From contig NZ_JAOVZU010000012.1 of assembly GCF_025717005.1 (NCBI RefSeq), positions 1-36,097 on the forward strand: a DNA stretch of 36,097 nucleotides. The letters run 5' to 3'. Numbering within the stretch: position 1 is the stretch's first letter; each line of letters starts with the position of its first letter. The DNA comes from Actinotalea endophytica (GTDB lineage Bacteria; Actinomycetota; Actinomycetes; Actinomycetales; Cellulomonadaceae). The position numbers were made by a program, and so were the translations under genes. The notes beneath the pieces were generated by a model that was given only the letters and a program-made list of their open reading frames with translations, searched no databases and was not told where the DNA came from. Of this stretch, positions 1-36,097 are shown piece after piece.

Positions 1-636
1 CGGCACGAGGCCGGGGTCTCGTTCGCGGGCGCCCGCGGCTTCCTGCTCGACGAGTACGTCGGGCTGCCCGCCGGGCACCCCGAGGGCTACCGCGCCGTGA
101 TCCAGCGTGAGGTCGTCGACCACCTCGACATCCCGACCGAGGCGGTGCTCGGCCCCGACGGCTCCGCGGACGACCTGCCCGCCGCGTGTGCCGCGTACGA
201 GGCCGCGATCGCCGCGGCCGGCGGTGTCGACGTGCAGATCCTCGGGATCGGCACCGACGGGCACGTCGCGTTCAACGAGCCGGGCTCGTCGCTCGCCTCG
301 CGCACCCGGGTCAAGACGCTCACCGAGCAGACCCGGCGGGACAACGCACGGTTCTTCGACGGCGACGTCGACGCGGTCCCGCGGCACGTGCTGACTCAGG
401 GGCTCGGCACGATCCTCGAGGCCCGGCACCTCGTGCTCGTGGCGAGCGGTCGGGGCAAGGCCGAGGCGGTGCACCAGATGGTCGAGGGCCCGGTGTCGGC
501 CATGTGGCCCGGATCGGTGCTCCAGCTGCACCCGCACGTCAGCGTGCTGGTCGACGAGGCCGCCGCGAGCCGCCTCCAGCTCGCCGCCTACTACCGGGAG
601 ACCTGGCGCGCCAAGCCCGCGTGGCAGTCCCTCTAG
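1..636 (+). CDS. nagB: Glucosamine-6-phosphate deaminase, 3' part (5' end outside window)
   Basis: The reading frame is open from base 1 and encodes the last 211 residues, so roughly the first 60 residues of a normal 260-270 residue protein are missing. NagB converts glucosamine-6-phosphate to fructose-6-phosphate and ammonia in the cytoplasm, the last step of amino-sugar breakdown. Visible family motifs are LDEYVGLP with HPEGY (the active-site Asp of the N-terminal half), GIGTDGHVAFNEPGSSLASR (general-base Asp, His and Glu of the catalytic triad) and the C-terminal MWPGSVLQLHPH stretch. All key residues in the visible part are intact. It ends in tag at 634-636 just ahead of the DUF559 cassette. 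Confident from motif identity. Confidence 0.95.
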   Translation, partial: RHEAGVSFAGARGFLLDEYVGLPAGHPEGYRAVIQREVVDHLDIPTEAVLGPDGSADDLPAACAAYEAAIAAAGGVDVQILGIGTDGHVAFNEPGSSLASRTRVKTLTEQTRRDNARFFDGDVDAVPRHVLTQGLGTILEARHLVLVASGRGKAEAVHQMVEGPVSAMWPGSVLQLHPHVSVLVDEAAASRLQLAAYYRETWRAKPAWQSL

Positions 637-660
637 CCGCGACGCCGACGCACCCCGCGC

Positions 661-685
661 GGGGCACCTCGCCCCGCCACGCGGT
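661..685 (+). repeat. 25-bp direct repeat, left copy
   Basis: Bases 661-685 are identical to 1927-1951 and in the same orientation. The repeat starts with a small hairpin (ggggc, loop acctc, gcccc at 661-675). Here that is nested in a larger stem made by ccgcg at 655-659 and cgcgg at 680-684. The pair encloses the DUF559 gene and both 72-bp palindromic elements. The repeat could be a target duplication, a recombination site or simply a dispersed hairpin repeat. Confidence 0.8.
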
Positions 686-689
686 TCTC

Positions 690-761
690 GCCGAGTTCGC
701 TGAGCGTCGCCGAGTTCGCTGCTGGTACCCCGCGAACACGGCGCCGGCCAGCGAACTCGGC
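690..761. repeat. 72-bp double-palindromic element, left copy
   Basis: Four copies of a 13-mer (core cgagttcgct) lie at 690, 709, 730 and 749. The first two are direct and the last two inverted, and each pair is spaced by exactly 19 bases. The copies at 690, 709 and 749 are perfect or nearly so and the one at 730 is degraded. The two halves can pair in about 27 of 32 positions around an 8-base loop. A second element with the same arrangement and length is at 1825-1896. The layout resembles REP/BIME-type repeats. Confidence 0.8.
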
Positions 762-907
762 GGGCGTGAGCGGGGGCACGTGGGCCGGCGGCACGTGGGC
801 CGGCGGCACGGTGGTGAGCTCGGCGCTCGGCACGAGTGGCACGGGTGGCCGTGCGTCCATAGGGCGTGCGGACCGCCGGCCGGGCGTTGAGGCGATCGGC
901 GAGTGTC

Positions 908-1810
908 GTGCGGGTGAGCAGCCTGACACCTCCGATCTTGTTGAGCCGCCCGGAGACCTCAGCGGACCTGCGACGACGGGTCCGCCGTGGCGAGCTCGAG
1001 CGTGTTCGGCGCGGCGCGTTCGTGCGTTCAGCCGACCTTGGCGAGCGCCCGCTGCGTGCCGAGACGCTCGCGAGGGCCCGGATCGTGGCCGTCGCTCAGC
1101 AGCTGCGGACGGACTTCTGGTTCAGTCACACGAGCGCGGCGCTCATCTGGGGATGTGACCTCCTCAGGTCACCTGATCACACCGAGGTGATCCAGCGGTA
1201 CCGGGCCGGCCACCGACGGGACCGTGCCGTGGTCCGGCACTTGTGCGGCATCGCGCCGTCGGACCGCACCTTCGTCGAGGGACTCCCGGTCACGACTCTC
1301 GAGCGGACGATGGTCGACTGCGCGTCGCGGCTGCCCGTGCGAGACGCCTTCGTGATGATGGAGTCCGGCTTCAGGCTCGGAGCGGATCGCGCGGTCGTCG
1401 GGTCGATCGTTGCGGCGCGGCCGGGCGCCCGAGGAGTCCGACAGGCAAGGCTTCTGCTCGGCCTTGCCGACGGCCGGACCGAGTCTGCCGGGGAAGCGCT
1501 GACGCTCTGGGTCCTGCGCGGGGCGGGACTACCGGAGCCCGAGCTCCAGGTGGAGCTGCGGACGTCGCTCGGAGTCTTCCGGACGGACTTCGCCTGGCCC
1601 ACCGCGAGGGTCGTTCTCGAGTTCGACGGGCACCTCAAGTACTCGGGACGCTTCGGTCACGCGACTGATGTGCTCCAAGCTGAGAGACGGCGTCAGCAGG
1701 CGATCGAGGACGCGGGGTGGCGGGTCATCAGGCTCACCTGGGACGAGATCGACGATCCGAACCGCTGGCTCGCGGCGCTCCGTCGCGCCCTCGCCGTGAG
1801 AACGGGGTGA
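908..1810 (+). CDS. DUF559 protein: AbiEi-like N-terminus plus Vsr-like PD-(D/E)XK nuclease fold
   Basis: The product is about 300 residues. The N-terminal third (SSLTPPILLSRPETSADLR then RVRRGAFV) looks like the winged-helix AbiEi antitoxin-type domain often found in front of DUF559. The C-terminal 100 residues have the DUF559 signature: an acidic strand VVLEFDGHLKY, a basic helix AERRRQQAIEDAGWR and a final RVIRLTWDEI strand. DUF559 belongs to the PD-(D/E)XK/Vsr endonuclease superfamily, so DNA cleavage is plausible but unproven. The start is uncertain: gtg at 866, 908 or 914 are in frame. The gene sits alone between two 72-bp double palindromes and a 25-bp direct repeat, with no functional link to nagB or the DUF3039 gene. 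A solitary gene wrapped in repeats suggests a mobile or selfish cassette; that is inference. Confidence 0.8.
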   Translation: MRVSSLTPPILLSRPETSADLRRRVRRGELERVRRGAFVRSADLGERPLRAETLARARIVAVAQQLRTDFWFSHTSAALIWGCDLLRSPDHTEVIQRYRAGHRRDRAVVRHLCGIAPSDRTFVEGLPVTTLERTMVDCASRLPVRDAFVMMESGFRLGADRAVVGSIVAARPGARGVRQARLLLGLADGRTESAGEALTLWVLRGAGLPEPELQVELRTSLGVFRTDFAWPTARVVLEFDGHLKYSGRFGHATDVLQAERRRQQAIEDAGWRVIRLTWDEIDDPNRWLAALRRALAVRTG

Positions 1811-1824
1811 GCCGGGGCGACCTC

Positions 1825-1896
1825 GATGAGTTCGCTGATCCGTCGCGAGTTCGCTGGCCCCACTCAGCGAACTGGGCGATGCCCAGCGAACTCGAC
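1825..1896. repeat. 72-bp double-palindromic element, right copy
   Basis: It has the same architecture as the element at 690-761: direct copies of the gagttcgctg core at 1828 and 1847, inverted copies at 1865 and 1884, all spaced by 19, and 72 bases overall. When the two elements are aligned the four core words fall at identical columns while the spacer bases differ. The repeat pattern is therefore conserved rather than the whole sequence. It starts 14 bases after the DUF559 stop codon. Confidence 0.8.
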
Positions 1897-1926
1897 GTTG
1901 TGGGGCGTTGGGAGGCCGTGGGGCAT

Positions 1927-1951
1927 GGGGCACCTCGCCCCGCCACGCGGT
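1927..1951 (+). repeat. 25-bp direct repeat, right copy
   Basis: Identical over 25 bases to 661-685 and in the same orientation. It lies 30 bases beyond the right 72-bp element. Its inner hairpin (ggggc/gcccc) is kept, and an outer stem forms from different flanking bases (cgtgg before, ccacg inside). Confidence 0.8.
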
Positions 1952-1984
1952 GGGCGGGGCGCGGGGTCTGTCGGGTGCGGGACG

Positions 1985-1990
1985 TAGACT
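1985..1990 (+). promoter_or_regulatory. -10 hexamer TAGACT, leaderless promoter of DUF3039 gene
   Basis: The hexamer tagact ends 8 bases before the atg at 1999, so transcription should begin at or within a base or two of the start codon. No ribosome binding site is present, which fits a leaderless mRNA. Confidence 0.6.
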
Positions 1991-1998
1991 CGGGACCC

Positions 1999-2343
1999 AT
2001 GCGCTCAGCCACTCGCCTTGCTCCCGTGAACGGTCCGAGCCTGGACGAGCCCGGCCGTCCGGACGCCCCGTCCGGTCCCGGTGCCGCGACCAGCGTGCTC
2101 GAGCAGACCGAGACCCGCGAGGAGCTCGAGCCCGGCGATCGCGAGCGGTTCGCGCACTACGTGCGCAAGGAGAAGATCCTCGAGTCCGCCGTCAACGGCA
2201 CGCCGGTGATCGCGCTGTGCGGAAAGGTCTGGGTCCCGGGGCGCGACCCGAGCAAGTTCCCGGTCTGCCCGGTCTGCAAGGAGATCTACGACGGCCTGCG
2301 TGACCCGCAGGACGGGGGCGACGGCAGCGCCCCGACCGAGTGA
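1999..2343 (+). CDS. DUF3039 family protein with a C-x2-C pair
   Basis: 114 residues, function unknown. The conserved block RERFAHYVRKEKILESAV then NGTPVIALCGKVWVP and KFPVCPVCKEIY is diagnostic of DUF3039, a short actinobacterial family. Three cysteines (CGK, CPVC) could bind a metal; that is inference. The first 40 residues are Pro/Gly-rich and probably disordered. I chose atg 1999 because of the -10 element just upstream; the frame stays open further 5' but has no family similarity there. The stop codon overlaps the gtg start of the helicase gene by four bases, so the two are probably co-transcribed and translationally coupled. Their pairing suggests a shared nucleic-acid role, though nothing in the sequence proves it. 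Confidence 0.9.
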   Translation: MRSATRLAPVNGPSLDEPGRPDAPSGPGAATSVLEQTETREELEPGDRERFAHYVRKEKILESAVNGTPVIALCGKVWVPGRDPSKFPVCPVCKEIYDGLRDPQDGGDGSAPTE

Positions 2344-4109
2344 CGGGCGACTCCGCCGCCCGCCGTCACGCCGACCCGCACGCCGCATCGACCGCGGCTG
2401 CCCAGAGCCTGTCGCCGGCCTTCCCGGCCCGCGCAGCGTGGGGCACCGCGGGACACCTGCGTGCGTGGCAGGCGGCCGCCCTGGAGAGCTACGGGCGGCG
2501 TGAGCCCCGGGACTTCCTCGCCGTCGCGACCCCGGGCGCCGGCAAGACGACGTTCGCGCTGCGGGTCGCGACCGACCTGCTCGAGCGACGGGTGGTGCGC
2601 CGGATCACGGTCGTCGCGCCCACCGAGCACCTCAAGCGGCAGTGGGCCGACGCGGCCGCCCGCGTGGGCATCCACCTCGACCCGAACTTCCGCAACGCGC
2701 AGGGCCGCCACGGCGCCCAGTTCGACGGCGTCGCGGTCACCTACGCCCAGGTCGCGATGAACCCCGCGCTGCACGCCGCACGCACCTCGGCCGCCTCGAC
2801 GCTCGTGGTGCTCGACGAGATCCACCACGCGGGCGACGCGCTGACCTGGGGCGACGGCGTCCGCGAGGCGTTCGAGGGGGCGACCCGGCGGCTCGCCCTG
2901 ACCGGAACACCGTTCCGCAGCGACACCGCGGCGATCCCGTTCGTGACCTACCTGCCGGACTCGGACGGCATCCGCCGCTCGTTCGCCGACCACTCCTACG
3001 GCTACGGCGACGCGCTGCGCGACGGGGTGGTCCGCCCGGTGATCTTCCTGTCCTACTCCGGCCAGATGCGGTGGCGGACCCGCTCGGGCGACGAGGTCAG
3101 CGCGGCGCTCGGCGCCGACGGGCTCACGAAGGACCTCACGGCGCAGGCCTGGCGCACCGCGCTCGACCCGCAGGGCCAGTGGATCCCGTCGGTGCTCGCC
3201 GCCGCGGACGTCAGGCTGACCGAGGTCCGGCGCAGCGTGCCGGACGCCGGCGGGCTCGTGATCGCCTCCGACCAGGCGGACGCCCGCGCCTACGCTGCGC
3301 ACCTGCGGCAGATCACCGGCGAGCCCGCCACCGTGGTGCTCTCCGACGACGACGGCGCCTCGGAGCGGATCGAGGAGTTCGCGGCGTCCGAGACGCGCTG
3401 GATGGTGGCGGTCCGGATGGTGTCCGAGGGCGTCGACGTGCCGCGGCTGTCGGTCGGGGTGTACGCCACGTCGACCGCGACGCCGCTGTTCTTCGCCCAG
3501 GCGGTCGGCCGGTTCGTCCGGGCACGGCGCCGCGGCGAGACCGCGTCGGTGTTCCTGCCGAGCGTGCCGCAGCTGCTCGCTCTCGCGGCGAACCTGGAGG
3601 CCGAGCGCGACCACGCCCTGGACCGCCCGGTCGGCGACGAGGACCCCGAGCTGCTGCTCGCCGCCGCCCAGCGCGAGGAGAACGCCCCCGACACGCTCGA
3701 CAACGGCGAGCAGGGCACGTTCGAGGCGCTCGAGGCCCAGGCGAGCTTCGACCGGGTGCTGTTCGACGGCGGCGAGTTCGGCTCGCACTCCGACGAGGAG
3801 GCCGACTTCCTCGGGCTGCCGGGCCTCCTCGAGCCCGACCAGGTCGCGATGCTGCTCCGGCAGCGGCGCGGTGGGGCGGAGGCCGGCCGCGACCGTGCAC
3901 CGGAGGTCGACCACCGGCGCCTCGCCGAGCTTCGGAAGGAGCTGAACGCGCTGGTCGGCGCGTGGGCCCGGCGCAGCGGTCAGCCGCACGGCTCGGTGCA
4001 CGCCGAGCTGCGCCGCCGCTGTGGCGGTCCGGAGGTCGCGCTCGCCTCGCAGGACCAGCTCGAGGCGAGGACGGCGCTGGTTCGCGGCTGGTTCGTCGGC
4101 CGTCGCTAG
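2340..4109 (+). CDS. DEAD/DEAH-box (superfamily 2) helicase
   Basis: 589 residues. ATP-dependent nucleic-acid translocase or helicase of the cytoplasm. Motifs in order: a Q-motif-like RAWQ near residue 41, Walker A ATPGAGKT (63-70), motif Ia VVAPTEHL, Walker B/motif II DEIHH (159-163), motif III LTGTPFR (about 187-193), then the second RecA-like domain with VSEGVDVP and QAVGRFVRARR (motifs V and VI, arginine finger). The C-terminal 180 residues are acidic then basic and not a domain I recognise. The gtg start overlaps the DUF3039 stop. This DUF3039-helicase pair is a common actinobacterial arrangement and the helicase is annotated in such genomes without a known substrate. The type of helicase is certain; the biological role is not. 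Confidence 0.92.
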   Translation: MTGDSAARRHADPHAASTAAAQSLSPAFPARAAWGTAGHLRAWQAAALESYGRREPRDFLAVATPGAGKTTFALRVATDLLERRVVRRITVVAPTEHLKRQWADAAARVGIHLDPNFRNAQGRHGAQFDGVAVTYAQVAMNPALHAARTSAASTLVVLDEIHHAGDALTWGDGVREAFEGATRRLALTGTPFRSDTAAIPFVTYLPDSDGIRRSFADHSYGYGDALRDGVVRPVIFLSYSGQMRWRTRSGDEVSAALGADGLTKDLTAQAWRTALDPQGQWIPSVLAAADVRLTEVRRSVPDAGGLVIASDQADARAYAAHLRQITGEPATVVLSDDDGASERIEEFAASETRWMVAVRMVSEGVDVPRLSVGVYATSTATPLFFAQAVGRFVRARRRGETASVFLPSVPQLLALAANLEAERDHALDRPVGDEDPELLLAAAQREENAPDTLDNGEQGTFEALEAQASFDRVLFDGGEFGSHSDEEADFLGLPGLLEPDQVAMLLRQRRGGAEAGRDRAPEVDHRRLAELRKELNALVGAWARRSGQPHGSVHAELRRRCGGPEVALASQDQLEARTALVRGWFVGRR

Positions 4110-4247
4110 CGGTGCGTCCTTGCAGGTCACAGGCCTGCGATAGCACGGCTTCGGCCCTCGTGCCCGACGTGCGAGGTGCCGTGCGGACTGCCAGCCTCGA
4201 TGGGTCGGCACCACCTCTCGCCGACCCGCGTTAAGGAGGCACGACCC

Positions 4248-4403
4248 ATGCCCAGCTGGCTACTCATCCTGATCGTCGGCGTCGTCCTGCTGGTCTTCGG
4301 TGTGGCCATCGAGGCCGCGAAGATCCTGATCTGGATCGGCATCGCCGTCCTGGTCGTCAGCATCATCCTGGGGATCGTCGGACGGACGCGATCGAGGATC
4401 TAG
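4248..4403 (+). CDS. Small hydrophobic membrane protein (51 residues)
   Basis: Two hydrophobic segments, about residues 4-21 and 26-45, are followed by a basic tail GRTRSRI, so a two-pass inner-membrane peptide with the tail probably inside. It resembles the short DUF6131-type or hydrophobic actinobacterial proteins. I chose atg 4248 because aaggagg lies 10-15 bases before it; the longer frame upstream from 4176 is not hydrophobic and has no ribosome binding site. It is followed by a strong bidirectional hairpin. Function unknown. Confidence 0.75.
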   Translation: MPSWLLILIVGVVLLVFGVAIEAAKILIWIGIAVLVVSIILGIVGRTRSRI

Positions 4404-4441
4404 GCACCTGCTCGTGCCGAGGCCGTCCCCGTGACGGCCAG

Positions 4442-4472
4442 GGACGCGGCCCGGGATCCCCGGGCCGCGTCC
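4442..4472. terminator. 14-bp perfect hairpin between convergent genes
   Basis: ggacgcggcccggg (4442-4455) pairs perfectly with cccgggccgcgtcc (4459-4472) around a 3-base loop. It lies between the small membrane protein gene (+) and pncB (-), so it can serve as a terminator for both. There is no T tract, as is common in GC-rich actinobacteria. Confidence 0.75.
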
Positions 4473-4487
4473 GTGCGTCCGGGGGTG

Positions 4488-5807
4488 TCAGACCCGGACC
4501 CGCACGGTGGGCAGCACCGGCTCGTCGGGGCTGAGCTGCAGCGCCTGAACCGGCAGCTCGGCCAGCGACTCGGCGTGCCGGTGCACCGCACGGAGCACGC
4601 CGTCCTTGCCGGTCCAGCCGGGAAGCACCTCGCCGTCGCGCATCAGGGGCACCTGGAGCGCGCGCATGTCCGGGCCGGGCAGCCATGCCTGCACCGACGG
4701 GTCGTGCCCGCCGACCACGACCTCCTCGACGGCCCTGGCCCGCGCCAGCCGGCGGGCAGCGACCTTGCGGCCCTCGTGCCCGACCTTCGCCATGGACGCC
4801 TTGGCCACGGGCTGGATCGTGCCGGCGGCGTCCTCGCGGGCGACCAGCTTGTAGACCATGCCGCAGGTCGGTGCGCCCGACCCGGTGACCACGGACGTCC
4901 CCACGCCGTAGAAGTCCACCGGGGCCGCGGCCAGGGCCGCGATCGCGTGCTCGTCGAGGTCGGAGCTCACCACGATCCGGGTGCCGGTCGCGCCGAGGGT
5001 GTCGAGCTGGGCGCGCACCTCGCGGGCCAGCGACAGCAGGTCGCCGGAGTCCAGCCGGACCGCGCCGAGCCCCGTCCCGGCGGCCTCGACGGCCCGACGG
5101 ACGCCCTCGGTCACGTCGTAGGTGTCCACCAGCAGGGTCGTGCCGATGCCGAGCGCGTCGAGCTGCGACGCGAACGCGGAGGCCTCGTCGTCGTGCAGCA
5201 GCGTGAAGGCGTGCGCAGCGGTGCCGATCGTGCTCAGGCCGTAGCGCCGCCCGGCCTCGAGGTTCGAGGTGCCGGCGAACCCGGCGACCACGGCCGCCCG
5301 CGCCGCAGCCACGGCGGCGTCCTCGTGCGCACGTCGGGACCCCATCTCCAGGCACGGGCGCTCGCCGGCCGCCGAGGTCATCCGGGACGCGGCCGCCGCG
5401 ACCGCGGAGTCGTAGTTGAGGATGCTCAGCACGAGGGTCTCGAGCAGCACCGCCTCGGCGAACGACCCGTCCACCACCATGATCGGCGAGCCCGGCAGGT
5501 ACACCTCGCCCTCGGCGTAGCCGACGATCGAGCCGGAGAAGCGGTAGTCGGCCAGCCAGGACAGGGTCGCGTCGTCGACCACGCGCTGCTCGGCCAGCCA
5601 GTCGAGCTCGGCGGTGGTGAACCGGAACCGCTGGACGGCCTCGAGCACCCGGCCGGTGCCGGCGACCACGCCGTAGCGCCGCCCGGGCGGCAACCGCCGG
5701 GTGAAGACCTCGAACACCGTGCGCCGGTGCGCCGTGCCGTCGGCCAGCGCGGCCTGCAGCATGGTCAGCTCGTAGCGGTCGGTGAGCAGGGCGGTCGACG
5801 CGGCCAT
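4488..5807 (-). CDS. pncB: Nicotinate phosphoribosyltransferase
   Basis: 439 residues, full length for the family. It joins nicotinate to PRPP to give nicotinate mononucleotide, the entry step of the Preiss-Handler NAD salvage route, in the cytoplasm. Visible family features are the N-terminal [15 protein letters not shown], the [12 protein letters not shown] loop, the central [13 protein letters not shown] and GTAAHAF (phosphoribosyl site), [18 protein letters not shown] and VVSSDLDE. It is divergent from clpS, with both promoters inside a 76-bp gap, the same arrangement as Rv1330c/Rv1331 in Mycobacterium tuberculosis. The atg at 5807 is preceded by a -10 at 6 bases, so the mRNA is likely leaderless. 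Confidence 0.95.
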
Positions 5808-5813
5808 GCGCTC

Positions 5814-5819
5814 ACGCTA
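5814..5819 (-). promoter_or_regulatory. -10 hexamer TAGCGT, leaderless promoter of pncB
   Basis: On the minus strand TAGCGT is followed by six bases and then the pncB atg. No ribosome binding site is seen. It faces the clpS promoter at 5872. Confidence 0.6.
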
Positions 5820-5871
5820 CGGGGTGGTCACGGAGCCGGGCGGCCCCTCCCGCACCGTCGGGCCCGCCACC

Positions 5872-5877
5872 TACGAT
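5872..5877 (+). promoter_or_regulatory. -10 hexamer TACGAT, leaderless promoter of clpS
   Basis: tacgat is followed by six bases and then the gtg at 5884; no ribosome binding site lies between. Confidence 0.6.
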
Positions 5878-5883
5878 GGCCGG

Positions 5884-6171
5884 GTGAGCCGGTCCTTCCA
5901 GGTGGAACCGATCGAGGAGTCCGCCACCGTCGAGCACGGCGAGGGCTGGGTCACGGTCGTCTGGAACGACCCGGTGAACCTGATGACCTACGTCACCTAC
6001 GTGTTCCGCAGCTACTTCGGCTACCCGCAGGAGAAGGCCGAGCGCCTCATGCTCCAGGTGCACGAGCAGGGTCGTGCCACCGTCTCCCGCGGCCCCCGGG
6101 AGCAGATGGAGTCCGACGTCCAGGCGATGCACGGCTTCGGCCTGTGGGCCACCGTGCAGGCGTCGGGCTGA
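5884..6171 (+). CDS. clpS: ATP-dependent Clp protease adaptor ClpS
   Basis: 95 residues. ClpS binds proteins with destabilising N-terminal residues and hands them to the ClpA/ClpC-ClpP protease (N-end rule), in the cytoplasm. The diagnostic motif is [18 protein letters not shown], which holds the substrate-pocket Asn and Asp, followed by [20 protein letters not shown] and HGFGLWATV, the family's conserved end. I chose gtg 5884 from the preceding -10 and because the conserved domain begins 20 residues in; the longer open frame upstream runs into the pncB promoter. The next gene, DUF2017, starts one base after the stop. Confidence 0.94.
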
Positions 6172-6172
6172 C

Positions 6173-6763
6173 GTGCGGGGCTTCCGGCGCGAACGGGGCG
6201 TCTTCGTCGCGCGCCTCGAGTCCGCGGAGCGGCCCGTGCTGCTCGACGTCGTCAACGGCGTCATCGACCTGTTCGGCGAGGTGCCGGACCCCGGCGACGT
6301 GCTCGACCCGTTCACCAGGTTGACGATCACCGAGGAGCCGGTCGACCCGCCGGAGGACCCTGCGCTGCACCGCCTGCTGCCGGACGCCTCGCCCGACCCC
6401 GAGCTGGCCGCGGAGCTTCGCAGGCTCACCGAGGCGGACCTGCGCACCGGCAAGGTCGCTCGGCTGCGGTTGCTGCGTGGCGCGCTGGAGCAGGCCGCGC
6501 CGGATCTCGTCGTGTCCCCGGCCGGCGCGCCGGACGTCGCGGCCGCGCTCACCGACGTCCGGCTCGTGCTCGCCCAGCGACTGGGCCTGGAGACCGACGA
6601 CCAGGCCGACGAGATCCGCGAGCTGGCGATGGCTCGCGGGGCCGCGGCCGACGATGCCGAGTCGACCCGGCGGTTCCTCGCCGCGGTCTACTCGGTGCTG
6701 ACCCAGCTTCAGGGCGACCTGGTCGAGCTGATGGTGTCGGAGCTCGATCACGGCACGCAGTGA
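6173..6763 (+). CDS. DUF2017 family protein
   Basis: 196 residues, function unknown. The start RGFRRERGVFVARL, the helical LLDVVNGVIDLF and the end LRTGKVARLR plus a long helical C-terminus match DUF2017, the family whose gene follows clpS in actinobacteria (Rv1332 position in M. tuberculosis). It begins at gtg 6173, one base after the clpS stop, so it is almost certainly in the clpS operon and translationally coupled. No membrane segments or catalytic motifs are visible. The strict neighbourhood with clpS hints at a role near regulated proteolysis; that is inference only. Confidence 0.88.
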   Translation: MRGFRRERGVFVARLESAERPVLLDVVNGVIDLFGEVPDPGDVLDPFTRLTITEEPVDPPEDPALHRLLPDASPDPELAAELRRLTEADLRTGKVARLRLLRGALEQAAPDLVVSPAGAPDVAAALTDVRLVLAQRLGLETDDQADEIRELAMARGAAADDAESTRRFLAAVYSVLTQLQGDLVELMVSELDHGTQ

Positions 6764-6834
6764 CGGCGGGGCCGCCGGGGACCGTGTGGCGACCGTCACG
6801 CAGCCGCCGGTGCGGAGTGGTCCGCGGCCCCAAC

Positions 6835-6840
6835 TAGAGT
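6835..6840 (+). promoter_or_regulatory. -10 hexamer TAGAGT, leaderless promoter of murI
   Basis: tagagt ends seven bases before gtg 6848. The alternative in-frame gtg at 6839 overlaps the hexamer itself, which argues for 6848 as the start. Confidence 0.6.
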
Positions 6841-6847
6841 GCACCCC

Positions 6848-7666
6848 GTGAATGACGCGCCCATCGGGATCTTCGACTCCGGTGTCGGCGGTCTCACCGT
6901 GGCCCGCGCCGTGCTGGACCAGCTTCCGCACGAGTCGGTCCTCTACATCGGCGACACCCAGAACGGCCCGTACGGGCCCAAGCCGCTGGCCGCGGTCCGC
7001 GCCCACGCGCTCGAGGTGATGGACGACCTGGTCGATGCGGGCGTGAAGATGCTCGTCATCGCGTGCAACAGTGCGTCGGCCGCGGTGCTCCGGGACGCGC
7101 GCGAGCGCTACACGCAGCGCAAGGGCCTGCCGGTGGTCGAGGTGATCCTGCCCGCCGCGCGCCGGGCTGCGGCGGCCACCCGCAACGGCAAGGTCGGGGT
7201 GATCGGGACCCGGGCGACGGTCGGCTCTCGCGCCTACGACGACGCGTTCGCGGTGGCGAGCGACCTCGAGCTGACCTCGCAGGCCTGCCCGGAGTTCGTC
7301 GAGCTCGTCGAGGCCGGCCGCACCTCGGGCGCGGACGTGCTGGAGATCGCGCGCCGTGACCTGGCCCCGGTGGTCGAGGCCGGCGTCGACACCCTCGTCC
7401 TCGGCTGCACGCACTACCCGCTGCTCACCGGCGTCATCTCGTACGTGATGGGCGAGGGGGTGACGCTGGTCTCCTCGGCTGAGGAGACCGCGAAGGACGT
7501 CTACCGCACGCTCGTCGCGCACGACCTCGAGCGGGACCCGTCGCTGCCGCCGCCGACCCACCGCTTCCTCGCGACGGGCGACGCGGAGTCGTTCGCGACC
7601 CTCGCCCGCCGGTTCCTCGGCCCCGAGGTGAGCAGCGTCGAGCACGCGTCGGAGCTGCGCCGATGA
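6848..7666 (+). CDS. murI: Glutamate racemase
   Basis: 272 residues, normal family length. It interconverts L- and D-glutamate to supply D-Glu for peptidoglycan, in the cytoplasm. Motifs: [17 protein letters not shown] (catalytic Asp region), [25 protein letters not shown] with the first catalytic Cys, and [11 protein letters not shown] with the second Cys and neighbouring His. All catalytic residues are intact. I chose the start at gtg 6848 from the leaderless promoter. The stop overlaps the atg of the following metallo-hydrolase gene (atga), so the two are translationally coupled. The order murI, metallo-hydrolase, rph, rdgB is the same as Rv1338-Rv1341. Confidence 0.95.
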
Positions 7667-8454
7667 GGCTCACCGTCGTGGGGTGCGCCGGCTCGTTCCC
7701 CGGCCCGCACTCGGCAGCCTCGTGCTACCTGGTGCAGGCCGACGACGCGCACGGTCGCACCTGGAGCGTGCTGCTCGACCTGGGCAACGGTGCGCTCGGC
7801 CCGCTGCAGACCCACGTCGACCCCGCCGACCTCGACGCGGTCGCGCTGTCCCACCTGCACCCGGACCACGTCGCCGACATCAGCGGGCTCTACGTGTACC
7901 TGCGCTACCACCCCGACCTCACGCCCGGTCGCGCGCCGCTGCCGGTCCACGGGCCGTTCGGCACCGCGTCCCGGCTGGCGGACGCCTACGGCCTGGACCC
8001 CGGCGAGGAGATGACCGGGCAGCTGGTCGTGCACACCTGGCAGGCCGGGCACCCGGTGCAGGTCGGGCCGATGCGGCTCACACCGGTCCCGGTCCGCCAC
8101 CCGGTGCCGGCGTATGGCGTGCGGGTCGAGGGGCCGTCGGAGCAGGACCCGGACCGGACGGTGACGATCGCGTACAGCGGTGACACCGACGCATGCGTCG
8201 GCCTGGACGACCTCGCGACCGAGGCGGACCTGCTGCTCGCCGAGGCCGCGTTCGTCGAGGGGCGGGACGAGGTGCGCGGTATCCACCTCACCGGCCGCCG
8301 CGCCGGGGAGGCCGCGGCCCGCGGTGGCACCCGCACGCTGCTGCTGACCCACGTGCCCGCCTGGAACCCGCCCGGGGTCGCCGCGGCGGAGGCCGCGGAG
8401 GTCTTCGACGGCACCGTCACCACCGCCGTCCCGGGGATGGTCGTCGAGCTCTGA
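7663..8454 (+). CDS. Metallo-beta-lactamase-fold hydrolase (Rv1339-like, possible cyclic nucleotide phosphodiesterase)
   Basis: 263 residues. The metal site is the HxHxDH motif HLHPDH at about residues 64-69, with later ligands in [12 protein letters not shown] and HLTGRRAGE and the final LTHVP. It opens with [23 protein letters not shown], the pattern of the RNase Z/PDE-like branch. Its position between murI and rph equals that of Rv1339 of M. tuberculosis, reported as an atypical cAMP phosphodiesterase, so hydrolysis of a cyclic nucleotide is a reasonable guess from orthology, not proven here. There is no signal peptide, so it is cytoplasmic. It overlaps murI by four bases. Confidence 0.85.
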
Positions 8455-8471
8455 GCGTCGTCGGGCTGCCG

Positions 8472-8477
8472 TAGGGT
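8472..8477 (+). promoter_or_regulatory. -10 hexamer TAGGGT, leaderless promoter of rph
   Basis: tagggt ends seven bases before the atg at 8485, in the 30-bp gap after the metallo-hydrolase stop. It allows rph-rdgB to be transcribed separately from murI. Confidence 0.55.
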
Positions 8478-8484
8478 GCGGCCC

Positions 8485-9249
8485 ATGACGAACCCCACGC
8501 GCCCCGACGGCCGACGCCCCGACGAGCTGCGCCCCGTGCGCCTGACCCGGGGATGGCTGGACGAGGCCGAGGGCAGCGTGCTCGTCGAGTTCGGCAGCAC
8601 GCGGGTGCTGTGCGCGGCGTCGTTCACCGCGGGCGTGCCGCGCTGGCGCAAGGGTTCGGGCCAGGGCTGGGTCACCGCGGAGTACGCGATGTTGCCGCGG
8701 GCCACGTCCACCCGGTCGGACCGGGAGTCGGTCAAGGGCCGGATCGGCGGCCGCACGCACGAGATCTCCCGCCTGATCGGCCGGTCGCTGCGCGCGGTGG
8801 TGGACCTGTCCGCCCTCGGCGAGAACAGCATCGTGCTGGACTGCGACGTGCTGCAGGCCGACGGCGGCACCCGGACCGCGGCCATCACGGGTGCCTACGT
8901 GGCGCTCGCCGACGCGGTGACCTGGGCGCGCACGCAGGGCCTCGTGCCGGCCGACGCCCCGGTGCTGACCGACTCGGTCGCTGCGGTGAGCGTCGGCATC
9001 ATCGACGGCACGCCGATGCTCGACCTGCCGTACGTCGAGGACGTCCGCGCCGAGACCGACATGAACGTCGTGGTCACCGGCTCGGGCGGGTTCGTCGAGG
9101 TCCAGGGCACCGCCGAGCGCACCCCGTTCACGCGGGCCGAGCTCGACGTTCTGCTCGACCTCGCGGTGAGCGGCACGGCGACGCTCGCGGGGCTTCAGGC
9201 CGAGGCCCTCGCGGCCGAGCCTGCGGGTCACCCCGTGGCCGGGTCGTGA
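8485..9249 (+). CDS. rph: Ribonuclease PH
   Basis: 254 residues. Phosphorolytic 3'-5' exoribonuclease that trims tRNA 3' ends, in the cytoplasm. Family blocks: [61 protein letters not shown] (phosphate-binding region), [19 protein letters not shown] and [20 protein letters not shown]. Atg 8485 is preferred over the upstream gtg 8476 because the latter lies inside the -10 hexamer. The stop overlaps the gtg start of rdgB by four bases; the pair forms an RNA/nucleotide quality-control unit as in mycobacteria. Confidence 0.95.
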
Positions 9250-9875
9250 GCGGCGCCCGCCTGGTCCTGGCGACCCACAACCCGCACAAGGTCGGCGAGC
9301 TCCGTGCGATCCTCGCGGCCGCCGGCCTGCCGACCGAGGGTGTCGTCGGTGCTGCGGACGTCGGCGCCGAGCCGCCGGTCGAGGACGGCGTGACGTTCGC
9401 GGAGAACGCCCTGCTCAAGGCGCGCGCGCTCGCGGCGGCGACCGGGCTGCCGGCGGTCGCGGACGACTCGGGGCTCGCGGTGGACGTGCTCGGGGGAGCG
9501 CCGGGCATCTTCTCGGCCCGCTGGGCCGGCGGCCACGGCGACGACGCGGCGAACCTCCGGCTGCTGCTCGACCAGCTGGCCGACGTCCGCGCCGAGCACC
9601 GCGGTGCGCAGTTCGTCTGCGCCGCCGCGCTGGTCACGCCGGACGGCGCCGAGCACGTCGAGACCGGGATCATGCGCGGGCAGCTCACCACGGCACCGCG
9701 CGGCGACGGCGGGTTCGGCTACGACCCGATCCTCGAGCCCGACGAGCAGCCGTCCCGCGCGACCCGGACGTTGACGTCCGCCGAGCTCACCCCGGAGGAG
9801 AAGAACGCGATCTCGCACCGCGGCCGCGCGTTCCGCGCGCTCGCCCCGCAGATCGCGGCCGTGCTTCGCCCCTGA
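9246..9875 (+). CDS. rdgB: XTP/dITP diphosphatase (Ham1/RdgB family)
   Basis: 209 residues. It removes non-canonical purine nucleotides (dITP, XTP) by hydrolysis to monophosphate and pyrophosphate. Motifs: [12 protein letters not shown] at the N-terminus, [31 protein letters not shown] (metal and base contacts), GFGYDPIL and the C-terminal [11 protein letters not shown]. Gtg 9246 overlaps the rph stop by four bases, and the conserved ATHN motif begins at residue 9, which fixes the start. It is the last gene of the murI-rph-rdgB group and converges on the small membrane protein gene at 9907. Confidence 0.95.
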
Positions 9876-9906
9876 GCGTTCGTTCGACGCTGCGTCGGCG
9901 GGCGCC

Positions 9907-10098
9907 TCAGCGCCGAGCGCGACGGCGCGCGATCCACTGGTTGGCTCCCAACGACCCACCCACGATCAGGACGCATCCCAGCGCGCTGACGAGGGCGGAC
10001 GCGGCGTCGGCGCCCGTCGCGAGGCGGAGCGCGGCGATCGCCGCGGCACCACCGAGCACGAGGCTCGTGACCGCGAGAACCGCACGGCGTGGCACCAC
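9907..10098 (-). CDS. Small two-pass membrane protein
   Basis: About 63 residues: a basic start (VVPRRAV), hydrophobic segments near residues 8-23 and 32-50, and a basic end NQWIARRRARR. It starts 8 bases after the stop of the DUF4916 gene with tgagg just ahead, so it is the second gene of that operon; gtg 10098 or 10095 are equally possible starts. The longer open frame upstream overlaps the DUF4916 gene and is ignored. I do not recognise the family. The function is unknown. Confidence 0.6.
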   Translation of the reverse strand: MVPRRAVLAVTSLVLGGAAAIAALRLATGADAASALVSALGCVLIVGGSLGANQWIARRRARR

Positions 10099-10106
10099 GG
10101 CAAGCC

Positions 10107-10649
10107 TCAGGGCAGCCGGCCGACGTGGGCCATCGCCTGGCGCAGGAGGTACCCCTGGCCGCCGCTCATCTCGGCGATCACCCGCTCGCTGCACGCCTCC
10201 TCGGGGGTCATCCACGCGAGGTCCAGGGCGTCCTGCTGCGGTGAGCAGTCCCCGGCCATGGGCACGACGTACGCGAGCGACACGGCGTGCTGACGAGGGT
10301 CGTGGTACGGCGTCACGCCGGGGGTCGGCAGGTACTCGGCGACCGTGAACGGCTGCGGCGTCGGCGGGACCGCCGGGAGCGCCATCGGCCCGAGGTCCTT
10401 CTCGATGTGCCGCAGGAGCGCGTCGCGGATCCGCTCGTGGTACATCACGCGACCGGTGACCAGGGCCCGGCTCATCGCGCCGTTGACCATCCGCAGCAGC
10501 AGTCCGACGAGGATCACGTCGCCGCTCTCGTCGACGCGCACCGGCACGGCGTCGACGTAGACGATCGGTAGCTGCCGGCGCACGGCCGCGAGGGTCGCGT
10601 CGTCGAGCCAGCCGTCCGGGCGGGCACCCCAGTCCGCGGTGTCGGTCAT
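10107..10649 (-). CDS. DUF4916 / NUDIX-like family protein
   Basis: 180 residues. It resembles the actinobacterial DUF4916 family, a divergent member of the NUDIX fold: GWLDDATLAAVRRQLPIVYVDAVPV, VGLLLRMVNG, RVMYHERIRDALLRHIEKDLG and HAVSLAYVVPMAG with LAWMTPEEA. The classical Nudix box (GX5EX7REUXEEXGU) is degenerate, with only ERIRDALLRHIEKDLG in its place, so pyrophosphatase activity is uncertain. The atg at 10649 is preceded by a -10 at seven bases. The downstream membrane protein is likely in the same transcript. It is divergent from the thioredoxin gene. Confidence 0.85.
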   Translation of the reverse strand: MTDTADWGARPDGWLDDATLAAVRRQLPIVYVDAVPVRVDESGDVILVGLLLRMVNGAMSRALVTGRVMYHERIRDALLRHIEKDLGPMALPAVPPTPQPFTVAEYLPTPGVTPYHDPRQHAVSLAYVVPMAGDCSPQQDALDLAWMTPEEACSERVIAEMSGGQGYLLRQAMAHVGRLP

Positions 10650-10656
10650 GCCGCAG

Positions 10657-10662
10657 AGCCTA
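10657..10662 (-). promoter_or_regulatory. -10 hexamer TAGGCT, leaderless promoter of DUF4916 gene
   Basis: On the minus strand TAGGCT is followed by seven bases and the atg at 10649, with no ribosome binding site. Confidence 0.55.
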
Positions 10663-10730
10663 GAGCGGTCCGGCGGGCACCGCCCGGGTGCGCCTCAGGC
10701 GTGGCGCGAGTGGTCCCGGATACCCGTGGG

Positions 10731-10755
10731 GGAATACTGAGCGCCGCGCACCGTT
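10731..10755 (+). promoter_or_regulatory. SigR/SigH-type promoter of thioredoxin gene
   Basis: ggaat at 10731-10735 and gtt at 10753-10755 are separated by 17 bases, close to the GGAAT-N18-GTT consensus of the thiol-oxidative stress sigma factors SigR (Streptomyces) and SigH (mycobacteria). Thioredoxin genes are classic members of that regulon. A start near 10762 would leave a 25-base leader with the ggaagg ribosome binding site. Confidence 0.55.
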
Positions 10756-10786
10756 GACGATGGGCGAAGCCGACGGAAGGACCGAC

Positions 10787-11164
10787 ATGCCCACCACCGA
10801 GCTCACCGAGCAGACCTTCGAAGAGGTCGTCACGAGCAACGACATCGTTCTCGTGGACTTCTGGGCTGCGTGGTGCGGTCCGTGCCGGATGTTCGCGCCG
10901 ATCTTCGAGCAGTCCTCGGAGGAGCACACGGACATCGTGCACGGCAAGGTCGACACGGAGGCGCAGCAGGGTCTGGCCGCGGCCGCCGGGATCACCTCGA
11001 TCCCGACCCTGATGGCGTTCCGTGAGGGCATCCTCGTGTTCGCCCAGCCCGGTGCTCTGCCGGCCGAGTCGCTCGAGAAGGTCGTCCAGGCGGTCAAGGG
11101 CCTCGACATGGTCGACGTCCGTCGCCAGGTCGAGGAGGCACGCGCCTCGCGCGAGCAGGCCTGA
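10787..11164 (+). CDS. trxA: Thioredoxin
   Basis: 125 residues. It is a cytoplasmic disulfide reductase with the active site WCGPC (Cys30 and Cys33), preceded by VLVDFWAA and followed by the cis-Pro segment SIPTLMAF. The C-terminus carries about 15 extra charged residues (VRRQVEEARASREQA) beyond the usual 105-110 residue thioredoxin, forming a helical tail. I chose atg 10787 because ggaagg sits 6-11 bases before it; the earlier atg 10760 is not in frame. A SigR/SigH-like promoter upstream suggests induction by thiol stress. It converges with tRNA-Leu. Confidence 0.92.
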   Translation: MPTTELTEQTFEEVVTSNDIVLVDFWAAWCGPCRMFAPIFEQSSEEHTDIVHGKVDTEAQQGLAAAAGITSIPTLMAFREGILVFAQPGALPAESLEKVVQAVKGLDMVDVRRQVEEARASREQA

Positions 11165-11172
11165 CCGGGCGG

Positions 11173-11254
11173 TGCGCGAGGCGGGACTCGAACCCGCACG
11201 CCCGAAGGCACCAGGACCTAAACCTGGCGCGGCTGCCAGTTACGCCACTCGCGC
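11173..11254 (-). tRNA. tRNA-Leu (anticodon TAG)
   Basis: Class II tRNA of 82 bases. The acceptor stem gcgcgag (minus strand, from 11254) pairs with ctcgcgc at 11180-11174, with discriminator A at 11173. The anticodon stem ccagg/cctgg encloses the loop tttaggt, reading TAG (leucine, CUA codons). The long variable arm and the T-loop ttcgagt are present. CCA is not encoded. Confidence 0.93.
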
Positions 11255-11369
11255 TCGGGGGCGAGCCTAGGGGCTCGCGACCCCGGTTGTGCCAGTCCGG
11301 GACGGTCCGACAGCCGAGCCGGAACCACTACGGGGACGTCCGACCGGGTTGGGGAGCGGGCCCGCCGCC

Positions 11370-11837
11370 TCAGTCCAGGCTGAGAGCCTTGCGCAGCGCG
11401 CTCACGTGACCCGTGGCCCGCACGTTGTAGCGGGCGACCTCGACGGTCCCGTCCGGGCCGACCACCACGGTCGACCGGATCACCCCGACCACGGTCTTGC
11501 CGTAGAGCTGCTTCTCGCCGTACGCGCCCCAGGCCTCCAGGACCGAGCGCTCGGGGTCGGACGCCAGCGGGTAGGTGAGCTGCTCGGCGTCGACGAAGAC
11601 CGCGAGCTTCTCCACGGTGTCGGGGGAGATGCCGACGACGGTGTAGCCGGCGGCCTGGAGCGACGCGTAGGAGTCGCGGAAGTCGCACGCCTCCTTGGTG
11701 CACCCGGGCGTCATCGCGGCGGGGAAGAAGAACACCACCACGCCGTGGCCGCGCTGCTCCGAAAGGGTGAACGTGCCGCCGTCGGCGGTGGGCAGCGAGA
11801 AGTCGGGTGCGGCGTCGCCGACGCTGAGGCGGGGCAT
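11370..11837 (-). CDS. bcp: Thiol peroxidase of the Bcp/PrxQ family
   Basis: 155 residues. Thioredoxin-dependent peroxiredoxin that reduces hydrogen and organic peroxides. The peroxidatic Cys46 is in AMTPGCTKEAC and a candidate resolving Cys51 follows five residues later, the classic PrxQ spacing. Other family blocks are VGDAAPDFSLP at the start and GVIRSTVVVGPDG near the end. Atg 11837 has ggaagg 7-12 bases upstream; the longer frame to 12053 runs through the divergent groES-like promoter and is rejected. A TAGGCT hexamer on the minus strand near 11864-11869 is a plausible -10. A thioredoxin gene lies 200 bases away, a sensible reductant partner. Confidence 0.92.
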   Translation of the reverse strand: MPRLSVGDAAPDFSLPTADGGTFTLSEQRGHGVVVFFFPAAMTPGCTKEACDFRDSYASLQAAGYTVVGISPDTVEKLAVFVDAEQLTYPLASDPERSVLEAWGAYGEKQLYGKTVVGVIRSTVVVGPDGTVEVARYNVRATGHVSALRKALSLD

Positions 11838-11885
11838 CGTGGTCCTTCCGGTGGAGGGTGGCCAGCCTAGCGAGCCGAGGGCCGG

Positions 11886-11891
11886 TAGCGT
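11886..11891 (+). promoter_or_regulatory. -10 hexamer TAGCGT, leaderless promoter of GroES-like gene
   Basis: tagcgt ends seven bases before gtg 11899. It is divergent from bcp within a 61-bp gap. Confidence 0.55.
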
Positions 11892-11898
11892 CGGGTCC

Positions 11899-12222
11899 GT
11901 GAGCCAGCCCCGTCCTCCGATCCGGATGCTCTCCGACCGTGTGCTGGTCCGGCTCGACGCCGAGTCGGCGGAGCGCTTGTCGACCTCGGGCATCGTGATT
12001 CCGGCCACGGCGAGCGTGGGCCGACGTCTGGTCTGGGGTGTGACCGTGGCCACCGGCGAGCACGTCCGTCAGGTGGAGGTCGGCGACCGGGTGCTGTTCG
12101 ACCCCGAGGACCGGGCGGAGGTCGAGCTCGGCGGGGTGGGGTACCTGCTGCTGCGCGAGCGCGACCTGCACGCCGTCGCCGAGCCCGAGGCGGGCGGCGA
12201 GCGCACCGGGCTGTACCTGTGA
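11899..12222 (+). CDS. GroES-family (Cpn10-like) protein without a GroEL neighbour
   Basis: 107 residues. It follows the Cpn10 fold pattern: IRMLSDRVLVRLD at the start, a mobile-loop-like TSGIVIPATA, then WGVTVATGEH, VEVGDRVLFDPEDR and a final YLLLRERDLHAVAE. The mobile loop carries GIVIP, the type of hydrophobic tripeptide that docks on GroEL. Length is slightly above the usual 95-100 because of a tail (PEAGGERTGLYL). No groEL lies nearby, so this is probably a second, divergent co-chaperone paralogue. It may act with a distant GroEL or have another role; the sequence cannot decide. Confidence 0.85.
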   Translation: MSQPRPPIRMLSDRVLVRLDAESAERLSTSGIVIPATASVGRRLVWGVTVATGEHVRQVEVGDRVLFDPEDRAEVELGGVGYLLLRERDLHAVAEPEAGGERTGLYL

Positions 12223-12350
12223 GGATCCCGTGAGCGTTCGGGCGGCCGGGCGGCCAGGACACTTGTGCCGGGGGTCACGGCTCGGCGATGATCGGCGCGC
12301 ATCAGGTTGCGGCCAGGGGCAGGGTCGCAGCGAGGACAGGAGAGGTGGAC

Positions 12351-12626
12351 GTGAGCGGCCAGAACGATCAGGTTCCGTCCCCCGAGGAGCGGGGTGACGA
12401 CGTCATCTCTGCCGAGATGATGCACCTGCTGCACGAGGGGGTCCCTCTCGCGCTGATCGCCGACCTGGCGAGCCCGGGCGGCCCTGACTCACCCGAGATC
12501 CTCGCCGAGGAAGGCCTGCCGGACGTGGACTGGCTCGGTGAACGTCCGCCCTCGGAGGGCACGCCCGACGACGAGGACGCGGACGACGAGAACACCTTCG
12601 ACGAGGACCTGGACGACGAGGACTGA
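12351..12626 (+). CDS. Acidic protein of unknown function
   Basis: About 91 residues. A helical middle (DDVISAEMMHLLHEGVPLAL) is followed by a strongly acidic tail rich in Asp and Glu (DDEDADDENTFDEDLDDED). No domain is recognised. Gtg 12351 has aggag at 12338-12342, good spacing; gtg 12345 is the alternative. Two actinobacterial-style features, the amphipathic helix and the acidic C-terminus, suggest a small regulator or protein-binding partner, but that is a guess. It is followed by a 7-bp inverted repeat (12636-12659) and then tRNA-Lys. Confidence 0.7.
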   Translation: MSGQNDQVPSPEERGDDVISAEMMHLLHEGVPLALIADLASPGGPDSPEILAEEGLPDVDWLGERPPSEGTPDDEDADDENTFDEDLDDED

Positions 12627-12635
12627 GCCGGTTTC

Positions 12636-12659
12636 GTAGCACCCCTACGCCGGTGCTAC
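12636..12659. promoter_or_regulatory. Inverted repeat overlapping the tRNA-Lys promoter region
   Basis: gtagcac (12636-12642) and gtgctac (12653-12659) form a 7-bp stem with a 10-base loop. The right arm runs into tacccT (12657-12662), a reasonable -10 for tRNA-Lys 10 bases further on. It could be a weak terminator for the acidic protein gene or an operator. Confidence 0.35.
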
Positions 12660-12672
12660 CCTTCTGCACCGC

Positions 12673-12748
<76 letters not shown>

Positions 12749-12770
12749 GCAATGCCACCGGTGAGGACTC

Positions 12771-13667
12771 ATGTCGCTCCTGACGACCCGATGGGTCGCG
12801 GACACGCTCACCGCTCTGATGGGCCGGGGTCCCGGTCCGCGCATCCCCGCTGAGCTCGCGTTCGCGGAGATCCCGGCGTCCACCGTGGAGATGACGGTGC
12901 CGACACGGCACGGCGATCTCGACGCCACGGTGTACCGGCCTGCCGGGGGGAGCCAGGGCGCCCCGGTCTACCTGAACTTCCACGGCGGCGGGTTCGTGGT
13001 TCGCCACCGCGAGCAGGACGATCCGCTGTGCCGGTTCATCGCGGCCGAGGCCGGTGCAGTCGTGGTGAACGTCGACTACGACACCGCCCCGCGCCACCGG
13101 TTCCCGGTCGCCGTCGAGGAGGGCTTCGACGCCGCAGTGTGGGCGGCGGACCCCGCACGCGAGTGGGACGGTTCACGGCTCGTGGTCGGCGGGCAGAGCG
13201 CGGGCGGTGCGATCGCTGCCGCGTGCGCGCGGCAGGCCCTCGAGGCCGGCGGTCCGGTGATCGCGCTCCAGGTACTCCACTTCCCGCCGCTCGACCTGGT
13301 CACGCCGGGGGACCAGAAGCACGCCGCAGGACCGAGCATCATCACCGTGCCGATGACCAGGCTGTTCGACACCGCGTACGCGCCGGACGCCGGCTCGAAG
13401 CGCCACCGGCTGGCCTCTCCGGCGTGGGGTGCCAACGCTGACGGGATCGAGGGGATCGCACCCGCGCTCGTGATCAGCTGCGCCCTCGACCGCCTGCACG
13501 ACGAGGACGTCCGCTACGCCGACCGGCTCCGGGACGGTGGTGCGCTGGTGGAGCACATCGACCTCCCGGGCGCCGACCACGGGTACACGGTCCGAGGCGG
13601 GACGCGCGAGCTCGTCAGCGACGTGTACGCGCGCATCGCGCGTCATGTCGTCGAGGCGGTGGCCTGA
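12771..13667 (+). CDS. Alpha/beta hydrolase, hormone-sensitive-lipase family esterase
   Basis: 298 residues. Likely cytoplasmic carboxylesterase. The oxyanion-hole motif HGGGF is at residues 71-75, the nucleophile Ser143 is in GGQSAGG, the acid is probably in CALDRLHDEDVRYAD, and the catalytic His is in GADHGY. VDYDTAPRHRFP is the typical HSL block between oxyanion hole and nucleophile. Atg 12771 is preceded by ggtgagg about 10 bases upstream. It starts 22 bases after tRNA-Lys and has no operon partner. Substrate cannot be told from sequence. Confidence 0.9.
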   Translation: MSLLTTRWVADTLTALMGRGPGPRIPAELAFAEIPASTVEMTVPTRHGDLDATVYRPAGGSQGAPVYLNFHGGGFVVRHREQDDPLCRFIAAEAGAVVVNVDYDTAPRHRFPVAVEEGFDAAVWAADPAREWDGSRLVVGGQSAGGAIAAACARQALEAGGPVIALQVLHFPPLDLVTPGDQKHAAGPSIITVPMTRLFDTAYAPDAGSKRHRLASPAWGANADGIEGIAPALVISCALDRLHDEDVRYADRLRDGGALVEHIDLPGADHGYTVRGGTRELVSDVYARIARHVVEAVA

Positions 13668-13711
13668 GCCGGCGCGAGCTGGGCCGGCGCTGTTCTCGCA
13701 GACGGCCTCCT

Positions 13712-13731
13712 GGCCAGCGCACACGCTGGCC
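13712..13731. terminator. Hairpin downstream of the esterase gene
   Basis: ggccagcg (13712-13719) pairs perfectly with cgctggcc (13724-13731) around a 4-base loop, 44 bases after the stop codon. It is the best terminator candidate in the 235-bp gap; the rest of the gap holds a tagcgt hexamer at 13845-13850 that may be the -10 of the next gene. Confidence 0.45.
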
Positions 13732-13902
13732 CGGGGGCCTTCGTCGTGGGTCGGAGGTCCCGACTCGGGTCTGCGGGCCCCGCGTCGAGCGCACCGCTGC
13801 GCCAGGTGATCGCTCGGGGAAACACCGCGGCAACCATCGAGCCCTAGCGTGCGGCGTCAGCAGCCGGGTCGACGTTGAGCCGGCACGTCACCTGGAGGCG
13901 CC

Positions 13903-14916
13903 ATGCCCGCTCGAGTCGTCGCCCTGGCCGAGGATGTGCAGCAGCTCACCACGGCCAAGCTCGGCGAGATCGACAAGGTCGCTGCGAGCACCAAGATGCT
14001 CGCCCTGAACGCCCGGATCGAGGCGGCGCGGGCGGGGGAGGTGGGCAAGGGATTCGCGGTGGTCGCCCAGGAGGTCGGGTCCGTGGCGGACGCCGCGAAG
14101 CTGATCTCGGACGAGCTGTCCGGAGAGCTCGCGCCCAAGCTCGACGAGCTGCGCACGCTGGGCCGCGAGCTGGTCGCGCGGGTCCAGGGTCAGCGGCTCG
14201 CGGACCTCGCGCTCAACGTCATCGACATCGCCGACCGCAACCTCTACGAGCGGTCCTGCGACGTCCGCTGGTGGGCGACGGACTCGGCGATGGTCGACGC
14301 GGTCGCGGCCGGCGACCCGGACGCCGCGGCGCACGCGTCCGCCCGCCTCGCGGTGATCCTGCGCTCGTACACCGTGTACCGGGACCTGTGGCTCGCCGAC
14401 GCCGACGGCCGCGTGATCGCCAGCGCCTCGGCCGGCAGCGGGCCCGGGGTCGGGGTCGACGTCTCGCACGAGCCGTGGTTCATGGCGGCGATGGGGACCG
14501 CGAACGGCGACGACTACGCGGCGCTCGACGTCGCGCTGCACCGCGAGCTCGGCGTGCCGGTCGCCACGTACGCGACGGCGGTTCGGGAGGGCGGGCGCGA
14601 GGACGGGCGGCCGATCGGCGCGCTCGGGATCTTCTTCGACTGGCACGGTCAGTCGCAGGGCATGGTGGACGGCGTTCGCCTGTCGCCGGACGAGCGGGCG
14701 CGGACCCGGGTGCTGATCGTCGACTCCGGTGGCCGGGTGCTGGCGTCGTCCGACCGGACCGGTGTGCTCTCCGAGCAGGTGGTCCTGCGGACCGATGGCA
14801 AGGTGAACGGCTACTACTCGGAGGGCGGGACGACCGTGGGCTTCGCGCTCACGCCCGGGTACGAGACGTACCGCGGGCTCGGTTGGTACGGCGTCCTGGT
14901 CCAGGATCCGGCCTGA
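13903..14916 (+). CDS. Soluble protein with an MCP signalling tip followed by a Cache-like sensor
   Basis: 337 residues. Residues about 22-60 are the highly conserved hairpin tip of methyl-accepting chemotaxis proteins ([16 protein letters not shown] then [11 protein letters not shown]). They are followed by a helical linker and, from about residue 100, a sensor-like half ([17 protein letters not shown], a D/Y-rich segment, [43 protein letters not shown]) resembling a PDC/Cache domain. There is no membrane segment, no signal peptide and no long coiled coil. This is the reverse of the usual sensor-then-signalling order and only a fraction of the 250-residue MCP cytoplasmic domain remains. Atg 13903 follows ggagg. 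No che or flagellar gene is in the window. It may be an orphan cytoplasmic sensor rather than a chemoreceptor. Confidence 0.75.
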
Positions 14917-14993
14917 CCGTGCAGGACGTCGCAGGCCCCTGAGGCGTGCGGGCACGGTTTGCGCTGCCGGGGCCATGGGCGCACGGTGACGAC

Positions 14994-15458
14994 ATGGCTT
15001 CTCGCGCCCTGCTGCCCGACACCGTCCGGGTGGCGGCACGCGCAGTCGCGCTCGGCCTCGCGGCGGGTGGCCGGGCGTCCCTGGGCGTCGCTGCGCCGGT
15101 GCTCGCCCGCGGGCCGCGCGCGGCGCAGGTCCTGCTCGGTCTCGCGGTCGCCGGTGAGCTGGTCGGGGACAAGCTGCCGACGACGCCCGACCGCACCGAG
15201 TCGTTGTCGCTGGTCGGCCGGGCCGCGTCCGGCGCGATCGGTGCCGTGGTCCTCGCGCGGCGCGCCGGTGGTGCACCAGTGCCGGCCGCACTGGTCGGTG
15301 GTGCGGCGGCCGTCGCCGGGTCGTTCCTGGGGATCGGCTGGCGACGCGGCGCCAGGGGTCACCTCCCGGACCTCGGCGCGGCTCTGATCGAGGACGCAGC
15401 GGTGCTCGCGCTCGCCGGCACGGCGTGCGCGACGTTGCCGCGGCGCGGGAGGCCGTGA
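14994..15458 (+). CDS. DUF4126-like membrane protein
   Basis: About 154 residues with three or four hydrophobic segments. The block GLAVAGELVGDKLPTTPDRTE followed by LVGRAASGAIGA matches DUF4126-type membrane proteins, whose function is unknown. I placed the start at atg 14994; the frame is open further upstream (14946) without a ribosome binding site or similarity. It sits 77 bases after the MCP-like gene on the same strand. No regulatory site is clear. Confidence 0.72.
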   Translation: MASRALLPDTVRVAARAVALGLAAGGRASLGVAAPVLARGPRAAQVLLGLAVAGELVGDKLPTTPDRTESLSLVGRAASGAIGAVVLARRAGGAPVPAALVGGAAAVAGSFLGIGWRRGARGHLPDLGAALIEDAAVLALAGTACATLPRRGRP

Positions 15459-15570
15459 CCATCGGGCACCTCGACGCGGGGCCTGCGCCGACGATTCGGC
15501 ATCCTTGTCCCCAGGTGCGTCGCGGCCTCCCTGCCCTGAGCATGGAGGCACCCGACCGGAGGAGCGCACC

Positions 15571-17001
15571 ATGCCCGAGTCCCGGACCTACGACGTCGTC
15601 GTCCTCGGCGCCGGCGCGACCGGCGAGAACGCGGCGGATCGCGCCTCGCGCGGTGGGTTGAGCGTGGTGGTGGTCGAGTCGGAGCTGGTCGGCGGGTCCT
15701 GCTCGTACTGGGCGTGCATGCCGTCGAAGGCCCTGCTGCGTCCTGGTCAGGTGCTGGCGACCGCGCGGGCGGTCGGTGGGGCCGCCGGTGCTGTGACGGG
15801 CGACGTGGACGTCGAGGCGACGCTGGACCGGCGCGACTACTTCGCATCGGACTGGGACGACTCCGGCCAGGTGCACTGGCTCGAGGGCGCGGGCCTCGAC
15901 CTGGTGCGGGGTGAGGCTCGGCTGACCGGCGCGAAGACGGTCGAGGTGACCCAGGACGACGGCACGCTCGTCCTGAAGGCGCGGCACGCGGTCGTGGTCG
16001 CGACCGGGAGTGAGCCCGTGATCCCCGGGATCGAGGGCCTGGCCGAGGCGGCACCGTGGACCAGCCGTGAAGCGACGTCGGTGCAGCACGTGCCCGAGTC
16101 GCTCGTGGTGCTCGGCGGCGGCGTGGTCGGTGTCGAGACGGCCACGGCGTACGCCGATCTGGGTGCGGCGGTGACCGTGCTGCAGCGCGGCGAGCGGCTC
16201 CTGACCGAGGCCGAGCCCGTGGCCGGCGAGGCCGTTGCGGCAGGACTCCGGGAGCTCGGGGTCGACGTCCGGCTCGGTGTTCACGTGCTCCGGGTCGAGC
16301 GCGGTGACGACGGCGTGGCGGTGCACCTCGACTCCGGCGAGGTGCTGCACACCGCCGAGCTGCTGGTCGCGACCGGTCGACGCCCGCGCACCGAGGAGCT
16401 CGGGGTGGACTCGGTGGGCCTCCGACCCGGCGCCGCGCTCGACGTCGACGACCAGCTGCAGGTCCGCGGGGTCGAGGGTGCCTGGCTCTACGCGGTCGGC
16501 GACGTGACCGGGCGCTCGCACACCACGCACCAGGGCAAGTACCAGGCCAGGGTCGCCGGAGACGTCATCGCAGCGCGGTTCGGCGCCGAGGGCGGCGCCC
16601 CCGAGGCGGCGCCGTTCAGCCGCTACGCCGCATCCGCCGACCACGCCGCGACGACGCAGGTCGTGTTCTCACGCCCTGAGGTCGCCTGGGTCGGGCTCAC
16701 GCAGGCGCAGGCCGAGGAGGCCGGTGTCGACGTCCGGCTCGTCGACGTGCCCCTGTCCAGCGCCGCCGGCACGGGGTTGCACTCCGACGGCGCCGGCGGG
16801 CACGCCAGGCTTGTCGTGGACGCGTCGCGCCAGGTCGTCGTCGGGGCGACCTTCGTCGGCCCCGACGGCGCCGCGCTGCGGCACGCCGCGACGAGCGGGG
16901 TGGGCGGCGAGGTTCCCCTCACGCGGCTGTGGCACGCCGTGCCCGCGTACCCGACCATGAGCGAGATCTGGCTGCGTCTGCTCGAGGCCGCGGGCCTGTG
17001 A
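15571..17001 (+). CDS. FAD-dependent pyridine nucleotide-disulfide oxidoreductase
   Basis: 476 residues, class I flavoprotein disulfide reductase (dihydrolipoamide dehydrogenase/mercuric reductase type). Domains: FAD-binding GAGATG at about residues 13-18, redox pair Cys44/Cys49 in SCSYWACMPSK, NAD(P)-binding VVLGGGVVGVETA near 180, second FAD motif YAVGDVTG, and the dimerisation domain from about 350. In dihydrolipoamide dehydrogenase the C-terminal motif is HPT-x2-E with the catalytic base His; here it reads AYPTMSE, so Tyr replaces His. That is seen in mercuric-reductase-like and quinone-reductase-like members, so the substrate is probably not lipoamide. The ribosome binding site ggagg precedes atg 15571. 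The gene stands alone. Confidence 0.88.
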   Translation: MPESRTYDVVVLGAGATGENAADRASRGGLSVVVVESELVGGSCSYWACMPSKALLRPGQVLATARAVGGAAGAVTGDVDVEATLDRRDYFASDWDDSGQVHWLEGAGLDLVRGEARLTGAKTVEVTQDDGTLVLKARHAVVVATGSEPVIPGIEGLAEAAPWTSREATSVQHVPESLVVLGGGVVGVETATAYADLGAAVTVLQRGERLLTEAEPVAGEAVAAGLRELGVDVRLGVHVLRVERGDDGVAVHLDSGEVLHTAELLVATGRRPRTEELGVDSVGLRPGAALDVDDQLQVRGVEGAWLYAVGDVTGRSHTTHQGKYQARVAGDVIAARFGAEGGAPEAAPFSRYAASADHAATTQVVFSRPEVAWVGLTQAQAEEAGVDVRLVDVPLSSAAGTGLHSDGAGGHARLVVDASRQVVVGATFVGPDGAALRHAATSGVGGEVPLTRLWHAVPAYPTMSEIWLRLLEAAGL

Positions 17002-17014
17002 CGTCGAGCCGGGC

Positions 17015-18043
17015 TCAGCCCGCCAGCGACGCGTCCGAGGAGAACACCAGGCCGAGGGCGATCTCACCCTGCTGCAGTGCGGACTTGGTCAGCGGTCCGC
17101 CGACGTCGAGCGCGGTGAACTCGGTGATGGTGAGCCCGTAGACGCTCTCGAGCCCGACCTGGCAGAAGTCGCGCTCCGGGCACTCCGGCGGGCCACCGAG
17201 GGTGATGCCGCCCGAGCACGCGTCGGCCAGCTCGGAGAGCGTCGAGACGCCGTACTGGTCGGCGAACGCCTGGGTCACCGCGAAGGCGTTCTGGTCCTGG
17301 GCGGCGGCCGGCAGCCCGAACACGAGCCCGACCTGCTGACCGAGGTCGGTGAGGTTCGACATCGTCGCGTCGAGGTCGCCGCTGGCGACCGGCTCCGCCG
17401 AGTCGCCGTTGACGGCGCTGTTGATGAACGTCGCGAGCGTGCCCACGTACTCGGGCACCACCGTCAGGTCGCCCTGCTCCAGGGCCGGGAGGTACGTCTC
17501 GCGGTTGCCGATCGTCTGGACCGTGGCCTTGAAGCCCGCGGCGTTGAGCGCGCCGGCGTACAGCTCGGCGAGGGTGGCGTTCTCGGAGAAGTTCGCGGCA
17601 CCGACCACGAGCTCCTCACCGTTGCCGACCTGCTCCTGGGTGTCCAGGCTGTGCTCGGACAGGAACGCCGCGGCCGCCTCGGACGAGGTCTGACGGTCCA
17701 CGTCGACGGCCTTGTTGAGCTGCACGAGCGTCGGGGTGTCCAGCGTGGCCGACACGGTGTCCAGCACGTCGACCAGGCCGGGCAGGTCCGCCGCGGCGGA
17801 CGCGTTGACGGCCGGGACGATGTTGTCGACCTGCTGCAGGCCCTTGTCGTCCGCGAGCACCACGAGCTGGTCGCCGGCGACGGCCTCGCACACGGCGCCG
17901 CCGGCCGCGGAGGAGGACTCCGCGGCGGAGCCGGAGTCCGACGGCGAGGTGCTGCCGGACGAGGAGCCCGGTGAGCCACAGGCCGCGACGAGCAGCGTCA
18001 CCCCCAGGCTCGCGGTGGCAAGGACGGTGCGACGAGCGCGCAT
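17015..18043 (-). CDS. Lipoprotein substrate-binding protein of an osmoprotectant-type ABC transporter (apparently circularly permuted)
   Basis: 342 residues. Signal peptide with lipobox LVAAC (Cys22), then a Ser/Gly linker, so a lipoprotein on the outer face of the membrane. Residues about 145-342 match the start and middle of the OpuAC/ProX glycine betaine-choline binding family (ELVVGAANFSENATLAEL, LEQGDLTVVPEYVGT, NAFAVTQAFADQYGVSTLSEL). The segment that normally ends that family (LVVLADDKGLQ, IVPAVN, VQLNKAVDVD, AAAAFLSEHSL) is instead at residues 58-133, before the canonical start, and the protein stops where the tail should be. Atg 18043 has gaggag just upstream. It lies downstream of two permease genes on the same strand and is their obvious partner. 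Ligand is likely a betaine or similar compatible solute. Confidence 0.88.
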   Translation of the reverse strand: MRARRTVLATASLGVTLLVAACGSPGSSSGSTSPSDSGSAAESSSAAGGAVCEAVAGDQLVVLADDKGLQQVDNIVPAVNASAAADLPGLVDVLDTVSATLDTPTLVQLNKAVDVDRQTSSEAAAAFLSEHSLDTQEQVGNGEELVVGAANFSENATLAELYAGALNAAGFKATVQTIGNRETYLPALEQGDLTVVPEYVGTLATFINSAVNGDSAEPVASGDLDATMSNLTDLGQQVGLVFGLPAAAQDQNAFAVTQAFADQYGVSTLSELADACSGGITLGGPPECPERDFCQVGLESVYGLTITEFTALDVGGPLTKSALQQGEIALGLVFSSDASLAG

Positions 18044-18252
18044 GCGTACTCCTCGGTCGAGGCTTGGTTGCGGACCCATTCGATCGTGAGCCACCGACAC
18101 GGGCAACCGAGATCGACGTCGGTCGGCCTCCCGTGACGTGATCGTGACGCCTCGGACGGGCCTGTGTACACCCCGGACGCCGCGTCGTCACCGCAGCGCG
18201 AGCGGTCGCTCCGTCTCGGCCGCCCCGTCTCGCGCGGCCGCCGTCCGGTCCG

Positions 18253-18948
18253 TCAGGCCGCCGCTGCCCGGCTCTGCGCCGCGCGGGCCCGCATCGGCGC
18301 GGGGGTGAGCAGCCGCTGGCCCCAGCCCAGCACGCCCTCGGCCACCAGGCACAGCACGGCGACCAGCACGCCGCCCGCGAGCACCTGCCCGTAGCGCTGC
18401 AGCGCGAAGCCGTTGTTGATGATCACCCCGAGGCCGCCGCCGCCCACGAGCGCCGCGAGCGGGATCGTCGCGATCACCTGGATCGCGGACGTCCGCAGCC
18501 CCGCGCCGACCAGCGGCAGCGCGAGCGGCAGCTCGACCTGCACGAGCGAGCGCAGCCCGGACATGCCCATCCCGCGTGCGGCGTCCCGGGCGGCCGGGTC
18601 CACGTCGAGCAACCCGGTGTACGTGTTCGACAGGATCGGCGGGATCGCGAAGATCGCCGCGGCGATCACCGTCGGCCGGTTGCCGAAGCCGAGCCCGGTG
18701 GTCGCGAAGATCAGCAGCAGGGCCAGCGTGGGCAGCGCGCGGGTGGCGTTCGCGACCACGACCGTGACGGTGCCGCCGCTGCCGCGGTGACCGAGCCAGA
18801 TGCCCAGCGGCAGCGCGACGAGCGCCGCCAGGAGCACGGCCATCAGGGACATCCCCAGGTGCTCGGCGGTGAGCGCCGGCACGCCGTCCGGGCCGGTCCA
18901 GTTGAGCGGGTCGTTCAGCCAGACCAGAGCCTCCTGCACGACGTCCAT
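18253..18948 (-). CDS. ABC transporter permease, osmoprotectant (OpuC/ProW) type
   Basis: 231 residues, integral membrane. About six hydrophobic segments; the EAA loop, which contacts the ATPase, is AARDAARGMGMSGLRSLVQVELPLALP. It is preceded by LPTLALLLIFATTGLGFGNRPTV typical of this family. The atg at 18948 overlaps the stop of the upstream permease gene by one base, so the two are translationally coupled and probably form a heterodimer. The N-terminal 20 residues (WLNDPLNWTGPDGVPAL) resemble the extracytoplasmic start of OpuC-type subunits. The binding protein gene follows 209 bases downstream. Confidence 0.9.
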   Translation of the reverse strand: MDVVQEALVWLNDPLNWTGPDGVPALTAEHLGMSLMAVLLAALVALPLGIWLGHRGSGGTVTVVVANATRALPTLALLLIFATTGLGFGNRPTVIAAAIFAIPPILSNTYTGLLDVDPAARDAARGMGMSGLRSLVQVELPLALPLVGAGLRTSAIQVIATIPLAALVGGGGLGVIINNGFALQRYGQVLAGGVLVAVLCLVAEGVLGWGQRLLTPAPMRARAAQSRAAAA

Positions 18949-19613
18949 CAGGCCACCGCCGCCCGGCTCCACGGTGTGGCCGCGCGCCCGGCGAGCCACA
19001 GCGCGACGTCGGCGACCACCGCGATCGCGACGGTGAGCAGCGTCGCGGTCATGATCTCGGCGTGGTACTGGCTGCGGAAGCCGCGGAACATCAGCTGGCC
19101 GAGCCCGCCGTAACCGACGATCACGCCGATCGTCACCAGCGCCACCGTGGTGACCGTCGCGAGCCGCAGCCCCGTGACGATCGACGGCAGCGCGTTCGGC
19201 AGCTCGACCCGCAGCAGCACGCGCCACCGCCCGTAGCCGAGGCCGCGTGCCGCGTCGGTGACCGCCGGGTCGACGCCCTGCAGACCGACCAGGATGTTGC
19301 GCACCAGCACGAGCAGCGCGTACATCACCAGGCCGGTGAGCACCGTGACGCGCCGGTCACGCACCAGCGGGTACAGGATCGCGAACAGCGCGAGCGACGG
19401 GATCGTGTAGAGCACGCCGGACACGCCCAGCACCGTTCCGGCCAGCCGCGGGCGCAGGTGCGCGAGCACGGCGAGCGGGATCGCGATCGCGGTGGCGATG
19501 AGGATCGCCTCGACCGTGAGGCTGACGTGCTGGCCGAGCGCCTCGGTGATGTCCGCCGAGTTCCGCTGCACGTAGTCCCAGGACAGCCACGGGTTGTCCG
19601 GCGCCGCACTCAT
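18948..19613 (-). CDS. ABC transporter permease, osmoprotectant (OpuC/ProW) type
   Basis: 221 residues, integral membrane, first gene of the transporter operon. Hydrophobic segments start near residue 26; the EAA loop is AVTDAARGLGYGRWRVLLRVELPNALP and the LYTIPSLALFAIL block is typical. I chose atg 19613 because a TAGCGT -10 lies seven bases upstream; the longer frame to 19670 starts inside the divergent promoter region. It pairs with the permease at 18253-18948. The matching ATPase gene is transcribed divergently, 109 bases away. Confidence 0.9.
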   Translation of the reverse strand: MSAAPDNPWLSWDYVQRNSADITEALGQHVSLTVEAILIATAIAIPLAVLAHLRPRLAGTVLGVSGVLYTIPSLALFAILYPLVRDRRVTVLTGLVMYALLVLVRNILVGLQGVDPAVTDAARGLGYGRWRVLLRVELPNALPSIVTGLRLATVTTVALVTIGVIVGYGGLGQLMFRGFRSQYHAEIMTATLLTVAIAVVADVALWLAGRAATPWSRAAVA

Positions 19614-19620
19614 CGGTGTG

Positions 19621-19626
19621 ACGCTA
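19621..19626 (-). promoter_or_regulatory. -10 hexamer TAGCGT, leaderless promoter of permease-permease-binding protein operon
   Basis: On the minus strand TAGCGT is followed by seven bases and the atg at 19613; no ribosome binding site. Divergent from the ATPase promoter at 19711. Confidence 0.6.
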
Positions 19627-19710
19627 CCGTGCAGGTCCCGACGGTGCAGCGGGTCCGGGACGAAGATCACGAACGATCCGGCACCGACGGCGGGACCCGC
19701 GTCGGGCCGC

Positions 19711-19716
19711 TACGGT
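19711..19716 (+). promoter_or_regulatory. -10 hexamer TACGGT, leaderless promoter of the ATPase gene
   Basis: tacggt is followed by six bases and the atg at 19723. Together with the site at 19621 it forms a divergent control region of about 90 bases that could coordinate all four transporter genes. Confidence 0.6.
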
Positions 19717-19722
19717 CTCAGG

Positions 19723-20742
19723 ATGACCGACGCCCGGCCGGCCGAGCCGATGATCCGCCTGGACGGCGTGCGCAAGGAGTACGCCGACGGGACCGTCGCC
19801 GTGGAGCACCTCGACCTCGAGGTCCGCGAGCACGAGCTCATGGTGCTCGTGGGCCCGTCCGGCTGCGGCAAGTCGACGACGCTGCGCATGGTCAACCGGC
19901 TCGTGGAACCGAGCGGGGGCCGGGTGGTGGTCCAGGGCGAGGACGTCACGACCACCGACCCCGTCGCGCTGCGCCGGCGGATCGGCTACGTCATCCAGCA
20001 CGTCGGGCTCTTCCCGCACCGCACCGTGGCGCAGAACGTCGGGACCGTGCCGGCGCTGCTCGGCTGGGACGCCAGCAGGACTCGCGACCGCACCGCGGAG
20101 CTGCTCGACCTCGTCGGCCTGGACCACCGGACCTACGCCAAGCGCTACCCGCACCAGCTGTCCGGCGGCGAGCAGCAGCGGGTCGGGGTCGCCCGTGCGC
20201 TCGCGGCCGACCCGCCGGTGCTGCTGATGGACGAGCCGTTCGGCGCGGTCGACCCGGCCGGCCGCCGGCACCTGCAGGCGGAGTTCTGGAAGATCCAGCG
20301 CGAGCTCGGCACCACGGTGATGCTCGTCACGCACGACATCGACGAGGCGGTGCGCCTCGGCGACCGGATCGCGGTTCTCTCCCGCGGGGGTCGCCTCGAG
20401 CAGGTCGCCGACGCGGTCACCCTGCTCGCCCGGCCCGCGACCGACATGGTGCGGGACTTCGTCGGCACCGGGCGGGCGGTGCGGCTGCTCGGCATCGGCG
20501 AGCTGGACGCCGCGGACCTCGAGCCGCTCGGCCGGGCCGCGGGCGGTGACGACGTCGCTCCGGACCTCGCGCCGGTGGACTCGCTGACGTTGCACGGCCG
20601 GCTCGACGACGCGTTCGCTGCGCTGGCCGCCTCCGGCGGGCGACCGGTCCCGGTGCTCGACTCCGACGGTGCGCCCGCGGGCCAGCTCACCACCGAGGGC
20701 CTGCTCGGTGCGCTGCGCAGGATCACCGGCGCTGCGGCCTAG
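19723..20742 (+). CDS. ABC transporter ATP-binding protein, osmoprotectant (OpuCA/ProV) type
   Basis: 339 residues, cytoplasmic ATPase. Walker A GPSGCGKST at about 44-52, Q-loop VIQHVGLFPH, signature LSGGEQQRV, Walker B VLLMDEPFGAVDP and switch His in LVTHDIDEAV are all intact. After about residue 245 a C-terminal extension holds one CBS-like unit (LTLHGRLDDAFAAL...GGRPVPVLDSDGAPAGQLT). OpuCA/OpuA-type subunits usually have two CBS domains that sense ionic strength; only one clear repeat is seen. It is divergent from the two permeases and the binding protein, with which it must work. Confidence 0.92.
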   Translation: MTDARPAEPMIRLDGVRKEYADGTVAVEHLDLEVREHELMVLVGPSGCGKSTTLRMVNRLVEPSGGRVVVQGEDVTTTDPVALRRRIGYVIQHVGLFPHRTVAQNVGTVPALLGWDASRTRDRTAELLDLVGLDHRTYAKRYPHQLSGGEQQRVGVARALAADPPVLLMDEPFGAVDPAGRRHLQAEFWKIQRELGTTVMLVTHDIDEAVRLGDRIAVLSRGGRLEQVADAVTLLARPATDMVRDFVGTGRAVRLLGIGELDAADLEPLGRAAGGDDVAPDLAPVDSLTLHGRLDDAFAALAASGGRPVPVLDSDGAPAGQLTTEGLLGALRRITGAAA

Positions 20743-20814
20743 GACCTCACCCGCGAGCCTGCGTCACCGACGCGCCTCGGCGTGCTCTCCTCAAGTGTCA
20801 GGAGGGAGCGTGTC

Positions 20815-20919
20815 ATGCACACCCACGACGACACGCGAGTGTGGCCGATGGTCGGCGCGGTGCTGGCATCCGTGGCCGGCGTGGTCGCCGCCGGTCTGGC
20901 GGCGTTGCTCGGCGCCTGA
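20815..20919 (+). CDS. 34-residue putative membrane peptide
   Basis: Atg 20815 with aggaggg at 20800-20806, an excellent ribosome binding site. The product begins with a polar, His/Asp-rich head (MHTHDDTRVW) and then one hydrophobic helix of about 20 residues ending at the stop. Single-pass membrane peptides of this type are common but poorly annotated in actinobacteria. Support is the ribosome binding site plus the clean hydrophobic segment; function unknown. Confidence 0.5.
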   Translation: MHTHDDTRVWPMVGAVLASVAGVVAAGLAALLGA

Positions 20920-20949
20920 ACGGCCCGAACGGCCCGAGCGGCAGCCTGC

Positions 20950-21873
20950 TCAGCCGGGCAGCCGGCCGACCGCGGCCGCGACCTCGTCCTCGGTGAGGAC
21001 GCCCGCGCGACGTAGCGCGCCGAGCATCGCGAGCGCGTCGGCCTCGGTGGTCGTGGCCGTGCTCGGCTCGACCCCGGCCGCGGTCTCCGACTCGGCGCTC
21101 GCCGACGCGCCGAGCTCGACGATCGGCATCTCGGTAGGTTCGGACTCAGCCGCCTCCGCGGCCTCCGCGGCCTTCGCCGCCTCCTCGGGCTCCTCGGTCT
21201 CTCCGGTCTCCTTGGTCTCCTCGGCCTCGAGCTCGGCCTGGACCTCCTTGCCGGTCTCGCGGGCGCGTTCGGCGGCCTCGACGAGCCAGGCAGCGACGCT
21301 CGCCGTGACCACGCCGAGCACGCTGATCCCGACGATCATCAGCGCGGCGGCCACGAACCGCCCCGCTGGGGTGACCGGGTACAGGTCGCCGTAGCCGACC
21401 GTCGTCACCGTGGTGATGGCCCACCACAGGGAGTCGCCGAACGTGACGATCGAGGCGTCGGGGGCTCCCTTCTCCGCGTCCAGCTCCGCGAGCGCGCCGA
21501 TCAGCACCAGGGCCAGGGCTCCGTAGAGGATCGCCTCGCCGGTGCGCAGTGCGCCGTCCCGCCTGGACATCAGCGACTGCCCCGCCGTGAACACCCGCAG
21601 CGCACGCAGCGGGCGCAGCGCCGGCAGCAGGACGGACACCACGTCGATGGGGTGGCTCTTGGCCCAGGCCACCTTCTCCTCGGCGAGGTAGAGCCGGATC
21701 CCCAGGTCGACGGCGAACACCAGCCAGATCGCGGTGTTGAGCAGCTCCGCGGACCTCATCAGCCAGTCCGGGAACCCGGTCGCGATCACCGTGACCGCGT
21801 AGACGCCGAGGAAGATCAGCGCGAGCACCGTCATGAAGAGGGACGTTCGGGCTTCGTACCGTGCGAGTCTCAC
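20950..21873 (-). CDS. Voltage-gated-type potassium channel with a C-terminal SHOCT-like motif
   Basis: 307 residues, inner membrane. Hydrophobic S1 (about 12-32) and S2 (45-62) are followed by an S3-S4 region with spaced arginines (ALRPLRALRVF), S5 (114-130), pore helix SLWWAITTVT, selectivity filter TVGYGD (158-163) and S6. After S6 come an acidic Glu/Ala-rich linker and a final ADALAMLGALRRAGVLTEDEV stretch that looks like a SHOCT oligomerisation motif. The start is gtg 21873; no ribosome binding site is visible, so the start is slightly uncertain. It is divergent from the ATP-grasp gene. Confidence 0.9.
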   Translation of the reverse strand: MRLARYEARTSLFMTVLALIFLGVYAVTVIATGFPDWLMRSAELLNTAIWLVFAVDLGIRLYLAEEKVAWAKSHPIDVVSVLLPALRPLRALRVFTAGQSLMSRRDGALRTGEAILYGALALVLIGALAELDAEKGAPDASIVTFGDSLWWAITTVTTVGYGDLYPVTPAGRFVAAALMIVGISVLGVVTASVAAWLVEAAERARETGKEVQAELEAEETKETGETEEPEEAAKAAEAAEAAESEPTEMPIVELGASASAESETAAGVEPSTATTTEADALAMLGALRRAGVLTEDEVAAAVGRLPG

Positions 21874-21964
21874 GCGTCCCGATCGTGGCGCGATCCGCGC
21901 GCGCCCGCCACCCCCTTCGGGCCGAAGATCGGACTCGGGAGGCGGAGCCGCCGCCGGACGTGAC

Positions 21965-21970
21965 TACTCT
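21965..21970 (+). promoter_or_regulatory. -10 hexamer TACTCT, leaderless promoter of the ATP-grasp gene
   Basis: tactct is followed by six bases and gtg 21977; no ribosome binding site. Confidence 0.55.
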
Positions 21971-21976
21971 GGCCCG

Positions 21977-22918
21977 GTGAGGATCGCCCTGGCCACGTGC
22001 TCAGCCCTGCCCGACCTCGACCCGGACGACATGCCGCTCGCCGATGCGCTGCGTGCGCGCGGCGCCGAGGTCGACGTCTGCGTGTGGGACGACCCGACCG
22101 TGCTGTGGGGCCACTACGAGCTGGTCGTGGTCCGTTCGACGTGGGACTACTCGCAGCGTCGCGGGGAGTTCGTCGCGTGGGCCGAGCGCGTCGCGCGGGT
22201 CACGCGCCTGTCGAACCCGTTCCCGGTGATCCGGTGGAACTCCGACAAGCACTACCTCGCCGAGCTCGACGCGGCCGGTGTGGCCGTCGTGCCGACCCAG
22301 TGGCTGGAGCCGGACCGCCATCTGTCCGGGCGCGCGCTGCACACCCGCTTCCCGGCCGGTGGGGACTTCGTGATCAAGCCGGCGGTCTCCGCCGGGTCAC
22401 GCGACACCGGGCGGTACACCGCGATCGACGCCGGGTCGCGCGGGCTGGCGATCCAGCACGCGAAACGACTGCTCGGCGAGGAGCGCACGGTCATGGTGCA
22501 GCGCTACCTGAGCAGCGTCGACACGCACGGCGAGCGGGCCCACATCTTCATCTCGGGGGAGTACTCGCACTCGGTCCGCAAGGGCGCGCTGCTCGACGGT
22601 CCCGACGTGGCCGTCAACGGCATCTACCGGCCCGAGCGGATCGCCCCGCTCGAGGCCGACCAGGCCGAGGTCGAGGCGGCCCGGCACGTGGTGCGCACAG
22701 CCCGCCGCCTGCTCACCGAGGCTGCGGACGGTGTGCCGGTGGAGTCCGACCCGTTCCTCTACTCGCGCGTCGACCTCGTGCAGGACGACGAGGGCGCGCC
22801 CGTGCTGCTCGAGCTCGAGATGGTCGAGCCGTCGCTGTTCTTCCAGCACAGCGAGGGTGCGCTCGACCGGTTCGCCGACGCCGTGATCGCGCGCGCCGAC
22901 GGGAAGATCGCGCGGTAG
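21977..22918 (+). CDS. ATP-grasp domain protein, DcsG/RimK-like
   Basis: 313 residues, cytoplasmic. The N-terminal part (RIALATCSALPDLDPDD, VVVRSTWDYSQRRGEFVAW, NPFPVIRWNSDKHYLAEL) matches the DcsG-like branch of ATP-grasp ligases, named after the cycloserine biosynthetic enzyme. The ATP-grasp core has FVIKPAVSAGSRDTGRY, VMVQRYL, a central KGAL segment and the metal-binding LLELEMVEPSLFF with acidic residues. No other biosynthetic gene lies nearby, so it is an orphan ligase whose amino-acid substrate is unknown. Gtg 21977 is fixed by the promoter and the conserved start. Confidence 0.85.
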   Translation: MRIALATCSALPDLDPDDMPLADALRARGAEVDVCVWDDPTVLWGHYELVVVRSTWDYSQRRGEFVAWAERVARVTRLSNPFPVIRWNSDKHYLAELDAAGVAVVPTQWLEPDRHLSGRALHTRFPAGGDFVIKPAVSAGSRDTGRYTAIDAGSRGLAIQHAKRLLGEERTVMVQRYLSSVDTHGERAHIFISGEYSHSVRKGALLDGPDVAVNGIYRPERIAPLEADQAEVEAARHVVRTARRLLTEAADGVPVESDPFLYSRVDLVQDDEGAPVLLELEMVEPSLFFQHSEGALDRFADAVIARADGKIAR

Positions 22919-22923
22919 CCGGA

Positions 22924-22938
22924 GCGGCCACGGGCCGC
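22924..22938. terminator. Short hairpin after the ATP-grasp gene
   Basis: gcggcc (22924-22929) and ggccgc (22933-22938) form a perfect 6-bp stem with a 3-base loop, 6 bases after the stop codon. Confidence 0.5.
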
Positions 22939-22987
22939 GCCCGACCGCCCGGTGGATCGCGTGGTCACCACAGGCCGTAGCACCTTG

Positions 22988-22993
22988 TAGACT
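22988..22993 (+). promoter_or_regulatory. -10 hexamer TAGACT upstream of tRNA-His
   Basis: tagact lies 33 bases before the mature tRNA-His 5' end, consistent with a short precursor leader. No good -35 is seen at 16-18 bases. Confidence 0.45.
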
Positions 22994-23026
22994 TCTCGCC
23001 GGTCCAGGGCCGCGTCCCTGGCCCGT

Positions 23027-23103
23027 GGTGGCTGTAGCTCAGTTGGTAGAGCACCTGGTTGTGGTCCAGGGGGTCGCGGGTTCAAGTCCCGTCAGCCACC
23101 CCA
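23027..23103 (+). tRNA. tRNA-His (anticodon GTG), integration target
   Basis: G-1 at 23027, acceptor gtggctg (23028-23034) pairing with cagccac (23093-23099), discriminator C at 23100 and encoded CCA 23101-23103. Anticodon stem cctgg/ccagg with loop ttGTGgt. T-arm gcggg ttcaagt cccgt. Its last 27 bases are duplicated at 29608-29634, so the gene is intact and serves as attL of the inserted element. Confidence 0.95.
23077..23103 (+). repeat. attL: 3' end of tRNA-His
   Basis: 27 bases (T-arm to CCA) identical to 29608-29634. This is the usual attachment core of tyrosine integrases that use the 3' end of a tRNA and restore it upon insertion. Confidence 0.9.
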
Positions 23104-23211
23104 ATATCGCCGCAGGTCAGAGGCCTTGTCGGTGGGGTCCGGTAGACGTTGGTGACAGGGTGCGGTAACACCTGACGCGCTCCGACCGACCACAAGGACC
23201 GTGAGAAGCCC

Positions 23212-24359
23212 ATGGCGAGCATCGTCGTGCGCAAGCGCAAGGACGACAGCAGGACCTACCGGATCGCGTACCGGCAGAACGGGAAGCTCTGCTGGACGCC
23301 CACCCTGGAGAACGCCGCCGGCGCCGCAGAGATGCTCCAGGTGGTCGAGCGCCTCGGGCCCGACACCGCGATCGCGATCCTGCGGCAGCGCTCCGGCCGC
23401 GACGCCACCAGCGCCCCACTCCTTCGCGACTGGCCCGACCGACACCTGCAGATGCTCGAAACCGACGCCACGCCCGGCACCATCGCCGAGTACCGGCGCA
23501 TGGCCGCGCGGACCTGGCTCGACCGGCTCGGCCCGCTCCCCGTCGACGCGATCACCCGCGACGCGGTCCGGGAGTGGGTCGGCTGGCAGCGCAAGCAGTC
23601 CACCCAACGCGGCCGGCCGTACTCGGCGAAGTCGATCCGCAACGCCCACGGGCTGCTGTCCGCCGTCTGGCGAGTGCCGTCGAAGCCGGGCACCTGCAGG
23701 CCAACCCAGCACGAGGCGTGCGGCTCCCATCCGACCAGGCCGACGCCGAGATGGAGATCTTCACCGACCAGGAGTCGACGCGGTTCATCGTCGCCGTCGA
23801 CCCGCACTACCAGCCCCTCACGCGCTTCCTGCTCGCGACCGGCTGCCGGTTCGGCGAGGCCGCCGCCGTCCAGGCGGGCGACCTCGACCCGGATGCGCGC
23901 ACCGTCCGGATTCGGCGGGCGTGGAAGAAGGGCGAGACCGGGGTCTACCTCGGCGCGCCGAAGACCCGGCGCAGCACCCGGGCCGTCGTGCTCCCACCCG
24001 CCCTCGCCAGCGAGCTCGCCGATCTCGCCTCCGGCCTGACCCACGACGAGTTGCTCTTCACCTCTCGACAGGGCCGGCGAATCCAGGCGCAGCACTACCG
24101 CGAGCGCTTCTGGCTCCCGGCGCTCGAACGAGCCGGGATCACCAAGCACCTGACGCCCCACTCGCTCCGGCACACCGGCGCGTCCTGGCTCCTGGCGCGC
24201 AACGTCTCACCGATCGTCGTCCAGCACCGCCTCGGGCACGAATCGCTGTCCACGACGTCGAAGGTCTACGCCCATCTCCTGACCGACGAGCAGCTCGGCG
24301 CCGCGGCCGCAATGGACGCAGCGACAAGCCGACCCGCCGAGCTCGTCCCGGCGACCTAG
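23212..24359 (+). pseudogene. int: Tyrosine recombinase (integrase), interrupted by a -1 frameshift
   Basis: The N-terminal half reads from atg 23212 (arm-binding MASIVVRKRKDD..., core-binding TIAEYRRMAARTWLDRL, SAKSIRNAHGLLSAV). The catalytic half continues in another frame from about 23667 (LASAVEAGHLQANPARGV, first Arg in ATGCRFGEAA, HSLRHTGASW with His and Arg, LGHESLSTTSKVYAHL with the nucleophile Tyr). Joining LLSAV to LASAVEAGHL gives a normal integrase of about 382 residues, so one base is missing near 23667. No slippery heptamer is evident. Either the gene is dead, or the assembly has an error. The gene lies 108 bases from attL and would act on the 27-bp att core. Confidence 0.88.
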
Positions 24360-24455
24360 ACCGTCACCGCGACCTCGGCCCGCGTGCTCGCGTCGCCCAG
24401 CAGTGTGGGAACCCAGAGCCCGGCGCGGGTGACTTCGCGAGGAGGCGCTGGGACG

Positions 24456-24815
24456 ATGCACCCCGTGGCTAGCCTTCGGCACTGTGCACTCTGCGGTGCT
24501 GGAACCCGCGACGGCCTGCTCGTCTGCGACAGATGCCTTCCCGATGGACACCTCCGGCAGCACGCGACGATGCGCGTGGGCCGCGGCGAGCGCAACCCGA
24601 TCACGATGACGCTGCGCGTCGGCACACCGCCGGTTCTCAAGGTCACGATGAAGGTCGAGTGGAACCACGATCGCGCCCGGTACGAAGACAAGTTCCTGAT
24701 CTTCGATCGACGCACCGGTCGCTACATCGAGCGGTGGCGAGACCGCGAGACCGGGGAAGTCTCGTGGGAGAGGGACGTCGACCGGAAGGACCAATCGGCG
24801 CACGGCCAGCCCTGA
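24456..24815 (+). CDS. Zinc-ribbon-like protein of unknown function
   Basis: 119 residues. Residues about 10-27 hold two Cys pairs (CALCGAG...LVCDRCLP), a likely zinc ribbon. The rest is a basic, beta-rich segment (ITMTLRVGTPPVLKVTMKVEWN, DKFLIFDRRTGRYIERWRDRETGEVSWERDV) with no recognised domain. Atg 24456 is preceded by ggagg at 24441-24445. It directly follows the integrase and is element cargo. Nucleic-acid binding is plausible from the zinc ribbon and charge, but this is inference. Confidence 0.65.
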   Translation: MHPVASLRHCALCGAGTRDGLLVCDRCLPDGHLRQHATMRVGRGERNPITMTLRVGTPPVLKVTMKVEWNHDRARYEDKFLIFDRRTGRYIERWRDRETGEVSWERDVDRKDQSAHGQP

Positions 24816-24841
24816 GCCCGCGACGTGGCTTGCCGGGGCGA

Positions 24842-25138
24842 CTAGATCGGCTCGACGAGCGCAGCCGGCACCCACGCGTTCCACGGGTCCGGCATCCCAC
24901 GGTCCTGCCGCACGCAGACGACGTCGCGCGCGGCCGCTGCCTGCTCCAGCTCGAGCGTCACCTCGTCGCCTCCGTAGGTGCGCCAGCGCACGCGCACCCG
25001 GCGTGGTCGGTCGAGCATGCGCGAGGACTTCGGGTCGCCGACCGTGACGAGCAGATCGGCGTGGGGGACGAGCGCGGGATGGATCACCCGGCCAGCATGC
25101 TTCGCTGCCCTCAAGATCGCACAACCTTGCGCTAGCAC
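24842..25138 (-). CDS. Small protein of unknown function, divergent from the HTH gene
   Basis: Up to 98 residues; the well-behaved part begins near VIHPALVPHADLLVTVGDPKSS and continues with RRVRVRWRTYGGDEVTLEL and a Trp-containing end (DPWNAWVPAALVEPI). The start is uncertain: gtg 25138, ttg 25111 or gtg 25087. No family recognised. It is transcribed away from the HTH protein gene, and the palindrome at 25126-25141 overlaps its presumed start, so the pair may be co-regulated. Confidence 0.5.
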   Translation of the reverse strand: MLAQGCAILRAAKHAGRVIHPALVPHADLLVTVGDPKSSRMLDRPRRVRVRWRTYGGDEVTLELEQAAAARDVVCVRQDRGMPDPWNAWVPAALVEPI

Positions 25139-25141
25139 AAG
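25126..25141. promoter_or_regulatory. 16-bp near-perfect palindrome, candidate operator
   Basis: cttgcgctagcacaag is a palindrome with a single mismatched pair (25130/25137). It overlaps the -35 of the promoter driving the HTH gene and the start region of the divergent gene, the normal place for an autorepressor site. Confidence 0.5.
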
Positions 25142-25155
25142 GTGACACGTAGGCT
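25127..25155 (+). promoter_or_regulatory. Promoter of the HTH gene (TTGCGC, 17 bp, TAGGCT)
   Basis: -35 ttgcgc at 25127-25132 and -10 taggct at 25150-25155 are separated by the optimal 17 bases; transcription would start near 25162, leaving about 33 bases of leader with cagga before the atg. The -35 lies in the palindrome at 25126-25141. Confidence 0.55.
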
Positions 25156-25194
25156 GGACTTGTTCACGAGATACTGAATTCAGGAGCTCCCGCG

Positions 25195-25614
25195 ATGGCC
25201 GCCAGCTACAACGTCGTGGTCGACATCGGCCGCGTCGACCCGGTCGCCCTCGACCTCGACCCGCTCGCCGAGCTCCATGCCGTCGCCGCCGGCACCTGCT
25301 ACGGCACGCTCGAGCTCATCCTCACCCTGCCCGCCGAGGACTTGCGCCAGGCCGCATCCCTCGGCTGGTCCGTCGTGAAGGCCGCCGGCCACGAGCCGCA
25401 GGCGCTCACGGTGATGACGATCGCGGATTTCGACCTGCGGTGGGGTCTGGACGAGCCTGCCACGATCACCGTGCGCGAGGCCGCCGAGCTGCTCGGCGTC
25501 TCCCCGCAGGCGGTCCGGCAGCGCCTGGACTCCGGGTCCCTGCCCGGCGAGCGCCGCGGCCGCGACTGGCACCTGCCCAAGCGTGCGATCGAGCGGCTCG
25601 CGGACGAGTCGTAG
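25195..25614 (+). CDS. HTH DNA-binding protein (excisionase/MerR-type), element regulator candidate
   Basis: 139 residues. The C-terminal 50 residues form a MerR/excisionase-like winged helix: TVREAAELLGVSPQAVRQRL (helix-turn-helix), DSGSLPGERRGRDWHLPKRA (wing) and a final helix. The N-terminal 85 residues (SYNVVVDIGRVDPVALDL...VVKAAGHEPQALTVMTIADF) form an alpha/beta region I do not recognise. Caggag sits 9-14 bases before atg 25195. It could be the recombination directionality factor of the integrase or the repressor acting at the palindrome 25126-25141. Confidence 0.75.
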   Translation: MAASYNVVVDIGRVDPVALDLDPLAELHAVAAGTCYGTLELILTLPAEDLRQAASLGWSVVKAAGHEPQALTVMTIADFDLRWGLDEPATITVREAAELLGVSPQAVRQRLDSGSLPGERRGRDWHLPKRAIERLADES

Positions 25615-25622
25615 ACGACCGG

Positions 25623-25656
25623 ACGCCCCGTCCGCAGGGGGCGCTCGACGGGGCGT
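25623..25656. terminator. Hairpin after the HTH gene
   Basis: acgccccgtc (25623-25632) and gacggggcgt (25647-25656) pair perfectly over 10 bp with a 14-base loop, just after the stop codon at 25614. Confidence 0.7.
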
Positions 25657-25775
25657 TCGGGGCCTCGCTCGCGCATTCATGTGGGGGGCGGGCCAGGCGC
25701 AACGTTAGGTCTGCCTAAGTCGGCGGCGTCCGGGCCGTTGGTCCCTTCCTCACCCGGATGGATGAACGACGAGAT

Positions 25776-25821
25776 CGCCCCCTCCCAGCCGTGAGCCAGG
25801 GGCTCAGGCCGGGAGGGGGCG
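25776..25821. terminator. Long nested hairpin downstream of the 25925-26932 gene
   Basis: Outer arms cgccccctccc (25776-25786) and gggagggggcg (25811-25821) are perfectly complementary; an inner stem tgagcc (25792-25797) and ggctca (25801-25806) caps it. It can terminate the minus-strand gene ending at 25925, though 104 bases away. A sister hairpin with the same inner core is at 27008-27050. The rest of the 310-bp gap 25615-25924 holds no clear gene. Confidence 0.65.
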
Positions 25822-25924
25822 GTGCGGTGAGGTGGTGGGTGTCTACTCCCGGCCCCCGAGCACCTTGATGCGTCGGTGGATCGAATCGCCGCGGCGGTGG
25901 TGATGGTCACCGTGTCGCTGTCGG

Positions 25925-26932
25925 TCAGGGCGGTTGCCGGCGGAGCTGACTGCTGAGGATGTTGCCCCCCGACCAAGTGGTTGGCGGAATCGACTCGTAC
26001 CTGATGAGCTCGACGGGCTCCCCCTCTTCGGTGCCTGGGACCCAGGAGATGTGGAGCGGCGCCGACCCGCCGATGACCGCCGGCGGCTGAACCATGTGGT
26101 TCGTGATGACCCAGGGGGTGAACGCCTGCCGCGCGACGCCGCGCGCGGGGTCCTGGCGGTAGCGGACGCGGAAGAGTGGCGACCCGAAGGGATCGTGGGT
26201 GATCGCCATGACGTCGGTTCCGATCGCTCCGCCACCGGGAGACGACGCCGCGAGGCGAATGTGCTCGGAGAGAAACTCCTCAGCAGACTCATCCGTGAGC
26301 TCGGGAAGCCCGGTCCGGTACCGCTCACGGAACGCTGCGAGCGTGTCCTTGACCCCGACGGTGGATCCGATCGCCGCGAAATCCACGGACCGGAGCGGGG
26401 CCCGGCGGAGGGCTCGATAGCGGTGCCGCGGCCCGACGGTCGTGCACTCTTGGTCATCGCCTCTGATCGATGCGGTCCACAAGAACGTGCGCGGGGGTGC
26501 ACCGACGCGCAAGGCCCTGGCCGTGAATGTCCAGCCGGACGCGAGCAGTTCGATGCCATGCTCGCGAATCGGGGCTGGCTCCTTCGGGAACACCGCACCG
26601 AGGCGGGTGGCCACGGCGGCGAGTGCTAGCCCGACCCGAATCCGCTGTGGGAGTGGGCCTCCCGTGATCGCCGGTGCGAGAGGGCCTCGGGGGCCGGGAG
26701 TTGATGGGCGGCCGGTGATGGTCTCGGCGAGCCACTGATCGGTCGGCGTACCTTCGATGAAGGCGCTCCCCGCGTAGGACAGGGTGATCTCCCCGTCGTC
26801 GGCGATGACGATCACCGACTTGTTGGAGTAGAGGTCCCAGGGCGTGAACGTCTCGCCCGACTTCACCGTTAGGAGGCGATCGCCGACCTGGGTGATGTAG
26901 CACGGCGTCGCGACTACCAGGTGCTGCGTCAT
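25925..26932 (-). CDS. Unrecognised 335-residue protein, possible Ntn-hydrolase-like N-terminus
   Basis: I do not recognise this family with confidence. No signal peptide or membrane segment. The first 75 residues include SNKSVIVIADDGEITLSYAGSAFIEGTPTDQWLAE, whose strand-strand-helix pattern is reminiscent of proteasome-like Ntn hydrolases; this is a weak impression. The central part is mixed alpha/beta and the C-terminus has TDVMAITHDPFGSPLFRVRY and HISWVPGTEEGEPVELIRY. The gene has its own promoter-like TACCCT (minus strand, 26971-26966), a gggggt ribosome binding site and a terminator hairpin. That makes it an autonomous cassette between phage-like genes, as in phage morons. Codon use is less extreme in GC than the chromosome. 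Confidence 0.6.
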   Translation of the reverse strand: MTQHLVVATPCYITQVGDRLLTVKSGETFTPWDLYSNKSVIVIADDGEITLSYAGSAFIEGTPTDQWLAETITGRPSTPGPRGPLAPAITGGPLPQRIRVGLALAAVATRLGAVFPKEPAPIREHGIELLASGWTFTARALRVGAPPRTFLWTASIRGDDQECTTVGPRHRYRALRRAPLRSVDFAAIGSTVGVKDTLAAFRERYRTGLPELTDESAEEFLSEHIRLAASSPGGGAIGTDVMAITHDPFGSPLFRVRYRQDPARGVARQAFTPWVITNHMVQPPAVIGGSAPLHISWVPGTEEGEPVELIRYESIPPTTWSGGNILSSQLRRQPP

Positions 26933-26965
26933 GACACACCCCCGTGTCGGGTCAACCTCGTCTGC

Positions 26966-26971
26966 AGGGTA
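26966..26971 (-). promoter_or_regulatory. -10 hexamer TACCCT upstream of the 25925-26932 gene
   Basis: On the minus strand TACCCT lies 33 bases before the atg at 26932, with a purine-rich gggggt as ribosome binding site between. It suggests independent transcription from the upstream tail-like gene. Confidence 0.4.
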
Positions 26972-27007
26972 CCCAGAGTGCCGAGACGCACGCTGAAGCC
27001 TGAATCC

Positions 27008-27050
27008 GCCTCATCCCGGCCGTGAGCCGAGGCTCAGGTCGGGAGGAGGC
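27008..27050. terminator. Nested hairpin downstream of the tail-like gene
   Basis: Arms gcctcatcccggcc (27008-27021) and ggtcgggaggaggc (27037-27050) pair at 12 of 14 positions, with an inner stem tgagcc/ggctca around a 2-base loop. It lies 22 bases beyond the stop codon of the minus-strand gene ending at 27072. It shares its core with the hairpin at 25776-25821. Confidence 0.7.
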
Positions 27051-27071
27051 GTTGTTCATCGGGGTAGTGCG

Positions 27072-27722
27072 CTACTGCCAGCGGTCTCCGATGCGCACGA
27101 GTTCGCCGACGCGGCGGGTCGCGGTGACGGCGGGCAGGGCGATCGTTCCCGTGGCGGTGTCGACGTCGTCGGTCAGGGAGACCCCGATGGTGTGCCCGGT
27201 GCCGTCGTCGTCGAACACGAAGACCCCGGGCGTGACCTGCTCGTAGGTCAGGCCGTCGGCGTCAGTGATGGCGAAGGTCGGGGTGCCGGTGTGGGTGGAG
27301 CCGCGGGCGTCGATGACGTTGCCGACGCGCGCCAGGACGAGGGTGGGCGCGGTGAGGAGCTCGTCGAACACGGCGGGCGCGGTGAGCTGGTCGACGCGCA
27401 GGTCATCCAGGTCCATGACGGACCATCCGCCGGCGTTGGTGACGCCGCCGAGGGGGGTGGCGTCGGCGATGTCGGTGGCGACGAGCTTCACGGTGAACGC
27501 CCCGGTCGCGTCCAGGGTGACCGTGATGGGCTTCGGCACGAGCGTGGTCGGGGGCACCGCGGTGCCCAGGAGCACGGCCGTGGTCGACGGCGTGAAGGTG
27601 ACCGTGCCCGCCATCGCGGCGGCGTCGGGCAGGTCGTCCGCGTCGGCGCTGTCCGTCGTGGCGGCGATCAGACGCCCGATGACGGTGCCGTAGACGATCG
27701 GGTCAGGCAGCGTGGTGGACAC
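27072..27722 (-). CDS. Phage tail-associated protein (tail tip/fibre type)
   Basis: 216 residues, beta-rich and acidic. The start LPDPIVYGTVIGRLIAATTDSADADD, followed by GTVTFTPSTTAVLLGT, PKPITVTLDATGAFTVKLVATD and a final Asp-rich beta region, resembles the small tail-fibre or tail-tip proteins of actinobacteriophages, which begin with a similar G-x-V-x-G-R-L-I segment. It lies next to a holin-like gene in the same orientation, as at the end of phage late operons. No enzymatic motif. It ends 22 bases before a hairpin. Family assignment is from pattern memory, so moderate. Confidence 0.65.
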   Translation of the reverse strand: MSTTLPDPIVYGTVIGRLIAATTDSADADDLPDAAAMAGTVTFTPSTTAVLLGTAVPPTTLVPKPITVTLDATGAFTVKLVATDIADATPLGGVTNAGGWSVMDLDDLRVDQLTAPAVFDELLTAPTLVLARVGNVIDARGSTHTGTPTFAITDADGLTYEQVTPGVFVFDDDGTGHTIGVSLTDDVDTATGTIALPAVTATRRVGELVRIGDRWQ

Positions 27723-27761
27723 GGGTCACCTCCGAGCTCGCCGGGCTGGTGCTGGGTGCAG

Positions 27762-28121
27762 CTACGCCGCGAGCGCGACGTCGGTCTTGTTGGGCAGGGC
27801 GCCGACGCCGATCGCTCCGAGCGCGGCGAGCGCGACGGTGATCCAGTCCGACAGGGAGACCGCGGCCCAGCCGTTGACGTCGGCGCGGATCACGACCAGG
27901 GCGCCGAGTCCGGCTCCGGTGAACGCGACGATGCCCTTGGCGTAGGCGCGGATCCCGGTGTCGAGGTTCGGCACGAGGTAGACCTCGGCTGCGGTGACGA
28001 CGGCGATCGCGATGTTGATGGCCTCGACCGGGGTCACGATCCCGTCGGTGGTCGCGGCGCCGAGCACGGCGAGCGCGGACGCGATGATCGCGACGATGGC
28101 ATTGGTGTAGGTGGTGAGCAT
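27762..28121 (-). CDS. Holin-like membrane protein
   Basis: 119 residues with three or four hydrophobic segments (about 6-22, 30-50, 66-82, 92-108) and a short end GVGALPNKTDVALAA, a pattern common in holins of actinobacteriophages, which usually lie by the tail and lysin genes. aggagtc lies 5-11 bases before atg 28121. Its start is only 10 bases after the stop of the small membrane gene 28132-28257. No endolysin is present in the element, so if it is a holin it lacks a partner here. Confidence 0.6.
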   Translation of the reverse strand: MLTTYTNAIVAIIASALAVLGAATTDGIVTPVEAINIAIAVVTAAEVYLVPNLDTGIRAYAKGIVAFTGAGLGALVVIRADVNGWAAVSLSDWITVALAALGAIGVGALPNKTDVALAA

Positions 28122-28131
28122 GAGGGACTCC

Positions 28132-28257
28132 TCAGGGGTTGACGATCACGCCGGCGAACCCGGCGAGGGCGAGTAGGGCGGCGACCAGGAACGGCACCCA
28201 CCAGGCCCGGGAGAGCCGCCAGGGTGGCGTGTGTGCGGGCCGGTGGTCGTCGGTCAT
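28132..28257 (-). CDS. 41-residue single-pass membrane protein
   Basis: A polar N-terminus (MTDDHRPAHTPPWRLSRAW) is followed by one hydrophobic helix of about 18 residues. Small one-helix proteins are frequently encoded next to holins. Atg 28257 is chosen because the upstream extension is unlike a protein. It is probably in one operon with the holin-like gene: the gap from its stop to the holin atg is 10 bases. Confidence 0.5.
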   Translation of the reverse strand: MTDDHRPAHTPPWRLSRAWWVPFLVAALLALAGFAGVIVNP

Positions 28258-28424
28258 CAGAGCTCCGACCGGTGTGACTCGGGTCCTAGCCAGTGAACGT
28301 GCATCGGAGGACGCTGTACGTGCGCGTCGCCGCGCCACCGGCGGCCATGGTGGCTTCGGCGCACCCCGACAGCGTGCAGTCCTTGATCTGCACACGAGCG
28401 ACGAAGGAAGGAAGCTGGATCACG

Positions 28425-28757
28425 ATGCCCTCCGATGACAAGTCCTACGAAGATCGAGTTGTCTATCTGACTGACCTGATCGATCGGACCGGCCCGCCGC
28501 GTCCCCTGGACGGCTTCACCTTCGTCCGATGTGTGCTGCGTGGACCCGTGGTCTTGGCCCCGATGGATGGGTTCCACATGTCCGGGTGCCGTCTCGATAC
28601 CCCAAGCGCGGATGCGATGTTCTACGAGATCGAACCCGGGTACCACCTCGGGATCGTGCCGGTGATGAACTGGACGATGGAGGACTGCACCCTTGAAAAC
28701 GTCGCCCTCGCCGGGTCGGCGGAGCTTAGGGCGATGCTCCTGGGAGGCACGAGCTAG
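28425..28757 (+). CDS. Unrecognised protein, beta-helix-like pattern, opposite strand to its neighbours
   Basis: 110 residues. A short charged N-terminus (SDDKSYEDRVVYLTDLID) is followed by repeated short strands with aromatic and Cys residues at regular spacing (FTFVRCVLRGPVVLAP, FHMSGCRLDT, WTMEDCTLENVAL), which suggests a small right-handed beta-helix or pentapeptide-like fold. No family recognised. aaggaag lies about 12-20 bases before atg 28425. It is the only plus-strand gene among minus-strand late genes and is lower in GC, so probably cargo acquired separately. Confidence 0.6.
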   Translation: MPSDDKSYEDRVVYLTDLIDRTGPPRPLDGFTFVRCVLRGPVVLAPMDGFHMSGCRLDTPSADAMFYEIEPGYHLGIVPVMNWTMEDCTLENVALAGSAELRAMLLGGTS

Positions 28758-28777
28758 CCTCCGGAGGTTCCGCCCGG

Positions 28778-29146
28778 TCAGATCCCGATGAGCAGGCCGA
28801 CGATGCGGTCAGCCATCGCGACGAAGACCGTGGTCACGACCGCGAGGCCTGCGATGACGACCCCGACGATCTGCCAGGCGGCCATCCGGGGCGCCGGTGG
28901 CGGGATTGCGGCGATCTGCGTCGTGTGTTCGGTGAGCGTGCTCGCGTGCGCGTTCAGACGCGTGTCGTGCACGTCGAGGCGCCGGGCGTGCTCAGCCAGC
29001 GTCGCCGTGTGAGTAGCGAGGGCGGCGTCGAGCTTGCCCTCGAGCCGGGCCGCGCTCGGCCGGCCCGGGGTCGACGGCGTCCCGGTTCTGATCGCGCGGG
29101 CAGCGGCGAAGCTAGAACGCCAGGAGGACGGGTCGCTCGTGTTCAC
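28778..29146 (-). CDS. Coiled-coil protein with C-terminal membrane anchor
   Basis: 122 residues. A heptad-like His/Leu/Thr-rich segment (LEGKLDAALATHTATLAEHARRL then VHDTRLNAHASTLTEH) is followed by one hydrophobic segment IVGVVIAGLAVVTTVFVAM near the end. Such proteins with a coiled coil and one transmembrane helix lie in phage lysis cassettes as holin accessories. The start is uncertain: gtg 29146 has no ribosome binding site. Function unknown. Confidence 0.5.
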   Translation of the reverse strand: MNTSDPSSWRSSFAAARAIRTGTPSTPGRPSAARLEGKLDAALATHTATLAEHARRLDVHDTRLNAHASTLTEHTTQIAAIPPPAPRMAAWQIVGVVIAGLAVVTTVFVAMADRIVGLLIGI

Positions 29147-29202
29147 GGATGCCGAGCGTGCTCAGATGCGCGAGGTCCTCCTGGAGACGATCGACGGGAA
29201 CC

Positions 29203-29376
29203 TCACGACAGATGGTTCTCCAGCGCCCACCAGACGCAATCTGCCTCGTGCTGCGGGCTGAGGTCGCTCCTCACGAGGATCACGTGGTGCGGCTTGACGA
29301 CCGAGACCTCGACCGCGAGGTCCGGGACGCGGTACACCCACATCCCGAGTGCTGCTGCCATCTCCTGAGCCGTCAT
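29203..29376 (-). CDS. Small protein of unknown function (57 residues)
   Basis: I chose atg 29376 because aggagg lies 12-17 bases upstream on the minus strand; an upstream start at 29484 would give 93 residues. The product has TAQEMAAALGMWVYRVPDLAVEV and VILVRSDLSPQHEADCVWWALENHLS. The ending is faintly like the active-site helix of ImmA/IrrE peptidases but lacks the HExxH metal motif, so I do not assign it. It is the last minus-strand gene before attR, and the CRP-like palindrome at 29470-29485 is upstream. Confidence 0.4.
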   Translation of the reverse strand: MTAQEMAAALGMWVYRVPDLAVEVSVVKPHHVILVRSDLSPQHEADCVWWALENHLS

Positions 29377-29469
29377 CCTGCGCCGCGCCTCCTCTACCAC
29401 CGCGTGGGGCAAAGCATGGCGAGGCGCACGGACACGACAGCTAGATCTGATCATCCGAACGGGTGAGGA

Positions 29470-29485
29470 TGTGACGCACGTCACA
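29470..29485. promoter_or_regulatory. CRP/GlxR-type palindrome TGTGA-N6-TCACA
   Basis: tgtgacgcacgtcaca is a perfect 7-bp inverted repeat with a 2-base centre and matches the CRP/GlxR consensus exactly. It lies 94 bases upstream of the small minus-strand gene and 123 bases before attR. Confidence 0.5.
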
Positions 29486-29607
29486 CTATCTGCGCGTTAC
29501 CGAGGCAACGGGGTCGACCCGGCTCAAGCAGGAAACTGTCCGGTCGGGCTGTTGGGATGACCAGGGCAGATGGCATGATCTGAGCACGAAAGCGCACGTC
29601 AGGTAGC

Positions 29608-29634
29608 CGGGTTCAAGTCCCGTCAGCCACCCCA
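29608..29634 (+). repeat. attR: 27-bp copy of the tRNA-His 3' end
   Basis: Identical to 23077-23103. Only the T-arm, acceptor 3' strand and CCA of the tRNA are present, so this is not a functional tRNA gene. It marks the right end of the element. Confidence 0.9.
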
Positions 29635-29638
29635 TCCG

Positions 29639-29667
29639 CACCCCGTCCGGTCCAGCCGGGCGGGGTG
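29639..29667. terminator. Hairpin beyond attR, original tRNA-His terminator and/or orn terminator
   Basis: caccccg (29639-29645) pairs with cggggtg (29661-29667), with an inner ccgg/ccgg stem. It is next to attR, where tRNA-His would have ended before insertion, and between it and the minus-strand orn gene. Confidence 0.7.
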
Positions 29668-29682
29668 TCGCGCTTCTCGGGC

Positions 29683-30309
29683 TCAGGACCGCTGGTACCG
29701 GGTCGCGACGACCTCGGCGGCGATCCGCTTGGCCTCGGCGGAGTCCGGCCCGGGCTGGGCGACCATGAGCGCGGCGCGGTAGTAGCGCAGCTCGTCGATG
29801 CTCTCCAGGATGTCGGCCAGTGCCCGGTGGCCACCGGCCTTGTCCGGGGAGGCGAAGTAGACCCGCGGGTACCAGCGCCGCGCCAGCTCCTTGATCGAGG
29901 AGACGTCGATCACCCGGTAGTGCAGGTGGTCGATCAGGTCCGGCATGTCCCGCTCGAGGAAGCCCTTGTCGGTGCCGACCGAGTTCCCGGCCAGCGGAGC
30001 CTTCTTCGGCTCGACGTGGCCGCGCAGGTAGGTCAGGACGGCATCGGTCGCGTCCGCCATCGTCATGCCGCTCGCGAGCTCGTCGATCAGCCCCGACGAC
30101 GTGTGCATGTCCCGCACGAACGGCACCATCTGCTCCAGCGCCTCGGCCGGGGGCTTGATGATCACGTCGATGCCGTCGTCGAGCACGGTGAGCTGGGAGT
30201 CGGTCACCACCACGGCGACCTCGACCAGCGCGTCGACGGACAGGTCGAGTCCCGTCATCTCGCAGTCGATCCAGACGATCCGGTCGTTGGCGGCAGGCAC
30301 GGCACTCAC
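29683..30309 (-). CDS. orn: Oligoribonuclease
   Basis: 208 residues. 3'-5' exonuclease of the DEDDh family that clears 2-5 nt RNA (and pGpG), an essential end step of RNA decay. Motifs: IVWIDCEMTGLDL with the first Asp and Glu (D15, E17), GNSVGTDKGFLERDMP with the next Asp, YRVIDVSSIKELARRW, and the final HRALADILESI containing catalytic His and Asp. Gtg 30309 is preceded by a -10 at seven bases. The upstream small membrane protein gene ends only 5 bases before it, so the two may also share a transcript. Confidence 0.95.
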   Translation of the reverse strand: MSAVPAANDRIVWIDCEMTGLDLSVDALVEVAVVVTDSQLTVLDDGIDVIIKPPAEALEQMVPFVRDMHTSSGLIDELASGMTMADATDAVLTYLRGHVEPKKAPLAGNSVGTDKGFLERDMPDLIDHLHYRVIDVSSIKELARRWYPRVYFASPDKAGGHRALADILESIDELRYYRAALMVAQPGPDSAEAKRIAAEVVATRYQRS

Positions 30310-30314
30310 GCCGG

Positions 30315-30581
30315 TCACTGTACGGGGTGGCGTGCGGCACTGGTGCGCGCAACCCAGGTGGCGAGGACCACCAGCGCCGCGGCGCCCAGGCCGGCGAGAC
30401 CGGCGGTGAGGGGTGCAGTGCTGGTCCACCACAGCACGCCGGCGGTCACCAGGCCGACGACGAGGGCGAGGACGAGCGAGGCCAGCGGTCCCGGGGTGTG
30501 GTCCTCATGGTGGGCCGCGCCGGGTGCGTCGGGGCCGGGCGCTCCGTCGTCGGGCGGACCCGGGGCTGCGTGACGCCCCAT
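30315..30581 (-). CDS. Small two-pass membrane protein
   Basis: 88 residues. A Pro/Gly/Asp-rich N-terminus (about 30 residues, probably disordered) is followed by two hydrophobic segments (about 34-52 and 57-76) and a basic end. Family not recognised. Atg 30581 follows a ggag ribosome binding site and a TAGCAT hexamer at 30610-30605. It ends 5 bases before orn, with which it may be co-transcribed. Confidence 0.6.
   Translation of the reverse strand: MGRHAAPGPPDDGAPGPDAPGAAHHEDHTPGPLASLVLALVVGLVTAGVLWWTSTAPLTAGLAGLGAAALVVLATWVARTSAARHPVQ
30317..30322 (-). promoter_or_regulatory. -10 hexamer TACAGT, leaderless promoter of orn
   Basis: On the minus strand TACAGT is followed by seven bases and gtg 30309. 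It overlaps the last codon of the upstream gene. Confidence 0.55.
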
Positions 30582-30610
30582 CAGCCGTTGCTCCGCATGC
30601 CGTCATGCTA

Positions 30611-30645
30611 CGAGGGCCCCGACCGTCAGACGGTCGGGGCCCTCG
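30611..30645. terminator. Perfect 16-bp stem hairpin
   Basis: cgagggccccgaccgt (30611-30626) and acggtcggggccctcg (30630-30645) are fully complementary with a 3-base loop. It lies 18 bases downstream of the small gene 30664-30780 (minus strand) and just upstream of the 30315-30581 gene, so it separates the two. Confidence 0.8.
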
Positions 30646-30663
30646 GGTGCGTGGTCGCGGCGC

Positions 30664-30780
30664 TCATCGCCGTCCGCGCCGCTCGTGCGTGCGGGCGCGG
30701 CGGATGTCGAGCATGCGCGACTCCGCAAGGGCGCGCTGCTGCTGCTGCACAGCGAGCCAGTACGTGAGCTGCGAATGCAT
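30664..30780 (-). CDS. 38-residue small basic protein
   Basis: Product: MHSQLTYWLAVQQQQR followed by ALAESRMLDIRRARTHERRGRR; helical, basic, Gln-rich. A ggag ribosome binding site is 6-9 bases before atg 30780 and the strong hairpin at 30611-30645 is 18 bases after the stop. The pattern, an aliphatic and aromatic helix followed by an Arg-rich tail, is found in small actinobacterial proteins. Function unknown; support is start, ribosome binding site and terminator. Confidence 0.55.
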   Translation of the reverse strand: MHSQLTYWLAVQQQQRALAESRMLDIRRARTHERRGRR

Positions 30781-30972
30781 GACTGCTCCAAGGTCGGATG
30801 GTTTGGGATGGTGGTCCGGACGGGCCAGGTCCGGTGCCGCGGCAGGCATGACGATGCCAGCCTCCGGGGTGCGGGTGCACGGCTTTTTCCCGGCGGTCTT
30901 CCGGTGTGGCCGGGAGCGTGGCGCGCAGGCGTGGCGGTCGCCCGGGGACGGCCCGGCTGGGATGCTCGGGGG

Positions 30973-31686
30973 ATGCCCGAGCCGACCCACCGACCGGCGC
31001 CTGCCACTGTCGCGGGCTGGGTCGGCACGGCCGTGATGCTGGTGGGCCTCGTCGCGTTCGTCGGCATCTACGACTGGGTGCGCGAGGGCGAGGACCTCGC
31101 GGTGCTCGACCAGCCGCTGCTCGACCTGCTCGTCTCGGTGCGCAGCCCCGCGCTGACCTGGCTGCTCACCGCGATCACCACGGTCTCCGGCCCGGTGGTG
31201 CTGCCGATCCTCGTCGCGAGCGGTGGACTCGTGGCCGGCGTGCGCTACGGGCAGTGGCGCTCGGCGCTGCTGCTGGTCGGGGCGATGGCGACCGCGGCGG
31301 GCGTCGCGATGCTGATCAAGGTGGTCACCGGTCGCGCGCGGCCCGCGGAGGAGTTCTGGGTAGTGCCCGGCGCGGAGACGAGCGCGTCGTTCCCGTCCGG
31401 GCACACCGTCGGCGCGGCGACGTTCCTCCTGGTGCTCGGGTACCTGGCGTGGGTGAACCACCCGACCCTCGCGACGGCGGTGCGGTGGTTCCTCGCCGCG
31501 GTGCTCGGGATCGGCCTGGTCGCCTTCTCGCGGCTGTACCTCGGCTACCACTGGCTGACCGACACCGTGGCGGCCATGGCGCTGGCCGTCGCGGTGCTGG
31601 GGGCGGTGGTGGTCGTCGACCGGCGGCGGGCGGCGGACGCGTTCGGGCGGATGCTGGCCGGCCGGCGGCCGGGCGACGGGGGCTGA
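30973..31686 (+). CDS. PAP2-family membrane phosphatase
   Basis: 237 residues, inner membrane, about six hydrophobic segments. The tripartite phosphatase signature is intact: KVVTGRARP (residues 116-124), PSGH (141-144) and SRLYLGYHWLTD (186-197). The family includes undecaprenyl-pyrophosphate and phosphatidic-acid phosphatases, so it likely dephosphorylates a lipid phosphate on the outer face. Atg 30973 begins the sensible protein; the longer frame upstream is not similar to anything. Four bases separate it from the M23-like gene downstream, so the two form one operon. Confidence 0.88.
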   Translation: MPEPTHRPAPATVAGWVGTAVMLVGLVAFVGIYDWVREGEDLAVLDQPLLDLLVSVRSPALTWLLTAITTVSGPVVLPILVASGGLVAGVRYGQWRSALLLVGAMATAAGVAMLIKVVTGRARPAEEFWVVPGAETSASFPSGHTVGAATFLLVLGYLAWVNHPTLATAVRWFLAAVLGIGLVAFSRLYLGYHWLTDTVAAMALAVAVLGAVVVVDRRRAADAFGRMLAGRRPGDGG

Positions 31687-31689
31687 GAC

Positions 31690-32334
31690 ATGGCGGCAGG
31701 AGAGTCGGAGGGGCGCCCGCAGCGGGGTCCCGTCGACCTCGCCTACCCGTTCACCGGTCGATGGCTCGTCCAGAACAGTCCCGCCGACCGTGTGCCCAGC
31801 CACGGGACGCGCCGGTACGCGACGACCTTCGCGATCGACTTCGTCCCGGTCGACGATCGCGGTCGGTCGGCTCCGGTGACCGCGCGGACCCTCGTGCGGC
31901 CGGAGCCCCCTGAGCGGTTCCCGGGGTTCGGCCTCTCCGTCACCGCGCCGGTCGGCGGCACGGTCGTCGCCGTGCACGACGGTGAGCCGGATCACGCGGC
32001 GTACCGCGGGCTGCCGTCGCTCTGGTACGCCCTGACGCAGGGCCGCCGCGTGTCGCGGGGCTGGGTCGGCCTGGCCGGCAACCATGTCGCGATCGAGGCG
32101 TCACCGGGGGTCGTGGTGGTGCTGTGCCACCTGCGCCGCGGCAGCGTCGACGTCGAGGTCGGGGACGCGGTCGCGCCGGGGGAGCGGGTCGGCGAGTGCG
32201 GGTGCTCCGGGAACAGCACCGAGCCGCACCTGCACCTCCAGGCGATGGACCGCCTCGACCCGAGCTCGGCGAGGCCGATCCCCGTGACGTTCGCCGGTGG
32301 ACTCCCCGGCGGCGGCACGGTCGTCACGCCCTGA
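31690..32334 (+). CDS. M23-family (LytM-like) peptidase homologue
   Basis: 214 residues. The M23 core is visible: His38 and Asp50 as candidate zinc ligands in SHGTRRYATTFAIDF, then GNHVAIEA, VVVLCHLRRGSVDV, VGDAVAPGERVGECG and the NSTEPHLHLQ stretch with the HxH motif. M23 enzymes cut peptidoglycan peptides, but there is no signal peptide or membrane anchor, so this one may act in the cytoplasm or depend on another export route. Its pairing with a PAP2 phosphatase fits a cell-wall context. Atg 31690 follows closely on the PAP2 stop. Confidence 0.8.
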   Translation: MAAGESEGRPQRGPVDLAYPFTGRWLVQNSPADRVPSHGTRRYATTFAIDFVPVDDRGRSAPVTARTLVRPEPPERFPGFGLSVTAPVGGTVVAVHDGEPDHAAYRGLPSLWYALTQGRRVSRGWVGLAGNHVAIEASPGVVVVLCHLRRGSVDVEVGDAVAPGERVGECGCSGNSTEPHLHLQAMDRLDPSSARPIPVTFAGGLPGGGTVVTP

Positions 32335-32401
32335 GGCCGCGCCCGCTGCGGCCGGTGCCGGCGATCCCGGGAGCGGCGACAGTACTAGGTTGACCCAGGT
32401 T

Positions 32402-32416
32402 CCTTGTAGTGCAAGG
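32402..32416. promoter_or_regulatory. Inverted repeat upstream of padR, candidate PadR operator
   Basis: ccttg tagtg caagg is a 5-bp inverted repeat with a 5-base centre, 10 bases before gtg 32426. PadR regulators commonly bind palindromes overlapping their own promoter. A tactaggtt segment near 32383 offers a possible -10. Confidence 0.45.
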
Positions 32417-32425
32417 ATCCATGCC

Positions 32426-32764
32426 GTGCCAACGACCGATCGAACCGTGCAGCTGCGCAAGGGCGTGCTCGAGCTCGCGATCCTCGCCGTGCTCGGCCGC
32501 GAGGAGTGCTACTCCATCGAGATCATCGAACGGCTCGACGCCTTCCCGGCGCTGACCGCGACGCCCGGCACCGTCTACCCGCTGCTCGCCCGGCTGGACA
32601 AGGCGGGGCTCGTCGCGACGCGGTGGGTCGAGGCCGGCGGCGGGCCGCCGCGGAAGTACTACCGGCTGACCCGTGACGGCCGCGCCTCGCTCGCCGAGGG
32701 CGCGACCGCGTGGGCCGCCCTGAGCAGCGAGATGACCGAGATCCTCGGGGAGGGACTCTCATGA
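32426..32764 (+). CDS. PadR-family transcriptional regulator
   Basis: 112 residues. Winged helix: LRKGVLELAILAVLGREECYSIEIIERL, TATPGTVYPLLARLDKAGLV (recognition helix) and PPRKYYRLTRDGRASL (wing), then a short C-terminal helix. Gtg 32426 fits the family length; the longer frame upstream is not PadR-like and would span the candidate operator. It overlaps the next gene by four bases and so heads a four-gene operon with an ABC transporter. Local repression of that exporter, relieved by a small molecule, is the usual arrangement. Confidence 0.92.
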   Translation: MPTTDRTVQLRKGVLELAILAVLGREECYSIEIIERLDAFPALTATPGTVYPLLARLDKAGLVATRWVEAGGGPPRKYYRLTRDGRASLAEGATAWAALSSEMTEILGEGLS

Positions 32765-33645
32765 CCGACGAGTACCTGCGCGCCGTGCGAGCACACCTCG
32801 CCCGCCTGCCCGAGGCCGACCGAAGCCGGGCCCTCTCCGCGCTGTCCGCCCAGCTCGACGAGCTCGCCGCGATCGGCGCCGATCCCGTGGAGGCGCTCGG
32901 GGACCCCGCGACCTACGCAGCCGACCTGCTCGAGGCCCTCGCCGAGGAGTCGCCGACCGACTCCGCCCAGTGGCGGGTGCTCGGCCTGCCGGTCGAGACC
33001 CGCGGTCCGGTCAGCGCCGAGGTGCGCTCCCGCACCTGGGACCCGGCGAACCCGAGCCTGGTCGTGCCGCGCCTGTTCGGGATCGGCTGGACCCTGAACC
33101 TCGGAGCGGTCGCGGTGCGGATGGGTCTCATCCGGCCCGACGACACCGACGACGAGGTCCTGGCCAACGTCCCGGAGGGCCACCTGCGGGCCGCGCAGGC
33201 CGTGCCGATCGCGATCGCCGGTGCGACGGCGGCCGGCCTCGCGCTCGTGTGGCGCGGCCTGCCGGCGACCGTGGCCTCGGGGTTCGACGTCGGCGGCCGG
33301 TCGCGCGGTGACGCGCCCCGGTCGACGCTGCTCGCCGCCCTCGCTCTCGGGGTCGGACCCGCGCTGTGGGCGCAGCGACGCGACGCAGCGGTCGAAGACC
33401 GCCTGGTCAGCGCTGCCTCTGCGACGTCGCTCGCCACGATCTCGGCGGGCGTCGTCCTCGCCACCGTCGCCGAGGCGCGCCATCCCCGCGGCCGGTGGGG
33501 GCTGCTCGTCCCTGCGGCGCTGCCGGTCGGCGCGGCCGCCTCGCTCGCCGTCGTCGTCGGGCCGCTGCGCGCGGGGCTACGGCGAGCCTGGCGGGGCGCG
33601 GCACCCGAAACCAGCACACCCATGCCCACGACGGAACCGTCGTGA
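32761..33645 (+). CDS. Membrane protein with HAAS-like domain and DUF5808
   Basis: 294 residues. N-terminal 65 residues (YLRAVRAHLARLPEADRSRALSALSAQLDEL) form a HAAS-type helical domain, which is often found next to PadR genes. RLFGIGWTLNLGAVAVRMGLIRPDD is typical of DUF5808, and the C-terminal 160 residues carry four or five hydrophobic segments. It is the usual second gene of PadR operons. The HAAS/DUF5808 module may sense or signal from the membrane to the regulator; mechanism unknown. Atg 32761 overlaps the padR stop. Confidence 0.82.
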   Translation: MTDEYLRAVRAHLARLPEADRSRALSALSAQLDELAAIGADPVEALGDPATYAADLLEALAEESPTDSAQWRVLGLPVETRGPVSAEVRSRTWDPANPSLVVPRLFGIGWTLNLGAVAVRMGLIRPDDTDDEVLANVPEGHLRAAQAVPIAIAGATAAGLALVWRGLPATVASGFDVGGRSRGDAPRSTLLAALALGVGPALWAQRRDAAVEDRLVSAASATSLATISAGVVLATVAEARHPRGRWGLLVPAALPVGAAASLAVVVGPLRAGLRRAWRGAAPETSTPMPTTEPS

Positions 33646-33682
33646 GGCGGAGCACGACCTCGATCGGAGTGGAGACTCTCGC

Positions 33683-34660
33683 ATGATCACCGGGCAGATC
33701 GCCTCGGACGTCACGGTCGCGACGGACCTCACGGTGTCCGCGTCCGGCCTGACGAAGCGTTTCGGCACCCGAGCCGTCGTCTCGGACCTGTCGTTCGGCG
33801 TGGCCAAGGGGCACGCCTTCGGGCTGCTCGGCCCGAACGGGGCCGGCAAGACCACCACGGTCCGGCTGTTGACCGGCCTCCTGACGCCGGACGCCGGCGC
33901 CGTCACGCTCTTCGGCGAGCCGCTGGACGCGTCGAACGCCGACGCGCTACGCCGCCGGATCGGCGTGCAGACGGACACGAACCTCTACGACACGCTCAGC
34001 GCGCGGGAGAACCTGCGCGCGTGGGGTGCGCTCTACGGGATCGACCGCAACCGGCTCGACGAGCGGATCGGCGACGTGCTGGGCGTGCTCGGGCTGTCCG
34101 ACCGCGCCGACTCGCTGGTCGGCGAGCTCAGCAAGGGGATGCGGCAGAAGCTCGCGGTCGGCCGGGCGGTGATGCACGAGCCGGAGCTGCTCTTCCTCGA
34201 CGAGCCGACCGCAGGGCTGGACCCGGAGGCCTCGGCCGACCTGATCGGCTACCTCAAGGAGATGATCCGGTCCCTGAGCACCACCGTGATCATCTGCACC
34301 CATCAGCTCCACGGGCTGGAGGCGCTCTGCGACGAGATCGGGATGATCAAGGGCGGGCGTCTGCTCACCTCCGGGACGGTCCAGGACCTGCTCCACGCGA
34401 GGTGGCCCGAGCACCGCTTCTCGCTCACGGTGGGCGGCGACGTCGCCCGGGCCCGGGAGGTGGTGTCGTCGCTGGTCGGACCCGGCCTGGAGCCCGGCGC
34501 GGACGGTGAGCTCGCGTTCGTGACGACGGACGCCGAGCTCGTGCCCGCGATCGTGGCAGCGCTGGTGCGCCACGACGTGCCGGTCAAGACGGTGGTCCCG
34601 CACCGGCGGACCATCGAGCAGTTCTACTTCGCCACGCTCGACGAGGACGGTGTCGCATGA
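33683..34660 (+). CDS. ABC exporter ATP-binding protein
   Basis: 325 residues, cytoplasmic. Walker A GPNGAGKTT near residues 50-58, signature ELSKGMRQKLAV, Walker B LLFLDEPTAGLDPEA and switch His in ICTHQL are intact. After about residue 225 a C-terminal region of 100 residues (LTVGGDVARAREV... and FVTTDAELVPAIVAALV) is typical of the ABC-2 exporter ATPases of the DrrA/NatA kind. It overlaps the permease gene by four bases. Substrate unknown; drug or antimicrobial peptide export and sodium export are common roles. Confidence 0.93.
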   Translation: MITGQIASDVTVATDLTVSASGLTKRFGTRAVVSDLSFGVAKGHAFGLLGPNGAGKTTTVRLLTGLLTPDAGAVTLFGEPLDASNADALRRRIGVQTDTNLYDTLSARENLRAWGALYGIDRNRLDERIGDVLGVLGLSDRADSLVGELSKGMRQKLAVGRAVMHEPELLFLDEPTAGLDPEASADLIGYLKEMIRSLSTTVIICTHQLHGLEALCDEIGMIKGGRLLTSGTVQDLLHARWPEHRFSLTVGGDVARAREVVSSLVGPGLEPGADGELAFVTTDAELVPAIVAALVRHDVPVKTVVPHRRTIEQFYFATLDEDGVA

Positions 34661-35469
34661 TCAGCTGGCGGCGGGTGCAGGCCGTGATCCGCAAGGACTG
34701 GCTCGAGGTCGCCCGGAACAAGCAGGTGCTCAGCTCCCTGGTCGTCGTGCCGTTGGTGTTCGCCGTCCTGCTCCCGGCCGGGGTCATCCTGCTCGGCGAC
34801 AGCGGGGTCCTCACGTCCACGATCGGCGGGATGCAGGGCTTCCTCGACAACCTGCCGGCCGGCGTCGTTCCCGCCGACTTCACGGCCGGGCAGACCATGA
34901 TCTACACGCTCATCGTGTACTTCTTCGCGCCGTTCTTCCTGGTCATCCCTGTGATGGTGGCCAGCATCACGGCGAGCTCCAGCTTCGTCGGCGAGAAGGA
35001 GCGGCGGACGATCGAAGGGCTCCTGTACACCCCGCTCAGCAACCGGGAGCTCGTCCTGGCCAAGGTGCTCGGCTCGGTCGTCCCGTCCGTCGTGCTCACC
35101 TGGGTCTCGTTCCTCGCGTACACGATCATCGTCAACGCGCTCGGGTACCGGGTGATGGGCGGGATCTTCTTCCCCACCTGGACGTGGGCGGTCCTGGTCG
35201 TCGCGCTGGTCCCGCTGGTGGGCTTCCTCGCGACCAGCCTGATCGTCGCGGTCTCGGGGCGCTCGACGACGATGCAGGGCGCGCAGGGCACCGCGATGTT
35301 CGTCGTGTTCCCGATCCTGGCGATCGTGATCAGCCAGGCGACCGGGCTCATGCTGTTCGACGTGACCGTCGCGCTCGTCGCGGCGGTGGTGCTCGCCGCC
35401 GTCGACGTCGCCGCGTTCGTGCTCGTCGTGGCCAGGTTCGAGCGGGAGCGGATCGTCACGCGGCTCTAG
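34657..35469 (+). CDS. ABC-2 type exporter permease
   Basis: 270 residues, inner membrane, six hydrophobic segments: near the N-terminus (VLSSLVVVPLVFAVLLPAGVILL), the middle (TLIVYFFAPFFLVIPVMVASI) and four more after the EKERRTIEGLLYTPLSNRELV coupling segment, which is the conserved ABC-2 region. It begins 4 bases inside the ATPase gene and ends the padR operon. It is the export channel for the partner ATPase. Confidence 0.9.
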   Translation: MISWRRVQAVIRKDWLEVARNKQVLSSLVVVPLVFAVLLPAGVILLGDSGVLTSTIGGMQGFLDNLPAGVVPADFTAGQTMIYTLIVYFFAPFFLVIPVMVASITASSSFVGEKERRTIEGLLYTPLSNRELVLAKVLGSVVPSVVLTWVSFLAYTIIVNALGYRVMGGIFFPTWTWAVLVVALVPLVGFLATSLIVAVSGRSTTMQGAQGTAMFVVFPILAIVISQATGLMLFDVTVALVAAVVLAAVDVAAFVLVVARFERERIVTRL

Positions 35470-35623
35470 CGGGCGTGGGGCCGGCGAGGGGCTTCTCACG
35501 TTGCGCTCGCCAGGCGAATGCCAGGCCCGAGCGCCTCGTCGCTGCTAGCGTCGCGAGCGACCGAGCGCGTCGGCCGGTGACGCTCAGGGGGAGCGTCTCC
35601 GATGCGCTGGGCAGGGGGAAGTT

Positions 35624-36028
35624 GTGACAAAGACCCAAGTTCTGCGCGCCCTCATGGCAATGGTCCTCGGCGGGCTGATGCTCATGACCGGGGGACAGGC
35701 GGCAACCGCGGCCGTCAAGGTCGCCCCGGCTCCGGCCGCGGCGTCCGCCGTGCTGCCGGCCAGCTCACCGATCATCACCTCGGAATGCCAGAACACGTAC
35801 CTGCACTACGGATCGCGCGGGGAGTGCGTCAGGCAGCTCCAGTTCGCCATGAACATCTTCTTCAACCGTGGCCTCGCCGAGGACGGCATCTACGGGCCCG
35901 CCACGACGAGCGCCGTCTACTGGTTCCAGGCCCGCTACGGCCTCACCTACGACGGCAGGTGCGGTCCCCAGACGTGGCTGCAGCTCCTCTGGGTGAACAT
36001 CCGGTTCAACCAGGGCCTGCCCTACTGA
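35624..36028 (+). CDS. Secreted peptidoglycan-binding domain protein
   Basis: 134 residues. A signal peptide covers about the first 30 residues (a hydrophobic MAMVLGGLMLMTGG core and an Ala-rich cleavage region), then a linker rich in Ala and Pro, then a PG_binding_1 domain (residues about 60-130: HYGSRGECVRQLQFAMN, LAEDGIYGPATTSAVYWFQ, LTYDGRCGPQTWLQLL). Two or three Cys may form disulfides outside the cell. There is no catalytic domain, so it is probably a cell-wall anchored or wall-associated binder. Gtg 35624 has aggggg upstream. Confidence 0.88.
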   Translation: MTKTQVLRALMAMVLGGLMLMTGGQAATAAVKVAPAPAAASAVLPASSPIITSECQNTYLHYGSRGECVRQLQFAMNIFFNRGLAEDGIYGPATTSAVYWFQARYGLTYDGRCGPQTWLQLLWVNIRFNQGLPY

Positions 36029-36097
36029 TCCAGGCGCGGGGGGGGGGGCGGGCGCGCCGCGGCCGGGGGGGGGGCGGGGGGCGCAGGGGGGGGGGGG
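36029..36097. other. Low-complexity poly-G tail at the window end, likely sequencing artefact
   Basis: From about 36040 to the end the sequence is runs of G up to 11 long with a few C and A. Such poly-G runs are typical of signal loss in two-colour sequencing and of contig ends. I see no gene or repeat unit in it and would not trust it. Confidence 0.7.

Follow-up and report, generated by a model that had tools for sequence, protein, structure and literature searches.

A nuclease gene and a family of dispersed palindromic elements, each made of four short arms, form one co-evolving unit in Actinotalea endophytica and its relatives, and the type of the arms follows the gene. The copy under study lies in a stretch of 36,097 nucleotides of contig NZ_JAOVZU010000012.1 (assembly GCF_025717005.1), hereafter the window, and is bracketed by two such elements. 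The chance that nuclease and dispersed elements make up a two-part repeat system is, in our estimate, somewhat better than even, and the data suggest a partnership of gene and repeat, not reported before, by which palindromes may be spread.

The nesting of the locus (Table 1), with a direct repeat and a double palindrome on each side of a single gene, agrees with the preliminary description, and the coordinates given there for repeats, double palindromes and gene were confirmed. Both double palindromes are copies of a 76-nt repeat (687-762 and 1822-1897; 72% alike). Their arms are not a product of chance, as the window holds 11 of them with at most one mismatch against 3.2 expected, a number that 0/100 shuffles reached. 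The neighbours of the nuclease gene match the Glucosamine_iso (nagB), DUF3039 and helicase families, and none of them is a toxin gene; a toxin-antitoxin operon was rejected on the lack of an adjacent toxin gene.

Table 1. Features of the nuclease locus, in window coordinates.
Feature	Position	Strand	Remarks
25-bp direct repeat, left copy	661-685	+	Peculiar to the present locus
Upstream quartet	693-758		Arms 693-702, 712-721, 730-739 (two bases off), 749-758
AbiEi-like + DUF559/Vsr-like nuclease gene	908-1810	+	ORF open from 866
AbiEi-like region	962-1330	+	Residues 33-155, numbered from base 866
Residues 112-118	1199-1219	+	Site of 4/10 top residue/arm-base co-variation pairs
DUF559 nuclease domain	1559-1780	+	Residues 232-305
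Downstream quartet	1828-1893		Arms 1828-1837, 1847-1856, 1865-1874 (one base off), 1884-1893
25-bp direct repeat, right copy	1927-1951	+	Exact match to left copy

The element, which we will refer to as the quartet, spans 66 bp and comprises four 10-bp arms, two forward ones followed by two reverse ones, at offsets 0, 19, 37 and 56 (a 19/8/19 spacing plan). In A. endophytica (G000) it consists of GAGTTCGCTG twice followed by its reverse complement twice, and the arm consensus over 112 loci is CGAG-N-T-[CA]-G-NNNN. The geometry has shifted as well as the arm sequence, since the quartets L066 and L279 of genome G015 combine a spacing of 19 on one side with one of 20 on the opposite side. Several of the listed quartet copies of G018, G014 and G005 have complementary spacers too, so that a long hairpin could arise from the entire 66 bp; the spacers of the G000 copies, unlike these, are mostly non-complementary.

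The association of gene and quartet was examined in 148 homologue loci chosen as best matches, 144 from the family and four from other families of the order. They derive from 150 loci scanned at first (L125-L130 not among them), from which L150, whose flanks give results identical to those of L210, and L222, without a downstream flank, were dropped; L126 gave no match. At a score of at least 34, a quartet was found upstream in 109/148 loci, downstream in 106/148 and on both sides in 91/148, the other 57 not having one on both flanks, in some cases because a contig end cuts the flank. Plain base shuffling of 80 flanks gave a top score of 33.2, with 0/80 at 34. Matching 10-mer arms were found in 80 of the 91 two-sided loci, while 11 fail the automatic arm-matching rule; this rule is lenient, as 17.7% of mismatched pairs satisfy it, and a strict one is satisfied by 72.5% of pairs within a locus versus 2.6% across loci. 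The median arm agreement is 13/14 within a locus (n=73), 9 among paralogues of one genome (n=17) and 8 between genomes (n=6199). The 10-mer thus varies between loci, even between paralogues in one genome, and the arm type follows the gene. These counts bear out the REP/RAYT-type association of palindrome with gene that had been proposed at the outset. Among the loci from other families of the order, the two-sided plan is clear in L106 and weaker in L105 (33 and 35), and L108 and L109 lie below 34.

The gene occupies the nagB-DUF3039 junction in five of the 19 genomes of the genus (G000, G015, G007, G001 and G011), both neighbours being seen in the first four and the region being followed up to a contig end in G011. 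An empty junction, with nagB adjoining DUF3039, had been suggested as a check and was found in G010, G012 and G002; nagB was not found in the fetched stretch of 10/19 genomes, and G013 gave no match. The arms at the occupied site are of five types, namely GAGTTCGCTG (G000), GAGTTCGGTG (G015), GAGGTCGCTG (G011), GAGGTCGACA (G001) and the CCTGNANGTGC type (G007), the latter picked by eye at a locus that fails the automatic matching rule. Relatives with identical flanks at the same place, an outcome that would have spoken against the original proposal, were thus not encountered. In G007 the homologue at this site (L082/L152) stands out by worn quartets and by arms of an altogether different type. 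Dispersed copies of the own arm were seen for G000, G011, G015 and G007. With up to two mismatches, the G007 arm gave 15 matches in its own genome and 0 to 1 in six other genomes, against 0 to 3 for the backwards controls there. In G001, 33 generic quartets were counted, whose arms are absent from the listing, and the copy count of G011 may be inflated by 9% contamination and by two contigs that repeat each other's matches. The gene looks inherited in place, given that five species of the genus carry it at one junction, and it is the palindrome that is dispersed; the earlier idea of a self-spreading system does not hold for the gene.

Quartet sites, on the other hand, differ between species. 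Of the 14 elements of A. endophytica outside the cassette, 12 were queried for orthology (C16:423 and C19:46133 were left out) and 11 compared, the fragment C18:41820 having no match among the matches listed. In G015 both flanks align at 7/11 sites, five without an element and two (s8 and s10) with a quartet of G015 arms; of the five, s1 is a clean empty junction, and s9 is the site of the half element of G000. In G007 both flanks align at 6/9 sites, none with G000 arms and one, s3, with a G007-type element. Arms have therefore been exchanged at kept sites (s8 and s10 in G015, s3 in G007). At s10, G001 showed no quartet of its own type; among 20 element loci taken from G011 and G015, one (L066) could be aligned across a site that bears an element in G000.

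The 4.25-Mb genome of A. endophytica contains 15 quartets with three or four arms within one mismatch, and one half; a two-arm pattern with up to three mismatches gave 15 forward and 16 reverse matches genome-wide, and its backwards control none. The palindrome, initially described as part of one cassette, does bracket the gene, and it is also dispersed through the genome rather than confined to that cassette. A crude ORF call places the 14 non-cassette sites as 6 convergent, 4 tandem, 2 divergent and 2 inside an ORF; we take the last two, and some of the left neighbours, to reflect spurious ORFs. Arm identity among the copies is 96%, and their spacers are 57% identical, against 36% for shuffled spacers, so that the copies look related by descent. 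One pair, common over 129 bp at 97% identity with unrelated flanks, is a recent copy. An extended form of the element (L052 and L053, at C14:159959 and C16:423, with L054 and L056), of about 129 bp in the closest pair, carries on one side an additional small palindrome, CGCTCATGCCGATGAGCG. At L048, two quartets (C1:323624 and C1:326099) bracket a single 760-aa gene, presumably for an oxidase of the FAD/Fe-S kind, in a cassette-like arrangement around a cellular gene. The genome also carries a second homologue, L111 (C1:349511-350362), with different and weaker flanking quartets of the GAGNCAG type.

The 25-bp direct repeat had been regarded as the end of the cassette, a role that does not extend to the general architecture. 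An outer repeat of at least 15 occurs in 1/90 loci with quartets on both sides, namely the present one; two other loci have outer repeats of 13 and 14, versus at most 11 in 400 mismatched pairs. Within the window, copies with up to four mismatches occur at its own two places alone, and they occur in 0/14 other loci scanned in the same genome. The repeat was thus rejected as a general target-site duplication, and neither such a duplication nor a consistent element end was found.

At the scale of the family, a homologue at E<=1e-30 is present in 155/221 genomes, and the generic four-arm pattern in 119/221, with 1 to 65 copies each, compared with five genomes and 1 to 4 copies for the backwards control. 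The pattern occurs in 100/155 genomes with a close homologue versus 19/66 without one (p=1.7e-6, a value not for independent cases, since the genomes are related), which goes against palindromes scattered at random with respect to the gene, the outcome named beforehand as a possible refutation. At least three quartets were counted in 83/155 gene-positive genomes versus 9/66 without a close homologue, and 1540 of the 1665 counted quartets fall in gene-positive genomes. Eight genomes (G003, G004, G008, G076, G116, G122, G134 and G230) have 3 to 26 quartets and lack a close homologue, and G030, counted among the 9/66, has a split one. The absence of the generic quartet from 55/155 gene-positive genomes presumably reflects other arms or spacings. 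A scan of genome contigs with one sequence revealed one named relative, in Krasilnikoviella flava; 37 candidate stretches of viral contigs held no relative.

The assignment of the product as an AbiEi-like plus Vsr-like nuclease, already made from the bare sequence, stood, with models of both AbiEi and DUF559 matching it. The PADLOC AbiEi model matches residues 33-155 (E=7.8e-13), Pfam AbiEi_4 remains below its cut-off (21 of 25 bits), and Pfam PF04480 (DUF559) lies above its own (22.1 bits, cut-off 20.6). Among 26 homologues, 13 match MTES_1575 and 5 match DUF559 at E<=0.01. Four residues, D241, E252, D254 and K258, which we take to be the catalytic set of the PD-(D/E)XK fold, are conserved at 99-100% in 146 homologues (L150, L222, L269 and L124 left out). 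An AlphaFold prediction with two sequences had a mean pLDDT of 52, too poor for fold searches, and places strands, with very low confidence, before and after residues 112-121 (counted from base 866); a search of solved structures gave one weak match, the endonuclease-like protein 3hrl (E=0.29).

Co-variation between residues and arm bases was computed on 105 loci, that is, the 112 with a quartet of at least 35 minus five off register and two unaligned. The best pair joins R113 with arm position 5 (z 6.4), and residues 112-118 hold 4/10 of the best and 8/40 of the best pairs, in a post hoc search over thousands of residue/base pairs; the other 6/10 lie outside this segment, with P62, L126, T82 and L99 among the residues involved. 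Valine at position 116 accompanies arm base A7 in 19/25 A7 loci versus 3/78 others (9 exceptions in 103), and the two change together on 5 branches (11 and 8 changes; p=7.6e-6, uncorrected for the selection of this pair). Windows of protein identity do not favour residues 112-118, since 165-209 and 285-314 track arm identity better than 105-134. Charged side chains in both AbiEi domains are described as vital for DNA binding in the available part of one study (PMC7319586). From the co-variation we infer that the protein reads the arms, and a direct reading is likely.

Several known systems share features with this one. Like REPs, the quartets are short, dispersed and mostly extragenic palindromes, and as in REP/RAYT systems, where a dedicated gene lies beside its own palindrome type, also in genomes with several, the gene here is flanked by its own type; the RAYT gene is described as single-copy and not self-mobile (available parts of PMC3116915 and PMC3733652). 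According to the same partial texts, RAYTs belong to the tyrosine transposases of IS200/IS605 type and carry an HUH motif, and the tag that terminates REPs is GTAG, whereas the present gene encodes an AbiEi-like plus PD-(D/E)XK protein and its element is a four-arm quartet (19/8/19). An end tag GTAG was not found, some arms (GAGGTAG type) holding GTAG inside. The HUH/Y1 transposase (PF01797, Y1_Tnp) was found in 0/19 genomes of the genus at E<=0.001 and in 5/14 control genomes, and a RAYT as hidden mover was accordingly rejected. By this comparison the system is similar in logic to REP/RAYT and is not a member, lacking two of its defining features. The analogy drawn in the preliminary description survives as regards the dispersed palindromes, the bracketed gene, the type that follows the gene and the presence/absence between species, and does not as regards a self-spreading gene or a 25-bp repeat at the cassette end. 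With type IV AbiEi antitoxins the protein shares the AbiEi-like region, a match to a family of DNA-binding proteins that bind inverted repeats (PMC7319586, in part); here, by contrast, it is fused to a nuclease, repeats flank the gene on either side and occur throughout the genome, and the AbiEii nucleotidyltransferase toxin is absent from its side. DUF559/MTES_1575 Vsr-like nucleases have the same domain, above the Pfam cut-off, and the conserved nuclease-type residues, but the dispersed palindromes set the present case apart: the literature texts available contained none that ties DUF559 to dispersed palindromes or REP. No report was found on DUF559 with AbiEi, and the available parts of reports on REP in Cellulomonas and on DUF559 with transposition apparently contain none on a nuclease-palindrome partnership. 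Finally, MITEs and IS200/IS605 elements also have small non-coding copies related to gene flanks, and differ in that a general target duplication, with outer direct repeats as in such a transposon, was not found here, nor a Y1 transposase in the 19 genomes of the genus.

We propose that the product would be a sequence-specific DNA-binding nuclease, composed of an AbiEi-like reader, which would recognise the 10-bp arms of the quartet, and a Vsr-like PD-(D/E)XK nuclease. Each gene would have its own arm sequence and typically lie between two copies, with further ones dispersed; nicking or cutting at a quartet would allow the element to be copied to new sites, and this copying would maintain the co-evolution of arms and protein. 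The palindrome would spread while the gene stays put, as is the case with RAYTs. Mobilisation by the nuclease is the best explanation we can offer of dispersal, turnover and conserved nuclease residues taken together. That an AbiEi-type reader and a Vsr-like nuclease mobilise their own elements as a second, RAYT-independent class, in which reader and arms have co-diversified into a multitude of private codes throughout a bacterial family, stands in our view at an even chance. The main competitor, rather doubtful in our judgement, is a regulon without mobility, in which an AbiEi-like repressor binds quartets, regulates itself, and marks or insulates gene ends, arms and protein behaving as operator and regulator. 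AbiEi proteins do bind their own promoter at inverted repeats, and Rv2827c of M. tuberculosis binds two sets (PMC7319586, available part); moreover, the sites s8 and s10 kept between G000 and G015 with changed arms, like s3 in G007, are also what pure binding sites would yield. Such a regulon sits poorly with the turnover of sites (5/7 comparable ones empty in G015, one of them that of the half element), with spacers shared above chance and a recent 129-bp duplicate, with a divergent, promoter-like layout at just 2/14 sites by the crude ORF call, and with nuclease residues kept at 99-100% that a repressor does not need.

These nuclease residues would suit a self/non-self or gene-drive nuclease that cuts either at quartets or at places that lack them and biases inheritance in its own favour through recombination between the flanking copies, a reading to which the two flanking copies and the filled and empty nagB-DUF3039 junctions also lend themselves. 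A homing site is normally destroyed by insertion, whereas whole sites flank the gene here; furthermore, the gene keeps to one site in five species, and a drive alone does not account for quartet numbers that reach 65 in a genome, all of which makes it improbable. Short palindromic elements spread in many genomes, and a transposase-like ORF end, presumably ISL3-like, lies 2.6 kb from one element, so that an ordinary MITE moved by another transposase, with the nuclease gene as passenger, might be thought of. This is very improbable given an arm type that tracks the neighbouring nuclease gene, paralogues within a genome included, the 0/19 genomes with matches to the searched family, Y1_Tnp, and the outer repeats of at least 15 at 1/90 loci in place of a general target duplication. 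The convergent position of 6/14 sites would fit terminators of transcription, or structural palindromes of another kind kept solely for their function, which we regard as barely credible: no T-run was seen beside the elements listed, and free variation of the arms with kept pairing, as this predicts, is not seen in G000, where arms are common genome-wide (96%, spacers 57%) and different from those of related species.

The proposed system, with its gene in place and its palindromes dispersing, bears on a Pfam family of unknown function, DUF559, part of which gains a testable role from a nuclease linked to its own dispersed sites, protein and arms both having changed in sequence. If the proposal is true, REP-like systems would have arisen with an unrelated enzyme. 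The system also provides dozens of naturally matched protein and DNA specificities, with 105 usable loci in this analysis.
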